The translations under genes were made by a program, and so were the position numbers. A stretch of 64,000 nucleotides of DNA, taken from positions 434,001 through 498,000 of the forward strand of contig NZ_CP039865.1 in NCBI RefSeq assembly GCF_005160265.1, read 5' to 3'. This DNA comes from Phreatobacter aquaticus. Lineage in GTDB: Bacteria; Pseudomonadota; Alphaproteobacteria; Rhizobiales; Phreatobacteraceae. Of the stretch, positions 1 to 64,000 are shown piece by piece (position 1 is the stretch's first letter; each line of letters starts with the position of its first letter). The notes under the pieces were generated by a model. That model was not told where the DNA came from. It worked only from the letters and a program-made list of their open reading frames with translations, and ran no database searches.

Positions 1-619
1 GCTCCACCAGCAGGATCGTCTTGTCACCACGCGCCTTGAGGCGATGGATGAGATCGAGGATGACCGGCACCTCGTCCACCGACATGCCCGCCGTCGGCTC
101 GTCGAACATGAAGACCTCTGGCTCCATCGCCATCATGATGGCGACTTCCAGCTTGCGCTTGTCGCCATGCGGCAGGGCGGCGGCCATCGTGTCGCGGACC
201 GCCCCGAGATTGACCTCGTCGAGATAGGCCTGCGCCTGGTCGATCCAGTCGGCATGGCTCGACCAGCGGGTGAACAGGCTGGCGGCCTGGCGCTGGCGGG
301 CCTGCACGGCGAGCCGCACATTCTCGATGACCGAGAGATTGGGAAACAGGCTGGTGATCTGGAAGGCCCGGCCGATGCCGCGTGCCGTGCGGCCGGCGGC
401 GCCAAGGCCGGTGACATCCTGGCCACCCAGCAGAACCGTGCCGGAGGTGGCGGTGAGCTGGCCGGACATCAGGTTGAAATAGGTGGTCTTGCCGGCACCG
501 TTCGGGCCGACGATTGCCGTCAGCGTGCCGGAATGGAAGGCGCAGCTGACCGCGTCGACAGCCACATGCCCGCCGAAGCGGATCGTCAGGTCGCGCGTTT
601 CCAGGACGGGTTCGGGCAT
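1..619 (-). CDS. Liv-type ABC transporter ATP-binding protein (LivG-like), 3' end outside the window
   Basis: ATPase subunit of a branched-chain-amino-acid-type (HAAT) ABC importer; it would couple ATP hydrolysis to uptake through LivH/LivM-type permeases. The visible 206 residues start MPEPVLETRDLTIRFGG. They contain a Walker A motif (GPNGAGKTT, about residues 32-40), a degenerate signature region (ALPHGDKRKLEVA in place of LSxGQ, as often seen in LivG) and Walker B (VFMFDEPTAG), and break off just after the D-loop at LLVE. The ATG at 619 places the usual beta-strand before Walker A. It lies 84 bases downstream of the binding-protein gene on the same strand, so the two are probably cotranscribed. 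The substrate is unknown; the divergent CoA-catabolic cluster suggests a carboxylate rather than an amino acid, which is inference. Confidence 0.9.
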   Translation of the reverse strand, partial: MPEPVLETRDLTIRFGGHVAVDAVSCAFHSGTLTAIVGPNGAGKTTYFNLMSGQLTATSGTVLLGGQDVTGLGAAGRTARGIGRAFQITSLFPNLSVIENVRLAVQARQRQAASLFTRWSSHADWIDQAQAYLDEVNLGAVRDTMAAALPHGDKRKLEVAIMMAMEPEVFMFDEPTAGMSVDEVPVILDLIHRLKARGDKTILLVE

Positions 620-655
620 GGTCGCTTGGGCCTGCGGAAGGGCTGGAAAAGGCTC

Positions 656-685
656 CGGCCCGGAGCGGCAAGGCACTCCGGGCCG
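656..685 (-). terminator. Perfect 10-bp inverted repeat between binding-protein and ATPase genes
   Basis: The arms CGGCCCGGAG (656-665) and CTCCGGGCCG (676-685) are exact reverse complements separated by a 10-base loop. On the minus strand the hairpin follows the binding-protein stop and is followed a few bases later by TTTT. It may be a partial terminator or an mRNA-stabilising hairpin that lets the binding protein be made in excess over the ATPase, a common arrangement in ABC operons. The role is inferred from position. Confidence 0.45.
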
Positions 686-702
686 TGAGACAGGCGTAAT
701 GG

Positions 703-1917
703 TCAGTTGGTGCGGCGCGCGGTGATCGGCAGCGGCATTTCGGCAGCCGGGATGGTACGCACCAGGTCCAGCATGTCGTTGTCGCGGCCGTTCGGACGGA
801 TGCGGAAGTGATACATGTCCTGCAGCGCCTGATGGTCCTCGCGGCGGAAGGTCATCGGACCCTTCGGCGTCTGGAAGGTCAGGCCCTCAAGAGCCGTGAT
901 CAGCTTCTCGGTGTCCGGCGATCCAGCCTTCTCGAGACCGGCGACGACAGCAGCGGCAGCGGCAAAGCCACCGGCCACGAAGAAGTCCGGCGGCGCGTTG
1001 TAGCGCTTCTGGTACTCGGCCTTCAGCCAGTCATTGAGCGGATTCTGCGGGAAGCCGTAATAGTAATAGATGCCGCCCTCGGTGCCCGCGAAGGCCTTCC
1101 AGGCGTTCATCGCCGGCAGGATGTTGCCGCCGGGTGCGAGTGCGATGTTGAAGCGCTCGGGACGCATGTCGACGAACTTCGCCATCGGATGGGCGCCGGC
1201 CCAGATGAAGCCGATCACCCGCTTGCCGGGCCGGTCGCGCAGCGCGCCGAACAGGCGCTCGGCGAAGGGCGAGAAGTCGGCGGTGTTGCCGGCGGCATAT
1301 TCCTCGGCGACGATCTTGGCGCGCGGACGGATGGCGGCAAGCGCTGCCTTGTAGGCGGCAACACCGTCGCGGCCGAAGGCCGTGTCGAGGCCGAGCATGC
1401 CGATGAACACATCCTCGTTCTCAGGCACCGAGGCGGCAGCGGCGAGCGCGTCCTGATAGGACGAGCGACCCGTGCGGAAGATGTAGCGGTTCCAGCGCTC
1501 GCCGGTGATCGAATCGGCCACCGCCGGCTCGACGATCAGGATGCGCTTGTGCTCTTCCGCCACCGGCAGCATGGCGAGCGCCACCGGCGAACCGGTCGTG
1601 CCGACCGCGATATCGGCCTTGTCGTCGCCATAGCATTCTTCGAGCAGCGCCTTGCCGCGATCGGGACGCAGCTGGTCGTCCTTGACGATGACGGAGAGGC
1701 GCATGTTGCCCACCTGCATCGTGCCGCGGGTGAGGAATTCCAGCCCCATCATGAAGCCGTTCTCGGTCTGCTTGGCATAGGCCTCGAGCGGTCCGGTGCG
1801 GCCCGCGATGAGGCAGATCTTGACGTCGCGGGTCTGGGCCTGGGCTTCGCCGATCGGGCCGACGAGGGCGGCTGAGGCGAGCGCAAACGCCGCGGCAGCG
1901 GCTTTCATCATCTGCAT
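703..1917 (-). CDS. ABC transporter substrate-binding protein, branched-chain amino acid/amide family
   Basis: Periplasmic binding protein of type I fold (Peripla_BP_6 family), 404 residues, near the usual 380-410. A Sec signal peptide covers about residues 1-27 (KAAAAAFALASAALVG, cleavage after AQA). The mature protein opens with the family-typical DVKICLIAGRTGPLEAYAKQ. The ATG at 1917 has a strong GGGAGG ribosome site five bases upstream. It is the first gene of the minus-strand operon that runs off the left edge, and is divergent from a TetR gene that may control it. The ligand cannot be read from sequence; neighbours for CoA ligation and beta-oxidation-like steps suggest an organic acid. 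Confidence 0.92.
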   Translation of the reverse strand: MQMMKAAAAAFALASAALVGPIGEAQAQTRDVKICLIAGRTGPLEAYAKQTENGFMMGLEFLTRGTMQVGNMRLSVIVKDDQLRPDRGKALLEECYGDDKADIAVGTTGSPVALAMLPVAEEHKRILIVEPAVADSITGERWNRYIFRTGRSSYQDALAAAASVPENEDVFIGMLGLDTAFGRDGVAAYKAALAAIRPRAKIVAEEYAAGNTADFSPFAERLFGALRDRPGKRVIGFIWAGAHPMAKFVDMRPERFNIALAPGGNILPAMNAWKAFAGTEGGIYYYYGFPQNPLNDWLKAEYQKRYNAPPDFFVAGGFAAAAAVVAGLEKAGSPDTEKLITALEGLTFQTPKGPMTFRREDHQALQDMYHFRIRPNGRDNDMLDLVRTIPAAEMPLPITARRTN

Positions 1918-1945
1918 AGGATCCTCCCTGATCCGAATGTTAAAC

Positions 1946-1959
1946 TGACACTTGAGTCA
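1946..1959. promoter_or_regulatory. Candidate TetR operator, TGAC-N6-GTCA
   Basis: TGACACTTGAGTCA is an interrupted palindrome in the divergent intergenic region between the binding-protein gene and the TetR gene. TetR proteins usually bind dyads in such regions and repress both directions. The half-sites are only four bases long, so chance occurrence is possible. Confidence 0.3.
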
Positions 1960-2068
1960 TGTTTCATGTGACGCTAACCTCAGGTCCAATTCTCGTCAAG
2001 CGCCCCGACACTTCCACGGCGCCATGACGCAATCAAAACGAAGCTTCTGGGAAACGCGCTGGCCGGTC

Positions 2069-2689
2069 ATGACATCGATCCATCCTCAGGGCCCATTGCC
2101 GGCGCCCAAGACCAAACGCGGCGAACGCACCCGCCAGAAGATTCTCGACGCCGCCGAGCGCGAGATCGGCGCCAAGGGGTTTGCCGAGGCATCGATTGCC
2201 GCCATCACCGCCGAGGCCGATGTCGCCCAGGGCACATTCTACCTCTATTTCCGCACCAAGGAGGATGTGCTGCGCGAGCTCGTCCTGCGCATGGGCCGCA
2301 GGCTGCGCCGTCACCTCACCATGGCGGTGACCGGCGCCACCAGCCGGATGGAGGCCGAGCGCCACGGCCTGCACGCGTTCCTCGCCTTCGTGCGCGACAA
2401 TCCCAATCTCTACCGTGTCGTCGCGGAATCGCAGTTCGTCGACGCGACCGTCCACAAGGCCTATTACGACGCCTTCGCGGCCAATTACCGCGAGGCGCTG
2501 GAGGCTGCCGAGGCCGAGGGCGAGATCACCAAGGGCGATGCCGAGGTGCGCGCCTGGGCGCTGATGGGCGTCGCCGACATGGTGGGACGCCGCTACGCAC
2601 TCTACGACCCCAAGGCCTCGCTGCACGATGCGGCGGAGGCGGCTTACGACTTCATCGCCAATGGATTGATGGAGCGCCGCCATGGCTGA
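2069..2689 (+). CDS. TetR/AcrR family transcriptional regulator
   Basis: DNA-binding repressor of the TetR family, about 206 residues from the ATG at 2069 (start MTSIHPQGPLPAPK). The helix-turn-helix is clear near residues 18-60: KRGERTRQKILDAAE, GFAEASIAAITAEADVAQG and TFYLYFRTKEDVL. The C-terminal ligand domain is not diagnostic. Earlier starts exist (ATG at 2024, TTG at 1952), but the 1952 start would lie inside the candidate operator and add a non-conserved tail. The stop overlaps the start of the next gene by eight bases, so it is the first gene of the catabolic operon. It probably senses a CoA thioester or its parent acid, as FadR/PaaR-like TetR proteins do; that is inference. Confidence 0.88.
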   Translation: MTSIHPQGPLPAPKTKRGERTRQKILDAAEREIGAKGFAEASIAAITAEADVAQGTFYLYFRTKEDVLRELVLRMGRRLRRHLTMAVTGATSRMEAERHGLHAFLAFVRDNPNLYRVVAESQFVDATVHKAYYDAFAANYREALEAAEAEGEITKGDAEVRAWALMGVADMVGRRYALYDPKASLHDAAEAAYDFIANGLMERRHG

Positions 2690-3455
2690 GCCGCTGGTTC
2701 TCACCTCGGTTGAGGGCGCAACTGCGACCCTCATCCTCAACCGCCCGGCCCGCCACAACAGCCTGGTGCCCGAGCTGCTCGAGGAGCTGTCGGAAGCGAT
2801 CGACAGCCTCGATACCCACGCCCTCTCCTGCCTGGTCCTGGCCGCCAATGGCCGCAGCTTCTCCACCGGCGGCGATGTCGCGGGCTTCGCCGATCTGCCG
2901 CGTGGACAGCGCCGCATCTATGCCGACCGGCTGGTTGGCCTGCTGAACACCGTCATCCTGCAGCTGATCGACTGCCCCGTGCCGGTGATCGCCCGCGTGC
3001 AGGGACCGGTTACCGGCGGCTCCTGCGCGCTGGTCTTCGCTTCCGATCTGGTCGCCTTCGGCCCGCGCGCCTTCGTCCAGTCCTATTATGTCGATGTCGG
3101 CTTCGCCCCCGATGGCGGCTGGACGGCGCTGCTGCCCGAGCGGATCGGCGTGACCCGCGCTTCCGCGATCCAGATGCTCAACCGGCGCATCGGCGCCGAC
3201 GAGGCCCTGGCGCTCGGGCTCGCCACGCGGCTGGTGGCCGAGGCCGATCTCGACGCCACTATCGCCGACTGGACAACGACGCTTGCGGGCAAGGTGCGCG
3301 GATCGCTGGTCGCCACCCGCGCCCTGCTGACACCTCCGGCCCGTCGCCTGGTTCTCGCCGACGCGCTGGAGCGCGAGCGCCAGCGCTTCCTGAGCCTCAT
3401 CGAGACCGACGAGACCGAGGCCGGCATGGCCCGCTTCCTCGGGAGAGCCGCATGA
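2682..3455 (+). CDS. Enoyl-CoA hydratase/isomerase (crotonase) family protein
   Basis: Crotonase-fold enzyme of 257 residues acting on CoA thioesters in the cytoplasm. The oxyanion-hole segments are visible: GRSFSTGGDVAGF near residues 60-72 and VQGPVTGGSCALVFASDLV near residues 106-124. The C-terminal region has the crotonase helix with ARFLGRAA at the end. The usual hydratase glutamate pair is not obvious, so hydration is not certain; isomerase or thioesterase activity is possible. The ATG overlaps the TetR stop (2682-2689) and the stop overlaps the ligase start, indicating translational coupling. Confidence 0.87.
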   Translation: MAEPLVLTSVEGATATLILNRPARHNSLVPELLEELSEAIDSLDTHALSCLVLAANGRSFSTGGDVAGFADLPRGQRRIYADRLVGLLNTVILQLIDCPVPVIARVQGPVTGGSCALVFASDLVAFGPRAFVQSYYVDVGFAPDGGWTALLPERIGVTRASAIQMLNRRIGADEALALGLATRLVAEADLDATIADWTTTLAGKVRGSLVATRALLTPPARRLVLADALERERQRFLSLIETDETEAGMARFLGRAA

Positions 3456-4960
3456 AGACCATTCCCGACCTCTGCCGCCGCCGCGCCGAGCTGACGCCTG
3501 ACAAGACCGCCTTCGCCGAGATCGCCACGGGCCGGCGCTTCACCTTTGCCGAGATCGACGCCCATGTCGGGCAAGCCGCGGCGCTGTTTGCCAGCCTCGG
3601 CCTTGGCGAGGGCGACCGCATCGCCGTGCTCTGCCACAACCGGGCGGCCTTTTTCGAGATCCTGTTCGCCTGCGCCCGGGCCAAGATCATCCTGGTGCCG
3701 CTCAACTGGCGCCAGACGCCGGCCGAGCTTGCCCCCATCCTGGCCGATTGCCGGCCCAAACTGCTGATCGCCGACGAGCCGACATGGGAGCTCGCCGAGC
3801 GCCTCGCCTCGCCCGCCCTGACGCTGATGTCTTTTGCCGACTACGAGACACGGCGCGATGCCACGCCCACGCCCAGCGGTCCGGTCGAGCCCTGGGACAC
3901 CGATCGCGTCTGGTACCTGCTCTACACCTCGGGCACGACCGGCGCGCCGAAAGCCGTCATTCAGACGCCCGGCATGGCGCTCGCCAATGCGGTGAACATC
4001 CAGCAGGGCACCGGCATGGGCCCGGACGACCAGACGCTGAACTTCCTGCCGCTGTTCCACACCGCCGGCATCAATCTCCATGCCTTGCCGCTGTTCATCC
4101 AGGGCGGACTGTCGCACATCATCCCGAAATTCGAGCCCGACATCGTGCTCTACCTGATCGCGGCCGGGAACCTCACCCTGTTCTTCGGCGTGCCGGCCAT
4201 CTATCAGGCGATCAGCCTGCACCCCCGCTTCGCCACCACCGATTTCTCATCGGTCCGCTCCTTCGGCTGCGGCGGCGCGCCGCTCTCCGAAAGCCTGATC
4301 CGCGCCTTCCTCGATCGCGGCGTCATGGTCTGCAACGGCATGGGCATGACCGAAACGGGCCCCACCGTCTTCTTCATGGACCAGGCCCATGCGCTTCAAA
4401 AGATCGGCTCGGTCGGCAAGCCGCAGATCCTCGCCGAGGTGCGCTTGGTCGATATCCACGACCGCGACGTTCCACGTGGCGAGCGCGGCGAACTCCTGTT
4501 CCGCGGACCCGGCATCACGCCCGGCTATTTCAACAATCCCGCAGCCACCGAAAAGGCCTTCGCGCCCGGTGGCTGGCTGCGCTCCGGCGATGTCGGCCGG
4601 CAGGACGAGGACGGCTATTTCTACCTCGTCGACCGGATCAAGGACATGTTCATTTCCGGCGGCGAGAACGTCTATCCCGCCGAAGTCGAGATCGTGCTGC
4701 ACGCCCATCCGGCCGTGCTGGAGGCCGCCGTCCTCGGCGTGCCGGATGCCAAATGGGGCGAGGTCGGCCATGCGGTGATCGTGCTGCGGCCGGGCATGAC
4801 CAGCGACGTCGAGACGCTGAAGGCCCATGCGCGCGCCCATCTCGCCGCCTACAAGGTGCCGAAACACGTGACGCTGGTGGAGGACTTCCCGCGCACTGCC
4901 GCCGGCAAGATCCAGAAGCACGTGCTGCGCGCCATCGTGGCCGGGGGAACCCTGCCATGA
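3452..4960 (+). CDS. AMP-dependent acyl-CoA synthetase (class I adenylate-forming)
   Basis: Activates a carboxylic acid to its CoA thioester through an acyl-AMP intermediate. At 502 residues it has the expected family length. The motifs are complete: the P-loop-like YTSGTTGAPKAV near residue 155, the A5 motif GMTETGP near residue 300, the hinge-preceding LRSGDVGRQDEDGYFYLVDR and the C-terminal lysine motif PRTAAGKIQKHVLR. The chain-length or aromatic specificity cannot be read. It overlaps both neighbours by four bases (ATGA), placing it in a tight operon with crotonase and MaoC genes, consistent with activation of an imported acid before beta-oxidation-like steps. Confidence 0.93.
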   Translation: MKTIPDLCRRRAELTPDKTAFAEIATGRRFTFAEIDAHVGQAAALFASLGLGEGDRIAVLCHNRAAFFEILFACARAKIILVPLNWRQTPAELAPILADCRPKLLIADEPTWELAERLASPALTLMSFADYETRRDATPTPSGPVEPWDTDRVWYLLYTSGTTGAPKAVIQTPGMALANAVNIQQGTGMGPDDQTLNFLPLFHTAGINLHALPLFIQGGLSHIIPKFEPDIVLYLIAAGNLTLFFGVPAIYQAISLHPRFATTDFSSVRSFGCGGAPLSESLIRAFLDRGVMVCNGMGMTETGPTVFFMDQAHALQKIGSVGKPQILAEVRLVDIHDRDVPRGERGELLFRGPGITPGYFNNPAATEKAFAPGGWLRSGDVGRQDEDGYFYLVDRIKDMFISGGENVYPAEVEIVLHAHPAVLEAAVLGVPDAKWGEVGHAVIVLRPGMTSDVETLKAHARAHLAAYKVPKHVTLVEDFPRTAAGKIQKHVLRAIVAGGTLP

Positions 4961-5349
4961 TCGCCACCGGCCCGCTGTTTCGCCAGACCATGAGCCTGAG
5001 CCAGGCCGATTTCGACCTGTTCGCCCGGGTCAGCGGCGACGACAACCCGATCCATGTCGATCCGGACTTTTCCGCCCGCACCCGCTTCGGCCGCACCGTC
5101 TCCCACGGCATGCTGCTCTATTCCAGGCTCTGGGGCCTGGTCGGCCAGCACATCCCCGGTGGACGCCAGCTCACCCAGTCGCTGATGTTCCCGGCGCCGA
5201 CCTTCGCCGGCGAACCTGTCATCTGCGAAGCGAGTGTTGACGCCATCACCGACGGGATCGCGAGCCTGACGCTCACCATCACCCGTGCCCGCGACGGCGA
5301 GACGGTCTGCGCCGCCGCCGCCACCTGGCAGACCGGGAGCGCATCATGA
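4957..5349 (+). CDS. MaoC family (R)-hydratase, catalytic hot-dog protein
   Basis: Single hot-dog-fold hydratase of 130 residues, the size of PhaJ-like enoyl-CoA hydratases. The hydratase-2 motif is intact: SGDDNPIHVDPDFSART (about residues 26-42) with catalytic Asp and His, followed by FGRTVSHGMLLYSRL. It starts at the ATG overlapping the ligase stop and ends overlapping the start of a second, non-catalytic MaoC-like gene. The pair resembles the heterodimeric MaoC hydratases of actinobacterial steroid degradation, in which one subunit carries the active site; whether these two assemble is inference. Confidence 0.88.
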   Translation: MIATGPLFRQTMSLSQADFDLFARVSGDDNPIHVDPDFSARTRFGRTVSHGMLLYSRLWGLVGQHIPGGRQLTQSLMFPAPTFAGEPVICEASVDAITDGIASLTLTITRARDGETVCAAAATWQTGSAS

Positions 5350-5720
5350 AGGTCGGGGACCGCGCCTCCCGCTCGCGCAGCTACACCGCGGCCGATATCG
5401 CCGATTTCGCCCGGCTTGCCGGTGCCGCGCCATCTCATATCACGGCGATCCCCGAGCCGCTGATCGGCGCCCTGTTCTCCTATCTGCTGGGCGTCGAATT
5501 GCCGGGCCCCGGCACCAATTACCTCAAACAGGAGATCGCCTTCCACGCCGCGGCCCGCCTCGATGAGGAGGTGACCGCGACCGTCGAAATCACCCGGCTG
5601 CGCCCCGACAAGCATCTCTGCGACCTCGCAACCACGCTCACCGGCGCCGATGGCCGGCTGATCGCCTCGGGCCGCGCCCTCGTCCTGATCAAGGACGTCG
5701 CCAAGCCGGTCGAGGCCTGA
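5346..5720 (+). CDS. MaoC-like hot-dog protein lacking the hydratase Asp
   Basis: Second hot-dog-fold protein (124 residues), four bases overlapping the first. The fold is supported by PLIGALFSYLLGVELPGPG and YLKQEIAFHAAARLDEEVTA, typical of MaoC domains. At the position of the GDxNPxH motif it reads AGAAPSHI (about residues 25-32), so the catalytic Asp is absent. It is therefore likely to be a structural or substrate-binding partner of the upstream catalytic subunit rather than a hydratase on its own. The stop lies two bases before the next start. Confidence 0.78.
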   Translation: MKVGDRASRSRSYTAADIADFARLAGAAPSHITAIPEPLIGALFSYLLGVELPGPGTNYLKQEIAFHAAARLDEEVTATVEITRLRPDKHLCDLATTLTGADGRLIASGRALVLIKDVAKPVEA

Positions 5721-5722
5721 TC

Positions 5723-6517
5723 ATGGCGCGCCCGTCCGCCATCGATATCGGCCAGGGCCGGCCGCTGGTCTTCCTGCATGGCTGGTCCATGGATGGCAGC
5801 CTGTTTGCCGGCCAGCATGCCCTGAGCCGGCAAGGCCTTCGGGTGATCATCCCGGACCTCCGCGGCCACGAACCGGGCGCAACGCGCGAGGAAACGATCA
5901 CCATCGCCGACCTCGCCGATGATGTCGCTGCCCTGCTGGCGGAAAAGCAGCTCGACCGCGCCGTGCTGATCGGCTGGTCGATGGGCGCGACAGTCATGTT
6001 CGACCATGCCCGTCGCCACGGCACGGCGGGACTGGCCGGTCTCGTCTCGATCGACATGACCGCCATGGTGCCGAATGCGCCGGATTGGCAGCTCGGCCTG
6101 TCGAACGGCCAGACGCTCGCCGAGACATTGGCCGCAGCCGAGCGCATGGGTCCCAACTGGACGGCCTATGCGCCAAAGATCGCCGAAGCCCTGTTCGCGC
6201 CGGGCCACGATCTGGCAAGCGAGGCGTATCGCCACGCCGCCCGCATCTGCGCCGCCAAGGACGGCGCCACCATGGCCGGCCTCTGGCGCTCGCTGGTCAG
6301 CGCCGACCACCGCGCGACAGTCGCGAGCCTGGCCGTGCCGATCCTCTCCATCGCGGGGGCCGAGAGCCGGCTCTACCGCCCCGATGTCGGCCGCTGGATC
6401 GCCGACCACGCGCCACATGGCCGGTCCATCGCCATTCCGAAGGCCGGTCACGCGCCGCATGTCGAGCAGGCAGAGGCCTTCAACGCAGCGCTGATGGGGT
6501 TTGCTGCGAGGCTTTAG
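5723..6517 (+). CDS. Alpha/beta hydrolase
   Basis: Alpha/beta-hydrolase-fold enzyme of 264 residues, cytoplasmic (no signal peptide). The oxyanion HGWSMDG motif is near residue 19, the nucleophile elbow GWSMGA near residue 82 and the catalytic His in AGHAPHVEQ near residue 243. It closes the tight operon that starts with tetR. It may cleave a ring-opened product or hydrolyse an ester or thioester in the same pathway. The substrate is unknown. After its stop there is a 362-base gap with a palindromic element. Confidence 0.85.
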   Translation: MARPSAIDIGQGRPLVFLHGWSMDGSLFAGQHALSRQGLRVIIPDLRGHEPGATREETITIADLADDVAALLAEKQLDRAVLIGWSMGATVMFDHARRHGTAGLAGLVSIDMTAMVPNAPDWQLGLSNGQTLAETLAAAERMGPNWTAYAPKIAEALFAPGHDLASEAYRHAARICAAKDGATMAGLWRSLVSADHRATVASLAVPILSIAGAESRLYRPDVGRWIADHAPHGRSIAIPKAGHAPHVEQAEAFNAALMGFAARL

Positions 6518-6879
6518 CGACGCTCGTCGCAGCGCCAACTTACCGCGCACACAATCGTCACCCCCGGCGAGCGAAGCGAGGGAAGGGGGTCCAGGAGCCG
6601 CTTGCCGCACACTCTCCCCCATGGCGTCGCCGGATCGACGTTGTTGCAGGTTCGGATCTGTTTGGCCCCTGGATCCCCTTCCCTCGGCCTTTGGCCTCGC
6701 CGGGGATGACGATCCTGCTGGAGTGGCGGGTGCGCGCTCAAGCGCGTACTACCCTGATCATCACCCCATCCCCCGTCCGGCCCACGACCTGTCATGCCGG
6801 CTGCCCTCTTCCCCGTTCGGCCCTCCACACCCTAGTGTGGCGGCCCAGCAGGAAACCAGCCAAGGCGAACCAGCCGACC
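6518..6879. other. Intergenic gap carrying a palindromic repeat element
   Basis: The 362 bases between the alpha/beta hydrolase and the CoA-transferase contain no convincing gene. Open frames across it are extensions of neighbouring frames. Most of it is a long inverted-repeat element (6554-6713, described separately). The rest has no recognisable promoter beyond an AAGGCG ribosome site before the CoA-transferase. Confidence 0.6.
6554..6713. repeat. Dispersed palindromic element, copy 1 (GTCACCCCCGGCGAGCG family)
   Basis: The outer arms begin CGTCACCCCCGGCGAGCG and end CGCCGGGGATGACG. Both contain GGGAAGGGG-type cores (GAGGGAAGGGGGTCCAGG on the left, CCCCTGGATCCCCTTCCC on the right), so the whole folds as a long interrupted hairpin with a roughly 60-base central loop. 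Two further copies occur at 12577-12713 and 61711-61878, each between genes. It is a non-coding REP/BIME-like mobile palindrome. Confidence 0.8.
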
Positions 6880-8073
6880 ATGCCGCGCCCCCGTCCCTCT
6901 ACCGCCCTCGACCATCTGCGCGTCCTCGACCTGACGCGGGTGCGCGCCGGCCCCACCTGCTGCCGCGTGCTCGCCGATTTCGGCGCCGACGTCATCAAGA
7001 TCGAGGCGCCGCCCGGCGTCGATCCGAACGAGGCCATGTCCGGCAGCCGCCACGGCTCGGACATGCAGAACCTGCACCGCAACAAGCGATCGCTGGCGCT
7101 CAACCTCAAGACCGATGAGGGCCGCAAGGTCTTCCTCAAACTGGTCGAGACCGCCGATATCGTTGTCGAGAACTACCGGCCCGACGTGAAGGACCGCCTG
7201 GGCATCGGCTACGAGACGCTGAAGGCGATCAATCCGCGCATCATCCTGGCTTCCGTCTCCGGCTTCGGCCAGGACGGCCCCTATCGCACCCGCGCCGGCT
7301 TCGACCAGATCGCGCAGGGCATGGGCGGACTGATGGGCATTACCGGCTTTCCCGGCCAGGGGCCGATGCGCGCCGGCATCGCGGTCGCCGATTCCGCCGC
7401 CGGCATCTATGCCGCGACCGGCATTCTCGTCGCGCTGGCCGAGCGCGAGAAATCCGGCGAGGGCCAGTGGATACAGACCTCGCTGCTGCAGGCCATGATC
7501 GCCATGTGCGACTTCCAGGCGGCGAGCTTCACAGTCGATGGCAAGGTGCCGCCGCAGAACGGCAACGACCACCCGAACTCCACCCCGATGGGCGTGCTCC
7601 CCGCCAGCGACGGCTTCATCAATATCGGCGTCGGTGGCGAGGGCCAGTGGAAGGCCTTCTGCAAGGCGATCGACCGCGAGGACCTCACCGCCCATCCCGA
7701 CTATGCCAATGCCAACCAGCGCTATGCCAACCGCCCCGCCCTAATGGCGTTGATCGGCGATCTGACCAAGACCCAACCTTGCGCCTTCTGGCTCGACAAA
7801 TTCGAGGCCCAGGGCGTGCCGGCCGGCCCGATCTACGCGATGGACCAGGTGTTCGACGATCCGCAGGTCCAGCACCTCGGCATGGCCGCCCCCGTGCACC
7901 ATCCCGTGCGCGGCGAGATCCGCCTGATCGCCCAGCCGCTGGTCATGTCGCGCACATCGCCCGCCATTGAAACACCGACGCCGGAATCCGGCGAGCATAC
8001 CGACGAAATCCTCCGCGAGGCCGGCTTTCCCGAGACCGAGATCGCCCGCCTCCGCTCAGCCAGCATCATCTGA
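6880..8073 (+). CDS. CaiB/BaiF family CoA-transferase (class III)
   Basis: Transfers CoA between thioesters and free acids by the type III (formyl-CoA transferase) mechanism; 397 residues from the ATG at 6880 (MPRPRPSTALDHLRVLDLT), the family length. The N-terminal VLADFGADVIKIEAP and HRNKRSLALNLKTDEG motifs are typical, and the likely catalytic Asp lies in GIAVADSAAGIYA near residue 170. An open frame extends upstream to 6085 but crosses the palindromic element and the preceding gene, so the later ATG with AAGGCG upstream was chosen. It is followed after nine bases by an enoyl-CoA hydratase and belongs to the CoA-thioester cluster. Confidence 0.92.
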   Translation: MPRPRPSTALDHLRVLDLTRVRAGPTCCRVLADFGADVIKIEAPPGVDPNEAMSGSRHGSDMQNLHRNKRSLALNLKTDEGRKVFLKLVETADIVVENYRPDVKDRLGIGYETLKAINPRIILASVSGFGQDGPYRTRAGFDQIAQGMGGLMGITGFPGQGPMRAGIAVADSAAGIYAATGILVALAEREKSGEGQWIQTSLLQAMIAMCDFQAASFTVDGKVPPQNGNDHPNSTPMGVLPASDGFINIGVGGEGQWKAFCKAIDREDLTAHPDYANANQRYANRPALMALIGDLTKTQPCAFWLDKFEAQGVPAGPIYAMDQVFDDPQVQHLGMAAPVHHPVRGEIRLIAQPLVMSRTSPAIETPTPESGEHTDEILREAGFPETEIARLRSASII

Positions 8074-8082
8074 ACCAAGGAC

Positions 8083-8880
8083 ATGACCCCAGTGACCAAT
8101 CCCTCCATCCGCTACGAGGCCGCAAACGGCATCGCCCGCCTGATCATCGACCAGCCGGCCAAGATGAACGCCATGACCTTCGACATGTGGTCGAGCGTTC
8201 CGGGCCTGGTGAAAAAGGCCGAGGACGACCGTTCGGTGCGCGCCATCGTCGTCGAGGGTGCCGGCGAAAAGGCCTTCTGCGCCGGCGCCGACATCTCCCA
8301 GTTCGGTGCCAAGCGCACCGGCGAGGAGGCCGTGCGCGCCTATGACATTGCGGTGGCGAATGGCATGGCGGCGATCCACGATGCGGCAAAGCCCACCATC
8401 GCTGTCATCCGCGGCATCTGCTTCGGCGGCGGCTGCGCCCTGGCGCTCACCTGCGACCTGCGGTTCGCCACCTCGGATTCGCGCTTCCGCGTGCCGGCCG
8501 CGCGTCTTGGGCTCGGCTATGGGTTCTCGTCCGTCCGCATGATGATCAAGAAGCTGGGCGTTGGCGCGGTTGCCGACATCCTCATCTCCGCCCGCATCCT
8601 CGATGCCAGCGACGGCGAACGCTCCGGCGTCATTCATCGTGCCTGGCCGCGCGAGACCTTCGACAAGGAAGTGACCGCCTATCTCGAGACGGTCGCCGCC
8701 AATGCGCCGCTGACGCTCGCCGCCATCAAGCGCTCGCTGGTCGAATTGTCGAAGCCCGAAGCCGAGCAGGATGCCGCCGCCGTCGACGCGCTGATCGCCA
8801 AGTGCTTCGGCAGCGCCGACTACAAGGAAGGCCAGAAGGCGTTTCTCGAAAAGCGCCTGCCGGTGTTCAAGGGCGAGTGA
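8083..8880 (+). CDS. Enoyl-CoA hydratase/isomerase family protein
   Basis: Crotonase-superfamily enzyme of 265 residues. The CoA-binding and oxyanion-hole segments are clear: GEKAFCAGADISQFG near residues 62-76 and IRGICFGGGCALALTCDLR near residues 108-126. It follows the CoA-transferase closely (nine bases), so hydration or isomerisation of the transferred CoA ester is a reasonable role. It ends before a palindromic repeat. The substrate is not evident. Confidence 0.9.
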   Translation: MTPVTNPSIRYEAANGIARLIIDQPAKMNAMTFDMWSSVPGLVKKAEDDRSVRAIVVEGAGEKAFCAGADISQFGAKRTGEEAVRAYDIAVANGMAAIHDAAKPTIAVIRGICFGGGCALALTCDLRFATSDSRFRVPAARLGLGYGFSSVRMMIKKLGVGAVADILISARILDASDGERSGVIHRAWPRETFDKEVTAYLETVAANAPLTLAAIKRSLVELSKPEAEQDAAAVDALIAKCFGSADYKEGQKAFLEKRLPVFKGE

Positions 8881-8917
8881 GCGCGCTGCCCGAGAGGGCG
8901 CTTGAGTTCACACTCGC

Positions 8918-9013
8918 CGTCATGCCCGGGCTTGTCCCGGGCATCCACGCCTTCAACAGGCAGTCGCACGGAACCATAAGTCGTGGATGCCCGCCACAAG
9001 GGCGAGCATGACG
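8918..9013. repeat. Palindromic element with 32-bp arms (GTCATGCCCGGGCTTG family)
   Basis: The left arm (8918-8949) begins CGTCATGCCCGGGCTTG and the right arm (8982-9013) ends AGGGCGAGCATGACG. The arms are near-complementary over 32 bases and flank a 32-base centre. This sequence class is common between genes of alphaproteobacteria. A possible half-copy (CTGTCATGCCCGCCTTG) lies near 49007-49023. It may act as a transcript-end hairpin for the gene before it. Confidence 0.8.
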
Positions 9014-9059
9014 CATTGGCTAGAGCCCGCACAAGGGCAACGGCTCGGAGGACCACCCC

Positions 9060-9833
9060 ATGGACCTGAAATTGAACGGCAAGCGCGTCCTCGTCACCGG
9101 TGCCTCCAAGGGCATCGGCCTCGCCTGCGCCGAGGTCTTCGCCGCCGAGGGCGCCGAGATCGTTATGGTCGCCCGCGATGCGGCCCGGCTGGAGGCGGCA
9201 GCAGCCGGCGTCCGCGCCAAGCAACAGGGTCCGATCACCACCATCGCAGTGGACCTGTCGAAGGGCCCCGAGCGTGAGCGGCTGTGGTCGGAGGCCGGCG
9301 CCATCGACATCCTCGTCAACAATGCCGGCGCCATCCCCGGCGGCGGCCTGCTCGATCTCTCCATGGACACCTGGGAGGACGCCTGGTCGCTCAAGGTGAT
9401 GGGCTATATCCACCTGACCAAGCTGGCGCTTGGCGCCATGAAGGACCGCGGCACCGGCATCATCGTCAATGTCATCGGCATGGCCGGCCGCAGCCCACGC
9501 TATGGCTATGTCTGCGGCGCCACCGGCAATGCCGCATTGATGGCCTTCACGGGCGCCATCGGCGGCAAATCGCAGGAATGGGGCGTCCGCGTCTTCGGCA
9601 TCAACCCCGCAGCCACCCGCACCGACCGCATCATGTCGCTGTCGAAGCAACGCGCCCAGGCCGCCTTTGGCGACGAGAGCCGCTGGGAAGAGATGCTGAC
9701 CGACCTGCCGCTCGGCCGCCTCATCGAGCCGGTGGAGATCGCCAATGCGGCGGCATTCCTCGCCTCGCCCGCCTGCGGCTATGTCTCGGGCGCGATCCTC
9801 GACGTCGATGGCGGCGGCGCCTTCAAGGGCTGA
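9060..9833 (+). CDS. Short-chain dehydrogenase/reductase family protein with altered catalytic residues
   Basis: SDR-fold protein of 257 residues. The dinucleotide-binding glycine motif TGASKGIGLACA (about residues 14-25) and the structural NNAGA motif (about residues 87-91) are intact. The classical active site is not: the Ser strand reads VNVIGMAG and the YxxxK segment reads CGATGNAAL, so Ser, Tyr and Lys all appear to be replaced, with Asn at the Lys position. It may bind NAD(P) without normal dehydrogenase chemistry, or belong to a subfamily with different catalysis. It lies downstream of the repeat at 8918-9013 and is probably transcribed with the CoA cluster. Confidence 0.85.
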   Translation: MDLKLNGKRVLVTGASKGIGLACAEVFAAEGAEIVMVARDAARLEAAAAGVRAKQQGPITTIAVDLSKGPERERLWSEAGAIDILVNNAGAIPGGGLLDLSMDTWEDAWSLKVMGYIHLTKLALGAMKDRGTGIIVNVIGMAGRSPRYGYVCGATGNAALMAFTGAIGGKSQEWGVRVFGINPAATRTDRIMSLSKQRAQAAFGDESRWEEMLTDLPLGRLIEPVEIANAAAFLASPACGYVSGAILDVDGGGAFKG

Positions 9834-9883
9834 CGCGAACGTGACGACAATTCCCCTGCAAGCCGCACTCGGCTTGTCTGGTC

Positions 9884-9898
9884 TGGCATACAGATTGC
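9884..9898 (+). promoter_or_regulatory. Candidate sigma-54 (-24/-12) promoter of the GGT/DUF1028/ABC operon
   Basis: The sequence TGGCATACAGATTGC matches the sigma-54 consensus TGGCAC-N5-TTGC, with exactly ten bases between the invariant GG (9885-9886) and GC (9897-9898). Transcription would begin near 9910, about 89 bases before the GTG start of the first gene. It rules out the upstream start at 9906 for that gene. Sigma-54 control suggests nitrogen-responsive expression through an NtrC-type activator not present in the window. Confidence 0.65.
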
Positions 9899-9998
9899 GT
9901 CTAACGTGCCGTCCCTGACGGGGCGCTCAACGCTGGATTGCACCAAACGCCAGGCCTCCTATCATCGAAGCCTTCCCAACTCCCGAAAGCCAGTCCCT

Positions 9999-11801
9999 GT
10001 GAGCGCTCCCCGTTTCACCACCCGCCCCGAGATCGACGGCACATTCGGTGTCGTCACGACCACCCATTGGATCGCCTCTGCCGTCGGAATGGGCATTCTG
10101 GAGCGCGGCGGCAATGCCTTCGACGCCGGCTGCGCCGCGGCCTTCACCCTGCAGATCGTCGAGCCGCACCTGAACGGCCCCGGCGGCGACGTGCCGGTCA
10201 TCCTCTATGACGCGAAGACCGAGAAGCCCGAGGTCATCTGCGGCCAGGGCCCGGCGCCCGCCGGCGCGACAATCGAACACTATCGCTCGCTCGGCCTCGA
10301 TCTGGTCCCCGGCACCGGCCTGCTCGCCACCTGCATTCCCGGCGCCTTCGACACCTGGATGGTGATGCTGCGCGACTACGGCACGATGCGGGTGCGCGAC
10401 GTGCTGGAAGCCGCCATCGGCTATGCCCGCAATGGCTATCCGCTGGTCGAGCGCATCCCTGCCACCATCCGCACCGTCGAACAGCTGTTCCGTGAGCACT
10501 GGACCTCGTCCGCCGCGGTCTATCTGCCCGGCGGGAAGGTGCCCGAGCCCGGCGATCTCTTCACCAACGTCAAGCTCGCCGAGACCTATGAGCGCGTGCT
10601 GCGCGAATGCGAGGGCGGTTCGCGCGAGGAGGAGATCGAGCGCGCCCGCAAGGTCTGGAGCCAGGGCTTCGTCGCCGAGGCGATCGACACGTACTGCCGC
10701 ACCCAGGACGTGTTCGACGTCACCGGAACCCACCATCGCGGCGTGCTGACCGGCCAGGACATGGCAACCTGGCAAGCCACGATCGAAGCGCCGATCCACT
10801 ACGATTACGGTCGCTACCGTGTCTTCAAGCCGTCGACCTGGAGCCAGGGGCTCGCCTGCCTGCAGCAGCTCTCGCTGCTCAAGGGCTTCGACCTCGACAA
10901 GCTCGACGTCACCGGTCCCGACTTCGTCCACCTCATCGTGGAAGCCGCCAAGCTCGCCTTCGCCGACCGCGAGAGCTTCTATGGCGATCCCACCTTCGTC
11001 GACGTGCCGATCGAGACGCTGCTGTCGGATGGCTACAATGCCGAACGTCGCCGGCTGATCACCGACACGGCCTCGATGGAACTCCGCCCCGGCTCCATTG
11101 CCGGCAAGGGTGGCAAGGTCGATGCCCGCATCTCCTCCGGCAAGCGCGTGGCGGTCGGCGCGACCGGCGCCGGCGAGCCCACCGTCGGCGATATCGAGAC
11201 CTTTCCGAGCGGCAATACCCGCGGCGACACCGTCCATTTCGACATCATCGACCGCTGGGGCAACATGGTGTCGTCGACGCCGTCCGGTGGCTGGCTGCAA
11301 TCCTCGCCCATCATCCCCGAGCTCGGCTTCTGCCTCGGCTCCCGCGCCCAGATGTTCTGGCTCGACGAGAGCCATCCGGCAGCTCTCGTTCCCGGCAAGC
11401 GGCCGCGCTCGACCCTCACCCCGACGCTGGCCTATCGCGACGGCGCGCCCTATCTCGCCTGGGGTTCGCCCGGCGGCGACCAGCAGGACCAGTGGATTCC
11501 GCAGATGTTCCTGCGCCATGTCCATGCCGGCATGAACCTGCAGGAATCGATCGACGCACCGGCCTGGCACACCGAGCATTTCCCCGGCTCGTTCTGGCCG
11601 CGCACGTCCCGTCCGGGCGTCGTCGTGCTGGAGAGCCGGTTCCCCGAGGCGACGATCGCGGAGCTCAAGCGCCGCGGCCATCAGGTCGAAGTCGGCGGCC
11701 CCTGGTCGGAAGGCCGGCTCACCGGCGCCCGCAAGGAGGGCAACCGCCTGAAGGCGGCCGCCAATCCGCGCGGCATGCAGGGCTATGCGATCGGACGATG
11801 A
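9999..11801 (+). CDS. Gamma-glutamyltransferase family protein (Ntn-hydrolase)
   Basis: Self-processing N-terminal-nucleophile enzyme of the gamma-glutamyltranspeptidase family, about 600 residues from the GTG at 9999 (VSAPRFTTRPEI). The N-terminal ERGGNAFDAGCAAAFTLQIVEP segment and the region NGPGGDVP fit the family. The candidate nucleophile Thr is in RGDTVHFDIIDRWGN near residue 410, followed by STPSGGW, which matches the oxyanion glycine pair. No signal peptide is seen, so it is probably cytoplasmic, unlike classical GGT. It could open gamma-glutamyl or related amide bonds of an imported compound. It heads the operon with a DUF1028 protein and a peptide-type transporter. Confidence 0.9.
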   Translation: MSAPRFTTRPEIDGTFGVVTTTHWIASAVGMGILERGGNAFDAGCAAAFTLQIVEPHLNGPGGDVPVILYDAKTEKPEVICGQGPAPAGATIEHYRSLGLDLVPGTGLLATCIPGAFDTWMVMLRDYGTMRVRDVLEAAIGYARNGYPLVERIPATIRTVEQLFREHWTSSAAVYLPGGKVPEPGDLFTNVKLAETYERVLRECEGGSREEEIERARKVWSQGFVAEAIDTYCRTQDVFDVTGTHHRGVLTGQDMATWQATIEAPIHYDYGRYRVFKPSTWSQGLACLQQLSLLKGFDLDKLDVTGPDFVHLIVEAAKLAFADRESFYGDPTFVDVPIETLLSDGYNAERRRLITDTASMELRPGSIAGKGGKVDARISSGKRVAVGATGAGEPTVGDIETFPSGNTRGDTVHFDIIDRWGNMVSSTPSGGWLQSSPIIPELGFCLGSRAQMFWLDESHPAALVPGKRPRSTLTPTLAYRDGAPYLAWGSPGGDQQDQWIPQMFLRHVHAGMNLQESIDAPAWHTEHFPGSFWPRTSRPGVVVLESRFPEATIAELKRRGHQVEVGGPWSEGRLTGARKEGNRLKAAANPRGMQGYAIGR

Positions 11802-11814
11802 GGCACGCTGAACC

Positions 11815-12531
11815 ATGACCTGGTCGATCATCGCCAAGGACCATCAGACCGGCGCCATCGGCATCGCGGTGGCGACCCGCTTCTTCGCGGTGGGCGCTCT
11901 CGTGCCCCATATCGATCCGGCCGGCGGGGCGGTTGCGACCCAGGCGCTGATGAACCCGACCTATGGCCCGCGCGGATTGCGCCTGCTGCGCGAAGGCGTG
12001 CCGGCTCAGGACGTCGTCCGCCTGCTCACTGAATCCGATGGCGGTGAAAGCCAGCGCCAGCTGCACATCATGGATCGTTCCGGCAGCTTCGCCGCCCATA
12101 CCGGCACCGATTGCGTCGACTGGTGCGGTCATGCCGTCCATGTCGGCTTCTCGGTCGCCGGCAACATGCTGGCGGGACCGCAGGTGATCGACGAGACCGC
12201 CCGGGCCTTCCAGCAACACGGTACCCTGCCCTTCGCCCGCCGCCTGATCACGGCCCTGAAGGCGGGCGAGGCCGCCGGTGGCGACAAGCGCGGCAAGCAA
12301 TCGGCGGCGCTCCTCATCCACGAGACCGAAGAATACCCGGCCCTGTCGCTGCGCGTCGACGACCATGCCGATCCGCTGGTCGAACTGACCCGCCTCGAAC
12401 AGGTCTCCCGCGAGCGCTTCGTTCATTTCGCGCAGTTCTTCGCCACCAAAGACGACCCGACCGGCACGGTCGACCGTACCATCATCAATGCCGCCATCCA
12501 GGCGGCCTTGGCCAAGGAGCAGAGCGCGTGA
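11815..12531 (+). CDS. DUF1028 domain-containing protein (putative Ntn-hydrolase)
   Basis: A 238-residue protein of the DUF1028 family, recognisable by the opening MTWSIIAKDHQTGAIGIAVA and by NPTYGPRGLRLL near residue 45. The family is predicted to have an Ntn-hydrolase fold and is often encoded beside GGT-like or acyl-peptide genes, but its reaction is not established. It starts 13 bases after the GGT-family gene. A palindromic element follows within the 283 bases before the binding-protein gene. A partner role in amide-bond hydrolysis is inference. Confidence 0.88.
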   Translation: MTWSIIAKDHQTGAIGIAVATRFFAVGALVPHIDPAGGAVATQALMNPTYGPRGLRLLREGVPAQDVVRLLTESDGGESQRQLHIMDRSGSFAAHTGTDCVDWCGHAVHVGFSVAGNMLAGPQVIDETARAFQQHGTLPFARRLITALKAGEAAGGDKRGKQSAALLIHETEEYPALSLRVDDHADPLVELTRLEQVSRERFVHFAQFFATKDDPTGTVDRTIINAAIQAALAKEQSA

Positions 12532-12576
12532 GCGAAGCTCTTGCCATCATCCGTCCGGCCTCGACGACACTCCGCA

Positions 12577-12713
12577 CGTCACCCTCGGCGAGCCCGAAGG
12601 GCGAGGGAAGGGGGTCCAGGGGCCAGACGGCAGGGTCGGCGAGATTCGCGGCCGTGAGGTCGCGCCATCCGCTCCTGAACCCCCTTCCCTCACTTCGCTC
12701 GCCGGGGGTGACG
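12577..12713. repeat. Dispersed palindromic element, copy 2
   Basis: The arms CGTCACCCTCGGCGAGCCC (left) and CTTCGCTCGCCGGGGGTGACG (right) match the copy at 6554-6713, including the GGGAAGGGGGTCCAGGGG core. It lies inside an apparent operon, between the DUF1028 gene and the binding-protein gene, so transcripts crossing it would carry a strong hairpin that could set relative expression. Confidence 0.8.
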
Positions 12714-12814
12714 TCCGTTTTCCAAGGCCGGGTCACCGGCACCTTCGACGCACACGCATGACCCGCAATCTCACCAGAAGCGCACAGCGCCGCCAAGCTC
12801 AGAGGATGACACGG

Positions 12815-14347
12815 ATGACCAAGCTGAAACTCTGGACCGCCGCCCTGATCGCGGCCGGAACCGTCTTCGCGGCGACGCCGCCCGTCCACGCCCAGCAATC
12901 GGTGCTGCGCATCGGCCTGGCCGAAGATCCCGACGTGCTGGATCCGACGCGCGGCCGCACCTATGTCGGCCGAATTGTCTTCGCCTCCATTTGCGACAAG
13001 CTGTTCGACATCGACGACAAGCTCGCCATCGTGCCGCAGCTGGCGCTGTCCCACGAGACCTCGGCCGACGGCCTCACCGTCACCATCAAGCTCAGGCCCA
13101 ACGTCAAGTTCCATGACGGCGAGGTGATGGATGCCGAAGCGGTCAAGTTCTCGCTCGAGCGCCACCTGACCATGCAGGGCTCGTTCCGCCGTCCGGAGCT
13201 CTCGGCCATCGACAAGGTCGAGGTGGTCGATCCGCTCACCGTGCGCCTCGTCCTGAAGCAGCCCTTCTCGCCGCTCCTGTCCCAGCTCACCGACCGCGCC
13301 GGCATGATGGTCAGCCCCAAGGCCGCGCGCGAACTCGGCGAGCGCTTCGGCTCGGCTCCGGTCTGCGCCGGCCCCTATCGCTTCGTCGAGCGCATCCAGC
13401 AGGACCGCATCGTCGTCGAGCGCTTTGCCGACTACTGGAACAAGGACCAGGTCACCATCAACCGGATCGAGTACCGGCCGATCGCCGACGCCACCGTGCG
13501 CCTGGCCAATCTGCGCTCCGGCCAGCTCGACATGATCGAGCGCGCGCTGTCCACCGACATCCCGCAGATCCAGGCCAATCCGCAGCTGCGCCTGACCACC
13601 TCCATCGACCTCGGCTATCAGGGCATCACGCTCAACACCGCCAAGTCCGATGCCGCCAAGACCGCCTTCGGCCAGGACCCGCGCGTCATCCAGGCCTTCT
13701 CGCTCGCCATCGACCGGCAGGCGATCAACCAGGTGGTGTTCAACGGTTCCGCCATGCCGGGCAACCAGTGGGTCAATCCGACCAACCCCTTCTACCAGAC
13801 CCGCTTCCCCGTCCCGCAGCGCGACGTTGCCAAGGCCCGCCAGTTGCTCCAGGCGGCCGGCGTGCGCACGCCCGTCGTGGTCGACTTCATGGTGCCGAAC
13901 AATCCGGAAGTGAGGCAGGTGGCCGAAGTGCTCCAGGCGATGACGGCGGAAGCCGGCTTCGAATTGAAGATCCGCGTCACCGAGTTCGCGACGTCGCTGC
14001 AGGAGGCCGAACAGGGCCGCTACCAGGCCTATATGCTGAACTGGTCGGGCCGCACCGATCCGGACGGCAATGCCTTCTCGTTCCATGCCTGCCGCCAGCC
14101 GCTGAACTATGCCGGCTATTGCAACGCGACTGTCGATGCCCTGTTGGCGGAAGCCCGCACCAAGACCAGCCTCGCCGACCGCAAGGCGATCTACGAGAAG
14201 GTCACCGAGATCCTGCAGGCCGAGGGCGGCATCGTCTATCTCTACCATCGCCCTGTGGTCATCGCGCACACCGCGCGCCTCGAGGGTTTCCGGCCGATGC
14301 CGGACGGCCTCGCGCGGGTGGTCGGCCTGAAGTTCCGCGGCAATTGA
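12815..14347 (+). CDS. ABC transporter substrate-binding protein, family 5 (peptide/opine/nickel type)
   Basis: Periplasmic binding protein of the DppA/GsiB/OppA family (SBP_bac_5), 510 residues. A signal peptide spans about residues 1-26 (KLWTAALIAAGTVFAATPPVHAQQ). The mature start LRIGLAEDPDVLDPTRG and the segment LRPNVKFHDGEVMDAEAVKFSLER are family hallmarks. The ATG at 12815 is preferred because AGAGG lies nine bases upstream; ATGs at 12758 and 12806 are alternatives. It is followed by two permease genes. With the GGT-family and DUF1028 genes upstream, a gamma-glutamyl peptide or similar amide is a plausible ligand, by analogy with the glutathione importer Gsi. Confidence 0.92.
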   Translation: MTKLKLWTAALIAAGTVFAATPPVHAQQSVLRIGLAEDPDVLDPTRGRTYVGRIVFASICDKLFDIDDKLAIVPQLALSHETSADGLTVTIKLRPNVKFHDGEVMDAEAVKFSLERHLTMQGSFRRPELSAIDKVEVVDPLTVRLVLKQPFSPLLSQLTDRAGMMVSPKAARELGERFGSAPVCAGPYRFVERIQQDRIVVERFADYWNKDQVTINRIEYRPIADATVRLANLRSGQLDMIERALSTDIPQIQANPQLRLTTSIDLGYQGITLNTAKSDAAKTAFGQDPRVIQAFSLAIDRQAINQVVFNGSAMPGNQWVNPTNPFYQTRFPVPQRDVAKARQLLQAAGVRTPVVVDFMVPNNPEVRQVAEVLQAMTAEAGFELKIRVTEFATSLQEAEQGRYQAYMLNWSGRTDPDGNAFSFHACRQPLNYAGYCNATVDALLAEARTKTSLADRKAIYEKVTEILQAEGGIVYLYHRPVVIAHTARLEGFRPMPDGLARVVGLKFRGN

Positions 14348-14357
14348 CGGATCTCAC

Positions 14358-15299
14358 ATGCTGACGCTCATCGGCAAACGGCTCCTTCAGCTCATCCCGA
14401 CCATCTTCTTCGTGTCGGTGCTGATCTTCCTCCTGCAGCAATTGCTGCCGGGGGACCCGGCCCTCGTGATGGCCGGCGAGGAGAAGGACCCGGAGGTCAT
14501 CGAGCAGATCCGCCGGCGCTACCGGCTCGACCAGCCCCTGCCGGTCCAGTATCTCGCCTGGATCGGCGGCGTGCTACGCGGCGATCTCGGCGAGAGCATG
14601 CGGCTCAGCGAGCCGGTGGCCACTCTGGTTCTGCAGAAGCTGCCGGTCACGCTGCAGCTGGCTGTCATGGCCATGCTGTTCACGCTGGTCATCGGCATTC
14701 CCGCCGGCATCATCTCGGCGGTGAAGAAGGACACCGTGTGGGACTATGCGGTGAACGTCTTCGCGCTCTGGGGCATCTCGACGCCGAACTTCTGGCTCGG
14801 CATCATGATGATCTTCCTGTTCTCCGTGCAGCTCGGCTGGCTGCCGGCGTCCGGCTATGTCTCGCCCTTCGAGGACTTCCGGGCATCCCTTGCCGCCACC
14901 ATCATGCCGGCCTTCGTCCTGGGCAATTCCTTCGCCGGCGTCATCATGCGCCACACCCGCGCCGCCATGCTTCAGGCGCTGGAAAGCGACTATGTCCGCA
15001 CCGCCCGCGCCAAGGGCCTGCTGGAAAGCCGCGTGGTGCTGCGACACGCCATGCGCAACGCGCTGACCCCGATCATCACGCTCGGCGCGCTGGAATTCGG
15101 CACGCTCCTGTCGGGCGCGGTGCTGACCGAACAGATCTTCTCGATCCCCGGTTTCGGCAAGCTGATCGTCGATGCCGTGTTCAACCGCGACTATGCCGTG
15201 GTGCAGGGCGTCGTGCTGGTGACGGCCACCACCTACATGCTGCTGAACCTGCTGGCCGATATCGGCTACATCTTCGCCAATCCCCGGCTGAGGCAATAG
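14358..15299 (+). CDS. ABC transporter permease, DppB/GsiC type
   Basis: Inner-membrane permease of 313 residues. It has the usual N-terminal membrane segment (LIPTIFFVSVLIFLLQQLLPGDPA) and the EAA loop for ATPase contact (DYVRTARAKGLLESRVVLRHAMRNAL, about residues 213-238). It starts ten bases after the binding-protein gene and ends one base before the second permease. It forms the channel together with the next gene. Confidence 0.95.
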   Translation: MLTLIGKRLLQLIPTIFFVSVLIFLLQQLLPGDPALVMAGEEKDPEVIEQIRRRYRLDQPLPVQYLAWIGGVLRGDLGESMRLSEPVATLVLQKLPVTLQLAVMAMLFTLVIGIPAGIISAVKKDTVWDYAVNVFALWGISTPNFWLGIMMIFLFSVQLGWLPASGYVSPFEDFRASLAATIMPAFVLGNSFAGVIMRHTRAAMLQALESDYVRTARAKGLLESRVVLRHAMRNALTPIITLGALEFGTLLSGAVLTEQIFSIPGFGKLIVDAVFNRDYAVVQGVVLVTATTYMLLNLLADIGYIFANPRLRQ

Positions 15300-15300
15300 G

Positions 15301-16182
15301 ATGACCGCTCTGGAGGTTGCAGCACCCGTCGCGGCACGCGCGATCGACAGCCCGGCGCGGAGAGCCTGGCGCCGGCTCAAGGTCCGCAAGGGCGCCATGG
15401 TGGCGCTCGCCGTGCTTGTGGCGATCGTCCTCATCGCGCTGTTCGCCCCGCTGATCTCGCCGCATGACCCAACCCAGCAGAGCTGGCGGGCCGTGCGGCA
15501 GGCGCCGTCATGGGCCCACTGGTTCGGCACCGACGAGGTCGGCCGCGACATCCTCGCCCGCATCATCTTCGGCGCGCGCGCCTCCATGGCGGCGGGTCTC
15601 GTATCGGTCGCCATCGCCATCATGGCCGGTGTGCCGCTTGGCCTTGCCGCGGGCTATCTCGGCGGCTGGACCGATGCGCTGATCTCGCGCCTGACCGATG
15701 CCATGCTCGCCTGCCCGTTCCTGATCCTCGCCATTGCGCTGGCGGCCTTTCTCGGCCCATCGCTGCAGAACGCCATGATCGCCATCGGCATCACGGCCAC
15801 GCCGGTATTCGTGCGGCTGACGCGCGGCCAGGTGCTGACCGTCAAGAACGAGGACTATGTCGAGGCGGCGCGCGCGGTCGGCAACCGCAAATGGCGGATC
15901 GTCGTCTACCACATCCTGCCCAATGTCATGCCGCAGCTGCTGGTTCAGGCCACACTGACGGTGGCGACCGCCATCATCGCCGAGGCCTCGCTGTCGTTCC
16001 TCGGGCTCGGCCAGCAGCCACCCGCGCCGTCCTGGGGCTCGATGCTCAACTCGGCGCAGCGCTTCCTGACCCAGGCGCCCTGGATGGCCATCTTCCCCGG
16101 CCTTGCCATCTTCGTCACCGTGCTGAGCTTCAACCTGCTCGGCGACGGCCTGCGCGACGCCCTCGACCCAAGGTCCAAATAG
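15301..16182 (+). CDS. ABC transporter permease, DppC/GsiD type
   Basis: Second permease subunit, 293 residues, with an N-terminal DppC-type segment (WRRLKVRKGAMVALAVLV) and the conserved HWFGTDEVGRDILARIIFGAR loop near residues 75-95. The EAA loop is VEAARAVGNRKWRIVVYHILPN. It forms the heterodimeric pore with the upstream permease. No DppD/DppF-type ATPase gene follows; instead the next gene, 32 bases on, is a MoeA-like gene. The transporter must borrow ATPases encoded elsewhere. Confidence 0.95.
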   Translation: MTALEVAAPVAARAIDSPARRAWRRLKVRKGAMVALAVLVAIVLIALFAPLISPHDPTQQSWRAVRQAPSWAHWFGTDEVGRDILARIIFGARASMAAGLVSVAIAIMAGVPLGLAAGYLGGWTDALISRLTDAMLACPFLILAIALAAFLGPSLQNAMIAIGITATPVFVRLTRGQVLTVKNEDYVEAARAVGNRKWRIVVYHILPNVMPQLLVQATLTVATAIIAEASLSFLGLGQQPPAPSWGSMLNSAQRFLTQAPWMAIFPGLAIFVTVLSFNLLGDGLRDALDPRSK

Positions 16183-16214
16183 CGCTTGGCGGCCAGACAG
16201 CCTAGAGAGTGGGC

Positions 16215-17330
16215 ATGACGGCACCCGGTTCGCTCACTCCCCTCGATCACGCGCTGGCGCACCTGCTGGACGGCCTCGCACCCGTTCGGCCGGTGCGCAT
16301 GCCAGTCCGCGACGCCATCGGCCTGGTCGCGGCGGAGACGGTGCTGGCGCCAGGCGCCGTGCCGGCCGGCGCTGTGGCGCTGCGCGACGGCATTGCCGTG
16401 ACCTCCTCCGACCTCGTCGGCGCCTCGGCCTATGCGCCGGCCCTGCTGATGACGGCGCCCGCATTGGTCGGGATAGGCGATCCCCTGCCCGCCGGATGCG
16501 ACGCCGTTCTGCCGGCGGATGCCGCGAGCTCTCAAGGGTCCTTCGTCGAGATCGGCCAGGCCGCCTATCCCGGAGAGGGCGCGGCGCTGGCCGGCAGCGA
16601 TCTCGGCGCCGGGACGGCGATCATCCGGCCGGGCGAGACGGTGACCGCGACTGTGGCACTGGCCCTGGCTGTGGCAGGCGTCAGCGAGATCGCTGTACAC
16701 AGACCCGTCGTCCGGTTGCCCGGCGGGCCCTTGTCTCCGGCGCTCGACTGGCTGGCGGACTGGCTCATCGGCCTCGGCTGCGCGGTAGAGGAGGACAGGC
16801 AGAGCGAGACCTCGCTCCGGCTCCCGAACGTCTCCGGCGGCGCGGAACGGAAACCCGCGGACATGCTGGATTCCGGCGCGCCGCCGCGGAGCGACATCTC
16901 GCTCCTGTTCCACATCCCCTCCGGCTCCACACCGCTTGCGCGGGGGCTGGCGCTGAAGCCGGGCGACAGCGCCGAAACCGGCGTTTCAGCGTCAAATCAG
17001 CCGATTATCACCCTGCCACCGCGGTTCGACGGCATTGTGGCGGTGGCCCATGCCCTCGTCCTGCCGCTCGTCGCCCGTCTCACCGCGCGCCGCGTCCATC
17101 GGGTCACCCGCCCCCTCACTACCAAGGTCACCTCCACCGTCGGGGTCACGGATGTCGCATTGCTGCGCTCGGCCGATCGGGGCTATGACCCCCTTGGTGC
17201 CGGCCGCATCGCGCTGTCAGCCCTGCTCGCGGCCGATGCCATCGCGCTCATCCCGCCGGACAGCGAGGGCGCGGCGGCGGGCACGCCGATCGACGCCATC
17301 CCCCTCACCCGTCCCCTGATCACCCAATGA
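16215..17330 (+). CDS. Degenerate MoeA-like protein
   Basis: A 371-residue paralogue of molybdopterin molybdotransferase. The N-terminal part retains MoeA-like layout (LDHALAHLLDGLAPV, RDAIGLVAAETVLAPGAVPAG, and LRDGIAV where MoeA has MDGYA), but the molybdopterin-binding GGTS domain is missing and the C-terminal half matches no family I know. It ends with GAGRIALSALLAADAIALIPPDSEG, which resembles the end of domain IV. ATG 16215 has AGAGAG upstream. It overlaps the full MoeA-fusion gene by four bases, so the products are probably made together. It could be a structural partner or a sensor; catalysis is doubtful. Confidence 0.75.
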   Translation: MTAPGSLTPLDHALAHLLDGLAPVRPVRMPVRDAIGLVAAETVLAPGAVPAGAVALRDGIAVTSSDLVGASAYAPALLMTAPALVGIGDPLPAGCDAVLPADAASSQGSFVEIGQAAYPGEGAALAGSDLGAGTAIIRPGETVTATVALALAVAGVSEIAVHRPVVRLPGGPLSPALDWLADWLIGLGCAVEEDRQSETSLRLPNVSGGAERKPADMLDSGAPPRSDISLLFHIPSGSTPLARGLALKPGDSAETGVSASNQPIITLPPRFDGIVAVAHALVLPLVARLTARRVHRVTRPLTTKVTSTVGVTDVALLRSADRGYDPLGAGRIALSALLAADAIALIPPDSEGAAAGTPIDAIPLTRPLITQ

Positions 17331-19267
17331 CCGAACGCCCGAGCCTCGACCAGGACCAGTTCCTCACCGTGCTATCGCGCGAGGAGGCGGTCGCACGCTT
17401 CGTGGCGGCCCTACAACCGAAGCCGCTTGGGCTTGAAATCGCAGCGCTTTCCGATCTGGTCGGCCGCGTTCTTGGCCGCGATATCGCAGCGCCTGTCGAC
17501 ACCCCACCCTTCGACCGCTCGGTGGTCGACGGCTTCGCGGTCTCGGCCGCCGATGTGGCGCAGGCCTCCGAGGCAGCCCCGGTGATGCTCGCCCTGAACG
17601 GCGAGACCATTGCCTGCGGCACCCTGCCAAGGCTGGCGCTCGCCGCTGGAACCGCGACCCCGATCGCGACCGGCGGCCCGATCCCGCGCGGCGCCGATGC
17701 CGTCGTGATGGTCGAGCACACCAACCTGGCCGCCGATGGCCGTCTGGTGGTCAGCCGGGCCGTCGCGCCCGGCCAGAACATCGCCTTCGCCGGATCCGAC
17801 ATCGCCCGCGGCGAGACGCTGCTGCGCGCTGGGACCGTCATCGGCGCCCGCGAGATCGGCATGCTCGCGGCGGTGGGCCTCGCGGAAGTCGAGGTCTGGC
17901 GGAAGCCCCACGTCGCCGTCATCTCAACAGGCGACGAGTTGGTGGCCCCCGGCCAGCCGCTGCGCCCCGCCGCGATCTACGATTCCAACGGCCCGATCGT
18001 CGCCGCGGCGCTGCAGGAAAACGGCTGCGATCCCATACGCTTCGGCGCCATTGCCGATGATGCCGCGCTGCTTGAAGCGACCATGCGCGAGGCCCACGCG
18101 ACCTGCGATGCGGTCATCCTGTCGGGCGGCACGTCGAAGGGCGCGGGCGATCTCACCTACCGGATCGTCGGCAGTCTCGGCGCCCCCGGCATCGTCGCCC
18201 ATGGCGTGGCACTGAAACCCGGCAAGCCGCTCTGCCTCGCGGTCTGCGAGGGCAAACCGGTAGTGATCCTGCCTGGCTTCCCGACCTCGGCCATGTTCAC
18301 CTTCCACGACATCGTGGCGCCGGTCCTGCGGACGCTCGCCGGCCATCCCGAGCGCGCCGAGGTGACGCTGACCGCCCGTGTCCCGGTCCGGGTCCCCTCC
18401 GACCTCGGCCGCACCGAGTTCGTCATGGTGGCGCTGGCGGAAACCGCATCGGGGCGGGTCGCCTATCCGATCGGCAAGGGCTCGGGCTCGGTGACCGCCT
18501 TCAGCCAGGCCGATGGTTTCGTCACCATCGACGCCCTGTCGGAAGCCATGCCGGCCGATACCGAAGCGGAGGTGACCCTGTTCACCCCGCATCTCACCGT
18601 GCCCGATCTGGTCATCATGGGCAGCCATTGCGTCGGGCTGGACGCGGTGATCGCAAGGCTTGGCGCCCATAGCCTGACGGCCCGTTCGCTGTCGCTCGGC
18701 AGCCTTGGCGGACTGGCGGCGCTCCGCCGTGGCGAATGCGATCTTGCGCCCATCCACGTGCTCGATCCCGCCACCGGCACCTACAACCGCCCGCTTCTGT
18801 CCCCCGGCATGGACCTGATCCCCGGCTGGCGCCGCATGCAGGGCCTTGTCCATCGGCTCGACGACCGCAGGTTCGCCGGAGCGGTCGATGTCCCTACAGC
18901 CGTCGCGACAGCCCTTGCCGATCCCGCCTGCCTGATGGTCAATCGCAACCAGGGCGCCGGGACACGCATCCTGATCGACCAGCTGCTGGCCGGCGCCAAA
19001 CCGCCCGGCTATTGGAACCAGCCACGCTCCCACAACGCGGTCGCGGCTGCTGTCGCTCAAGGCCGGGCCGACTGGGGCATCGCCATCAAGCCGGTGGCCG
19101 ACGCCAATGGCCTGGGCTTTCTCCCGCTCGGACCTGAACACTACGACTTCGCCGTCTCGGCGGCTCCGCGTGCACCGGCTGCCATCGATGCCTTCCGCAA
19201 GGCCATTGCCGAGGCCGCTGACGCGCTCAAGGCCCTTGGCTTCATTCCCGCCAGCGAGGCACCGTGA
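17327..19267 (+). CDS. MoeA-periplasmic-binding-domain fusion protein
   Basis: A 646-residue fusion. Residues about 1-420 are MoeA (molybdopterin molybdotransferase), with PFDRSVVDGFAVSAADV for the MDGYA region, GGPIPRGADAVVMVEHT, VISTGDELVAPGQPL and the cofactor-binding SGGTSKGAGD. Residues about 425-646 are a periplasmic-binding-like domain (PBP_like, PF12727) with RNQGAGTRILIDQLL and NAVAAAVAQGRADWGIAIKP. This domain is linked to MoeA in other bacteria and archaea and is thought to sense a small molecule; its ligand is not established. It overlaps both neighbours by four bases. Confidence 0.9.
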   Translation: MTERPSLDQDQFLTVLSREEAVARFVAALQPKPLGLEIAALSDLVGRVLGRDIAAPVDTPPFDRSVVDGFAVSAADVAQASEAAPVMLALNGETIACGTLPRLALAAGTATPIATGGPIPRGADAVVMVEHTNLAADGRLVVSRAVAPGQNIAFAGSDIARGETLLRAGTVIGAREIGMLAAVGLAEVEVWRKPHVAVISTGDELVAPGQPLRPAAIYDSNGPIVAAALQENGCDPIRFGAIADDAALLEATMREAHATCDAVILSGGTSKGAGDLTYRIVGSLGAPGIVAHGVALKPGKPLCLAVCEGKPVVILPGFPTSAMFTFHDIVAPVLRTLAGHPERAEVTLTARVPVRVPSDLGRTEFVMVALAETASGRVAYPIGKGSGSVTAFSQADGFVTIDALSEAMPADTEAEVTLFTPHLTVPDLVIMGSHCVGLDAVIARLGAHSLTARSLSLGSLGGLAALRRGECDLAPIHVLDPATGTYNRPLLSPGMDLIPGWRRMQGLVHRLDDRRFAGAVDVPTAVATALADPACLMVNRNQGAGTRILIDQLLAGAKPPGYWNQPRSHNAVAAAVAQGRADWGIAIKPVADANGLGFLPLGPEHYDFAVSAAPRAPAAIDAFRKAIAEAADALKALGFIPASEAP

Positions 19268-19869
19268 CCCAGCCCCTGCTCGACCTCGACGGCCATACCG
19301 ACGTGCCCAATGACCGCGTCGCGGCCATCGTCACCTATCTCCAGGTGCTGGAGAAGCCCTTGGCAGGCCCGCGATCCGACGCGGTGCGGCTCGTGCCGGT
19401 GCCAAAGCCCGATCTCGGCTGGTATCGCGATCTCTATCGCGCCATAGGCGGCGACTGGTTGTGGACATCAAGGCTCCGTCTGTCCGACGACGCCCTGGCG
19501 GCCATCCTCCACCATCCCGACGTGGCGGTGTTCTCAGGCGAGGGCGCCGCTGGCAGCGTGGGCATTGTCGAACTCGATTTCCGCGTTCCCGGCGAGGCCG
19601 AGATCGTGTTCTTCGGGCTGCGCCCCGAGGCAACCGGCAAGAGCCTCGGCGCAGCCATGATGGCCCGTGCGGTGGACGAAGCCTGGCGCCCGGGCATTGG
19701 CCGCGTCTGGCTGCACACCTGCACGCTGGATCATCCGGCTGCGGTCAAGTTCTACCAGCGCCAGGGCTTCCGGCCCTACAAGCGGGCGATCGAGATCTTC
19801 CCCGACCCCCGGCTGACCGGCATCTTCCCGCGCAGCGCGGCGGCTCATGTGCCGGTGATCGGCAGCTAG
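19264..19869 (+). CDS. GNAT family N-acetyltransferase
   Basis: A 201-residue acetyltransferase with the GNAT acetyl-CoA site read as FGLRPEATGKSLGAAMMARAV (about residues 118-138) followed by VWLHTCTLDHPAAVKFYQRQGF, a typical motif B. The start is the GTG overlapping the MoeA-fusion stop. It ends the plus-strand operon and overlaps the convergent epmA stop by four bases. The acceptor substrate is unknown. Confidence 0.9.
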   Translation: MTQPLLDLDGHTDVPNDRVAAIVTYLQVLEKPLAGPRSDAVRLVPVPKPDLGWYRDLYRAIGGDWLWTSRLRLSDDALAAILHHPDVAVFSGEGAAGSVGIVELDFRVPGEAEIVFFGLRPEATGKSLGAAMMARAVDEAWRPGIGRVWLHTCTLDHPAAVKFYQRQGFRPYKRAIEIFPDPRLTGIFPRSAAAHVPVIGS

Positions 19870-20924
19870 TCGCCAAAGCTGACTGGCACCGGCGTCCAGA
19901 TGACGTCCTCGATGTGGCGCGCTCCAGAAGCGAGCATGACCAGCCGCTCGAAGCCGAGCGCGATGCCCGCTGTCGGCGGCATGAGGGAGAGCGCCGCCAG
20001 CAGCTCCTCGTCGATCGGATAGGCCTCGCCATAGATCCTGAGCTTCTCGGCCATCTCGGCCTCAAACCGGCGGCGCTGCTCGGCAGGATCCGTCAGTTCG
20101 CCGAAGCCGTTGGCGAGCTCCACGCCGCAAGCATAGAGCTCGAAGCGCTCCGCCACCCGGGGATCGCTGGCTTTCGGCCGGGCGAGCGCTGCCTCCGATA
20201 CCGGATAGTCGCAGAGGATGGTCGGCCGACCGAAGCCGAGCCTGGGCTCGACGCGCTCGACCAGCACCTTGGAGAAGATGTCGGCCCAGCCATCGTCCTC
20301 GGCCACCCGGATGCCTGCTGCCATGGCCTGCGCGGCAAGGCCCACGCGATCGGTCGTGCCGTCGGCGTCAACCGTCGCCAGAAGGTCGATGCCGGCCTCG
20401 CGGGCAAAGGCCTCGGCAAGCGTCACCCGCTCGGGCTCGAGCGCCGGATCGGCGGTCGCACCCTTCCACGACAGAAGCCGCGAACCTGCGGCCTCGCAGG
20501 CCACCCGCATCAGGTCGACGCAATCCGCCATCAGCTGCTCGTAGCTCGCACCCACCCGGTACCACTCGACCATGGTGAATTCCGGATGGTGCAGCGGCCC
20601 GCGCTCGCGGTTCCTGAACACGCGGGCGAAATCGACGATCCTGGTCTCGCCGGCCGCGATCAGCTTCTTGGCGGCGAATTCCGGCGACGTGTGTAGATAG
20701 AGCGGGGCACGGCGCCCGTCGATCGTCAGGGCCTGGGTCTCGAAGGCATGGAGATGCGCCTCATTGCCCGGTGAGACCTGCAGAATGCCGGCCTCCACCT
20801 CGGTAAAGCCTTGTGCGTCGAACCAGCCGCCAAGGGCGCGTTTGACCCGCCCACGGGCCGCGAGGAACGGCTTGCGGTCGGCATGGCGCTCGGGCGTCCA
20901 CCAGGGTGAGGGAAGATCAGGCAT
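19866..20924 (-). CDS. epmA: Elongation factor P-(R)-beta-lysine ligase / EF-P lysine aminoacylase EpmA
   Basis: Class II lysyl-tRNA-synthetase-like enzyme that attaches (R)-beta-lysine (or lysine) to Lys34 of EF-P. About 352 residues from the ATG at 20924 ([18 protein letters not shown]); a longer frame to 21023 would run into the efp ribosome-site region. Motif 2 is seen as [21 protein letters not shown] and motif 3 as [15 protein letters not shown]. It lacks the tRNA anticodon-binding domain, as expected for EpmA. It is head to head with efp, its protein substrate, which strongly supports the assignment. Confidence 0.93.
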
Positions 20925-21025
20925 CGGAACCGGTTCGGGGTGGCGTTTTGGCGAAACTTCGTCTATGCGACGGCGCAACAGAAGACGAGGGGGTGACACG
21001 CCTCCGCATTCCAAGGACGACATCC

Positions 21026-21595
21026 GTGCCGAAGGTCATCGCCTCTTCCGTCCGCAAGGGCAACATCCTCGAAGTCGACGGCAGGCTCTACCTGATCGTC
21101 ACCGCCCAGAACATCCATCCGGGCAAGGGCACCCCGGTGACCCAGGTCGACATGCGCCGCCTGTCCGATGGCGTGAAGGTGTCCGAGCGCTGGCGCACCA
21201 CCGAGATGGTCGAGCTTGCCTATGTCGAGGACCGTCCGCACACCTATCTCTACTCGGATGCCGACGGCAACCACTTCATGAACAAGGAAAACTACGACCA
21301 GATCGCCGTTCCCGACGACATTCTGGGCGATGCCAAGCCCTATCTCCAGAGCGAGATGGAAGTGAAGCTGTCGGTCTACGAGGGCAATGCCGTCGGCATC
21401 GAGCTTCCCGCCCGCGTGACGCTCGAAGTGGTGGAAACCGAGCCGGTGACCAAGGGCCAGACCGCGTCCTCGTCCTACAAGCCGGCGATCCTGTCGAACG
21501 GCGTGCGCACGCTGGTGCCCCCGCATATCGGCGTTGGCACCCGCATCGTCGTGCTGACCGAGGACGGTTCCTATTCCGAGCGCGCCAAGGACTGA
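21026..21595 (+). CDS. efp: Translation elongation factor P
   Basis: Relieves ribosome stalling at polyproline stretches. The protein is 189 residues from the GTG at 21026, preceded by AAGGA at eight bases. From this start the modification loop IHPGKGTP places the modified lysine exactly at residue 34, matching the family and confirming the start. The C-terminal OB domains are intact to [17 protein letters not shown]. EpmA is divergent upstream. The aminomutase EpmB is not in the window. Confidence 0.95.
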
Positions 21596-21607
21596 CCCGT
21601 AACGACT

Positions 21608-21629
21608 AAGGGCGCCTTACGGCGCCCTT
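21608..21629 (+). terminator. GC-rich hairpin after efp
   Basis: AAGGGCGCC (21608-21616) and GGCGCCCTT (21621-21629) pair perfectly around a TTAC loop, a few bases after the efp stop. There is no long U-run, so it may act together with the stronger hairpin 12 bases downstream. Confidence 0.55.
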
Positions 21630-21640
21630 GCTATGGTTTC

Positions 21641-21667
21641 AAAGGGATGGCCTCGGCCATCCCTTTT
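21641..21667. terminator. Bidirectional Rho-independent terminator between efp and fabI
   Basis: AAAGGGATGGCC (21641-21652) pairs with GGCCATCCCTTTT (21655-21667). It is followed by T on the plus strand and by its A-rich arm, read as T on the minus strand. It sits between the convergent efp and fabI genes and would end transcripts from both sides. Confidence 0.85.
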
Positions 21668-21681
21668 CGTTTAGGGCAAGC

Positions 21682-22539
21682 CTATTCGGCCGCCTGGCCG
21701 CGTGACCGGGTCTCGGCCTCCTCGACCGCCTGTTCCGCGGCATCGAGCGTCTTCAAGGCTTCGGGATGCGGCATCGAGATGATGTTGTAGCCGGAATCGA
21801 CATAGTGGATCTCGCCGGTGACGCCGGTGGAAAGGTCCGACAGGAGATAGAGTGCCGAACCGCCGATCTCGTCGATCGACACGGTGCGCCGCAGCGGCGC
21901 ATGGCGCTTCTGGAAGTTGAACATCAGGCGAGCATCGGAAATACCGGCGCCGGCGAGGGTCCGCACCGGGCCCGGCGACAGCGCATTGACGCGAATGCCG
22001 AGCGGCCCGTAATCGGCGGCCAAATAGCGCACGCTCGCCTCCAGCGCGGCCTTGGCGAGGCCCATGACATTGTAGTTCGGCATGACGCGGGTGGAACCGC
22101 CATAGGTCAGCGTGACCAGCGAGCCGCCCGGCTTCATCATGGCCGCGGCCCGCTTGGCGATCTCGGTGAACGAGAAGCAGGAGATCACCATGGTGCGCGA
22201 GAAGTTCTCGCGCGTCGTGTCGGAATAGCGGCCCTTGAGCTCATTCTTGTCGGAAAAGCCGATGGCATGGACGACGAAATCAAGTCCGCCCCAGGCCTCC
22301 TCCAGCTTGGCGAAGGTCGCATCGACGGTCGCGAGATCCTCGACATCGCAGGGCAGCACCAAGGACGAGCCGACGCTGTCAGCCAAGGGCCTGACACGCC
22401 TGCCGAGCGCATCGCCCTGGTAGGTAAAGGCGAGTTCCGCGCCATGGGCGGCGAGCGTCCGCGCAATGCCCCAGGCGATCGAATGGTCGTTGGCAACGCC
22501 CATGATCAGGCCACGGCGGCCCTTCATCAATCCAGTCAC
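21682..22539 (-). CDS. fabI: Enoyl-[acyl-carrier-protein] reductase (NADH) FabI
   Basis: Reduces trans-2-enoyl-ACP in the last step of each fatty-acid elongation cycle. The protein is 285 residues from the GTG at 22539, chosen because GAGGAG lies seven bases upstream. The FabI nucleotide motif GVANDHSIAWGIA, the SDR-variant catalytic Tyr-x6-Lys (YNVMGLAK) and the C-terminal GEIHYVDSGYNI are present. It is the last gene of a fabA-fabB-fabI set, the usual unsaturated fatty-acid arrangement in rhizobia. A 195-base gap separates it from fabB. Confidence 0.96.
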   Translation of the reverse strand: MTGLMKGRRGLIMGVANDHSIAWGIARTLAAHGAELAFTYQGDALGRRVRPLADSVGSSLVLPCDVEDLATVDATFAKLEEAWGGLDFVVHAIGFSDKNELKGRYSDTTRENFSRTMVISCFSFTEIAKRAAAMMKPGGSLVTLTYGGSTRVMPNYNVMGLAKAALEASVRYLAADYGPLGIRVNALSPGPVRTLAGAGISDARLMFNFQKRHAPLRRTVSIDEIGGSALYLLSDLSTGVTGEIHYVDSGYNIISMPHPEALKTLDAAEQAVEEAETRSRGQAAE

Positions 22540-22734
22540 GCGCGTGCTCCTCGCTTGGGGGCCGGACCCGCCGCCATTGTCGACGATCCGGAGTTGGGGA
22601 TGCGCAAAACGGTCTGTCCACATGGCGCTGCGCTGTCGGTGAGGGATGGTCCGGCTGGTGCCAGAACTCTACGACCGCGCGGTGACAAGGCCCGCATCAC
22701 AAATGGCGACCAAAGATGAAAGCAATGCCGCGCC

Positions 22735-23961
22735 TCAGGCGTCGACATGCTTCAGCACGATGGTGGCGTTGGTACCGCCGAAGCCAAACGAGTTCGACAG
22801 CACGCAGCCAAGCTGGGCATTGTCGATGCGCTTGCGCACGATCGGCATGTCGGCGACCTCGGGGTCGAGTTCCTCGATATGGGCGCTCTCGCAGATGAAG
22901 CTGTTGTTCATCATCAAGAGCGAATAGATCGCCTCCTGGACGCCGGTAGCGCCCAGCGAATGGCCGGTGAGAGACTTGGTCGCCGAGATCGGCGGGCTCT
23001 TGTCGGCGCCGCCGAACACTTCGCGGATCGCCTCGATCTCCTTGAGATCGCCGACCGGCGTCGAGGTGCCATGGGGGTTGATGTAGTCGACCTTGGGGCC
23101 GACGCCCTGAAGCGCCATCTTCATGCAGCGCACCGCGCCCTCGCCCGACGGGGCAACCATGTCGTAGCCGTCCGAGGTCGCGCCATAGCCGGCGATCTCG
23201 GCATAAATCTTGGCGCCGCGCGCCTTGGCATGCTCGTATTCCTCGAGAACCAGCACGCCCGCGCCGCCAGCAATGACGAAGCCGTCACGGTTGGCGTCAT
23301 AGGCCCGAGAGGCCGTCGAGGGACGCTCGTTGAACTTCGACGACATGGCGCCCATCGCGTCGAACAGCACGGACAATGTCCAGTCCAGCTCCTCGCAGCC
23401 GCCGGCAAACACCATGTCCTGCTTGCCCCACTGGATCAGTTCGGCCGCATTGCCGATGCAATGGTTGGAGGTCGCGCAGGCCGACGAGATCGAATAGTTC
23501 ACGCCCTTGATCTTGAACCAGGTGGCAAGCGTCGCGGAGGCTGTCGATGACATTGCCTTCGGCACAGCGAACGGGCCGACGCGCTTGGAATTGCCGGATT
23601 CCTTGGCCTTCTCGTAGGCATCGATCAGCGCGCGGGTGGACGGACCGCCCGAGCCCATGACAATGCCGGTGCGGTCGTTGGAAATGTCGGCTTCCTCGAG
23701 GCCGGCGTCGAGGATCGCCTGGTCCATGGCGACATGGTTCCAGGCAGTGCCGCCGCCGTGGAAGCGCATGGCGCGGCGGTCGAGCATTGTCGTCGGATCG
23801 AGCGTCGGGACGCCCGAGACACGGCTGCGGAACCCATGCTCCACGAAGGACGGATCCAGCGCGATGCCGCTCTTGGCCTCGCGCAGCGATGCCAGGACCT
23901 CGTTGGAATTGTTGCCGATGGACGAGACGATGCCCATCCCGGTGACGACGACGCGGCGCAT
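22735..23961 (-). CDS. fabB: 3-oxoacyl-[acyl-carrier-protein] synthase I FabB
   Basis: Condensing enzyme that extends acyl-ACP with malonyl-ACP and is needed for unsaturated fatty acids. It has 408 residues, the FabB length. The catalytic Cys is in [12 protein letters not shown] near residue 163, and the two His residues are in [11 protein letters not shown] and [12 protein letters not shown]. It lies between fabA and fabI on the same strand and acts on the cis-3-decenoyl-ACP made by FabA. Confidence 0.96.
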
Positions 23962-24025
23962 GAGCGGCCTCTTTCGTTGGCTATTCTGGGGATTCGCCGG
24001 CTGATAGAGCAGGCGAATCAGACGA

Positions 24026-24550
24026 TCACGAGGCGGCGCCGAACAGGCCGACGCGCATGTCCTTCACATCATATATGCGCTTGCCGTCGGCCTCCAACCA
24101 GCCATCGGCGATTCCAAGCACCAGCTTGGACTTGAAGATGCGCTTGAAATCGACGCCATAGACCACCTTCTTGGTGGTCGGCAGAACCATTTCCGAGAAC
24201 TTCACTTCGCCGACGCCCAGCGCACGGCCCCGGCCGGGAAGCCCGAGCCAGCCAAGGTGAAAGCCCGTGAGCTGCCACAGTGCATCAAGGCCGAGACAGC
24301 CCGGCATGACCGGATCGCCCTTGAAATGACAGGCGAAAAACCAGAGATCGGGCTTCACGTCGAGCTCGGCCACGACATGGCCCTTGCCATTGGCGCCACC
24401 GGTTTCGCCGATCGAGGTGATGCGATCGAACATCAGCATGGGCGGCAGGGGAAGCTGCGCATTGCCGGGTCCGAACATTTCACCCCGTCCGCAGGAGAGA
24501 AGCTCTTCGTATGTGAAGCTCGACTTGCGTTCGCTCATCTCTGTGGTCAT
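24026..24550 (-). CDS. fabA: 3-hydroxydecanoyl-[acyl-carrier-protein] dehydratase/isomerase FabA
   Basis: Dehydrates 3-hydroxydecanoyl-ACP and isomerises the product to start unsaturated fatty-acid synthesis. It has 174 residues from the ATG at 24550 ([12 protein letters not shown]), as in E. coli; an in-frame ATG at 24538 is possible. The active-site His and Asp are in [20 protein letters not shown] near residues 75-95. It is the first gene of fabA-fabB-fabI and is divergent from irr. Confidence 0.96.
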
Positions 24551-24761
24551 CCGCCCCTTGGCCGTGTTCCCGGGGAATGGCCCGGGCCGCTGCGGGCGCC
24601 TCTCTAACACAGGGGGTCGGGTCGGGCAAAAGGGCGCCTGTGAATTCCCTTGTCCATCCGACGGAGCCCGCCCCGCCAGCCGCCGGTTTCGTTCACCCTC
24701 ATTGGCGGGCGTCTTCGCGAATGACTTGCAGGACGGTGCGGGACTTCGTAAAATGCCGCCA

Positions 24762-25274
24762 ATGAGCATTCGGACCCTGATCGATCGCACGCATGTCGCT
24801 CTGGCCCCCGTGGCCGAGGGCAAGCTGTCGACCCATGACCGCGTCAGTCTTCTCCAGAAGACCGGCTGCCCGATCCATGACGTGCGCAGCATGCTGCGCG
24901 AGGTGGGCCTCAGGCCGACCCGCCAGCGTATGGCGCTCGGCTGGATCCTGTTCGCCAAGGGCGACCGCCACGTCACCGCGGAAATGCTGTTTGACGAAGC
25001 GGCCAAGGCACGCGTGCCGGTGTCGCTCGCGACCGTCTACAACACACTGCACCAGTTCACCGAGGCTGGCCTCCTGCGCGAGATCGCGGTCGACGGTTCG
25101 AAGGCCTATTTCGACACCAATCTCTCCGACCATCACCACTTCATCGTGGAAGGCGAGACGACCGTGTTCGACATCCCCGGCTCCAACGTCGCCGTGGACC
25201 GCCTGCCGGCAACGCCGGACGGCTATGAAATCGCCCGCGTCGACGTGGTGGTGAGGCTCCGCCGCAAGGCCTGA
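24762..25274 (+). CDS. irr: Iron response regulator Irr (Fur family)
   Basis: Heme-responsive transcription factor of rhizobia and relatives, active under iron limitation and destabilised by heme in several species. The protein is 170 residues from the ATG at 24762; ATG 24753 would add three. A Cys-Pro heme regulatory motif is present (TGCPIHDV, Cys about residue 36), as is the His cluster SDHHHF and the Fur winged helix [19 protein letters not shown] with [12 protein letters not shown]. Its place divergent from fabA is conserved in Rhizobiales. I found no clear ICE-type operator in the 211-base intergenic region. Confidence 0.95.
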
Positions 25275-25280
25275 GCCCGC

Positions 25281-25592
25281 CTAGACACTTCCCGAGCCGT
25301 CAAACCATTTCCGGGCATCTCCGGCCGTTTGCTCATCCGGTGCGCAAGGACGGCCGAACAACCCAAGGACCGCGCAGGCGATATGCCGGAACGCGACCGA
25401 TGCTCCGAGCGCGAATAGCATGCCGATTGGAACGACGAGCACTGTGACAGCGGCATCCCGTCCGTCCAAATAGGCCGCGATGCCGCATGCACCACCGAAC
25501 AGGACGATGAAGGCCAGGCCGGCGCGCGCCGCATGGATCCCCCTGACAGGTCCAGGGCCAGCTGCCGCAGTCTCCGATCTGGTATCCTTCAA
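25281..25592 (-). CDS. Small membrane protein downstream of copA
   Basis: A predicted protein of 103 residues with two to three hydrophobic segments (AGLAFIVLFGGACGIAAYL and VTVLVVPIGMLFALGASVAF). The only in-frame start is a TTG at 25592, 13 bases after the copA stop, so it depends on the copper ATPase transcript. It resembles no family I recognise and has no metal-binding motif. The hydrophobic pattern and tight spacing support it being real; the opposite-frame reading gives no sensible protein. Confidence 0.55.
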   Translation of the reverse strand: MKDTRSETAAAGPGPVRGIHAARAGLAFIVLFGGACGIAAYLDGRDAAVTVLVVPIGMLFALGASVAFRHIACAVLGLFGRPCAPDEQTAGDARKWFDGSGSV

Positions 25593-25605
25593 GTGGCCAT
25601 CCCGC

Positions 25606-27840
25606 TCACGGCTTCCAATTGCGCAGCGTCAACGAATTCACGACGACCGAGACAGATGACATGGCCATGGCAGCGCCGGCAATGGCTGGTGACAAGAGCC
25701 CAAAGGCCGCGAGCGGCACCCCAACCACATTGTAGACGAAGGCCCAGAACAGGTTCTGGCGGATCTTGGCGACTGTGCGCCGGGCTATGTCGATCGCTCC
25801 GGGCACCAGGATCGGGTTCGATCGCATCAGTGCCACCGAGGCCGTCTCGATCGCGGCATCGGTGCCGCCCCCCATCGCGATGCCGACATGCGCCGCGGCG
25901 AGCGCCGGAGCATCATTGATGCCGTCACCCACCATCGCCGCCTTGGCCCCCGAGGCGACAAGCTCGCGCACCACCTGAACCTTGCCTTCAGGCCGCACGC
26001 CGAACCTCACCTCACCGGAAGATAGCCCCAGTTCGGCCGCCACCCGGAGTGCCGGGCCCTCGGCGTCGCCGGTCACCATCATCACGCGGATGTCGCGCGC
26101 CCTAAGCGCGTCAATGGCTGCCTTGGCCTGCGGGTGAACCGCATCGGCCAGGGCGATCAATCCAGCCAGCTTGCCATCAGCCGCGACCGCCGTGACGGTC
26201 GCGCCGCCAAGGCCGAGGTCCGCTGCCGTCCTGCTCAATGGCCCGAAGTCGACGCCGCGGCTGGCGAGATAGGCCGGCTTGCCAGCGATCACCGACCTGC
26301 CATCGACTTTCCCCTCGACGCCTTCGCCGATCACCGCCCGGAAGCCCTCGACATCGCCAAGGGCGGCGCCCTCCGCGATAGCCGCCGCACGGATGGCCTT
26401 GCCGAGTGGATGTTCACTCGGTCCCTGCACCGTTCCGGCAAGGGCAAGCAGGCTTGCCCGGGTAAACCCCTCCGCCGGGACGACCTCAGCAACCACCGGC
26501 TTGCCGAGCGTCAGGGTGCCGGTCTTGTCGAGCACGACGACATCCACCTGGGCCACACGCTCCAGCGCCTCGATATCCTTGACCAGGATGCCAGCGCGCG
26601 CCGCAGCGCCCGTTCCGGCCACCAGCGCCGCGGGTGTCGCAAGCCCGAGCGCGCAGGGGCAGGCAATGACCAGAACCGACACCGCCGCGATCAGAGCGGT
26701 TTCCACATCGTGGCCGGCAATCAGCCATCCGGCAAAAGCGACCGCGGCGATCGCGATGATGACAGGCACGAAGACAGCCGAGATGCGGTCCACCAGCCGC
26801 TGCACCGGTGCCTTGCCGGTCTGCGCGGCCTCCACCATGCGGGTGATGCGCGCAAGCGTCGTGTCCTCGCCAATGGCGGTCGCCGCGATCACGACCAGCC
26901 CGCCGCCATTCAGCGCGCCGGTCACCACGCCATCGCCGACATGTTTGGCAACAGGTACGCTCTCGCCGGTGATCAAGCTCTCATCGGCTTCCGTCTCGCC
27001 CTCCGTGATTGTCCCGTCCACGGGAAAACGCTCGCCGGGACGGATCTCGACGAGATCGCCGGAGCGCACCTCCTCGATTGGCGCATCAGCTGTCGCTCCA
27101 TGGCGGCGCAGCCGCGCGGTCTGCGGGCGCAAGGCGATCAGCGCGCGGACCGCCTCGGTCGTGCCGCGCCGGGCGCGGGTCTCCAGCACCTTGCCGAACA
27201 GCACCAGCGTGATGACGGCGGCGGCCCCCTCGAAATAGAGGTGGCCATGGGCGTGCTCGCCATGGCGCAGGATCATGTACAGCGAGAAGAAGAAGGCGGC
27301 GCTGGTGCCGAGCGCTACCAGCACGTCCATGGTGGCGCCGCCAGTGCGGATCGCCTTCCAGGCCCCGCGATAGAAGCGCCAGCCGGCAATGAACTGAACC
27401 GGAGCGGCGAGCGCGAACTCGGTCCAGGGCGCCGGGTGCCATGGGAAGCCAAACGGCTTAAGCAGCATGGGCAGCATGAGCGGCAGCGTCAGCAGCGCCG
27501 AGCCGATGAACAGGACAAGCGTCTGGCGGTCCTCGGCGCGCCGCTCAGCGGCCCGTTCTTCCTCGGCAAGCCGCCTCTCGCTGGCCGTGCCCCGGCGCGG
27601 GTTCGCGCTATAGCCCGCGAGGTCGACCGCATCGATAACGGCCTGATCTGCGACACCGGGCGCCATGACCACGTCAGCGCGCTCAAGCGGCAGGTTGACC
27701 GAGACCGATGCGATGCCCGGCAATCGGCCGACGACGGTCTCGATCCGGCTGGCGCAAGCGGCGCAGGTCATGCCGCCGACATCGAACGTGACCGTGCGAA
27801 GCGGAGACTTGGGATCGGCATGGTTTGTTTGCGCGTTCAT
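25606..27840 (-). CDS. copA: Copper-translocating P1B-type ATPase
   Basis: Exports Cu+ from the cytoplasm using ATP. The protein is 744 residues. In order: an N-terminal heavy-metal-associated domain with GGMTCAACASRIE (about residues 22-34), eight membrane segments, the actuator TGES (SLITGESVPV), the ion-binding CPC in IACPCALGLATPAAL near residue 400, the phosphorylation site DKTGTL, the SEHPLG motif of the nucleotide domain and GDGINDAPALAAAHV. The CPC with HMA domain indicates Cu(I). GAGGTG lies upstream of the ATG. No CueR-type site was found in the 66-base gap before it. Confidence 0.95.
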   Translation of the reverse strand: MNAQTNHADPKSPLRTVTFDVGGMTCAACASRIETVVGRLPGIASVSVNLPLERADVVMAPGVADQAVIDAVDLAGYSANPRRGTASERRLAEEERAAERRAEDRQTLVLFIGSALLTLPLMLPMLLKPFGFPWHPAPWTEFALAAPVQFIAGWRFYRGAWKAIRTGGATMDVLVALGTSAAFFFSLYMILRHGEHAHGHLYFEGAAAVITLVLFGKVLETRARRGTTEAVRALIALRPQTARLRRHGATADAPIEEVRSGDLVEIRPGERFPVDGTITEGETEADESLITGESVPVAKHVGDGVVTGALNGGGLVVIAATAIGEDTTLARITRMVEAAQTGKAPVQRLVDRISAVFVPVIIAIAAVAFAGWLIAGHDVETALIAAVSVLVIACPCALGLATPAALVAGTGAAARAGILVKDIEALERVAQVDVVVLDKTGTLTLGKPVVAEVVPAEGFTRASLLALAGTVQGPSEHPLGKAIRAAAIAEGAALGDVEGFRAVIGEGVEGKVDGRSVIAGKPAYLASRGVDFGPLSRTAADLGLGGATVTAVAADGKLAGLIALADAVHPQAKAAIDALRARDIRVMMVTGDAEGPALRVAAELGLSSGEVRFGVRPEGKVQVVRELVASGAKAAMVGDGINDAPALAAAHVGIAMGGGTDAAIETASVALMRSNPILVPGAIDIARRTVAKIRQNLFWAFVYNVVGVPLAAFGLLSPAIAGAAMAMSSVSVVVNSLTLRNWKP

Positions 27841-27906
27841 GGGGCCACACCTCGACCCACTAGATGAGCATCGCCATGATCTCGCGCAATCGTCGCGCCC
27901 GACGGC

Positions 27907-28662
27907 TCAGTCATCCGCCGTGAGCAGGGCGGCGCCAACCGTCAGCACAGTCGTGGCGACCAGGAAACCAAGGCCTTTGGCCAGAGCATCGGCCAGGACG
28001 GGCGGCCAGACACCAACCCTTGGGGCAAGCTGAAAGCCGAGCACGGCGGCCACGGTACCGGCCGCGATCATGAGGGAAATCACACCGAAGGCCGTCGGCG
28101 CCTGCCGGTGCAGCCGCAGCAACGACGTGTCGAGCGAGATTGATGCCTTCGGTCCGGATGCCGCCAGTGCCATGGCAGCCGCCAGCAAGATCAGGCTGAC
28201 GCAGACAGCGGTCGCCGTCCCAATCAGGCGCAACGCGGTCCATGGCCAGCTATCACCCGCCGCCGACTCGACCACCAGCAACATCAGATCGATCACCCCG
28301 ACAGCGGCAAGCGCCACGACCATCATCAGAGCCAGCAGCACCATGGTTTCGCGCACGATGCGCGGGGCGGCTGCCAGATGATTGCGCAAGGGGACAGCCT
28401 CGCGCGCTGCCTTCAGATCCCGGCGGCCAACCGCCACATGGGTGCCGAGCAGCACGCCGATCAGCAGGAGCGCCACGACCACCGCAAAGACCGGCAACTT
28501 CCACAGGAACGGCGCGCGCAAACGCCCGGCCAGTTCCGCCGCGACGCCCGCTGTCAGTGCATAGGGGCCGGCATGAAAGGCCACCCGCCAACCGGCATCG
28601 ACGAGCAGCGCCAGATAGCGCCGCACAAAGGTGCCGGAAGGCGAGAGAGGGGTCACTGACAC
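27907..28662 (-). CDS. Multi-spanning membrane protein upstream of copA
   Basis: A protein of about 251 residues starting at a GTG (28662, or the GTG at 28656), with around six membrane segments, for example WKLPVFAVVVALLLIGVLLG and VLLALMMVVALAAVGVIDLM. I recognise no family. It lies 66 bases upstream of copA on the same strand, so a role linked to copper or membrane homeostasis is possible but not shown. No Cys or Met clusters typical of copper ligands are seen. Confidence 0.65.
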   Translation of the reverse strand: MSVTPLSPSGTFVRRYLALLVDAGWRVAFHAGPYALTAGVAAELAGRLRAPFLWKLPVFAVVVALLLIGVLLGTHVAVGRRDLKAAREAVPLRNHLAAAPRIVRETMVLLALMMVVALAAVGVIDLMLLVVESAAGDSWPWTALRLIGTATAVCVSLILLAAAMALAASGPKASISLDTSLLRLHRQAPTAFGVISLMIAAGTVAAVLGFQLAPRVGVWPPVLADALAKGLGFLVATTVLTVGAALLTADD

Positions 28663-28701
28663 CCGCCGATTATCGCCGATACACGCCTGTCAGGAAAGCG
28701 C

Positions 28702-30258
28702 TCAGAACGTGACCTGGATCAGGAAGGGCCCCTTCCGGCTGACGGCTGCCGCGAACACATCGGCGAAGGCCTCGGCCGTCTCGACCTTGCGCGCCTCGAT
28801 GCCCATACCGCCGGCGAGCTGAACCCAGTCGATGTCGGGATCGGCGAGCGACAGCATGTCATGCGCTTTCCGGCCCGGGTTCTTCGCGCCGACATTGGCG
28901 AGTTCGCCCTTCAGGATGGCATAGGCGCTGTTCGCCCAAATGCACACGACAACGTCCAGGCGCTCGCGTGCCATGGTCCAGAGCGCCTGCACGGAATACA
29001 TGCCTGAGCCATCCGCCTGCAGGGCGACCACCTTGCGATCGGGGCAGGCAACGGCAGCACCAACCGCCAGCGGCAGGCCATCGCCGATAGCGCCACCGGT
29101 CAGCGACAGCCAGTCGTGCTGGGGCGCGCCGTGGGTGTCCTTGAAGAAATTGCGGCCAGTGGTCACCGACTCGTCGGTGACGATGCAGTTCTCCGGCAGC
29201 AGATGGCCGATGACCTTGGCGATCGCATCGGTATTGAGCGGACCCGACGGGCGCGCCGGACGCGATGCCGCAGACAGCACAGGCATTGTCTTGTCGGCGC
29301 CGAGACGCTCGGCAAGACGCGCCAGCGCATCTTCCTGGTCTTCGGAAAAGGCTGCGAGTTCCACGACCTCGGCATTCTCCGGGTAAAGCAGCGACGGCTT
29401 GTTCGGATAGGCGAAGAAGGCGACCGGAGCCTTGGCGCCAACCAGAATGACGTGGGTGATGCCAGCCGTCGCCGCCAGCGCAGCATCGACCGGATAGGGC
29501 AGACGCTCGATGGCGTATCGGCCGGCGCCGCGCTCGATGCGGCCATTGGAGGTCTCGGCAAGGACCTTCGCGCCAGTCTTGGCGGCGATACGCGCCGCGT
29601 GCTCGGTCGCCTGGGCGCGCACCGCCCGGGTGCCAAGCAGGATCAACGGCCTGCCGCCGGCTTCGATCGCCTTGGCGGCCGCTTCGATCGCTGCGTCCGA
29701 GACCTTTTCCGGCGCGATTGCAGACGGCACGGCAACAGGCCCCGAACCATCGTTCCAGGCAGTGTCGGCCGGCAGGATCAGTGTGGCGATCTGGCCGGGA
29801 TGCTGACGGGCTGCGACGATCGCGTCAGCGCCATCCTGCGCGACGACCTTGGACGAAGCAGAGGTGCGCACCCATTTCGACATTGTACCGGCAATGCCCT
29901 CGATATCGGAAGTCAGCGGCGCGTCGTGGTGGATGTGATAGGTCGCATGCTCGCCGACGATGTTGACCACACCGGTGCGCGCCCGCTTGAGATTGTGCAG
30001 ATTGGCTAGACCATTGGCGAGGCCGGGCCCCAGATGCAGCAGCGTCGAGGCCGGGCTGTCCTTCATCCGGAAATAGGCGTCGGCCGCGCCGGTGGCCACC
30101 GTCTCGTGCAGGCACAGCACGCAACGCATGCCGTCGACGCGGTCGAGGGCCGCGACGAAGTGCATCTCCGACGTGCCGGGATTGGTGAAGCTGACAGTGA
30201 CGTCACCGGCAACGAGGGTGCGCACGAGGCTTTCGGCCCCGTTCATAGGCGTGGTCAT
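28702..30258 (-). CDS. Thiamine-pyrophosphate enzyme, acetolactate synthase large-subunit-like
   Basis: TPP-dependent decarboxylase or carboligase of 518 residues with the three-domain ALS/benzoylformate decarboxylase layout. The catalytic Glu lies in CLHETVATGAADAYFRM near residue 52, and the TPP/Mg motif reads ADGSGMYSVQALWTMARERL with the closing Asn in WANSAYAIL. It lacks the 60 extra residues of classical acetolactate synthase and has no small-subunit partner, so branched-chain amino acid synthesis is unlikely. It is followed upstream by NIPSNAP and SDR genes on the same strand. A 2-oxoacid decarboxylase or lyase in an unknown pathway is the best guess. Confidence 0.85.
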   Translation of the reverse strand: MTTPMNGAESLVRTLVAGDVTVSFTNPGTSEMHFVAALDRVDGMRCVLCLHETVATGAADAYFRMKDSPASTLLHLGPGLANGLANLHNLKRARTGVVNIVGEHATYHIHHDAPLTSDIEGIAGTMSKWVRTSASSKVVAQDGADAIVAARQHPGQIATLILPADTAWNDGSGPVAVPSAIAPEKVSDAAIEAAAKAIEAGGRPLILLGTRAVRAQATEHAARIAAKTGAKVLAETSNGRIERGAGRYAIERLPYPVDAALAATAGITHVILVGAKAPVAFFAYPNKPSLLYPENAEVVELAAFSEDQEDALARLAERLGADKTMPVLSAASRPARPSGPLNTDAIAKVIGHLLPENCIVTDESVTTGRNFFKDTHGAPQHDWLSLTGGAIGDGLPLAVGAAVACPDRKVVALQADGSGMYSVQALWTMARERLDVVVCIWANSAYAILKGELANVGAKNPGRKAHDMLSLADPDIDWVQLAGGMGIEARKVETAEAFADVFAAAVSRKGPFLIQVTF

Positions 30259-30279
30259 GGTCTCTCCGGGAATGCGGGC

Positions 30280-30594
30280 TTATTTCATGGGTGAGAAGGC
30301 GGTGGGAACCAGGATGCGGTTCTCCATCTTCAGAAGGAACGGCGTGGCGGCATCAAGGTAATCGCCCCATCCAGCGGCGGTCGCCAGCTTGGCGCGGCGC
30401 TGCTCGCGGTCGGCCATGCTCTCATAGCGCCACATATGGACCACCTGGTTGAGTTCGCCGATCTCGGTGACGAAGAAGCCGATGGGGTCGCCGAGGATCG
30501 GCCACTGGATCGGCTTGGCAAGGCGCTGATAGACCTCGAGGAAGTTCTTCGCCTTGCCGGGCAGGCAGGTATAGGTGCGCTCGTCGATGACCAT
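30280..30594 (-). CDS. NIPSNAP family protein
   Basis: A 104-residue ferredoxin-like dimeric alpha/beta barrel protein of the NIPSNAP family: MVIDERTYTCLPGKAKNFLEV at the start and VVHMWRYESMADREQRRAKL in the middle are typical. Such proteins are often small-molecule enzymes or binding partners. GGAGG lies eight bases before the ATG. It lies between a TPP enzyme and an SDR, within the same operon. Confidence 0.88.
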   Translation of the reverse strand: MVIDERTYTCLPGKAKNFLEVYQRLAKPIQWPILGDPIGFFVTEIGELNQVVHMWRYESMADREQRRAKLATAAGWGDYLDAATPFLLKMENRILVPTAFSPMK

Positions 30595-30624
30595 GGGGTT
30601 GTCCTCCGGGTGGGCTTGTTGGTG

Positions 30625-31404
30625 TCAGACGCCGCGCAGGCCGATGCGATGGCCGCCATCGACGGTGATGGTCGTCCCGGTCATGAAGCTCCCGGCCTCC
30701 GACAGCAACAACAGCAGCGCTCCGTCGAGGTCGTGCTCCTGGCCGAACCGGCCGACCGGAATATCGCGGGCCATCTCGCGGCCGCGGCCCTCGGTCAGAT
30801 AGTCGCGGTTGATGTCAGTTATGACGTAACCCGGCGCTATGGCGTTGACGCGGATGCCCTTGAACGCCCACTCGATGGCCAGCGCCTGGGTCATCTGCAC
30901 GACCGCCGCCTTCGAGACCGCGTAGGATGCATTGCCCTTGGAAACCCCGTAGCCGAGGATCGACGCGATATTGACGATCGAGCCCGGCTTGCCGGCAGCC
31001 AGCAGGCGCTTAGCCGCCTCGCGGGCCGTGTAGAAGACGCCATCCAGGTTGGTCGCCATGGTGCGGCGCCAGTCCTCGTCGCTCGTCTCGACGGCGCGGC
31101 CGGGAACCGCGATACCGGCATTGGCCACCACGGCATCGACCGTGCCGAAGGCCTTCTCCGCGGCATCGAAAGCCCGTGCGATCGAGCCTGAGTCCGTCAC
31201 ATCGCCCGACACGGCGATCGCACGTCCCCCACCCTTGACGATGTCGGCTGCAACGCTCTCGACCTTGTCGGCCCGGCGGGCAACGGCGACCACTGCGGCG
31301 CCATGTTCGGCGAGCGCCATGCAGAACCGTGCGCCGAGACCGGTGCCGGCACCGGTCACCAGCGCGACGCGGCCGCTCATGTCGAGAATGTCCCTGGCCG
31401 CCAT
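30625..31404 (-). CDS. SDR family oxidoreductase
   Basis: Classical short-chain dehydrogenase of 259 residues from the ATG at 31404. TGAGTGLGARF is the nucleotide motif, NAG is kept (VVANAGIAV), and the Ser-Tyr-x3-Lys site is intact (NIASILGYGVSKGNASYAVSKAAVV). AAGGGG lies 11 bases upstream. It is the first gene of the SDR-NIPSNAP-TPP operon and may oxidise or reduce the substrate or product of the TPP enzyme. The substrate is unknown. Confidence 0.92.
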   Translation of the reverse strand: MAARDILDMSGRVALVTGAGTGLGARFCMALAEHGAAVVAVARRADKVESVAADIVKGGGRAIAVSGDVTDSGSIARAFDAAEKAFGTVDAVVANAGIAVPGRAVETSDEDWRRTMATNLDGVFYTAREAAKRLLAAGKPGSIVNIASILGYGVSKGNASYAVSKAAVVQMTQALAIEWAFKGIRVNAIAPGYVITDINRDYLTEGRGREMARDIPVGRFGQEHDLDGALLLLLSEAGSFMTGTTITVDGGHRIGLRGV

Positions 31405-31594
31405 CAAGCCTGTTCCCCTTGTTGGTGGGCACAGTTGCAAGAGCGCGGGCGCACGCGCAAGCCATGACCGCGCCGATCAGCGATGCACTACGGTGCGATG
31501 CGGTGGCGGGCAGGTGAATATGACAGTGCCACTTGACGTCGCGCAGCGTTGGCCGCATGACCCGCTGACGCCCGGATCAAGCTCCTGAGGCGGC

Positions 31595-33208
31595 ATGATT
31601 GAAGTCCCCAGAGGCCCGATGACTCTGCCGATTTTCGACCGTCGCGATGCCCTCAAGGTCCTGGCTGCTGCCGGTATCGGTTGGCCGTCATTGGCGCAGG
31701 CCCAGGCGCCTGCAACACAGCCGCCGGCTCAAACACCCCAGCCTCCGGCCAGGTTCACCTACGAGGACGTCGTCCGCCGCGCGCGTGAACTTTCGGGCCT
31801 GCCCTATGACGGCGCGCAGCCGCAATTGCCGCCAGCGCTCACCGCGATGAATTTTGACCAATATCGCGACATGCGGTTCCGTCCGGACCGTGCCCTGATT
31901 TCCCAGGGCGGCGGATCCTTCCGCATGCAGATGTTCCATCTGGGCTTCATCTACCGCGATCCCGTGGTTGTGAATGTCATCCGCGACGGCATCCCGACCC
32001 CGGTCCCCTATGCGGCCGCCCTGTTCGACTATGGCCGCAACCGGTTCGAGCGCCCCCTGCCCGTCGACCTCGGCTTTGCCGGGTTCCGGATCCATCATCC
32101 GCTCAACGATCCTCGCGTCTATGACGAACTGATCTCGTTCCTCGGCGCGAGCTATTTCCGCTTCTTGGGACGTGGCCAGAAATACGGCCTGTCGGCGCGT
32201 GGCATCGCGATCAACACCGCGGGCCCCGGGCAAGAGGAATTTCCGCGCTTCCGCGAGTTCTGGGTCGAGACACCGACGGCGGAAGCCCAGGCCTGCACTA
32301 TCTTCGCCCTCCTGGACGGTGAAAGCCTGACCGGCGCCTATCGCTTCATGATATTCCCCGCGCAAGAGAGCGTCATCGACGTTCACTGTACCCTGTTTCC
32401 GCGCCGCGCCATCCCCAAGCTCGGCGTCGCGCCACTCACATCCATGTTCTTCTACGCAGAGAACGATCGCAGGACGTCCGACGATTATCGGCCGGAACTG
32501 CACGATTCTGATGGCTTGCTGATCCATTCTGAGACCGGCGAATGGATCTGGCGCCCCCTGCGCAATCCCAAACAGGTCGAGACATCCCAGTTCGCCGACC
32601 GCAACGTGCGGGGTTTCGGGCTGATGCAGCGCGACCGGGTGTTCGAGCACTATCAGGATCTGGACCTCAATTACGAGATGCGTCCGAGCTACTGGGTTGA
32701 GCCCCGCGAGGGCTTCGGCGACGGCCGCGTCGAACTGGTCGAGATCCAGACCGGCGACGAGACCAACGACAACATCGTCGCCTACTGGGTGCCGAACCGT
32801 GCGGTCGAGCAGGGTCAGACACTGACTTTCGCCTACCGCATCGTCTCGACCACCAATGAGGCGCGGCTCCATCCCGGCGGCTATGCGCTGAACACCTACC
32901 GCACGCGCCCTGTGGCACTGGGCTCAGGCGAACCTGTGCCGCCCAACGCCGCTCGTTTCATCATCGATTTCGTCGGTGGCGACCTCGAGTACTATCTGCC
33001 GCAGCCGGATGCGGTTCAGGTTGTGCCGACCGCGTCGAACGCCCGCATCACCCGCACCTTCCTGGTCCCGAATACCCAGACACGCGGTTTCCGCGCCGGC
33101 ATCGACGTGATCGGAGATGCCGGGCAGACGGTCGATCTCAGGGTATTCCTGCGCACAGGGTCGAAAGCCCTGACAGAGACCTGGACCTTCCCGTGGAAGG
33201 TGGAGTGA
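31595..33208 (+). CDS. Glucan biosynthesis protein OpgG/OpgD, Tat-exported
   Basis: Periplasmic protein that shapes osmoregulated periplasmic glucans. The 537 residues carry a twin-arginine signal (FDRRDALKVLAAAGIG) with cleavage near AQA, then the MdoG domain from RFTYEDVVRRARELSGLPYD to the immunoglobulin-like C-terminus ending ETWTFPWKVE. An alternative ATG at 31619 gives the typical short Tat leader and also has an AGAGG site. The double Arg favours an OpgD-type route, but OpgG and OpgD are close paralogues and I cannot decide. It stands alone in its direction, convergent with the MCP gene. Confidence 0.9.
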   Translation: MIEVPRGPMTLPIFDRRDALKVLAAAGIGWPSLAQAQAPATQPPAQTPQPPARFTYEDVVRRARELSGLPYDGAQPQLPPALTAMNFDQYRDMRFRPDRALISQGGGSFRMQMFHLGFIYRDPVVVNVIRDGIPTPVPYAAALFDYGRNRFERPLPVDLGFAGFRIHHPLNDPRVYDELISFLGASYFRFLGRGQKYGLSARGIAINTAGPGQEEFPRFREFWVETPTAEAQACTIFALLDGESLTGAYRFMIFPAQESVIDVHCTLFPRRAIPKLGVAPLTSMFFYAENDRRTSDDYRPELHDSDGLLIHSETGEWIWRPLRNPKQVETSQFADRNVRGFGLMQRDRVFEHYQDLDLNYEMRPSYWVEPREGFGDGRVELVEIQTGDETNDNIVAYWVPNRAVEQGQTLTFAYRIVSTTNEARLHPGGYALNTYRTRPVALGSGEPVPPNAARFIIDFVGGDLEYYLPQPDAVQVVPTASNARITRTFLVPNTQTRGFRAGIDVIGDAGQTVDLRVFLRTGSKALTETWTFPWKVE

Positions 33209-33232
33209 CCGCGCCGACCGGCGGAGCAGTCC

Positions 33233-34552
33233 CTAGGCCGCGCGATCCTGCGGTCCCCGGCGAAGCGTCTGGACGAACTCCCTGACCTCGTCCTCCAGCA
33301 GGCGGGCCTGTTCCGATAGGGCAGTCGAGGCCAGCCGGGTCGTTGCCGCAAGTTGTTCTGCATCCGCCGCATGATGGGCGACGGCCCCAATGCTGTCGTT
33401 GATGTTACGGATGCCGCCGAAGGCATGCTCGATATTGACCCCGATCCCGTCGGTCGCTCTGGTCTGCATCTCGACCGAGGCCGCCACATGCCGCGTGATC
33501 TCATCGACCTCGGCGATGATGCGCGAGACCTCCGAGATCGCCTCGACCGCCGCGCGGGCGGCACCTTGCACGTCGCCGATCTGGGTAGAAATCTGCTGGG
33601 TCGCAGCGGCAGTCTGGCCCGCCAGCGACTTCACCTCCTGGGCGACCACCGCAAACCCCTTGCCCGCCTCCCCTGCGCGCGCCGCTTCGATTGTGGCATT
33701 CAACGCGAGAAGGTTGGTCTGTGCCGCAATGCTGGTGATGAGCTCGACCACCTGGCCGATGCGCTCGCCCGCCGCGTTCATCTCGCCGATGGTCAGGCTC
33801 GCCTCCGAAGCCCGCTCGACGGCCTGGCGGGTGATCTCTGCGGACCGGCCGACCTCCTTGCCGACCTCGTGGGCTGATCCCGTCAACTGCATGGTCGCCT
33901 CGGCAACGAGTTGCATGTTGTCTGTCGCCTCGTGCGAGGCTGTGGCGACATTAGCCGCGCGTTGATTGATCTCGCCCGATCCGATGCTGAGCCGGCCGGC
34001 TGTTTCGCCCATCTCGCTCGATGCGGCGGAGACCCTGCCGACGATGGAGCTGATCGTCGCCTCGAAATGGCCGGTCTCCACCGCGAAGCCGCCAACCCTC
34101 TGCTGAATGTCGACCATGGCGGTGTTGATGTTGCGCGCTGCCTGCAGCAAGGCGCCATGGAGGCCTTCCTCGCGGATATGGCGGAAATACTTTTTGGCGC
34201 GCACCGCGCCCATTGCGGCCGCTGATTCGCGGACATAGGCATCGCAGCGATCAATCATGCGATTGGCGCTCCATAGCAGGGCACCGACCTCGCCGCGTTC
34301 CTGGATGCCGAGAATGCGCGCCTCGAAGTCGCCGCGCGCGACCGCGTTGAAGACGCGCGTCGCATCACACGCTACGCGGCGCGTTCTCCAAAGCCAGAAC
34401 ATGGCGAGCAGGCTCGATCCGAATGCCAGCACCATGGCGCCCCCCATGACGAGGGTCCATTCCAGAAGTGCTGCGGCGAGGGAGATGCCCAAGCCTGCGG
34501 AGGCGACCATGGAAGCCGCGATCGCCTTAGAGAGCGAGGACAAGTTCATCAT
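33233..34552 (-). CDS. Methyl-accepting chemotaxis protein, CetA-like signalling subunit
   Basis: A 439-residue chemoreceptor with two closely spaced membrane segments near the N-terminus (LGISLAAALLEWTLVMGGAM and VLAFGSSLLAMFWLWR), so almost no periplasmic domain, and the conserved cytoplasmic tip AAQTNLLALNATIEAARAG. It starts at the ATG at 34552, overlapping the stop of an upstream PAS-domain gene by 26 bases. A receptor without a ligand domain plus a separate PAS protein matches the CetA/CetB bipartite energy-taxis receptor of Campylobacter. Input would come from the PAS protein sensing redox or electron-transport state. Confidence 0.9.
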   Translation of the reverse strand: MMNLSSLSKAIAASMVASAGLGISLAAALLEWTLVMGGAMVLAFGSSLLAMFWLWRTRRVACDATRVFNAVARGDFEARILGIQERGEVGALLWSANRMIDRCDAYVRESAAAMGAVRAKKYFRHIREEGLHGALLQAARNINTAMVDIQQRVGGFAVETGHFEATISSIVGRVSAASSEMGETAGRLSIGSGEINQRAANVATASHEATDNMQLVAEATMQLTGSAHEVGKEVGRSAEITRQAVERASEASLTIGEMNAAGERIGQVVELITSIAAQTNLLALNATIEAARAGEAGKGFAVVAQEVKSLAGQTAAATQQISTQIGDVQGAARAAVEAISEVSRIIAEVDEITRHVAASVEMQTRATDGIGVNIEHAFGGIRNINDSIGAVAHHAADAEQLAATTRLASTALSEQARLLEDEVREFVQTLRRGPQDRAA

Positions 34553-35048
34553 AGCCAATCTTCTGGGAGACGACGAAATCTGAGAGAATCCGGCTGCTGG
34601 CTGCAAGCGCCTCCTTGCCATTGCGATGCTCGGCCTCGACGCGGCAAAGCTCGGCATAGACAGGCGCAATGGCGTCGATCGCGGCGCGCTTGGGCACCCG
34701 GCGATTGGAATGATAGCTGACCAGCGTGCCGGCCGCGTCATAGGAAGGGGTCACATGGGCGAAGACCCAGTAATGGTCACCTGACCGCGCCATGTTCTTC
34801 ACATAGGCGAAAATCTCTTCACCCTTGGCGAGCGTGTCCCACAGCAGCTTGAAGACTGCGCGCGGCATGTCGGGATGGCGGATGATGCTGTGCGGCTGCC
34901 CCAGCAATTCACGCTCGCTGAACCCGGCGATGGCGATGAACACATCGTTCGCATAAGTGATCCGCCCCTTGAGGTCGGTCTTCGAGACGATGATGTCGGC
35001 CGGGTCGAAGAAAACCTCGCGCCCCGTCGGCCTGATGGCGTGAGCCAT
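34527..35048 (-). CDS. PAS-domain protein, Aer/CetB-like
   Basis: A soluble 173-residue protein with an Aer-type PAS domain starting at RPTGREVFFDPADIIVSKTD, then ITYANDVFIAIAGFSERELL, HSIIRHPDMPRAVFKLLWDT and NMARSGDHYWVFAHVTP, the FAD-binding PAS layout of E. coli Aer. It has no membrane segment or signalling domain. Its stop overlaps the next gene, the MCP, by 26 bases, so the two are translated together. The C-terminal YDELVLAL is conserved in stand-alone homologues. FAD binding and energy taxis are inferred from the family. Confidence 0.9.
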   Translation of the reverse strand: MAHAIRPTGREVFFDPADIIVSKTDLKGRITYANDVFIAIAGFSERELLGQPHSIIRHPDMPRAVFKLLWDTLAKGEEIFAYVKNMARSGDHYWVFAHVTPSYDAAGTLVSYHSNRRVPKRAAIDAIAPVYAELCRVEAEHRNGKEALAASSRILSDFVVSQKIGYDELVLAL

Positions 35049-35111
35049 GGGCTGAACTCCAGTTCCCGGGGGTAAAATCGAGTAAGCAGCAAGATCGTAA
35101 ACAGGCCGTTA

Positions 35112-35131
35112 GCGGACATTCGGTTGTCCGC
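35112..35131. promoter_or_regulatory. 7-bp inverted repeat upstream of the PAS gene
   Basis: GCGGACA (35112-35118) and TGTCCGC (35125-35131) form a hairpin or operator in the 153-base gap between the cytochrome-b-like gene and the PAS gene. There is no T-run to make it a clear terminator. The role is unknown. Confidence 0.3.
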
Positions 35132-35201
35132 ATATCCTGCTGATGGCATTGATGATTTACGCGGGGTCAGCGAGATGGATCGGCCACACGACCCACCTGT
35201 T

Positions 35202-35942
35202 TCAGCTGGAGCGGTTGTCGTTGTCGCGGCGCACAACCCATCTCTGATAGATCTGACCCCCCACCAGGGCTGCAACGACCAGGATGATGTAAGACCGTGT
35301 GAGACTGCTCTGCCAGGCCCCGAGCAATGTGGAATCGGAAGGTGCGGGTAGCGCGCCCACAAGCGGCTGGCGCGCCGCTTCCTCCAGCATCCGGTAGAAC
35401 CCCAGCGCAGCAGCCGCAGGCAGCGCGACGACGGCCGCGACAAGAAGGCCGCGCACCTTCTGCGCCCAGGCAGAGCGGCGCAGGGTGATCCAGAGGCCGA
35501 GACAGCCATGGATCCAACCCGGCGCGAGCAACGCGAGTTGCCAACCCTCGTTGCCCGAAGCCGCAAGGTTCGAGACTGTGCGGCCATAGCTCTGCGGAAC
35601 GTCGAACAGCGTCAAGGTCAGCCGCGTCGCGACCACGTGGCCGATCAACAGCAAGGGGAGCGAGAAGCCTGACGCAATCCGCAGGATCTCGATGACCGGA
35701 AGCCGCCAATGGCGACGCAGGAACACGGTGCGCAGCGCCAGCGCGACGTGGATGACGGCCGCGCCATAGAGCAGCACGGTTCCAGGCCGGCTATGCCAGA
35801 GACGCATCGCCAGGCGCAGCCCTGCCTCGGCGTGATCGAGCGAGATCGCGCCGAGGGCATGGTTCACAAGATGCGACAGGATATAGGCGAACAGCACCAC
35901 GCCTGAGCCAAGCCTCAGGCGGCGGATCGCCTGGTCGCTCAC
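35202..35942 (-). CDS. Cytochrome b-like (SDH-anchor-like) membrane protein
   Basis: A 246-residue membrane protein starting at the GTG at 35942 that overlaps the CobW-family stop by four bases. It has about six membrane segments with His residues placed as in succinate dehydrogenase membrane anchors ([35 protein letters not shown]), suggesting heme b. From memory, the same module forms the N-terminus of adenylate cyclases that also carry a ferredoxin domain. Here it stands alone: no [2Fe-2S] or cyclase domain follows. Its position at the end of the zinc operon is unexplained. Confidence 0.7.
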
Positions 35943-37072
35943 GCCAGGCAAGCCTCGAAGCCGGCCTTGATCTTGTCCACCGGCAATTCGCGGCCGATGA
36001 AGACCAGCTTGGATTCGCGCTTCTCCTCGTCCTTCCACGCACGCTGATGATCACCATCGAGGATCATGTGGACCCCCTGGAACACGAAGCGGTCGGGATC
36101 GTCCTTGAACGCGACGATGCCCTTGCAGCGCAGGATCTTCGGTCCCTCGACCTGTGTCAGGTCCTGGATCCACGGGAAGAACTTGTCGGGATCGAGCGCT
36201 TTATCGGAGCGCAGCGCCACCGACTGCATGTCCTCGTCGTGATAGTGCTTCAGGCCATGGCTCGGGTGATCACAATCGGGGCCGGTGTGATCATGGTCGT
36301 GATGATGATCATGATCGTGATGGTGGTGATCGTGGTCGTGCCCATGATGATGGTGGTCATGACCGTGATGATCATGGTCGTGCTCGTCGCGCACGAGGAA
36401 AGCCGGCTCGATCTCCAGGATGCGCTCGAGGTCGAACGCGCCCCTGCCCAGCACGGCATCCAGCGGGATAGCGCAACGCTGCGTCCGATGCAGCACGGCA
36501 TAGGGATTGATGGCACGAATGCGGGCTTCCACCTCGCGCAGCTGGGCCGGCGTTACCAGATCGGTCTTGTTGAGCAGGATCACGTCGGCGAAGGCGATCT
36601 GGTTCTTGGCCTCCGGCGCGTCTTTCAGGCGGTCGATCAGCCATTTGGCGTCGGCCACTGTCACGACAGCATCGAGGAACGACTTTGCGCCCACTTCCTC
36701 GTCGACGAAAAAGGTCTGCGCCACCGGGGCCGGATCGGCGAGGCCGGTCGTCTCGACGATGATCGCGTCGAACTTGCCCTTGCGGCGCATGAGCCCTTCG
36801 ATGATGCGGATGAGGTCGCCGCGCACGGTGCAGCAGATGCACCCGTTGTTCATCTCGAACACTTCCTCGTCGGCGCCGACCACTAGGTCATTGTCGATGC
36901 CGATCTCGCCGAACTCGTTGACGATGACGGCGAAGCGCTTGCCGTGGTTCTCCGACAGAATCCTGTTCAGGAGCGTCGTCTTGCCGGCGCCGAGATAGCC
37001 AGTGAGCACGGTGACGGGAATCTTGTCGAGCGTTTGCTTGGCGGGCGATGTGGTGGCGGTCGCTTGGGTCAT
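35939..37072 (-). CDS. CobW/COG0523 family GTPase, zinc-metallochaperone type
   Basis: GTP-dependent metal chaperone of 377 residues. Walker A is [12 protein letters not shown] (about residues 25-36), the metal-binding CxCC is NGCICC (78-81), and a long His/Asp run of the pattern [14 protein letters not shown] lies about residues 230-270. The C-terminal CobW domain has [20 protein letters not shown]. It is directly downstream of znuA, so it is a Zur-regulon-type chaperone (ZNG1/YeiR/ZigA-like) rather than cobalamin-specific CobW. The His run is coding and not a DNA repeat of its own. Confidence 0.93.
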
Positions 37073-37138
37073 GAAGGGTCCATCAGCCGAACGGGTCGTG
37101 GCTCATATAGGGTGGAATGCGCCGGGCGAAACAGCCCG

Positions 37139-38071
37139 TCAACTCTGTGTGAGCGCGCCAACGATCTGGCGCGCGTTGTGGCGCATCATCGCGAGATAGT
37201 CAGGCGCCGGTCCGCCAGCAGGCGACAGGGCGTCTGAGAACAATTGCCCGCCAACCTTGGCGCCGGTCTCGGCCGCAATCCGCTGCATGGCGCGGGGGTC
37301 AGTGATGTTCTCCAGGAACAGGGCCGTGATCCGCCCCTGTTTGATCTGGCGAATGACATTCGCGATGTCGCGCGCCGATGGCTCGGAATCGCTGGCGACA
37401 CCGCGCAGCGCCACCAACTCTATTCCATAGGCCTTGGAAAAATACTGGAAGGCGTCGTGGTTGGTGAGAATCCGGCGGCGCTCGGCAGGTACCAGCGCAA
37501 TCATGGTGCGAATCTCGACGTCGAGCGCAGCAATGGCCGTCAGGTATTCTGCCGCATTGTTCTCAAACGCTGCCTTGCCATCGGGATCGGCCGCGATGAG
37601 AGCATCCCGGATATTGGTGACATAGATCCGCGCATTGGCGACATTCTGCCAGGCGTGCGGATCGGACGCCGCCGCTCCGTGGGAATGGCCGTGGCTGTGG
37701 CCGTCGCCTTCCACGGCCTTGAGCGCCGCAATGCCGGTCGTCGCGGTGACGACTTTCGCCCTCGTGCCAGAGGAGCGGATCAGCCGGCTGATCCAGCCCT
37801 CGAAGCCAAGGCCGTTGACGACGACCAACTTCGCACCGCTGAGCGCCCGGGCATCGGCCGGTGTCGGGGCATAGGAATGGGCATCACCGTCGGGGCCGAC
37901 CAGGCTCGTCACATCGACGCGATCGCCTCCGATGCGGCGGACGAAATCAGCGAGGATCGAGAATGTGGCAACCACCGGCACCTTGACCGGCGCCTGCGCC
38001 ATGACCGGCGCGCGCAGGCCGAGAGCGGGCAATGCCAATGCGGTGGACAGGAAAGCGCGGCGCGAAACCAT
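37139..38071 (-). CDS. znuA: Zinc ABC transporter substrate-binding protein ZnuA
   Basis: Cluster 9 periplasmic zinc-binding protein. The protein is 310 residues from the ATG at 38071, which has GAGGAG six bases upstream and begins MVSRRAFLST, a Tat-like signal with cleavage after VMA or QA. Metal ligands include His in DGDAHSYAPTP (about residue 65) and DPHAW (about 139); between them lies a His-rich loop GDGHSHGHSHGA (about 122-133) typical of ZnuA as opposed to manganese proteins. It follows znuB by 20 bases. Confidence 0.94.
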   Translation of the reverse strand: MVSRRAFLSTALALPALGLRAPVMAQAPVKVPVVATFSILADFVRRIGGDRVDVTSLVGPDGDAHSYAPTPADARALSGAKLVVVNGLGFEGWISRLIRSSGTRAKVVTATTGIAALKAVEGDGHSHGHSHGAAASDPHAWQNVANARIYVTNIRDALIAADPDGKAAFENNAAEYLTAIAALDVEIRTMIALVPAERRRILTNHDAFQYFSKAYGIELVALRGVASDSEPSARDIANVIRQIKQGRITALFLENITDPRAMQRIAAETGAKVGGQLFSDALSPAGGPAPDYLAMMRHNARQIVGALTQS

Positions 38072-38091
38072 GGCAAACTCCTCAGGCTTGA

Positions 38092-38958
38092 TCACGCCTC
38101 CCGGTGGCGCGCCGGCCAATAGGTCGGCACCAGTCCACCACGCGGCCCGAAGACGAGCGAGAGGACATAGATCACCCCGGCCATCAGAACGATGGAAGGC
38201 CCGGAAGGCGTCGCCATGTTATAAGATAACACTAAGCCCGTATAGCCGGACACCATGCCGATCAGCACAGCGCAGCCGACCAGAGATGTCAGATCGCGCG
38301 CCCAGAATTTGGCCGCAATCGCTGGAAGCATCATGAGGCCGACCGCCAGCAATGTCCCGAGCGCATGGAAGCCCGCGACCAGGTTGAGCACGACGAGCCC
38401 GAGAAACACGAAATGCGCAGGCGCGCCGGAACGGCTGACCGAGCGCAGGAAGCCCGGATCGACGCAGTCCAGCACCAGCGGCCGCCAGAACAGGGCAAGT
38501 GCCGCAAGCGTGACCGTGGTGATGGCGCCAAGCAGGATCAGCGTGGGATCGTCGAGCGCCAGGACCGTTCCAAACAGCACGCGGAACAGATCGACATTTG
38601 AGCCGCGCATGGAGACGATGATCACGCCAAGTGCCAGCGAAATCAGATAGAAAGCCGCAAGCGAGGCGTCCTCCTTCAAGGCCGTGAAGCGCGCGATCAG
38701 GCCCGACCCCAGCGCGACGATGAAGCCGGCGAGAATGCCGCCAACGGTCAGCGGCAGCAGGGCCAGTCCGAACATCAGATAGCCAACGGCCGCGCCCGGC
38801 AGGATGGCGTGGGCCATCGCATCGCCCATCAGCGACATCCGCCGGAGCATCAGGAACACACCGATCGGCGCCCCGCCAAGCGACAGCACGATGGCACCAA
38901 CAAGCGCGCGCCGCATGAATTCGAACTCGACGAACGGGCCGATCAACGCGTCATACAT
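38092..38958 (-). CDS. znuB: Zinc ABC transporter permease ZnuB
   Basis: Inner-membrane channel of the zinc importer, 288 residues with about eight membrane segments. The start MYDALIGPFVEFEFMRRALVG and the motif RRMSLMGDAMAHAILPGAAV are family hallmarks. It lies 37 bases after znuC. The coding region contains a near-operator palindrome at 38217-38231. Confidence 0.94.
   Translation of the reverse strand: MYDALIGPFVEFEFMRRALVGAIVLSLGGAPIGVFLMLRRMSLMGDAMAHAILPGAAVGYLMFGLALLPLTVGGILAGFIVALGSGLIARFTALKEDASLAAFYLISLALGVIIVSMRGSNVDLFRVLFGTVLALDDPTLILLGAITTVTLAALALFWRPLVLDCVDPGFLRSVSRSGAPAHFVFLGLVVLNLVAGFHALGTLLAVGLMMLPAIAAKFWARDLTSLVGCAVLIGMVSGYTGLVLSYNMATPSGPSIVLMAGVIYVLSLVFGPRGGLVPTYWPARHREA
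38217..38231. promoter_or_regulatory. Zur-box-like palindrome inside znuB
   Basis: TGTTATAAGATAACA is a perfect inverted repeat, TGTTAT-N3-ATAACA, sharing GTTAT-N3-ATAAC with the operator-like site at 39969-39987. It is in codons near the 3' end of znuB and lies about 146 bases upstream of the znuA start, so it could control an internal promoter for znuA and the CobW gene. Confidence 0.45.
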
Positions 38959-38995
38959 GGGGATGAAGAGCCTTTCGCCGGCTTCGTGCGGAACG

Positions 38996-39787
38996 TCAGG
39001 CGGCCGCGCAGATGGCGGCGTGGTCGTCGAAAGCCTCGGTCATCCGTCGCGCGGCGAGCAGGTTCTCGGGCGTCAGGACATCGGAAGTCGCTCCCCAGGC
39101 GACAACGCGCCTTGCCAGCAGCAGCGACTGGGGGAAGGCCTGTCTGACCGTCTCAAGGTCATGAAGGATAGCGACCACGGTCCGCTTCTCGGTATTCCAG
39201 CGCCGCACCAGGTCGAGCAGGTCCGCAGTCGTCTTGGCATCGATCGCCGTGAACGGTTCGTCGAGCAGGATGATGCTGGCATCCTGCACCAGCAGGCGGG
39301 CGAACAGCATGCGTTGCACCTGGCCACCCGACAAGGTGCCGATGGCGCGGGCCTCAAAACCGGTCAGGCCAACGGCAGCAAGCGCATGTTCCACGGCATG
39401 GCGATCCGCCTTCGACAGGCCGCCAAACAGGCCCGTCCGGCGCCACAGACCCATAGCAACCAGTTCGAACACGGTGATCGGAAAGCTCTTGTCGATCTCG
39501 GCCGCTTGCGGGAGATAGGCGACACCGCCCCGCGTGCCGCGCGCAATCTCGATGCCGCCCGATAACGGATTGAGTGCGCCCGCCATGCCCTTCATCAGCG
39601 TCGACTTGCCGGCGCCATTCGGGCCAACGATCGCCAGCATGGCACCCGCCTCGATCGCACCATCGAGGTGATGCACCGCCGGATGGCGATCATAGCCGAG
39701 CGTCAGATTGGTCAGCCGCACCGCCGGGGCGTTGGGCTTGTCGGTTCCGGCAGGGGCACGAGCGAAAAGAGCGGTCACGATCGGCAA
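38996..39787 (-). CDS. znuC: Zinc ABC transporter ATP-binding protein ZnuC
   Basis: ATPase of the zinc importer, 263 residues. Walker A is GPNGAGKSTLM, the signature LSGGQVQRML, and Walker B IILLDEPFTAID. The start is a TTG at 39787 five bases after the stop of the small His-rich gene, or the GTG at 39778 (VTALFARAP); the choice is uncertain. It precedes znuB on the same strand. Confidence 0.94.
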   Translation of the reverse strand: MPIVTALFARAPAGTDKPNAPAVRLTNLTLGYDRHPAVHHLDGAIEAGAMLAIVGPNGAGKSTLMKGMAGALNPLSGGIEIARGTRGGVAYLPQAAEIDKSFPITVFELVAMGLWRRTGLFGGLSKADRHAVEHALAAVGLTGFEARAIGTLSGGQVQRMLFARLLVQDASIILLDEPFTAIDAKTTADLLDLVRRWNTEKRTVVAILHDLETVRQAFPQSLLLARRVVAWGATSDVLTPENLLAARRMTEAFDDHAAICAAA

Positions 39788-39792
39788 TCCGT

Positions 39793-39945
39793 TCAGCTGG
39801 TAGCCCAGAAGATCAGGCCCCAGAGGCCCGCGATCAGTGCAACCGCAACGCCCCCGCGCGCCGGCATCGACATCAGGAGTGCGGATGCCGGGTGCACAAC
39901 CTCATGGGCATGAGAATGTGAGTGATCGTGGGCGTGATCGTGCAT
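39793..39945 (-). CDS. 50-residue His-rich single-span peptide at the head of the znu operon
   Basis: A small open frame with ATG at 39945 encodes 50 residues. Residues 1-18 hold eight His (MHDHAHDHSHSHAHEVVH), and residues about 33-48 form one hydrophobic segment (GVAVALIAGLWGLIFW), ending ATS. The next start, znuC, is five bases on, so it is translated with znuC. The Zur-like operator lies 23 bases upstream of its start. The His-plus-membrane layout suggests metal binding at the membrane. No homologue family is recognised by name. Confidence 0.7.
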   Translation of the reverse strand: MHDHAHDHSHSHAHEVVHPASALLMSMPARGGVAVALIAGLWGLIFWATS

Positions 39946-39968
39946 GACAAGGCCTGACGTCGGGATGT

Positions 39969-39987
39969 GAAGTTATACAATAACATC
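39969..39987. promoter_or_regulatory. Candidate Zur operator upstream of the zinc operon
   Basis: GAAGTTATACAATAACATC is an inverted repeat (GTTAT-N3-ATAAC core with outer GA/TC) 23 bases before the first gene of the zinc operon. The core matches the AT-rich palindrome Zur binds in alphaproteobacteria, as I recall it. A second copy of the core is at 38217-38231. Confidence 0.6.
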
Positions 39988-40033
39988 GGCAATGTCGAGG
40001 CAGCCGGCCGAGCGCTCCACGTCCCATCAACGC

Positions 40034-40068
40034 AAAAAGCGCCACTCCTCGGAGAGTGGCGCTTTTTT
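40034..40068. terminator. Rho-independent terminator after sciP
   Basis: AAAAAGCGCCACTC (40034-40047) pairs with GAGTGGCGCTTTTT (40054-40067) around a six-base loop, with T-runs on both strands. It lies just past the sciP stop on the minus strand and could also stop transcription from the other side. Confidence 0.9.
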
Positions 40069-40086
40069 GAGGGCATTTGACCAGGA

Positions 40087-40362
40087 TTACTGGCGGTATT
40101 GCTGGATTCGGGTGGTGCGCAGGCCAGCGAGGCCATGGCGGTCGATGGAATGCTGCCAGTTGAGGAACTCCTCGACCGTCAGCGTATAGCGCTTGCAGGC
40201 CTCTTCCAGGCTCAGGAGCCCACCGCGCACAGCGGCGACAACTTCGGCCTTTCGCCTGATCACCCAGCGATGGGTATCCGGCGGCGGGAGGTCGGCGATC
40301 GTCAGCGGACTCCCGTCCGGGCCGATCACATATTTCACCCTCGGACGCATGGGCTCGGTCAT
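40087..40362 (-). CDS. sciP: SciP-type cell-cycle regulator (DUF1153)
   Basis: A 91-residue DNA-binding protein from the ATG at 40362 (MTEPMRPRVKYVIGPDG). The DUF1153 domain is seen as TIADLPPPDTHRWVIRRKAE, AAVRGGLLSLEEACKRYTL and EEFLNWQHSIDRHGLAGL, a short helix-turn-helix. In Caulobacter, SciP binds CtrA and blocks activation of its target genes. A CtrA-like box lies about 60 bases upstream of the ATG, as expected for a CtrA-activated feedback gene. It sits downstream of flgD. Confidence 0.93.
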   Translation of the reverse strand: MTEPMRPRVKYVIGPDGSPLTIADLPPPDTHRWVIRRKAEVVAAVRGGLLSLEEACKRYTLTVEEFLNWQHSIDRHGLAGLRTTRIQQYRQ

Positions 40363-40422
40363 AGGTACTCTCACACAACGCACGCGACAGAACACGTCAC
40401 AGAGGGAGAGTAGCGCCGGGGG

Positions 40423-40438
40423 GTTAAATTTGGCCTAA
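40423..40438 (-). promoter_or_regulatory. CtrA box upstream of sciP
   Basis: On the minus strand the sequence is TTAGGCCAAATTTAAC, that is TTAG-N7-TTAAC, one base from the CtrA consensus TTAA-N7-TTAAC. It lies 61-76 bases before the sciP ATG, where CtrA would act at the -35 region. A GANTC site (CcrM target) occurs 13 bases upstream at 40451-40455. Confidence 0.6.
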
Positions 40439-40553
40439 ATGATGTCAGACGAGTCTGAGATGGATTTTCGGAGACTTCGCACGGCTTTGAACACACCAGC
40501 GCCGCGCTGGCTCGGCACGCGATCAAGGGTGCGCCCGGCTGTGCCACGATAGA

Positions 40554-41198
40554 CTAGACGCTGATGCCGGTGATGTTGGCAATCGGCACGGCCTCGCCGC
40601 CGACCGTGACTGTCGTGGTGCCCGAAGACGAGTCGACTGCAGTCACGGAACCGCTGTTGTTGACCGCGACCAGCGAACCCGAGCTGTTGACCAGCTCCAG
40701 CGAATAGACACCCGCATTCGTGGGCGCTCCGTCGGAGCGAACACCGTTCCACGTATAGCTGCTGGTGTTGCCGGCCTGGATGGTGGCCTTGGCCTCCTGG
40801 ACCAGGACGCCGCTCGAATCGCGAACTCGAAGCGTATATTCGCCGGCCGCCGGGGTCTTGAACGTCCAGGTGGCGCCGGCAGAGGTCGCGTTCTGCAGGC
40901 TCGAATTGTAGGTGACCGTGCGCCCGAGATAGCCGAGCGCGGTTGTCGTCTGGCTACCGGCCTGGGCCGCCAGCAATTTGTCCAGCTTGCTGTTGGTCGA
41001 AAGCTGCTGCTCGACCTGAGAATATTGCACCAGCTGCTGGGTGAACGCGTTGGCGTCCATCGGTGCCGTCGGATCCTGATTGCGCAACTGTGCCGTGAGC
41101 ATGGTCAGGAACGTGTTGAAGTTCGTCGACAGCTGGACCGATGCACTGGACGTGCTCGAGGTCGTGCTGGCGGCACTGGTGACCGAAGCGATCGTCAT
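40554..41198 (-). CDS. flgD: Flagellar hook assembly protein FlgD
   Basis: Scaffold for hook polymerisation at the rod tip, 214 residues. The N-terminal FlgD motif FNTFLTMLTAQLRNQDPTAPMDANAF and QYSQVEQQ are clear, followed by the tudor/FlgD immunoglobulin-like domain (GEYTLRVRDSSG, YTWNGVRSDG). It follows fliK by 11 bases on the minus strand, giving the fliK-flgD unit. Confidence 0.94.
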   Translation of the reverse strand: MTIASVTSAASTTSSTSSASVQLSTNFNTFLTMLTAQLRNQDPTAPMDANAFTQQLVQYSQVEQQLSTNSKLDKLLAAQAGSQTTTALGYLGRTVTYNSSLQNATSAGATWTFKTPAAGEYTLRVRDSSGVLVQEAKATIQAGNTSSYTWNGVRSDGAPTNAGVYSLELVNSSGSLVAVNNSGSVTAVDSSSGTTTVTVGGEAVPIANITGISV

Positions 41199-41209
41199 GT
41201 CTCAACTCC

Positions 41210-42613
41210 TCAAATGCGAATGTCGACGCCGCCGCGAGCGGCCGCGAGACGCGCGTAGATCACTGCACTGGATTGGATGGGGTTCGGCTGGTCGGCCTCG
41301 CCGCTGGATGCCCGCTGGCCAGACCCATGACTGTCGCCGCTCTGGTCGCGCGCCGAACCCTGGTTCGACTGGTCCTTGAGCGAGAATTCCATCGAACTGT
41401 CCGCGGTGTTCACGCCAGCCTGGCCGAGAGCGCGTTCGAGGTTGCGCTGGTCGCGCTGGAGCAATTCCAGCGTCTCCTGCTTCTCGACGACAATCTTGGA
41501 CTTCACCCGGCCCTCACGATCGAGCGTCATGGTGACATCGATGCGGCCGAGCTCGGGCGGATCGAGCTTGAGGTCGAAGCGGGTGGATCCGGCGGACGCA
41601 CGCGCGGCAATCGTCACGGCGAGCGTATTGATCGGCACGGTGGACGCGCTGGCGGCCGTCTGAACCGCGACACGCTGAGCGACCTCTCCGGCAAACGACA
41701 ACGGACCCGCTGTGTGTTGGGGAACCGGCGTACTCGTTGACGGCGTCGCGGCGGCATCCGCCTGGTTGCCATGAGCGGGCGCGGCATGGGTTGCCGCCTG
41801 CTCGGTGGTGGCATTCGCCGCGGGACCGGAGGCCTGTTGAGAGGTCTCGGTCTTTTCCGATTTCGCGGCGGCCTGGCTGGCCTTCGTTGCATCCACCTGG
41901 GGCTCGGCTTGGCCGGCAGCCTTGTCTGATGGCGTGGTCGAAGCTGCTGGCGTCGCGCTGGCCGGCGCGGGCGCTTCCGTCTTCGGCTTGGCCGCCTTTG
42001 GTTCTGGCTGGCCTTCCGCGCTGGCGGCAGCGAGCCCGAGGGCTGTGGCAGGAATGGCAGCGTCCCCCTCGGCCGTGGCAGGGGCGGCAACGGCGGGGCC
42101 AGGAGCGGCCGCATCGATCGCCGGAGCAGCCTCACCCTCTGCCGTGGCTTCAGCCGGCGCCCCTGTCAGGGTCGGGGCTGCAACGGTTGGAGGCTGCTGT
42201 TGGACTGGCTGCTGGGCAACCACGACCGCATCGACGGGCGGCTCGGTGACGGCCTTGGCATCCTCGGCCACCTCCGCCTTCTCGGGCATAGTATTGTCGT
42301 CCGCACCGGAGGCAGCAGTCTTGGGCTGCGTGGATGCCGGTTGATCCGTGTCAGCAGGTTTGTCGGTTGCGGCTGCAGGCACAGCTCCGGAGGCGACCTC
42401 GGCAATCTCGGGCTTGGCGACGGATCTGCGCGCCGTGGCCCGTGTGGCTCGATCCGCGCGATTGTCGGACGTCTCGTCGTCCTGCGCGGCAAGAGCGTCG
42501 GCAAACGAGGACGATCCCTGGTCGGCACGGGCCGCCTGACGCGCTGCCCGCATATGCGGATCGTTGCGCGTACTCGATGCTGAGGCCGACCCACTCTGTG
42601 ACGTTGCCACCAC
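41210..42613 (-). CDS. fliK: Flagellar hook-length control protein FliK
   Basis: Ruler and export-specificity switch of the flagellar hook. The protein is about 467 residues from the GTG at 42613, which has GGGAGA nine bases upstream and lies 32 bases after the predicted sigma-54 start; longer frames are not expected. The middle is long, disordered and Ala/Pro/Thr-rich; the conserved C-terminal domain is FDLKLDPPELGRIDVTMTL with ETLELLQRDQRNLERALGQAG. The low-complexity composition is normal for FliK. Confidence 0.88.
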   Translation of the reverse strand: MVATSQSGSASASSTRNDPHMRAARQAARADQGSSSFADALAAQDDETSDNRADRATRATARRSVAKPEIAEVASGAVPAAATDKPADTDQPASTQPKTAASGADDNTMPEKAEVAEDAKAVTEPPVDAVVVAQQPVQQQPPTVAAPTLTGAPAEATAEGEAAPAIDAAAPGPAVAAPATAEGDAAIPATALGLAAASAEGQPEPKAAKPKTEAPAPASATPAASTTPSDKAAGQAEPQVDATKASQAAAKSEKTETSQQASGPAANATTEQAATHAAPAHGNQADAAATPSTSTPVPQHTAGPLSFAGEVAQRVAVQTAASASTVPINTLAVTIAARASAGSTRFDLKLDPPELGRIDVTMTLDREGRVKSKIVVEKQETLELLQRDQRNLERALGQAGVNTADSSMEFSLKDQSNQGSARDQSGDSHGSGQRASSGEADQPNPIQSSAVIYARLAAARGGVDIRI

Positions 42614-42655
42614 GACGCATATCTCCCGACAGGCAAATGCACTCAACTCCCGATC

Positions 42656-42671
42656 AGCAAGTGCCAGGCCA
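42656..42671 (-). promoter_or_regulatory. Sigma-54 (-24/-12) promoter of fliK
   Basis: Minus-strand TGGCCTGGCACTTGCT has GG at 42670-42669 and GC at 42658-42657 with exactly ten bases between, the sigma-54 spacing. Transcription would begin near 42645, 32 bases before the GTG start of fliK. Caulobacter late flagellar genes use sigma-54, which fits. Confidence 0.65.
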
Positions 42672-42826
42672 GTCGCCACGTCGGAGAAACATCAGCGAAT
42701 TCAAGGGGCACTATGGGAGGCAGTCGATCTCGGTCAGGAAATCCGTGCCGGGTCCGGCAAGATTTGCCGGGCTGCCCGCGACCCGCTAGACCTTGGGTGA
42801 CCAAGAAACGTCCAAGGGCTGACACA

Positions 42827-44083
42827 ATGCTTCTCGGCTGCATCGCCGACGATTTCACCGGAGCGAGCGACCTCGCCAACACGCTGGCAAAGGGTGGCAT
42901 GGCCACCATGCAATTCGTTGGCGTGCCTCAGACGAAGGCGCCTGCCGAATGCGAGGCCGGCGTTGTCGCGCTGAAGAGCCGCACCGTGGCGCCGGCCGAT
43001 GCCGTCGCCCAGTCGCTTGCCGCCTGCGAGTGGCTCTTGGCCCAGGGGGCGAAGCAGATCCTCTTCAAGTACTGCTCGACCTTCGATTCCACCAAGGAGG
43101 GCAATATCGGCCCGGTGGCAGACGCGCTCATCAAACGCCTGGGCGCCGATGTCGCCGTCGTCTGCCCGGTCTTTCCGGCGACGGGACGGACGCTGTTCAA
43201 CGGCCATCTCTTCGTCAACGGGCGGCTCCTGAACGAGAGCGGGATGCAGAACCATCCCCTGACCCCGATGACCGATCCGGATATCCGCCGTTGGCTCGGC
43301 TACCAGACGAAGACCGAGGTTGGCCTCGTCCCCTTCGCCACGGTTCGCGCGGGCGCCGATGCCATCGGCAAGGCGCTGAGCGCCGAAGCCGCGGCGGGGC
43401 GCTGCCTCGCGGTCGTCGATGCGGTCGGTGACGAGGACCTCCACGCCATCGGCGCGGCCATCTCCGGGGCGAAGCTCATCACCGGCGGCTCGGGCATCGC
43501 ATTGGGGTTGCCCGAGAACTTCCGCCGCCAAGGCCTGCTATCGGGTCGCGGCACCAGCTTCACACAGGCGAAGGGCGCCGCCGCGGTCCTGTCCGGTTCC
43601 TGCTCGGTCCAGTCGCGGGCTCAGGTGAAGGCCTACACGGCGAAGCACCCGGGCCTAGTGGTCATGCCGGACGACGTCATCTCCGGCGCGATGACGCCGC
43701 AGATCGCCTTCGATCATGTCATTGGCCGGATCGCACTGGCCCCCATGGTCTATTCCTCAGCCGACCCCGACGACGTTCGCGCCGCGCAGGAGCGCCACGG
43801 CAAGGAGGAAGTGGCGGAGGCGATCGAGGGCTTCTTTGGCGAACTCGCCATCATGCTGGCGGATGCCGGCGTGTCCCGGCTGGTGGTCGGCGGTGGCGAG
43901 ACCTCTGGTGCTGTTGTCACTGCGCTCGAGGTCGATCGCTTCCATATCGGCCCTGAGATCGATCCAGGCGTGCCGGCACTTGCCGCCCAAGGGCCACGCC
44001 CGGTTCGGCTCGCCTTGAAGAGCGGCAACTTCGGTGCCCTCGACTTCTACGACAAGGCGCTGGCCGCCCTCGGTGCGCCATGA
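42827..44083 (+). CDS. otnK: 3-oxo-tetronate kinase OtnK
   Basis: Phosphorylates 3-oxo-tetronate with ATP in the catabolism of four-carbon sugar acids. The protein is 418 residues from the ATG at 42827, with AAGGG nine bases upstream. The DUF1537 hallmarks are present: CIADDFTGASDLANTL, KYCSTFDSTKEGNIGP and VGGGETSGAVV. Its stop overlaps the otnC start by four bases. No regulator or L-threonate dehydrogenase gene is next to it. Confidence 0.93.
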   Translation: MLLGCIADDFTGASDLANTLAKGGMATMQFVGVPQTKAPAECEAGVVALKSRTVAPADAVAQSLAACEWLLAQGAKQILFKYCSTFDSTKEGNIGPVADALIKRLGADVAVVCPVFPATGRTLFNGHLFVNGRLLNESGMQNHPLTPMTDPDIRRWLGYQTKTEVGLVPFATVRAGADAIGKALSAEAAAGRCLAVVDAVGDEDLHAIGAAISGAKLITGGSGIALGLPENFRRQGLLSGRGTSFTQAKGAAAVLSGSCSVQSRAQVKAYTAKHPGLVVMPDDVISGAMTPQIAFDHVIGRIALAPMVYSSADPDDVRAAQERHGKEEVAEAIEGFFGELAIMLADAGVSRLVVGGGETSGAVVTALEVDRFHIGPEIDPGVPALAAQGPRPVRLALKSGNFGALDFYDKALAALGAP

Positions 44084-44724
44084 GCCCGGAAGAGAGCGCA
44101 GCCCGTGAAGGCCTCGTCCGCTGGGGACGGTCCATGTTCGAGCGCGGCCTGACGCCAGGCTCGTCGGGCAATCTGAGCGTCCGCCTTGCCGACGGTTACC
44201 TCTTCACGCCGACCAATTCCTGCCTCGGTTTTCTGGATTCCGAACGCCTGTCGAAACTGGACGGCAACGGCAAGCACATCTCCGGCGATCCGCCGACCAA
44301 GGAACTGCCGCTCCACTTCGCCTTCTACGAGACACGCCCGAGCGCGCGCGCGGTGGTCCATCTCCACTCGACCTATGCGACCGCGCTGTCCTGCCTGGCC
44401 GATGTCGATCCGAATGACGCGATCCCGCCGATCACGCCCTATGTCGTGATGCGCGTCGGGAAGGTACCCATTGTCCCCTATACCCGGCCGGGCTCCGCCG
44501 ATGTCGCGCCGCTGATCCGCGCCAAGGCCGGCGACCATCCGGCTATCCTGCTGGGCAATCACGGGCCGGTCGTCGCGGGAACCAGCCTGGAAGCAGCCGT
44601 CTTCGCCACCGAGGAACTGGAGGAGACGGCGAAGCTGGTCCTGCTCACCCGAGGCATGGCCATCCGTCATCTGGCGGCGACAGAGATCGCCGACCTCGAA
44701 GCAACCTTCATGCTGCGCGGCTGA
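44080..44724 (+). CDS. otnC: 3-oxo-tetronate 4-phosphate decarboxylase OtnC (class II aldolase)
   Basis: Class II aldolase/adducin-family enzyme of 214 residues that decarboxylates 3-oxo-tetronate 4-phosphate to dihydroxyacetone phosphate. Zinc ligands are in VVHLHSTYATALSCL and LGNHGPVVAG, with the N-terminal TPGSSGNLSVRLADG. It overlaps otnK and is followed by otnI. Confidence 0.93.
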   Translation: MSPEESAAREGLVRWGRSMFERGLTPGSSGNLSVRLADGYLFTPTNSCLGFLDSERLSKLDGNGKHISGDPPTKELPLHFAFYETRPSARAVVHLHSTYATALSCLADVDPNDAIPPITPYVVMRVGKVPIVPYTRPGSADVAPLIRAKAGDHPAILLGNHGPVVAGTSLEAAVFATEELEETAKLVLLTRGMAIRHLAATEIADLEATFMLRG

Positions 44725-44754
44725 AGCCGAACACGACCCCAAGAGGAAACGCCC

Positions 44755-45537
44755 ATGCCCCGCTTCTCCGCCAATCTCGGCTTCCTGTGGACCGACCGGC
44801 CGCTGCTCGACCAGATCGCCGCAGCCGCCAAGGCGGGCTTCAAGGCCGTCGAGATGCATTGGCCCTACGACACGGATCCGAAGGCGGTGCGCGACGCCTG
44901 CGCGCGTCACGGCGTGGCCATGCTGGGGATCAACACGGTCCGCGGCGATGTCTCCAAGGGCGAGAACGGCCTTGGCGCCCTGCCCGGCCGCGAGGCCGAG
45001 TTCCAGGCCGCCATCGACCAGTCGATCGCCTGGGCGATCGCTGCCGGCGGCACCTCGATCCATGCCATGCCGGGCGTGGTGAAGCCGATCGACATGCCAG
45101 CCGCCACCGGCACCTTCGTCGAGAACCTGTCGATCGCCGCCGACAAGGCCGGAGCCCACGGTCTCACGTTGCTGCTTGAGCCGCTCAACCCGCGGGCCAT
45201 GCCCAACTACTTCTACTCGACCCTCAGGGGCGCAGGCGACATCATCGCGCGCATTGGCAAGCCCAACATCAAGATCATGTTCGACGTCTTCCATGTCGGC
45301 GTATCCGAGGGCGACGTGCTGACCAAGCTGGAATACTGGATGCCGCATATCGGGCATATCCAGTTCGCCGCCGTGCCGAGCCGCGCCGAGCCCGACGAGG
45401 GCGAGATCGACTTCCGCGCGATCTTCAAGGCCATCGATCGGCTGGGCTGGAAGGGCTGGGTCGGCGCCGAGTACAAGCCACGCGCCGGCACTGACGAGGG
45501 CCTCGGCTGGGTGAAGACGCTGGGCGTGACGCTCTAG
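44755..45537 (+). CDS. otnI: 2-oxo-tetronate isomerase OtnI (hydroxypyruvate isomerase family)
   Basis: TIM-barrel isomerase of 260 residues that converts 2-oxo-tetronate to 3-oxo-tetronate for OtnK. Family motifs are MPRFSANLGFLWTDRP, LLEPLNPRAMPNYF and IMFDVFHVGVSEGDV. AGAGG lies eight bases before the ATG. It completes the otnK-otnC-otnI set; its last bases overlap the convergent NTF2-like gene. Confidence 0.93.
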   Translation: MPRFSANLGFLWTDRPLLDQIAAAAKAGFKAVEMHWPYDTDPKAVRDACARHGVAMLGINTVRGDVSKGENGLGALPGREAEFQAAIDQSIAWAIAAGGTSIHAMPGVVKPIDMPAATGTFVENLSIAADKAGAHGLTLLLEPLNPRAMPNYFYSTLRGAGDIIARIGKPNIKIMFDVFHVGVSEGDVLTKLEYWMPHIGHIQFAAVPSRAEPDEGEIDFRAIFKAIDRLGWKGWVGAEYKPRAGTDEGLGWVKTLGVTL

Positions 45538-45929
45538 GCGCGCGCCAGCGCCTCGGCGAAGGCGTGGCTGTCGGGATAGACCTCGAAGGCCGCGACCTTG
45601 CCATCCTCGAAGCGGAAGATGTTGGCCGCCCGGACGCGCAGGTCTTCGCCGCTCGCCCTGACGCGCCAATGGCCTGAGAGCACGATCGCGACGCCACCTT
45701 CGCCCGCGATCGTCTGCACGGTCTCGATCGAGACGATCTCCAGATGTTCGGCCACCCGCTTGAAGAAGGTGATGACCTTCGCCCGGCCTTCCCAGACGCC
45801 GGCCCAGGGCACGAGACCAACCGGCCCGTTCCAGCGGACAATCACATCGTCGGTGGTGACGGCGGCAAGGGCGCCAGCATCGCCGGCCTTCAGCGCGGCA
45901 TACCAGCGGTCAAGGATCATCTGGCTCAT
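45534..45929 (-). CDS. NTF2-like/SnoaL-like protein
   Basis: A 131-residue cone-fold protein of the NTF2/SnoaL superfamily (MSQMILDRWYAALKAGDAGALAAV, DDVIVRWNGPVGLVPW, NIFRFEDGKVAAFEVYPD). Members can be polyketide cyclases, isomerases or binding proteins; no catalytic residues are diagnostic here. It overlaps the convergent otnI by four bases. Confidence 0.8.
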   Translation of the reverse strand: MSQMILDRWYAALKAGDAGALAAVTTDDVIVRWNGPVGLVPWAGVWEGRAKVITFFKRVAEHLEIVSIETVQTIAGEGGVAIVLSGHWRVRASGEDLRVRAANIFRFEDGKVAAFEVYPDSHAFAEALARA

Positions 45930-45955
45930 TGTGCTGTCATGCCGCCGGTTCGCGC

Positions 45956-46642
45956 TCAGCGCAAGACGCGGATGATGCGGGTCAGGTCCAGCAATGTCAC
46001 AAGGGCCGAGGCGACATAGGTGAGCGCCGCAGCCCTCAGCACGGATTTCGCCGCAGGCAGGTCAGCCGGCGGCAGATATCCACCCTGGTCGAGGATTGGC
46101 AGAGCCTTGCCGAAGCTCGCGTCGAACTCCACCGGAAGCGTGATGAGATGCATCACCAGCCGCGAAGCGAGCAGCGCCAAAGCCACCACGATCTGCAGGA
46201 TCACCAGGGGCAGCGAATGGACGAAGGTGAGAACCAGAGGCACGGTTGCCAGCAGCACACCGGCTGCGATCTCGAAGGTCCGTGCGCCACTCGCCATGCT
46301 GATCCGGGTCATCAATAGCTTGTCGCCATCGCGGTGTTGGATCGCGTGGCCGACTTCATGGGCCGCCACCGCGACCGCCGTCACTGAGCGCCCGTCGTGG
46401 ATATCGGGCGAGAGCCGCACCACCTTGTCGATCGGGTCGTAATGATCGCCCCGGTCGGTGACTTCGACGGCGACGCCGGATAGCCCGGCGCGCTCCAGAA
46501 GATGGGTCGCGAGTTCGCCACCGGTGCCGGGGAAATCGCTGCGGTCGGCCGCATGCCGCGCCATCTGGGACCTGACCCAGAATTGCGGACCGAAGATCAA
46601 AGCGGCGAGGGCGATGGCGCCAAGGGCAATTAGAAAGGGCAT
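45956..46642 (-). CDS. Neutral zinc metallopeptidase, YugP family
   Basis: Membrane zinc metallopeptidase of 228 residues. The HExxH motif is AAHEVGHAIQH near residue 96, followed by membrane segments (IAAGVLLATVPLVLTFVHSLPL) and the likely third ligand Glu in PVEFDASFGKALPIL. It starts next to two small palindromes, GACCTATAGGTC and CGTCATGACG. Its substrate is unknown. Confidence 0.88.
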   Translation of the reverse strand: MPFLIALGAIALAALIFGPQFWVRSQMARHAADRSDFPGTGGELATHLLERAGLSGVAVEVTDRGDHYDPIDKVVRLSPDIHDGRSVTAVAVAAHEVGHAIQHRDGDKLLMTRISMASGARTFEIAAGVLLATVPLVLTFVHSLPLVILQIVVALALLASRLVMHLITLPVEFDASFGKALPILDQGGYLPPADLPAAKSVLRAAALTYVASALVTLLDLTRIIRVLR

Positions 46643-46663
46643 GACCTATAGGTCGTCATGACG
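46643..46663. promoter_or_regulatory. Adjacent palindromes upstream of the YugP-family gene
   Basis: GACCTATAGGTC (46643-46654) and CGTCATGACG (46654-46663) are perfect palindromes that share one base and abut the start codon of the zinc metallopeptidase gene. They could be operator half-sites or chance; no regulator is adjacent. Confidence 0.3.
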
Positions 46664-46709
46664 AGCCCTCGTGTTCAAGGGCTTTGTCGCTGCGGCCGAA
46701 CGCCCCGCC

Positions 46710-47546
46710 TCACGCCAGCCAGCGCTTGCGCCGCTTGTAGCTCTTCACGTCCCGGAAGCTCTTCTTGTTGCCCTCGGCGATGCCAAGATAGAATTCCTTC
46801 ACGTCCTCGTTCTCGCGCAGCGCACTGGCCTCGCCGTCCATGACGATGCGGCCGGTCTCCATGATGTAGCCGAAGGTGGCATAGCGCAGCGCCATCGCCG
46901 TGTTCTGCTCTGCGACCAGGAACGACACACCCTGGCTGGCATTGAGTTTCTGGACGATCTCGAAGATCTCGTCGACCACCTGAGGCGCCAGCCCCATGGA
47001 TGGCTCGTCGAGCAGGATCATCTTCGGCCGGCTCATCATGGCGCGACCAACCGCGCACATCTGCTGCTCGCCGCCTGAGGTATAGCCGGCCATCGAGCCG
47101 CGCCGCTGCTTCAGCCGCGGAAACAGCTCATAGATCATCTCCAGGTCCTGCCGGATCGCCGCCTTGCCGTCACGCCGGGTGAAGGCGCCGGTCATCAGGT
47201 TTTCCTCGATCGACAGATGCCCGAAACAGTGCCGGCCCTCCATCACCTGGATGCAGCCGCGCCGCACCAGATCACTCGGCGACATATGGTCGACCTGCTC
47301 GCCGTCGAACAGGATCGACCCCTTGGTCACCTCGCCGCGCTCGGCATGCAGCAGGTTGGAGATCGCCTTCAGCGTCGTGGTCTTGCCGGCGCCGTTGGCG
47401 CCGAGAATGGCAACGATGCCGCCACGCGGCACGGTCAGCGACACCCCCTTCAGCACGAGGATGACGTGGTCATAGACGACCTCGATATTGTTGACCGACA
47501 GGATCGTGTCGGTCGCAGGCTCTGCGGCTGTCGCGGTCGCGCTCAT
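46710..47546 (-). CDS. Liv-type ABC transporter ATP-binding protein, LivF-like
   Basis: Second ATPase of the complete Liv transporter, 278 residues from the ATG at 47546 (MSATATAAEPATD). Walker A is GANGAGKTTTLK, signature YTSGGEQQMCAVG and Walker B KMILLDEPSMGL. The C-terminal extension KKSFRDVKSYKRRKRWLA is unusual and very basic. It is the last gene of the acyl-CoA ligase-livGHM-binding protein-livF operon. Confidence 0.92.
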   Translation of the reverse strand: MSATATAAEPATDTILSVNNIEVVYDHVILVLKGVSLTVPRGGIVAILGANGAGKTTTLKAISNLLHAERGEVTKGSILFDGEQVDHMSPSDLVRRGCIQVMEGRHCFGHLSIEENLMTGAFTRRDGKAAIRQDLEMIYELFPRLKQRRGSMAGYTSGGEQQMCAVGRAMMSRPKMILLDEPSMGLAPQVVDEIFEIVQKLNASQGVSFLVAEQNTAMALRYATFGYIMETGRIVMDGEASALRENEDVKEFYLGIAEGNKKSFRDVKSYKRRKRWLA

Positions 47547-47616
47547 GGGAAGGCCCGGTCCGTTCGGGAGAATGGGGGAGCCACGGCGGTCCGCGGCTCC
47601 CGATCGTGTCAGACGC

Positions 47617-48951
47617 TTACGAGCGCTGGTCGCAGGCTTCCGTGCGCTGCGGCCAACCGGCATTCGACTGCGCGTATTGCTTGGCGGCCTCGTCAATCAG
47701 CGGCCTGACAACCTCGCGGATCGGGGCGATCCAGTCGGTGTCGCGGACATAGCGCTGGCCGTCCCAGCGGGCGACGAACACGTTGTTGCCGCCGCTGTGG
47801 TCGGCGCAGGTGAGCCGCATCGGGGCGGCGAAGCCCTCCATGCCGATCTCCTTCAGCCGAGCCTCGGTGAGGTTCAGCGTCTCGAAGCCACGGCGCACAT
47901 CCTCAGGCGTCACCACCTTGCGGCCGGTGATCGTCTGGGCGTTGCGGATCGCCTCCACCATCAGCATCGAATTGTAGACGCCGCGATTGTAGAGGTTCTC
48001 ACCGATCCGGTCGCGCGAGGCGACCCGCGACAGGTTGCGATCCGCCACGAACTTCAGGATGTCCTGGATCACCGGGAAGTTGGTGCCGGCCTGATGGAAG
48101 CTCAGCGTGCGATAGCCGGTCGCCTGGGCGCCGCCCGCGCGGGCATCGTCATCGCCACCAGCCCACCAGACGCCGACGAAGCGATCCATCGGGAAGTTGT
48201 TGCGCACCGCCTCACGCACAGCGGTCGGGTTCATCGCGCCCCAGCCCTGATTGTAGAGATAGTCCGGCCGGTCGCGACGGATGTTGAGCCAGACCGAGCC
48301 CTGGTTCTGCATGTCGGCCGCAGCCACCGGATAGAGCTTCAGGTTGAAGCCATAGCGCTGGGCCAGTGCCTGCAGGGCCGGGATCGGCTCCTTGCCATAG
48401 GGCGCATCGAGATGGATCAGACCGAGCGTCTTGCCGCGCAGCTTCTCAAAGCCACCTTCGCGCTGGGCCATGTAGGAGACCATGACGGCCGCGCCGTCCC
48501 AATAGGTGACCGGCGGATTGAAAATCCACGGGAAGCGGTTGCCGTCCGCCGCAGCGGAGAGCCCATAGGCCATGGACAGCATCGGGATCTTGTCGACCGC
48601 GGCGCGCGGAATGAGCTGCAGCGTGATGCCGGTGGAATAGGGGTTCACGACGACCGGATTGCGGGTACGGATCGAGTCGTAGCACTCGACGCCCTTCTTG
48701 GTGTCGTAGCCGGTCTCGCATTCCTCGATCTGGATCTTGACGCCGTTGATGCCGCCGTCGCGCTGGTTGATCAGTTCGAGATAGTCGCGCATGCCATCGG
48801 CAATCGGCACGCCGGACGAGGCGAAGGAACCGGTGCGATAGGTCAGCAGCGGGATGAAGATGCTCTCCTGCGCCTGCACGGGCTGAGGGGCAACCGAGGC
48901 TAGGCCCGCCGCGAGCGCGGTGGCGGCCAGGGTCCACTTGAAGCGTGTCAT
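47617..48951 (-). CDS. ABC transporter substrate-binding protein, branched-chain amino acid family
   Basis: Periplasmic binding protein of 444 residues with a signal peptide (RFKWTLAATALAAGLASVAP, cleavage after VQA) and the type I fold beginning ESIFIPLLTYRTGSFASSG. AAGGAGG lies eight bases before the ATG. With an acyl-CoA ligase as operon leader, an aromatic or aliphatic carboxylate is a more likely ligand than an amino acid; that is inference. Confidence 0.92.
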   Translation of the reverse strand: MTRFKWTLAATALAAGLASVAPQPVQAQESIFIPLLTYRTGSFASSGVPIADGMRDYLELINQRDGGINGVKIQIEECETGYDTKKGVECYDSIRTRNPVVVNPYSTGITLQLIPRAAVDKIPMLSMAYGLSAAADGNRFPWIFNPPVTYWDGAAVMVSYMAQREGGFEKLRGKTLGLIHLDAPYGKEPIPALQALAQRYGFNLKLYPVAAADMQNQGSVWLNIRRDRPDYLYNQGWGAMNPTAVREAVRNNFPMDRFVGVWWAGGDDDARAGGAQATGYRTLSFHQAGTNFPVIQDILKFVADRNLSRVASRDRIGENLYNRGVYNSMLMVEAIRNAQTITGRKVVTPEDVRRGFETLNLTEARLKEIGMEGFAAPMRLTCADHSGGNNVFVARWDGQRYVRDTDWIAPIREVVRPLIDEAAKQYAQSNAGWPQRTEACDQRS

Positions 48952-48975
48952 GGATAGTCCTCCTTGGGGCGCGCC

Positions 48976-48992
48976 GGGCGGAGGCTCCGCCC
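48976..48992 (-). promoter_or_regulatory. Hairpin in the leader of the binding-protein gene
   Basis: GGGCGGAG (48976-48983) and CTCCGCCC (48985-48992) are an inverted repeat in the 103-base gap between livM and the binding-protein gene. It would form a stem in the transcript upstream of the ribosome site, possibly stabilising or separating the binding-protein mRNA. A half-copy of a palindromic element follows at about 49007. Confidence 0.4.
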
Positions 48993-49054
48993 GTCTTGTT
49001 CCGTCTCTGTCATGCCCGCCTTGACGGCGGATCTCGTTCTGGGGTCGGACCACT

Positions 49055-50134
49055 TCAATAGGGGAAGGGCCAGACCCTGAGCTTCTGCTTGGTGATCTGC
49101 CACAACCGCGCGAGCCCATGTGGCTCGACGATGAGGAAGAAGATGATGAGCCCGCCGACCACCATGTAGGTCAGATGTTCGGCGAGAGCTCCGGTGAGCG
49201 GGATGCCGATCGCCGGCACGCCGAACTTCAGGATGGTCGGCAGGGTCGAGATGAAAAAGGCGCCGAAGAACGAGCCGATCATCGAGCCAAGGCCGCCGAT
49301 GATCACCATGAACAGCACGAGGAAGCTCTGGTTAACGTTGAAGGCGTCGTTCGCTTCACCGCCGCCATACCAGAGGAACATCATGCAGGCGCCGGCGACG
49401 CCGCAATAGAAGGACGACACGGCGAAGGCGAGCAGCTTGGTCGGCAACAGCCTGATGCCCATCAGCTCGGCGGCAATGTCCATGTCGCGCACCGCCATCC
49501 ACGAGCGGCCGATGCGGCCGTGGACAAGGTTGGATCCGAGCCAGGCGAGGCCGACGACGATGGTCAGCAGGACCAGATAGCGCACTTCGGGCGAGGCCTT
49601 CGCCCCGGTGATGATCAAGCCGAACAGGCGCCGCTCCGGCACCTCGATCGCGCCAGAGGCGTTGTAGTTGTAGAGCCAGGGAATGCGGACGAAGCACCAT
49701 TGCAGGAAGAACTGCGCGGCAAGCGTCGCCACTGCCAGGTAGAAGCCCTTGATCCTCAGGCTCGGGACGCCAAACACCACACCGATGGCCGCCGAGAAGA
49801 AGCCAGAGACCAGGATCCAGACGATGATGTTCACATCCGGGAAGATGGTCGTCAGCTTGTAGCAGGCATAGGCGCCGACCCCCATGAAGGCGCCGGTGCC
49901 GAGCGAGATCAGCCCGGTATAGCCGGTGAGGATGTTGAGCCCGATGGCCGCCAGCGAGAACACCAGGAACGGCACCATCACCGACTGGATCAGGAAGTCC
50001 GACCCGAGCAGCGGCACGGCGAGATAGGCCAATGCCAGGATCACGGCGATGCCGATCCGGTCCTGCAACAGCGGGAACACCGCCATGTCGGCCTTGTAGG
50101 TCGTCTTGAACTGGCCGGCTTCGCGATAGAACAC
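49055..50134 (-). CDS. Liv-type ABC transporter permease, LivM-like
   Basis: Inner-membrane permease of 359 residues with about ten hydrophobic segments and the conserved GLISLGTGAFMGVGAY and MAVRDMDIAAELMGI. The GTG start at 50134 has AGGAGAGG six to nine bases upstream. It pairs with the LivH-like permease 13 bases away. Confidence 0.93.
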   Translation of the reverse strand: MFYREAGQFKTTYKADMAVFPLLQDRIGIAVILALAYLAVPLLGSDFLIQSVMVPFLVFSLAAIGLNILTGYTGLISLGTGAFMGVGAYACYKLTTIFPDVNIIVWILVSGFFSAAIGVVFGVPSLRIKGFYLAVATLAAQFFLQWCFVRIPWLYNYNASGAIEVPERRLFGLIITGAKASPEVRYLVLLTIVVGLAWLGSNLVHGRIGRSWMAVRDMDIAAELMGIRLLPTKLLAFAVSSFYCGVAGACMMFLWYGGGEANDAFNVNQSFLVLFMVIIGGLGSMIGSFFGAFFISTLPTILKFGVPAIGIPLTGALAEHLTYMVVGGLIIFFLIVEPHGLARLWQITKQKLRVWPFPY

Positions 50135-50147
50135 GGTCGCCCTCTCC

Positions 50148-51251
50148 TCAAATCCGCTCGATGATCTTGTCGCCGAACAGGCCCTGCGGCCGGAACATCA
50201 GGAAGGTCAGCGCGATCACATAGGCAAACCAGCTCTCGATGCCGTTGCCGAACAACGGCCCCCAGTAGAACTCGCCGATCTTCTCGCCGATGCCGATAAT
50301 CAGGCCGCCGACAATGGCGCCGGGCACCGAAGTGAAACCGCCGAGAATGAGAACGGGAAGCGCCTTCAGCGCGATCGTCTGCAGGCCGAACGACACGTCC
50401 GACCGCGCGCCCCACATGATGCCGGTGATGAGGGCCACGATCCCTGCGGTGAACCAGACGATGATCCAGATCTGGTTCAGCGAGATGCCGACCGACAGGG
50501 CCGCCTTGTGGCTGTCGGCCACCGCCCTGAGCGCCCGGCCGATGCGGGTGTACTGGAAGAACAGCGCCAGAGCCGCGATCATCACGATGGCGATGACAGC
50601 CGCCGCGATGTCGAGCTTCTGCAGCGAGACGCGCCCGCCCAGCATGTCGATATCGATGACGCCTTTCGGCAATCCGAGTTGATCCGCGATCATCACCTTG
50701 GGCGAGCCGCCGAAGATCGTCTCGCCGAAGCCGATCAGGAAGTAGGTGAGCCCGAAGGTGGCCATGAACAGGATGATGTCGGGCTGGTTGACCAGCGGCC
50801 GGAGCACGATCCGCTCGACAGCCACCGCCAGCGCGAACATCACGCCGAGCGCCACAGCGACCGCCAGATAGGCGGCGATCATGCCGGTGAAGCCGAAGCT
50901 CGCAAACTTCTCGTAGACGCCAACCAGGGTCAGGCCGGCGAAGACCACCATGATCCCCTGCGCGAAGTTGAACACGCCCGAGGCCTTGAAGATCAGCACG
51001 AAGCCGAGTGCGATCAGGGCGTAGAGCACACCGCCGACAAAGCCCTCCCACAGTGTCTGCACGAACAGATCCGGCAGATCGACCATGTCGACGAAGGGCT
51101 TGATCAGGGCGCCGTGGAGAATGGACCCCGACGGCATCAGTCCGCCCGCATAGGCGCCAGCAACGGCCGCCAGCACGAGCGCGGCAATGCCGCCGCCGAT
51201 CACGGATGTCGGCAGGGACCGGCCGGACTGGGAGAGCGTTGCATCGGTCAT
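50148..51251 (-). CDS. Liv-type ABC transporter permease, LivH-like
   Basis: Inner-membrane permease of 367 residues. Family markers are GVLYALIALGFVLIFKASGVFNFAQG and ALRAVADSHKAALSVGI. It follows livG by ten bases. Together with LivM it forms the channel of the complete transporter. Confidence 0.94.
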   Translation of the reverse strand: MTDATLSQSGRSLPTSVIGGGIAALVLAAVAGAYAGGLMPSGSILHGALIKPFVDMVDLPDLFVQTLWEGFVGGVLYALIALGFVLIFKASGVFNFAQGIMVVFAGLTLVGVYEKFASFGFTGMIAAYLAVAVALGVMFALAVAVERIVLRPLVNQPDIILFMATFGLTYFLIGFGETIFGGSPKVMIADQLGLPKGVIDIDMLGGRVSLQKLDIAAAVIAIVMIAALALFFQYTRIGRALRAVADSHKAALSVGISLNQIWIIVWFTAGIVALITGIMWGARSDVSFGLQTIALKALPVLILGGFTSVPGAIVGGLIIGIGEKIGEFYWGPLFGNGIESWFAYVIALTFLMFRPQGLFGDKIIERI

Positions 51252-51261
51252 CCCGGCCTCC

Positions 51262-52062
51262 TCAATGCGCCACGCCGAGATAGGCGTCGATGACCCGCTG
51301 GTCGCTCTTCACCTGGTCGGGCGTGCCATCGGCGATCTTGCGGCCATATTCCAGCACGACGACCCGGTCGGAGAGATCCATCACCACGCCCATGTCATGC
51401 TCGATCAGCGCGATCGTCGTGCCGTACTGGTTGGAGACATCGAGGATGAAGCGGCACATGTCCTCCTTCTCCTCGAGGTTCATGCCCGCCATCGGCTCGT
51501 CGAGCAGCAGGACTTCCGGCTGCATGGCGAGCGCCCGGCCAAGCTCGACCCGCTTCTGCAGGCCATAGGGCAGCTTGCCCACCGGCACCTTGCGGATGTG
51601 CTGGATCTCCAGGAAATCGATGATCTCCTCGACGAACTTGCGGTGCTCGATCTCCTCGTCCATCGCGGGACCATGGCGCAGCAGCTGCCAGAACAGGCCC
51701 TTGTTCATCTTGAGCGTGCGACCGGCCATGATGTTGTCGAGCGTCGACATGCCCTTGAACAGCGCGACGTTCTGGAACGTCCGCGCAATCCCCCCGGCCG
51801 CCGCCTCATAAGGCCGCATCTTCGGGCGCGTCAGGCCCTTGAAGGTGATGCGCCCATCGGTGGGATGATAGAAGCCGTTGATGCAGTTGAGCATCGAAGT
51901 CTTGCCGGCGCCGTTCGGCCCGATGATGGCTCGGATCTCGCCGCGCCGGATGTCGAACGACACATCCGTCAGCGCCTTCACGCCGCCGAAGGCCAGCGAG
52001 ACATTCTCGACTGCCAGGATCACCTCACCGGCTGCGATATCGGTTGGCGACGGCCCCCTCAT
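51262..52062 (-). CDS. Liv-type ABC transporter ATP-binding protein, LivG-like
   Basis: ATPase of 266 residues with Walker A GPNGAGKTSMLNC, signature LPYGLQKRVELG and Walker B VLLLDEPMAGMN. The ATG overlaps the acyl-CoA ligase stop by four bases, coupling the ligase to transport. It matches the LivG family by length and C-terminal extension (VLEYGRKIADGTPDQV). Confidence 0.94.
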   Translation of the reverse strand: MRGPSPTDIAAGEVILAVENVSLAFGGVKALTDVSFDIRRGEIRAIIGPNGAGKTSMLNCINGFYHPTDGRITFKGLTRPKMRPYEAAAGGIARTFQNVALFKGMSTLDNIMAGRTLKMNKGLFWQLLRHGPAMDEEIEHRKFVEEIIDFLEIQHIRKVPVGKLPYGLQKRVELGRALAMQPEVLLLDEPMAGMNLEEKEDMCRFILDVSNQYGTTIALIEHDMGVVMDLSDRVVVLEYGRKIADGTPDQVKSDQRVIDAYLGVAH

Positions 52063-54053
52063 TCCGCGGCCTCCTTCAAGATGTCAGCCGAGACCGCGTG
52101 CGGCTCCAGATCGATGATCGCGACATTGCCCTCGATCATGCCCTTGCGGCCGTCCTCGAAGGTCATCTCGGTGCGGATATGGGCGCGCGTCTCGCCGGCA
52201 TAGAGCGCGTCGATCAGCGGCTGGTAGCGCTCGGCAATGAAGCTGCGACGCACCTTCTGTGTGCGCGTCAGTTCGCCATCGTCGGCGTCGAGTTCCTTGT
52301 GCAGCACGAGGAAGCGCCGGATCTGCGACCTTGCCATCAAGGGCTCGGTGGCGAGCGATGCGTTCACCTCGTCCACATGGGCCTTCAGCATGCGGATCAC
52401 ATCCGGGTGGCCGGCCAGTTCCTGATAGGAGCCATAGGAGACATTGTTGCGCTCGGCCCATGATCCGACAGCGGTCAGGTCGATGTTGAGGAAGCAGGTG
52501 ACGAAGTCGCGGTCCTGCCCGAAGGCCACGGCCTCCTTGATGTTCGGATAGAATTTCAGCTTGTTCTCGAGATATTTCGGCGCGAACAACGCGCCGGTCT
52601 TGAGCTTGCCGACGTCCTTGGCCCGGTCGATGATCTTGAGGTGCCCGGTCTTCGGATCGAAGAAGCCGGCGTCACCCGAGCGCACCCAGCCGTCCGCCGT
52701 CTTGGTCTCGGCGGTCTTCTCGGGATCCTTGAAATAGCCCTGGAACACGCCCGGCGAGCGATAGAGCACCTCGCCATTGTCATCGATCTTGATCTCGACG
52801 CCGATATTCGGCTTGCCGACCGTATCGGCATGGATCTCGCCGTCGGGCTGAGCCGTGATGTAGACGCTCGCTTCCGTCTGCCCGTAGAGCTGCTTCAGGT
52901 TGATGCCCAGCGAGCGGAAGAACTTGAAGATCTCCGGCCCGATCGCCTCGCCAGCCGTGTAGCCGACGCGGATATTGGTCAGGCCGAACCGGTTCTTCAG
53001 CGGTCCGTAGACCAGCACGTTGCCCAGCGCATATTGCAGCCGGGCCAGCGGTGGCACCGGCTCGCCGTTGAGGATCTTCTCGCCCCAGAGCTTGGCGACC
53101 CCCAGGAAGTAATGGAACATCCGCCGCTTCAGCGGGCTCGCATCCTCCATGCGCACCATGGTCTGGGTCAGCATGGTCTCGTAGACGCGGGGCGGCGCGA
53201 AGGCATAGGAGGTGCCGACCTCGCGACGATCCTCGACCACCGTCTCGGCGCTCTCCGGACAATTGACGCAGAAGCCGGACACATAGGACTGGCCGTAGGA
53301 GAAGATGTTGTCGCCGACCCAGGCGAGCGGCAGATAGGCGATGACCTCCTCATGCTCGTCGAGACCGTCGAACAGCGAGCCGTTGCGCGCCGAGACGATG
53401 ATGTTGTCGTTGGACAGCATCACGCCCTTCGGGCGGCCGGTCGTGCCGGACGTGTAGAGCATGATGGCAAGGTCGGTCCCCTTGCCCTTGGCAATGGCCG
53501 CATCGAGTGCTGCCACCTTGGCCGGATCCGCCGATGCCGCGCGCCCCATCGCCTGGATATCGGCGAAGGAATGCATGTGGGCATGGTCGTAGTCGCGCAG
53601 GCCCCGCGCCTCGTCATAGACGATGTGGGCGAGATCGGGCAGCCGCTCCGCAATCGACAGGATCTTGTCGACCTGTTCCTGATCCTCGACGATCGCCATC
53701 GTGGCCTCGGCGTGGTTCAACACATAGGCCATCTCGTCGGCGACTGAATCCGAATAGACCGGCACCGGGACGCCGCCCCAGGACTGGATCGCCGCCATCG
53801 ACCAGTAGAGCCGCGGGCGATTGGCGCCGATGATCGCGACCTTGGCGCCGCGCGTCAGGCCGAGCTCACCGAGCCCCAGCGCGAAGGCGCGCACTTCCTC
53901 GGCGACCTCTGCCCAGGTCCATGCGTGCCAGATGCCGAGATCCTTGTGCCGCATGGCCGGACGCGCGGCGAAGCGCACGGCATTGCGGGCAAGCAGTTTC
54001 GGAAACGTATCATCGACGCCTGTGACGGCGTTGTCGTCGGCGTGGTTGGCCAC
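52059..54053 (-). CDS. Long-chain-type acyl-CoA synthetase heading the Liv operon
   Basis: AMP-dependent ligase of 664 residues, in the long FadD/LACS-like size class. The P-loop is LYTSGTTGRPKGVM, A5 YGQTEASVYI, and RSGDAGFFDPKTGHLKIIDR marks the hinge; a Lys-rich end is replaced by RTQKVRRSFIAERYQPLI. The GTG start at 54053 has GGGAGG nine bases upstream. It is first in the operon with a complete Liv transporter, a layout used for phenylacetate-, phenylpropanoid- or fatty-acid-type uptake. Divergent from an AraC gene. Confidence 0.9.
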   Translation of the reverse strand: MANHADDNAVTGVDDTFPKLLARNAVRFAARPAMRHKDLGIWHAWTWAEVAEEVRAFALGLGELGLTRGAKVAIIGANRPRLYWSMAAIQSWGGVPVPVYSDSVADEMAYVLNHAEATMAIVEDQEQVDKILSIAERLPDLAHIVYDEARGLRDYDHAHMHSFADIQAMGRAASADPAKVAALDAAIAKGKGTDLAIMLYTSGTTGRPKGVMLSNDNIIVSARNGSLFDGLDEHEEVIAYLPLAWVGDNIFSYGQSYVSGFCVNCPESAETVVEDRREVGTSYAFAPPRVYETMLTQTMVRMEDASPLKRRMFHYFLGVAKLWGEKILNGEPVPPLARLQYALGNVLVYGPLKNRFGLTNIRVGYTAGEAIGPEIFKFFRSLGINLKQLYGQTEASVYITAQPDGEIHADTVGKPNIGVEIKIDDNGEVLYRSPGVFQGYFKDPEKTAETKTADGWVRSGDAGFFDPKTGHLKIIDRAKDVGKLKTGALFAPKYLENKLKFYPNIKEAVAFGQDRDFVTCFLNIDLTAVGSWAERNNVSYGSYQELAGHPDVIRMLKAHVDEVNASLATEPLMARSQIRRFLVLHKELDADDGELTRTQKVRRSFIAERYQPLIDALYAGETRAHIRTEMTFEDGRKGMIEGNVAIIDLEPHAVSADILKEAAE

Positions 54054-54319
54054 GGCCGGCGTCCTCCCTGTTCGTCCTGCCGGCTCGATCGAAACCGCGC
54101 CGCATTCCCCTGTGCGACCCGGTTTGCCCAGGTTCGCTGCGGCTATCGTGCCGCATTCGGCCTCGTCGAGGCTCGCGGCGGAGTGTTCATCGCGAAGGCA
54201 TCGAAATCAAGGGGACGAACGGACGAGACGGCCTAGTTCCAAGGTCGCATGACGGGCACACAGTGGTTCGAGGCCGATTTCCTTCAAGAACCGGCCCGCC
54301 CGCATGCTATGCAGGGACC
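54054..54319. other. Divergent intergenic region between acyl-CoA ligase and AraC genes
   Basis: This 266-base region must contain the promoters of both operons. I see no sigma-54 signature and no strong palindrome, and no gene. Confidence 0.5.
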
Positions 54320-55201
54320 ATGGACGGGCCGATCTCACAAGCGCAGGCGCTCGAGCAGACACTCGATCAGATGCCGCTAGCAGCCGGCGAAACGGCGCGC
54401 TTCTTCGCGGCTGGCCGGTTTGACGGGCTGGAGTGCCTGCGGGCAACCTTCGTTTCCCACGCCTACACACCGCACACCCACGACACCTATGTGATCGGCA
54501 ACATCGATGCCGGCTGCGAGGCCTGGAACACGCGAGGGCGGCGCCACTATGCCGGCCCGGGCGACCTCGTCTTCAACCATCCGCTCGATGTCCATGACGG
54601 CGAGCCGCTGGACCGCCGCGGCTATTCCTACCGCATGACCTATCCCTCCCTCGACTTCGTCCGCCTGGTTGCCGGCGCGGTCTCCGGCCGCATCGTCGAC
54701 GAGACACCGTTCTTCCCAGAGCCGGTCGTTCATGATCCCGAGGGCTCCCGCCTGTTCGCCGCAGCCCATGCGGCGATCGAAGCCAATGTCGACGGCCTGG
54801 CCGGCGAGGAACTGCTCCTGCGCGCCTATGGCCGCGCGCTTGTGCTTCACGCCCGCATCGATCCGATCCCGTTCGGCCGCGAAGCAGGCCCGGTCGCGCG
54901 CGTCCGTGCCCTGATCGACGAGCACTTCGCCGAGGATCTGCGTCTCGACCGGCTGGCCGCCCATGCCGGGCTCTCCACCCACCACCTGATTCGTGCCTTC
55001 CGCCGCGAGATCGGGCTGACGCCCCATGCCTATGTGGTCGACGTCCGCGTCAGGCGGGCGCAGGACAGGCTGCGGCGCGGCGAGGCTCCGGCAGCCGTTG
55101 CCGGCGAGGTCGGCTTTGCCGATCAGGCGCATCTCTCCCGCGCCTTCAAGGCCCGCATCGGCGTGGCTCCCGGCGCCTATCGGCGCGCCATGGTGGCCTG
55201 A
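54320..55201 (+). CDS. AraC family transcriptional regulator
   Basis: Regulator of 293 residues from the ATG at 54320. The N-terminal AraC-type cupin has SHAYTPHTHDTYVIGNI and GDLVFNHPLDVHDGEP; the C-terminal double helix-turn-helix has LRLDRLAAHAGLSTHHLIRAF and AAVAGEVGFADQAHLSRAFKA. It resembles regulators that govern AzlCD exporters, whose genes follow directly, rather than the divergent transport operon; either target is possible. Confidence 0.92.
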   Translation: MDGPISQAQALEQTLDQMPLAAGETARFFAAGRFDGLECLRATFVSHAYTPHTHDTYVIGNIDAGCEAWNTRGRRHYAGPGDLVFNHPLDVHDGEPLDRRGYSYRMTYPSLDFVRLVAGAVSGRIVDETPFFPEPVVHDPEGSRLFAAAHAAIEANVDGLAGEELLLRAYGRALVLHARIDPIPFGREAGPVARVRALIDEHFAEDLRLDRLAAHAGLSTHHLIRAFRREIGLTPHAYVVDVRVRRAQDRLRRGEAPAAVAGEVGFADQAHLSRAFKARIGVAPGAYRRAMVA

Positions 55202-55262
55202 GATCGGCTGGGATGCCGATTTCGTTCAAGCGCCGCGCCTTGAGCTCTGCGATACCGGCGCC

Positions 55263-55967
55263 ATGACCTCGTCTCCCCCCTCCCCCGCTGCCGAGTTTCG
55301 CGAGGGCATCGTCGAACTCGCGCCCGCGATGATCGCCGCCGCCCCGATCGCGCTGCTCTATGGCGCCATCGCCACCACCAAGGGCCTGTCGCCGCTGGAG
55401 GTGGCGCTGTCCTCGGCACTGATCTTCGCCGGAGGGGCGCAGCTTGCCGCTATCGAACTGTGGACCCAGCCCGTGCCGATCGCGGCGCTGGTCCTCTCCA
55501 CCTTCCTGATCAATGCGCGCTACATCCTGATGAGCGCGTCACTGGCCCCGAAGGTCGCCCATCTGCCCCTCGCCGGCCGCCTTCTCGGCTTCCATGTGCT
55601 CGCCGACGAGAACTGGGCGCTCGCCGAACGCCGCGCCGCGTTGAAGCCCATCAGTGCGGCCTACTTCTTCGGCATGGGCGCGGTGTTCTGGGCCAACTGG
55701 ATCATTGCCAGCTATCTCGGCACAGTGCTGGGGCCGCTGCTCGGGGATCCCCGCCGCTTTGGCGCCGACTTCGCCTTCACCGCAATCTTCATCGGCCTGG
55801 TCGCGGGCTTCGTCACCGAGGCGCGCGCGGCCCTGGTGGTCGTGGTCAGCGCGGGCGTCGCGACGCTCGCCTTCCTCGCCTTTGGCTCGCCCTGGCATGT
55901 GCTGGCCGGCGCGCTGGCCGGCATGGCCATCGCCTTCCTGACCCATCGCGACGAGGCGACCGCATGA
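55263..55967 (+). CDS. azlC: AzlC family branched-chain amino acid exporter, large subunit
   Basis: Membrane protein of 234 residues of the AzlC (YgaZ-like) family, identified by FREGIVELAPAMIAAAPIALLYGAIATTKG and STFLINARYILMSASLAPKV. With AzlD it exports branched-chain or other amino acids. It overlaps azlD by four bases and lies downstream of an AraC gene. Confidence 0.93.
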   Translation: MTSSPPSPAAEFREGIVELAPAMIAAAPIALLYGAIATTKGLSPLEVALSSALIFAGGAQLAAIELWTQPVPIAALVLSTFLINARYILMSASLAPKVAHLPLAGRLLGFHVLADENWALAERRAALKPISAAYFFGMGAVFWANWIIASYLGTVLGPLLGDPRRFGADFAFTAIFIGLVAGFVTEARAALVVVVSAGVATLAFLAFGSPWHVLAGALAGMAIAFLTHRDEATA

Positions 55968-56269
55968 GCCTCGATCCGATCACGCTCGCCGCCATCCTCG
56001 GCATGGCCCTGGTGACCTATGGATGCCGGCTCGCCGGCATCCTGCTGGCCGGGCGCTTCCAGCCGAGGGGCCGGACCAAGGCCGCCTTCGACGCCATTCC
56101 GCCGGCCGTCCTCACTGCCGTCATCGCGCCGACCCTGCTCGCCACGGGATGGCCGGAGACGGTTGCGGGAGCCATCACCATCGCTGCCGCCATGCGACTG
56201 CCGCTGCTTGGCACCATCGGCATCGGTGTCGCCTCGGTCGTGATCCTCAGGGCGCTTGCCGGCGGCTGA
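55964..56269 (+). CDS. azlD: AzlD family protein, small exporter subunit
   Basis: A 101-residue membrane protein of the AzlD family with three to four hydrophobic segments (LAAILGMALVTYGCRLAGIL and TAVIAPTLLATGWPETVAGA). It is translationally coupled to azlC. Its last 23 bases overlap the end of a hydrolase gene on the opposite strand. Confidence 0.92.
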   Translation: MSLDPITLAAILGMALVTYGCRLAGILLAGRFQPRGRTKAAFDAIPPAVLTAVIAPTLLATGWPETVAGAITIAAAMRLPLLGTIGIGVASVVILRALAGG

Positions 56270-56933
56270 TCGCGGCGGGAATGGACCGTTCACGAGCCGC
56301 CTCCGCCACCCAGCCGAGGATCTGGTCGTGCAGGGCGCGGTCCTTGTCGATGTTCAGATGGTTGAGGCGGCGGTTGTCGCGCAGGTCCTCGTTGGAGAAC
56401 CGCCCGGTGAAGCCGGGCGAGACGCGCAGCGGCACCGCCCAGCCATTGTTCGACTGGAACAGGTTGACCAGCCGGCGGGTGCCGCCTGTCACCTCCAGCC
56501 GCGACACCGGATCGAAGGCCACGACGAGGGCCAGGGGTGGCAGGCCTTCTCGGCCGACCTGGTTGGCGATGCGCACGGCCGCATCGGCGCCAAGGGAATG
56601 GCCGATGACCACGATCCGCTCGTTCGGATCGATCCGCAGCCGCTGCACGATCTCGGCCTGCAAGCCCTGCCAGTTGGCGACCCCGAAGGTGCGGGCCTGA
56701 TAGCCCCGATGCCTGAGCTTGCTGCCAAGGCTGTCGATGCCGAACGAGAAGACATCGAACAGGCCGCGCATCAGGTAGACCCGGACCGGGGCCATGGCGA
56801 CGGGCGCGCGCGCCTGCTGGACGGACCGCGAGACGCTGCGCGCGGGGCCTGTCGACATCTCGACGGCAGCGGCGCCGTTGATGGCGCCGAAGCCGGTCAC
56901 GACAGCAAGGCAGATGGCGGCGATGCGGGCCAT
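56247..56933 (-). CDS. Exported alpha/beta hydrolase
   Basis: A 228-residue protein with a signal peptide (MARIAAICLAVVTGFGAING) and an alpha/beta hydrolase or lipase fold. The nucleophile elbow is GHSLGADAAVRI near residue 112, an Asp is in AFDPVSRLE and a His near the end (HLNIDKDRALHDQ). It is convergent with azlD and overlaps it by 23 bases. The substrate is unknown. Confidence 0.85.
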   Translation of the reverse strand: MARIAAICLAVVTGFGAINGAAAVEMSTGPARSVSRSVQQARAPVAMAPVRVYLMRGLFDVFSFGIDSLGSKLRHRGYQARTFGVANWQGLQAEIVQRLRIDPNERIVVIGHSLGADAAVRIANQVGREGLPPLALVVAFDPVSRLEVTGGTRRLVNLFQSNNGWAVPLRVSPGFTGRFSNEDLRDNRRLNHLNIDKDRALHDQILGWVAEAARERSIPAAISRRQAP

Positions 56934-56996
56934 GCACGAGTCCTCAGGTCAGGGTGCGACCTGTCTGAACCCTGGCCACTGAACGCGGGATGAACC

Positions 56997-57869
56997 CTAG
57001 GCGCGCCGCCCGAGGCCCAGCGCGATCGCAAGCCCCGATACAACCACCAGCACGCCGCCGGTGATGCTGAACAGGTCCGGCCATTCGCCGAAGGCGACGA
57101 TCCCGACGACCAGGGCAAAGGCCGTCTTGGTGTAGTTGAACGGCCCCGCATCGGCGACGCTTGCCAGCCTGAACGCCAGGATCACCGCGGCCTGGCCCCA
57201 GGCGAGCAGCAGCCCGGCAATGGCCAGCATGCCGATCTGGGTCGCGGTCATCGGCACGAGGCCGCGCACCAGCGCGAAGGTGCCAGCCGCGATCATCACC
57301 ACCGCAACCGTCGACAGGGTCACCGCGCTCGACGAGACGGTCGCAGGCATCTGGCGCGCCGTGAGATCGCGGAAGGCGAAGAGAATCGCCGTGATGATGG
57401 CAAGCCCGATCGCCGGATCGAACCCGCCGGAGAACGGCTTGGCGATCAGGACGACGCCAAGGAAGCCGAGCACCACCAGCAGCCATTGCACCGGCGCGAT
57501 CTTCTCCTTGAGGAAGATCGCCGCCGCCGGCAGCAGCACCAGCGGCACCGATTGCGAGATCGCCGTGGCATCGCCGATGGGGATCCGCGCGAAGGCCATG
57601 ATCAGGCAGACGATGGCGAGCGTCTCGGCCAGCGACCGCACCGTGACCAACGGATGCATCAGACCGGCAAAGGCACCGGCGGGCCGCGCGATGGCGAGAT
57701 AGGCCAGCACACCCAGCGTCGCGAAGACCCCGCGCACGCCCATGATCTGCGCCACCGGCAGGTCGCTCGCCACCGCCTTCACGAAGGCGTCGTTGATCGA
57801 GAACAGCGCCATGGCGAGCGTCATCGACGCCATGCCGAGGCGGGCCTGGCGCCGGGCGGGATCGCTCAC
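56997..57869 (-). CDS. EamA/DMT family transporter
   Basis: Drug/metabolite-type exporter of 290 residues with ten membrane segments in two EamA halves (SINDAFVKAVASDLPVAQIM; LLAWGQAAVILAFRLASVAD). The GTG start overlaps the arabinose-5-phosphate isomerase stop by four bases. It likely exports a small metabolite. Confidence 0.92.
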   Translation of the reverse strand: MSDPARRQARLGMASMTLAMALFSINDAFVKAVASDLPVAQIMGVRGVFATLGVLAYLAIARPAGAFAGLMHPLVTVRSLAETLAIVCLIMAFARIPIGDATAISQSVPLVLLPAAAIFLKEKIAPVQWLLVVLGFLGVVLIAKPFSGGFDPAIGLAIITAILFAFRDLTARQMPATVSSSAVTLSTVAVVMIAAGTFALVRGLVPMTATQIGMLAIAGLLLAWGQAAVILAFRLASVADAGPFNYTKTAFALVVGIVAFGEWPDLFSITGGVLVVVSGLAIALGLGRRA

Positions 57870-58843
57870 GCGACGCCTGCGCGCAACAGATCGTGGACGT
57901 GCAGGATGCCGACGGGGCGGCCATCCTCGACCGCGAAGAGCGTGGTGATCTTGGTGCGGTTGACGAGGTCCAGCGCCTCGCTCGCCAGCTGCTCGGGCCG
58001 CGCGGTCTTGGGCGCCCGGGTCATCACATCCTCGACGGCCATGGCCAGCAGATCGGAGGTCATGTGGCGGCGGAGGTCGCCGTCGGTGACGATGCCGGCG
58101 AGCCGTCCCTCGGCATCCACCACGCCGCAGCAGCCGAAGCCCTTGGCCGACATCTCGAGGATCACGCTGGCCATCGGCGTGCCCACCGGCTGCAGCGGCA
58201 TGGCGGCATCCTTGTGCATGACATCACGCACCTGGGCGAGCAGCGCGCCGAGCTTGCCGCCGGGATGGAAGGTACGGAAGTCGGCGGCTGTGAAGCCGCG
58301 CTCCTCGAGCAGCGCCACCGCCAGCGCATCGCCGATGGCGAGCTGCATCAGCGTGGAGGTGGTCGGCGCCAGGCCGTTGGGGCAGGCCTCCTCGGCCTTC
58401 GGCAGGTCGAGCACCACGTCGGCAGCCTTGCCGAGGGCTGAGTCGGCAGCCGAGGTGATCGCCACCAGACCGACGCCGAAGCGCCGCGAGAAGGCGACGA
58501 GATCGCGCAGTTCGGCCGTCTCGCCCGACCAGGACAGCGCCAGGATCGCGTCTTCGGGGGTAACCATGCCGAGGTCGCCGTGGCTGGCTTCGCCCGGATG
58601 GACGAAGAAGGCCGGCGTGCCGGTGGAAGCCAGCGTTGCCGCGATCTTGCGCCCGACATGGCCGGACTTGCCCATGCCGGTGACGATGACACGGCCCTTG
58701 GCCTGGGCGAGCAGGCGCACGGCCGCGACGAAGGCGGGCCCAAGCCCATTGGCCAGCGCTGCCTGCAGCGCCACGAGGCCCGCGGTCTCGACAGCGAGCG
58801 TGTTCAGGGCCGAGCCGAGGATCGGATGGGGATCGGTGGGAAT
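57866..58843 (-). CDS. kdsD: Arabinose-5-phosphate isomerase (KdsD/KpsF family), start codon uncertain
   Basis: Converts ribulose 5-phosphate to arabinose 5-phosphate for KDO synthesis. It has a SIS domain (VIVTGMGKSGHVGRKIAATLA, ALSWSGETAELRD, PTTSTLMQLAIGDAL) and two CBS domains (DGDLRRHMTSD, TTLFAVEDGRPVGILHVHDLL). The first standard start in frame is a GTG at 58774, giving 302 residues and cutting conserved N-terminal sequence. Codons upstream to an ATT at 58843 read PTDPHPILGSALNTLAVETA, which looks like the normal family N-terminus, but has no ATG, GTG or TTG; an in-frame TAG ends the frame further up. A rare ATT or CTG start is inferred. Confidence 0.85.
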   Translation of the reverse strand: MPTDPHPILGSALNTLAVETAGLVALQAALANGLGPAFVAAVRLLAQAKGRVIVTGMGKSGHVGRKIAATLASTGTPAFFVHPGEASHGDLGMVTPEDAILALSWSGETAELRDLVAFSRRFGVGLVAITSAADSALGKAADVVLDLPKAEEACPNGLAPTTSTLMQLAIGDALAVALLEERGFTAADFRTFHPGGKLGALLAQVRDVMHKDAAMPLQPVGTPMASVILEMSAKGFGCCGVVDAEGRLAGIVTDGDLRRHMTSDLLAMAVEDVMTRAPKTARPEQLASEALDLVNRTKITTLFAVEDGRPVGILHVHDLLRAGVA

Positions 58844-59430
58844 GGCAGTGGGTCCGGGCTGGTGGGGATGGGCGCCGCTCTACCACGCCCGCGCAGCCCT
58901 GTCGCGTCCGGGCAGCCATCCGCAGGGCTGCGGGCTGGCCCGATCCGGAGCCGTCGTGGAACAGGAGAGAGGCCTCTGTCCGACACGAAACCCCAGGCCG
59001 CGTATGGGTTTCGAAGACCGACTGTCGGTCCGGACGGAAGCATATCGGCAAAAAATGGAATGCCTAAGCCGGTCCGGAACGACCACATCATGATGCGAGA
59101 CCAATACGCCATTCCCATGGCAAGGGTACTCGCCCACGCCGCACTCGCCACCGGCGCGCGCTTCACCTCTCCCCGTGGGGGAGAGGTCGGCGCCTGAAAG
59201 GCGACGGGTGAGGGGGCGAGCTGTCACGGCTGAGAGCACGAGACCCCTCACCCGCCCTCGGCTTCGCCTCGGTCGACCTCTCCCCCACGGGGAGAGGTGA
59301 AGGTTTGCGCCGGCTCCAACCATCGCGCTTCGATCCAGCGAGACCCGTGCCGCATTCCCGGCCCCATCAACACAACATTAACCACGGCTCTTTACTTCTT
59401 GTTGAGGAAGTCTGCCGGGAAGGGTCTTCG
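58844..59430. other. Long intergenic region with palindromic repeat
   Basis: This 587-base gap has no convincing gene. It contains an inverted repeat GCAGCCCTG (58893-58901) with CAGGGCTGC (58923-58931), an operator-like dyad GACCGAC-T-GTCGGTC (59016-59030), and the long palindromic element at 59162-59301. The promoter of the outer-membrane beta-barrel gene should be between 59302 and 59430. Confidence 0.6.
59162..59301. repeat. Palindromic element with perfect 28-bp terminal arms (CCTCTCCCCGTGGGGGAGAGG family)
   Basis: The left arm (59162-59189) and the right arm (59274-59301) are exact reverse complements over 28 bases. Each arm is itself a hairpin (CCTCTCCCCGTGGGGGAGAGG). The centre has further related arms (GACGGGTGAGGGG and CCCCTCACCCG). 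It is a different family from the other palindromic elements in the window. Confidence 0.85.
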
Positions 59431-61344
59431 TTGGGTCGCGCCGTCTCCCGCCTCACGGCTGTGAGCACTCTCGCGCTCGTCCTCGTCTGGGCGGGCCCGA
59501 CGGCGCACGCCCAGTTCCAGCGGCAGAACCAGCCCGCGCCCGGCGCGCAGCCCGCCGACGACAACCGCCGCGACCAGGGCTGGCAGGGCCTCGGTCCAAT
59601 CGAGCGCTCGGAGCAACCGGGCCAGCCGCAGAACGATGCCGAGGCCGCTGGCCTCAGGGGCACCGGCGAGGCGCCGGCCACCGAACCCAATGCCTCGCGC
59701 ACGGTCGGCGCCCAGCGCGACCGCCTGCGCGCTCAGTCGCGGCGCGCGCCCTGGCAGGAACAGCCCCGGCAAGCGGCACCGCTCACCCCCAATGCCGGTG
59801 TCGCAGCCCCCGCCGCTGTGACGCCGCCGGCCCGCCAGCTGTCCTCGCGGCCGGCTCCGATGGCCAACCGCCGCACTGGCCGCCTGCCCCGCCCGACAGG
59901 CGCTGCGCCCGCCTCGACGACCCAGCGCCTCGCCACACCGGCGAGCCGGGCGCCGCGCACGGGGGCACAGCTTTCAATCTCCCGCGAGGACCAGCGCGCC
60001 CTGCAGGCGGGCACGCGCGGCATTGCCACGCCCAACCAGCCGCCACGCCCGGCCGACGTGCCGATCGTCACCGACCGCGTGCAGCCCATCAACGGCCGCG
60101 TGCTCCCCAATGCCAATCCGCTCGGCCGCAACACGGTCATCGACCCGCGCACCGGCGAGGTCATTTCCTATGACCGCCGGCCGCAGCCGGAGACCGACGC
60201 CTTCACGCCCATCGGGCTCAGGCTCGGCTCCTTCGTGGTCACGCCGGTGCTCGACAGCGTGCTCGGCTATGATTCCAATTCGAGGCGCGTCAGCACGGCG
60301 ATCCAGGGCTCGGCCTATAACCAGACCTATGGCGAGGTCAGTGCCAAGTCCGACTGGTCGCGCCACGAACTGACCGCCCGCATCCGCGGCACCTACTCGG
60401 CCTATTTCTCGACGCCGGATGTCAACCGCCCGGAACTCGCCATGGTCGCCAATGGCCGGATCGACGTGACCCGCGACACGCGCATCGAGACCGAGGCTCG
60501 CTACAATCTGACGGCCCAGTCGCCCGGCTCGTCCAACCTGCCCTCCGCCGCGGGCACATCGCTCAGCGGGCTGCCGCTGGTGCGCCAATATGGCGGCACG
60601 GTCGGCGTGGTGCAGGACATCAACCGCCTGCAGCTGACACTGCGCGGCACCCTCGACCGCTACACCTATGACGATGCCGTCACCCAGAACGGCACGGTGA
60701 TCCAGCAGGGCGAGCGCAATTACAACGCCTATGGCGGCCGCCTCCGAGCCTCCTATGAACTGACCCCCGGCATGCGCCCCTTTGTCGAGGCGGGCGTCGA
60801 GCGCCGGGTGTTCGACACACTGCTCGCCACCTCCGGCTATCTCCAGGGCTCGACGGCGCAGACCTTCCGCGTCGGCTCCACCTTCGAGCTGACACGGCTC
60901 GTCACCGGCGAGATCTCGGCCGGCTATCTGGTGCGCCGCGACGTCGATCCGACGCTCCGCGAAATCCGCATGCCGGTCTTCGATGCCGCGCTGACCTGGA
61001 CGCCGACCGGCCTGACCACCGTGCGCTTCGTGGCGAAATCCACCGTCGACGAGAGCTTCACCACCGGCGCCGCCGGCATCCAGCGGCGCGATGTCTCGGT
61101 GGAGCTGGAACATGCGTTCCGGCGCTGGCTGATCGGCACGGCCAAGCTCGCCTATGGCAATGATCTCTATGCCGGCACGACCCGGCAGGACCAGCGGCTC
61201 GTTGCATCGCTGGGCGTCGTCTACAAGGCCAACCGCATGCTGCAGATCCGCGGCGAGGTCCGGCGCGAGCAGCTGTTCTCCAACACGTCGGGCTCGGGCT
61301 ACAGCGCCAATGTCTTCCTGCTCGGCCTGCGCCTGATGCGTTGA
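59431..61344 (+). CDS. Outer membrane beta-barrel protein (BBP2_2-type)
   Basis: An exported protein of about 637 residues. The TTG start at 59431 has a GGGAAGGG site six bases upstream and gives a signal peptide (SRLTAVSTLALVLVWAGPTA, cleavage after AHA). Residues about 30-230 are Pro/Arg/Ala-rich and disordered; residues about 240-637 are a beta barrel of alternating strands (VVTPVLDSVLGYDSNSRRVS and many others, ending FLLGLRLMR). It fits the putative beta-barrel porin 2 family. A longer frame from 59305 would begin inside the palindromic element. Possible role: polysaccharide or surface structure export. Confidence 0.82.
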   Translation: MGRAVSRLTAVSTLALVLVWAGPTAHAQFQRQNQPAPGAQPADDNRRDQGWQGLGPIERSEQPGQPQNDAEAAGLRGTGEAPATEPNASRTVGAQRDRLRAQSRRAPWQEQPRQAAPLTPNAGVAAPAAVTPPARQLSSRPAPMANRRTGRLPRPTGAAPASTTQRLATPASRAPRTGAQLSISREDQRALQAGTRGIATPNQPPRPADVPIVTDRVQPINGRVLPNANPLGRNTVIDPRTGEVISYDRRPQPETDAFTPIGLRLGSFVVTPVLDSVLGYDSNSRRVSTAIQGSAYNQTYGEVSAKSDWSRHELTARIRGTYSAYFSTPDVNRPELAMVANGRIDVTRDTRIETEARYNLTAQSPGSSNLPSAAGTSLSGLPLVRQYGGTVGVVQDINRLQLTLRGTLDRYTYDDAVTQNGTVIQQGERNYNAYGGRLRASYELTPGMRPFVEAGVERRVFDTLLATSGYLQGSTAQTFRVGSTFELTRLVTGEISAGYLVRRDVDPTLREIRMPVFDAALTWTPTGLTTVRFVAKSTVDESFTTGAAGIQRRDVSVELEHAFRRWLIGTAKLAYGNDLYAGTTRQDQRLVASLGVVYKANRMLQIRGEVRREQLFSNTSGSGYSANVFLLGLRLMR

Positions 61345-61396
61345 CGGCGGCGGCGACCTCGGTCAGCCTCGCAAACACGCTTTCAGGGAGACCGTC

Positions 61397-61642
61397 ATGC
61401 TGGCTTTGCGCCCCAATTGCGAATGCTGCGACCGCGACCTGCCGCCGGAGAGCCGGGACGCGATGATCTGCACGTTCGAGTGCACGTTCTGCCGGGATTG
61501 CGCCGAGACGCGTTTCGAAGGTGCGTGCCCGAACTGCGGCGGCGAACTGGTGCGCCGGCCGATCCGCCCGGCGGCCAAGCTTGAGCGCTTCCCGGCCTCG
61601 ACCGAGCGCAAGGTGAAGACCCACGCCGCCTGCGCGGGGTGA
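61397..61642 (+). CDS. DUF1272 domain-containing zinc-ribbon-like protein
   Basis: An 81-residue cytoplasmic protein rich in Cys: MLALRPNCECCDRDLPPES, ICTFECTFCRDCAE and CPNCGGELVRRP, the DUF1272 pattern with CxxC pairs that should bind zinc. The function is unknown. It follows the beta-barrel gene by 52 bases. Confidence 0.9.
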   Translation: MLALRPNCECCDRDLPPESRDAMICTFECTFCRDCAETRFEGACPNCGGELVRRPIRPAAKLERFPASTERKVKTHAACAG

Positions 61643-61946
61643 GGCCCTCCGCTGCCGGTAGGGCGCGAGCCTCTCTCACCGCCGGGCTCGATCTTCCTAC
61701 CCGACACCGACGGCAGCCCCCGGCAAGCGAAGCGAGGGAAGGGGGGCCAGGAGCCACGGGCCCGGGCCTTACCATCTACCATCCATCGCCGGGTCTATAG
61801 CCTATGGCAGGATTCGCCTCTTGGCCCCTGGATCCCCTTCCCTCCCTCGGCTTCGCCTCGGTCGCCGGGGATGACGATCGTGGCGGCGGGAAGGTTGTGC
61901 GGTCAGGGTTGGGGCCGATCCTTTAGGAGCAGACCACCCCGTCGCC
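61643..61946. other. Intergenic region with palindromic element
   Basis: The 304 bases between the DUF1272 gene and the small membrane-protein gene hold the third copy of the palindromic element (61711-61878) and no convincing gene. Confidence 0.6.
61711..61878. repeat. Dispersed palindromic element, copy 3
   Basis: Arms CGGCAGCCCCCGGCAAGCG (left) and TCGCCGGGGATGACGATCG (right), with GAGGGAAGGGGGGCCAGG and CCCCTGGATCCCCTTCCC, match the copies at 6554-6713 and 12577-12713. The left outer end differs slightly. Confidence 0.8.
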
Positions 61947-62183
61947 TCACCGGATGATGCTGGGCGTCGCGGGTGTCATAGGGTTCAACGGACCGACACG
62001 CGCCATTGTCGGCCCCGGCCCGATCAGTGCGCCGAGCACCGACAGGACCGCGATCAGCACGATCAGCGCCTGGCAGATCCGCTTCATGTTGGCCGGCATC
62101 GTGATCATCTCGATCACGTAGAACAGGATGATGCAGGCGACCGCGAGCTGGGCCGCATAGATGATCAGGGGGATGACGGCCAA
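61947..62183 (-). CDS. Small two-span membrane protein
   Basis: A 78-residue protein starting at a TTG (62183) with GGAGA seven bases upstream. It has two membrane segments (PLIIYAAQLAVACIILFYVI and ICQALIVLIAVLSVLGALIG) and a short Pro/Thr-rich tail. I recognise no family. It lies 124 bases downstream of galU on the same strand. Confidence 0.6.
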   Translation of the reverse strand: MAVIPLIIYAAQLAVACIILFYVIEMITMPANMKRICQALIVLIAVLSVLGALIGPGPTMARVGPLNPMTPATPSIIR

Positions 62184-62247
62184 GGGGTTCTCCGGAACGT
62201 TGCGAGGCGCGCGCGTGACATCACAGCGCGCGCCCGGCTTAACGTCC

Positions 62248-62274
62248 GAAGCGGCGGAGGGTTCCGCCCGCTTC
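62248..62274 (-). terminator. Hairpin downstream of galU
   Basis: GAAGCGG (62248-62254) pairs with CCGCTTC (62268-62274), with CGGA and TCCG extending the stem inside. It lies past the galU stop on the minus strand. The T-run is weak, so termination is uncertain. Confidence 0.35.
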
Positions 62275-62324
62275 AGCCCTTTGCGAAACTCAGCCCTTGG
62301 CGAACCTTAGCCCTTGGCAATCTT
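62274..62324 (-). repeat. Three 17-bp tandem repeats over the galU 3' end
   Basis: Plus-strand units CAGCCCTTTGCGAAACT (62274-62290), CAGCCCTTGGCGAACCT (62291-62307) and TAGCCCTTGGCAATCTT (62308-62324) are near-identical. The last covers the galU C-terminal codons, the others lie past its stop, as if the gene's end had been duplicated twice. Confidence 0.75.
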
Positions 62325-63194
62325 GGCGAGTTCGGCGGCCAGCGCCGCCGAGAGATCCGGCCGGCGCATCGCATAGGCGATATTGGCGGTGAGGAAGCCG
62401 ATCTTGGTGCCGGTATCGTGGATCTCGCCGTTGAAGGTGAAGCCGAAGAATTGCTGGCGCTCCTTCAGCTTCAGCATGCCGTCGGTCAGCTGGATCTCGC
62501 CGCCGGCGCCACGCTCCTGCGTCTCGAGGATCTTGAAGATCTCCGGCTGCAGGATGTAGCGCCCGGAAATCGCGATGTTCGACGGCGCCGTGCCCTTCGG
62601 CGGCTTCTCCACCATCTCGCCGATCTCGTAGGCCCCGCCGGCGGCGGCCTTGCCCTTGCCGATGATGCCGTATTGATGGGTCTCGCTGTCGGGCACCTCA
62701 TAGCCGGCAATGTAATTGCCGCCGGTCGAATTATACGCCTCGATCATCTCGCCGATGCAGCCCTTGGCGCCGGCCTTGGCGAGATGCAGCATGTCGGGCA
62801 GCAGCAGGGCGAAGGGCTCGTCGCCGATGATGTCGCGCGCGCACCACACCGCATGACCGAGGCCTAGCGGCTCCTGCTGGCGGGTGAAGGAGGTCGCGCC
62901 CGCATCGGGAAGGTCGCGCTTCAGCTCGTCGAGCATGGCGGTCTTGCCGCGCAGCGCCAGCGTGGAGTCGAGTTCGTAGGACTTGTCGAAATGATCCTCG
63001 ATCACCTGCTTGTTGCGGCCGGTGACGAAGACGAAATGCTCGATCCCCGCCTCGCGGGCCTCGTCCACCACATGCTGGATCACCGGACGGTCAACCACCG
63101 TCAGCATTTCCTTCGGAATGGCCTTGGTGGCGGGAAGGAAACGCGTGCCGAGACCGGCAACTGGGAAGACGGCCTTGCGAATACGACGGACCAT
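62307..63194 (-). CDS. galU: UTP-glucose-1-phosphate uridylyltransferase GalU
   Basis: Makes UDP-glucose for glycan, lipopolysaccharide and glucan synthesis. The 295 residues start [21 protein letters not shown] and contain the nucleotidyltransferase motif [26 protein letters not shown] and [11 protein letters not shown]. It could feed the OpgG/OpgD glucan pathway; they are far apart, so this is only a functional link. Its 3' end is tandemly duplicated. Confidence 0.96.
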
Positions 63195-63254
63195 GGAAGA
63201 CGAACCTCACCAGGAAGGAGCGAATATGTTGCGTTTCTTACGGCATCAATTCTG

Positions 63255-63271
63255 AACGCTCGGTGAGCGTT
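63255..63271. promoter_or_regulatory. Short inverted repeat between galU and the upstream exported-protein gene
   Basis: AACGCTC (63255-63261) and GAGCGTT (63265-63271) form a hairpin just past the stop of the partial gene at the right edge. It may be a terminator, but the T-run is short. Confidence 0.35.
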
Positions 63272-63277
63272 TCCGTT

Positions 63278-64000
63278 TCACCGCTGGATTGCCGCAGGGG
63301 CTGCGGCCGGCGGGTCGGGGCGGAAGGCGTTGAACACCATGTCGGGAGCCGATGTGTTGTGGCGCGAAGGCACGAGGCGCCCGGCCCAGAGATCGGTCGC
63401 CTCCGCCCGCTTGAACCCCATGACCGGCTCCTCGCGCCAGCCGGCCGCATCCTTCTCACGCACGGCGATGCGGGCGACATCGGCATTGAACTCGGTGACA
63501 TACATCGAGCGCAACGCCGCGAAGGGGCCAGTGGTGATCGGCCGTGCGAAGGTGACATCGAGGCCGAGCAATTCCTGATTGAGCGTGGATAGGCGCACCG
63601 TCGCCGAATTGCCGTCGGGATAGGTGAGCGTGAAGGTCTTGGTCTCGGGATCGAAGGCGATCTGGCTGATCTTGACGATGGGACGGCCCTCGACCACCAC
63701 CGGGCCGATCAGGAAGGACGAGCCATAGGCCGTCCAGCGCAGGTTGGATGGCGGCAGCGGCCGGGCGCGCCAATAGCCGTCCTGCGGATAGACGACGAGC
63801 ACCTCCTCGGCGCGGTCCTGGAAGCGGTACCAGATCTGGATCAGGTGGAGATTGCGCTCGGTGCGCTCGCCCACTTTCACCACAGTATCCGACGAGCGCC
63901 AGAAGCCCTGTTCGCGATAGCCGATGACCTGCCACTCCACCGTCTCGTAGAGCGTGATGCGCTGCGGCATGGGCTGGGCCAGTGCCTCGGCCTTCATCGG
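63278..64000 (-). CDS. Partial exported or lipoprotein-like protein of unknown function
   Basis: The gene runs off the right edge. The last 239 visible residues after an internal ATG at 63997 include KAEALAQPMPQRITLYETVEW, which looks like the end of a signal peptide cut by the window, followed by a beta-rich domain (WRSSDTVVKVGERTERNLHL, IWYRFQDRAEEVLVVYPQDG, IAFDPETKTFTLTYPDGNSA). It is probably longer than seen. I recognise no family. It precedes galU. Confidence 0.6.
   Translation of the reverse strand, partial: PMKAEALAQPMPQRITLYETVEWQVIGYREQGFWRSSDTVVKVGERTERNLHLIQIWYRFQDRAEEVLVVYPQDGYWRARPLPPSNLRWTAYGSSFLIGPVVVEGRPIVKISQIAFDPETKTFTLTYPDGNSATVRLSTLNQELLGLDVTFARPITTGPFAALRSMYVTEFNADVARIAVREKDAAGWREEPVMGFKRAEATDLWAGRLVPSRHNTSAPDMVFNAFRPDPPAAAPAAIQR

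Follow-up and report, generated by a model that had tools for sequence, protein, structure and literature searches.

The window, by which we mean the whole 64-kb stretch of Phreatobacter aquaticus DNA that was analysed, carries eight genes between 9999 and 19869. All eight, from the GGT-family gene through the GNAT gene, lie on the + strand. The genes and two further features are:

9884–9898, + strand: candidate −24/−12 (sigma-54-like) element, TGGC-N7-TTGC, with an aligned counterpart in seven of nine relatives
9999–11801, + strand: GGT-family Ntn hydrolase homologue, distinct from the equivalog that acts as glutathione GGT (Pfam, 392.8 bits)
11815–12531, + strand: DUF1028 protein (PF06267, 242.3 bits)
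12573–12717, no strand: palindromic element, a long palindrome in the gap between the DUF1028 and binding protein genes
12758–14347, + strand: SBP_bac_5 binding protein (putative start; the open reading frame opens at 12488)
14358–15299, + strand: OppB/DppB-type permease (PermB), from a family search
15301–16182, + strand: OppC/DppC-type permease (PermC), barely at the level of the NCBIfam Opp2C model (300.3 bits, cut-off 300)
16215–17330, + strand: MoeAd, a degenerate MoeA paralogue (MoeA_N, 63 bits; alternative start GTG 16209)
17327–19267, + strand: MoeA-PBP fusion (NF011068 (PRK14498), 740.4 bits, cut-off 534)
19264–19869, + strand: GNAT acetyltransferase, found beside EpmA in relatives

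The original prediction had named a GGT-family/DUF1028 pair, a peptide-type transporter with two permeases, a degenerate MoeA paralogue, a MoeA-PBP fusion and a GNAT gene, and these identities are borne out. It also described the transporter as lacking an ATPase, and none of the eight genes encodes one. The GGT homologue probably starts at GTG 9999, since nine relatives align only from residues 31–37 of the open reading frame that begins at 9906. Its closest solved chain is 6j3a (680 bits); no paper on the structure 6J3I was found in the literature searched. With 275.4 bits against the TIGR00066 equivalog, below the cut-off of 357.85, it was rejected as a classical gamma-glutamyltransferase. 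The DUF1028 protein has a solved relative in 2imh (E 5.9e-28), and no paper on DUF1028, alone or together with GGT, was found in the literature searched. Translation of the binding protein most likely begins at ATG 12758 or 12806, hence a gap of 226–274 nt behind the DUF1028 gene. The description of the genes as tightly packed therefore fails for this interval, which contains the long palindrome; a 31-nt part of the palindrome recurs at 6557–6587.

Of the Opp2-type (nickel) transporter models, the one for PermC is just reached and the one for PermB is not (Opp2B, 319.8 of 350 bits), and the binding protein scores 155.2 of 600 bits against the Opp5A/NikA model. The cassette shares the broad SBP_bac_5 and BPD_transp_1 families with the Gsi glutathione importer, but differs from it in scoring far under the NCBIfam cut-offs (210.9 of 594, 285.1 of 463 and 312.3 of 484 bits for GsiB, GsiC and GsiD, respectively) and in having no ATPase gene in the cluster. 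A glutathione importer of the Gsi type was rejected on these cut-offs. In the first unit (9999–16182), the binding protein and both permeases would take up a compound of amide or peptide type, which is probably cleaved by the hydrolase-type GGT homologue and DUF1028 protein. Its ATPase would have to be supplied by another locus.

The predicted −24/−12 motif is indeed present at 9884–9898 with the spacing described (TGGCATACAGATTGC). No other place in the 64 kb matches TGGCAYNNNNNTTGC exactly, where 0.33 matches are expected, but at least one such match occurs in 27 of 100 shuffles. The element has one mismatch to TGGCAYR-N4-TTGCW, a score no better than chance would give in 64 kb, and the longer consensus with one mismatch allowed gives two matches in the window versus 1.52 expected. 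On its own statistics the motif is thus weak. Among nine relatives compared, seven have both GG-N10-GC and TGGC-N7-TTGC at the aligned place and share an identical 29-nt block; the aligned motif is absent from the other two (G003 and G008). Altogether, 9884–9898 is a plausible candidate for a sigma-54 promoter element.

Synteny within the genus was read in 12 Phreatobacter genomes including that of the window, with the loci in G001 and G009 cut by contig ends. The cassette SDR-GGT-DUF1028-SBP-PermB-PermC occurs in ten of the 12; its absence from the remaining two (G005 and G011) was judged from DUF1028 alone. Eight of the ten cassettes have no ATPases, so that ATPase loss as a deletion specific to the window was rejected; ATPases are found only in G003 and G008, and the best match to the G008 ATPase in the window genome is 55% identical and lies at a different locus. 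Outside the genus, a Rhizobium cassette (NZ_CP063398.1) annotated GntR-SBP-PermB-PermC-GGT-DUF1028-ATPase has the same five families adjacent to one another, as in the window, with 49–65% identity. It differs from the window cassette in its own ATPase, its gene order and the lack of a MoeA gene in the stretch. Four of 80 plasmid records with GGT were opened: an importer lies beside GGT in two and not in one, and the fourth, which is unannotated, gave no match to the importer.

The MoeA pair follows a different pattern. It lies beside the cassette in three genus genomes and away from it in seven, and nothing intervenes only in the window genome, so that PermC is followed directly by the pair in one of ten genus cassettes and the layout expected to be conserved in relatives is not. 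Between PermC and the pair, both G003 and G008 carry tupBCA together with an HTH-PBP gene. The G001 cassette is cut inside PermC, and MoeAd is there preceded by the HTH-PBP gene, not by PermC; the PermC–GNAT insert was read by eye, in G007 only. Window, G003 and G008 split from the rest in trees of eight genomes without an outgroup, with support of 100 for the cassette genes and 81 for MoeA-PBP.

What accompanies the pair in the genus is a tungsten neighbourhood. The HTH-PBP gene directly precedes MoeAd in all 11 other genomes, and a complete tupBCA lies beside the pair in nine of these, the other two being cut by contig ends. TupA matches the tungstate-binding protein 3lr1 (E 3.7e-77). In seven of the 11, MoeA1, MobB, MobA and FdhD are at the same locus as well, completing a full tungsten cofactor module; MobB was named by its match to an annotated mobB, and MoeA1 by its neighbours and pocket residues. 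The window genome does not hold this module at one locus but spreads it over about 0.45, 3.19 and 3.82 Mb, with its own MobB-MoeA1-MobA-FdhD cluster near 3.19 Mb and HTH-PBP and tup near 3.815 Mb, on the same contig as the pair. Its tup and HTH-PBP genes sit on a long branch in the trees and may accordingly have been either moved or newly acquired.

This gene order in relatives, observed here as were gene content, motif loss and residue patterns, bears on the claim of one nitrogen-controlled scavenging operon that includes the MoeA module. Such an operon, importing and cleaving a gamma-glutamyl or amide compound while the MoeA pair serves it, for example by maturing a molybdenum enzyme that degrades the compound, agrees with the shared strand, with a PermC–MoeAd gap of 26–32 nt in which no terminator was found, with the −24/−12 motif at 9884–9898 and with a GGT–MoeA neighbourhood in G186, an unrelated MAG whose MoeA pair is immediately followed, on its own strand, by genes for a GGT and a solute-binding protein. 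However, GGT genes are common (four to nine per genome in the five genomes searched), the pair sits elsewhere in seven of ten genus cassettes, a tungstate transporter on the opposite strand intervenes along with HTH-PBP in G003 and G008, and the constant neighbours of the pair in the genus are tup and HTH-PBP. A single functional operon is thus improbable. In the genus and at most of the named loci read, the pair lies among genes for taking up tungstate and for maturing formate dehydrogenase, and a role of MoeA in nitrogen scavenging is not supported. Instead, the locus probably comprises two separately working units made neighbours by a lineage-specific rearrangement, the second being the displaced insertase half of the genus tungsten/formate dehydrogenase module. 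The proposed new operon would then be mostly a neighbourhood accident.

The GNAT gene belongs elsewhere. It lies beside EpmA in all eight loci that show both, the window included, and keeps this neighbour in genomes that have no MoeA at that locus. Membership in the MoeA module was ruled out by this constant neighbourhood.

Beyond the genus, the linkage of the pair to tungsten genes is looser. MoeA-PBP occurs in nine of 385 sampled Alphaproteobacteria. In eight of them another MoeA-like gene lies immediately upstream, and in the ninth a MoeAd precedes it at a distance of 2.2 kb. By a MoeAd profile that also matches ordinary MoeA, four of the eight upstream genes, those of the window, G045, G248 and G342, are strong matches (E of 3e-72 or lower), two are weaker (G407 and G111) and two are fragments (G085 and G186). 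The motif loss was read by pattern in G111 and G407 and over part of the gene only in G085 and G186. Among the eight loci besides the window, tup or MoeA1/FdhD lies within the fetched stretch in two (G045 and G342) and is absent from it in four (G248, G095, G407 and G111), which amounts to two of six readable loci, the two further contigs being too short. This class-wide figure counts against the two-unit reading. At seven named loci outside the genus, Bosea included, MoeAd precedes MoeA-PBP in every case, and tup or MoeA1/MobB/MobA/FdhD lies within the stretch in six; in the six of 15 MoeA-PBP plasmid records that were opened, tup genes are found in five and an annotated formate dehydrogenase alpha in four. 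The pair stands beside other transporters in G248, G095, G407 and Pseudoroseomonas.

At the junction itself, the gap of 32 nt originally given (16183–16214) holds if MoeAd starts at ATG 16215 and shrinks to 26 nt with GTG 16209. No terminator-like site and, in a scan for sigma-70 only, no sigma-70-like site was found in 15900–16400, and the RNA fold of the gap is no better than that of shuffles (z 0.39). Co-transcription across the gap is possible in this one genome. A TGGAATNNNTGCA block that recurs in most of the tup/HTH-PBP intergenic regions aligned, and is guessed to be an operator, was not found near the MoeA pair in the window genome. The HTH-PBP gene is likely the regulator of the pair elsewhere, and the window pair, cut off from it, is probably transcribed either by read-through out of the importer operon or from a promoter within PermC. 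The two-unit reading also has a narrower, overlapping form, in which the pair is now expressed from the importer transcript, a regulatory rewiring with no biochemical link. We give this capture an even chance. The position of HTH-PBP and tup near 3.815 Mb on the same contig, the missing TGGAATNNNTGCA block and sigma-70-like site and the intact state of both reading frames speak for it; against it, the sigma-70 scan leaves room for a promoter inside PermC and the operator is a guess. With its pair separated from the likely regulator, the window genome offers a natural experiment on the importance of control by tungstate.

Transcription, the regulatory role of HTH-PBP, the pairing of MoeAd with MoeA-PBP and the biochemical steps are what we infer from these data. 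MoeA-PBP has the Pfam domains MoeA_N, MoCF_biosynth, MoeA_C and PBP_like, and is 80% identical to its G003 and G008 counterparts. MoeAd, whose gene overlaps that of MoeA-PBP by 4 nt, has MoeA_C under the cut-off and no MoCF_biosynth domain, and adopts a MoeA fold with residues 196–239 disordered. Degeneracy of the first MoeA had been predicted, and nearly all catalytic motifs are in fact lost: among 14 aligned MoeAd sequences the PPFD and the T100-, E188-, GGxSxG-, K279-, R350- and S371-type motifs are not conserved, and the D142-type Asp is kept. The test presumes the roles of the corresponding E. coli MoeA residues (T100, D142, E188, K279, R350 and S371), whose numbers also appear in PDB titles. 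A contig scan with a single MoeAd sequence gave no match. From these patterns, MoeAd and MoeA-PBP may form a pseudoenzyme-plus-insertase pair, in which the PBP domain would bind tungstate or molybdate in the cell and hand it to the intact MoeA active site of the fusion, with MoeAd as a non-catalytic subunit. Tentatively, such an asymmetric insertase, with its catalytic oxyanion-binding subunit and its pseudoenzyme, could sort or buffer tungstate versus molybdate for cofactor assembly, and in the window lineage an importer operon unrelated to it would have taken over its control.

Somewhat more doubtful is that MoeA-PBP is the tungstate insertase proper and MoeAd a decaying, functionless remnant. 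The tup linkage in the genus fits this, as does the co-occurrence of MoeA-PBP with TupA in 86% of cases, at the same locus in 28%, given in the available part of PMC11733289. However, the MoeAd frame is open in all 12 genus genomes, a MoeA-like gene accompanies MoeA-PBP in all nine class members, and every MoeA-PBP row of at least 55% identity has KPGKP plus LPGFPTSA, the molybdate-type state at the two positions by which M. extorquens MoeA1 is biased to tungsten. MoeA1 rows of the tungsten/FDH clusters read KPGRP, the MoeA1 of the window genome has residues of the tungsten type, and a third MoeA of the window genome (L087), taken as its general MoeA, reads RPGKP. These residues sit in tension with the literature: MoeA-PBP was proposed as a tungstate insertase (PMC11733289, as far as accessible), yet its pocket is of the molybdate type and its partner has no active site. 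For the cellular separation of tungsten and molybdenum cofactors, the pair is a defined handle.

In the literature searched, which covers few subscription papers, and in the accessible parts of PMC11733289 and PMC13197769, no account of a degenerate MoeA gene next to one for MoeA-PBP was found. The archaeal MoeA1/MoeA-PBP systems with TupA, as far as the available text of PMC11733289 describes them, resemble the window pair in domain order, TupA link and contiguous MoeA paralogues. Both archaeal copies seem to keep the conserved active site, whereas MoeAd has lost its own, and the window genome differs further in having tup at another locus. Actinobacterial Glp, a cell-division MoeA, has a predicted loss of enzymatic function like MoeAd; however, the same portion of that paper links Glp to FtsZ, while in MoeAd domain III is shortened and MoeA-PBP is the neighbour. 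A further parallel is the moeA1-mobB-tupBCA tungsten pathway of M. extorquens (PMC13197769). That pathway and the genus have in common a MoeA1 whose pocket contains KPGR and Ala, and in most relatives within the genus MoeA1, MobB, MobA, FdhD and tup also lie close to the pair. Deletion of moeA3 or moeA5, which may be the MoeAd/MoeA-PBP pair of M. extorquens, left tungsten insertion into FDH1 intact (PMC13197769), a point against the two-unit reading. There the tungstate insertase is MoeA1 and not MoeA-PBP, and unlike in that pathway the window genome keeps MobB-MoeA1-MobA-FdhD at a locus of their own.

The Phreatobacter aquaticus genome (G000) is a single contig of 4.97 Mb, with the window at C1:434001-498000. 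Upstream of the GGT gene lie genes of acyl-CoA type (TetR, enoyl-CoA hydratases, AMP-binding, CoA-transferase III and SDR), and domain searches identify the following features:

From 9999 (GTG, the most likely start), + strand: GGT-family gene, about 100 nt 3′ of a -24/-12 motif
To 12531, + strand: DUF1028 gene
From 12758 or 12806 (probable starts), + strand: SBP_bac_5 binding protein (SBP)
To 16182, + strand: two Opp/Dpp-type permeases, PermB and PermC, the latter ending here
From 16209 or 16215, + strand: MoeA-like gene (MoeAd), with MoeA_N as the sole domain above cut-off
Next, + strand: MoeA-PBP fusion
Next, + strand: GNAT gene
After GNAT, minus strand: EpmA

The DUF1028-SBP gap contains two nested 21-nt inverted repeats (12573-12717). 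Part of this palindrome is a dispersed repeat found again at 6557-6587, the 31-nt copies differing at one position; its 16-nt core has two copies in another fetched stretch of the same genome (L049) and is absent from the four other own-genome loci checked. At the PermC-MoeAd junction, a scan of the region detected no terminator-like or sigma-70-like site, and the predicted RNA fold of the gap is ordinary.

The observation behind the original prediction, which placed GGT/DUF1028, an importer without ATPase, the MoeA pair (MoeAd and MoeA-PBP) and GNAT in one sigma-54 operon, is borne out in part. Orthologues of DUF1028 (at least 70% identity) occur in 10 of the 12 genus genomes, with no match in G005 or G011, and all 10 sit in the order SDR-GGT-DUF1028-SBP-PermB-PermC, the contig of G001 ending inside PermC. 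Two oligopeptide-type ATPases lie between DUF1028 and SBP in G003 and G008 only; they are absent from the other eight cassettes, and a missing ATPase is therefore the usual state in the genus. In five relatives (G002, G004, G006, G007, and G010), PermC is followed by other genes, among them an ABC ATPase on the opposite strand, and then by GNAT and EpmA, while in G009 this ATPase is seen before the contig ends. In G003 and G008, PermC is followed by opposite-strand tupBCA, then an HTH_17-PBP_like gene (HTH-PBP, a likely regulator), MoeAd, MoeA-PBP, GNAT, and EpmA. The last two are adjacent at all eight loci where both are visible. Across the fetched stretches (L035, L039, L052-L056, and L058), the ABC-transporter gene sets between PermC and GNAT differ by species, in the manner of an insertion hot spot. 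MoeAd stands immediately 3′ of PermC in the window alone, which leaves a joint operon including the MoeA pair unsupported; the direct adjacency of pair and transporter is not conserved in relatives.

All 12 genus genomes have a MoeAd match, as do 2 of 49 from the order's other families. HTH-PBP lies immediately 5′ of MoeAd in all 11 other genus genomes, with a complete tupBCA beside it in nine (contig ends cut the remaining two) and MobB, MoeA1, MobA, and FdhD adjoining tup in 7/11. TupA was assigned from matches to solved tungstate-binding proteins and from the NCBIfam TupA model, at 235.9 bits, under the equivalog cut-off of 400. Beyond the genus, at seven named loci (Bosea, Rhodovulum, Natronohydrobacter, Roseicyclus, Loktanella, Paracoccus, and a Hyphomicrobiales MAG), MoeAd is always followed by MoeA-PBP, and six have tup or MoeA1/MobB/MobA/FdhD. 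The PBP part of one HTH-PBP (stretch L039:8507-9397) scores 126 bits against the C-terminal portion of the MoeA-PBP model, and HTH-PBP and the insertase thus have a sensor-like domain in common.

The HTH-PBP and tup genes of the window genome map to 3.815-3.819 Mb, approximately 3.36 Mb along the contig from the MoeA pair, or 1.6 Mb in the opposite direction should the contig be circular. MobB-MoeA1-MobA-FdhD maps near 3.19 Mb, the site of the single own-genome FdhD match. Queries with MoeAd and MoeA-PBP gave no MoeA match at the own tup/HTH-PBP locus (L048:9779-13056, 3.815 Mb). In the trees, a split with support of 81 for MoeA-PBP and 100 for the cassette genes sets the window, G003, and G008 apart from the rest, the cassette-gene tree having no outgroup. 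In the simplest history, the PermC-GNAT site would have received tup, HTH-PBP, and the MoeA pair in the ancestor of these three, with the tup half displaced later in the line leading to the window. Alternatively, tup may have been re-acquired in that line; the own tup and HTH-PBP sit on a long branch.

MoeA-PBP was found in 9 of 385 Alphaproteobacteria (E up to 1e-100). A second MoeA-like gene lies directly 5′ on the same strand in eight, two being fragments at contig ends; the ninth, G095, has MoeAd 2.2 kb 5′ of MoeA-PBP, separated from it by two ABC genes on the opposite strand. Besides the window, fetched stretches hold tup or MoeA1/FdhD in two of eight class genomes (G045 and G342) and neither in G248, G095, G407, and G111, the other two having contigs too short for neighbours to be read. 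Beyond the genus and the named loci, the tungsten link is therefore loose, in agreement with the published same-locus figure of 28% for MoeA-PBP and TupA (PMC11733289). In G248 (L099:9706-16647), the genes 5′ of the pair encode a Peripla_BP_2 protein, FecCD permease, and ABC ATPase, and a TonB receptor gene is divergent; this set may be a further route for oxyanion uptake. Six of 15 plasmid records with MoeA-PBP were examined. Five carry a MoeAd match 5′ of it (split into two pieces in the Sinorhizobium and Pseudoroseomonas records), and the sixth, from Diaphorobacter, a MoeA-like gene. The MoeAd region of the Sinorhizobium sp. K101 plasmid (L109:7905-8961) is split by annotation into two short neighbouring genes. 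The tup genes are present in five records (in Diaphorobacter just TupA), and four carry an annotated formate dehydrogenase alpha; the Pseudoroseomonas record has neither.

In a comparison with 14 MoeA-PBP and one MoeA1, the following are not conserved among 14 MoeAd: PPFD, the T100-type Thr, STGDEL, YDSNG, SGGTSKGAGD, the second Lys of KPGK, LPGFP, the R350-type Arg, and the S371 region. The D142-type Asp is retained. A pattern search likewise found no STGDE, GGxSxGxxD, or KPGKP in the partner genes of G111 and G407. The predicted MoeAd structure (pLDDT 80.8, pTM 0.73, residues 196-239 disordered) has MoeA 1uz5 as its best solved match (E 1.3e-24, TM 0.54, rmsd 9.2), so the family is clear but the domains as a whole are not arranged as in that match.

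Methylobacterium extorquens MoeA1 is described as the tungstate insertase for FDH1, with its tungsten bias set by Arg291 and Ala312 (PMC13197769). The window-genome MoeA1 has KPGRP and LPGNPVAV, a third own MoeA (stretch L087) has RPGKP, and every MoeA-PBP at ≥55% identity among the loci compared has KPGKP and LPGFPTSA. These pocket residues are hard to square with the proposal that MoeA-PBP inserts tungsten itself (PMC11733289), unless metal choice depends on the PBP domain or on MoeAd. Tungsten insertion is reported to continue after deletion of moeA3 or moeA5 in M. extorquens (PMC13197769); if these are the MoeA pair, the result would fit a function under metal limitation or with another target enzyme. 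The proposed pseudoenzyme/insertase pair is the part that deserves follow-up.

The -24/-12 motif is present at 9884-9898, where TGGCATACAGATTGC is the sole exact match within the window. At least one exact match arose in 27 of 100 shuffles, and a longer consensus with one mismatch allowed gave two window matches versus 1.52 expected. When upstream regions of the window and nine relatives are aligned, TGGC-N7-TTGC occupies the aligned position in the window and seven relatives but is missing from G003 and G008. The motif-bearing genomes have in common a 29-nt block, CTTGGCTCATGTCTTGCTTATGATACAAG, with diverging flanks, which looks functional. TATGAT also lies inside it, so the sigma factor of the block is ambiguous.

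The GGT protein scores under the GGT equivalog cut-off, and its nearest solved chains are 6j3a/6j3i, named gamma-glutamyltranspeptidase (680 bits). PermC barely reaches the Opp2C (nickel) model and PermB misses Opp2B, so the substrate class is not fixed. A search of one literature library found no publication on DUF1028. An imported amide may be cleaved by the GGT and DUF1028 proteins. In G186, an unrelated alphaproteobacterial MAG (L103:457-5800, contig of 5.8 kb), MoeA-PBP is followed on the same strand by a GGT gene and a solute-binding protein, a second GGT-MoeA neighbourhood that is perhaps a chance association. A second Rhizobium GGT gene has no importer alongside. A Rhizobium plasmid carries GntR-SBP-PermB-PermC-GGT-DUF1028-ATPase, which, unlike the window cassette, includes the ATPase, and Haematobacter has the same cassette as this plasmid but without DUF1028.
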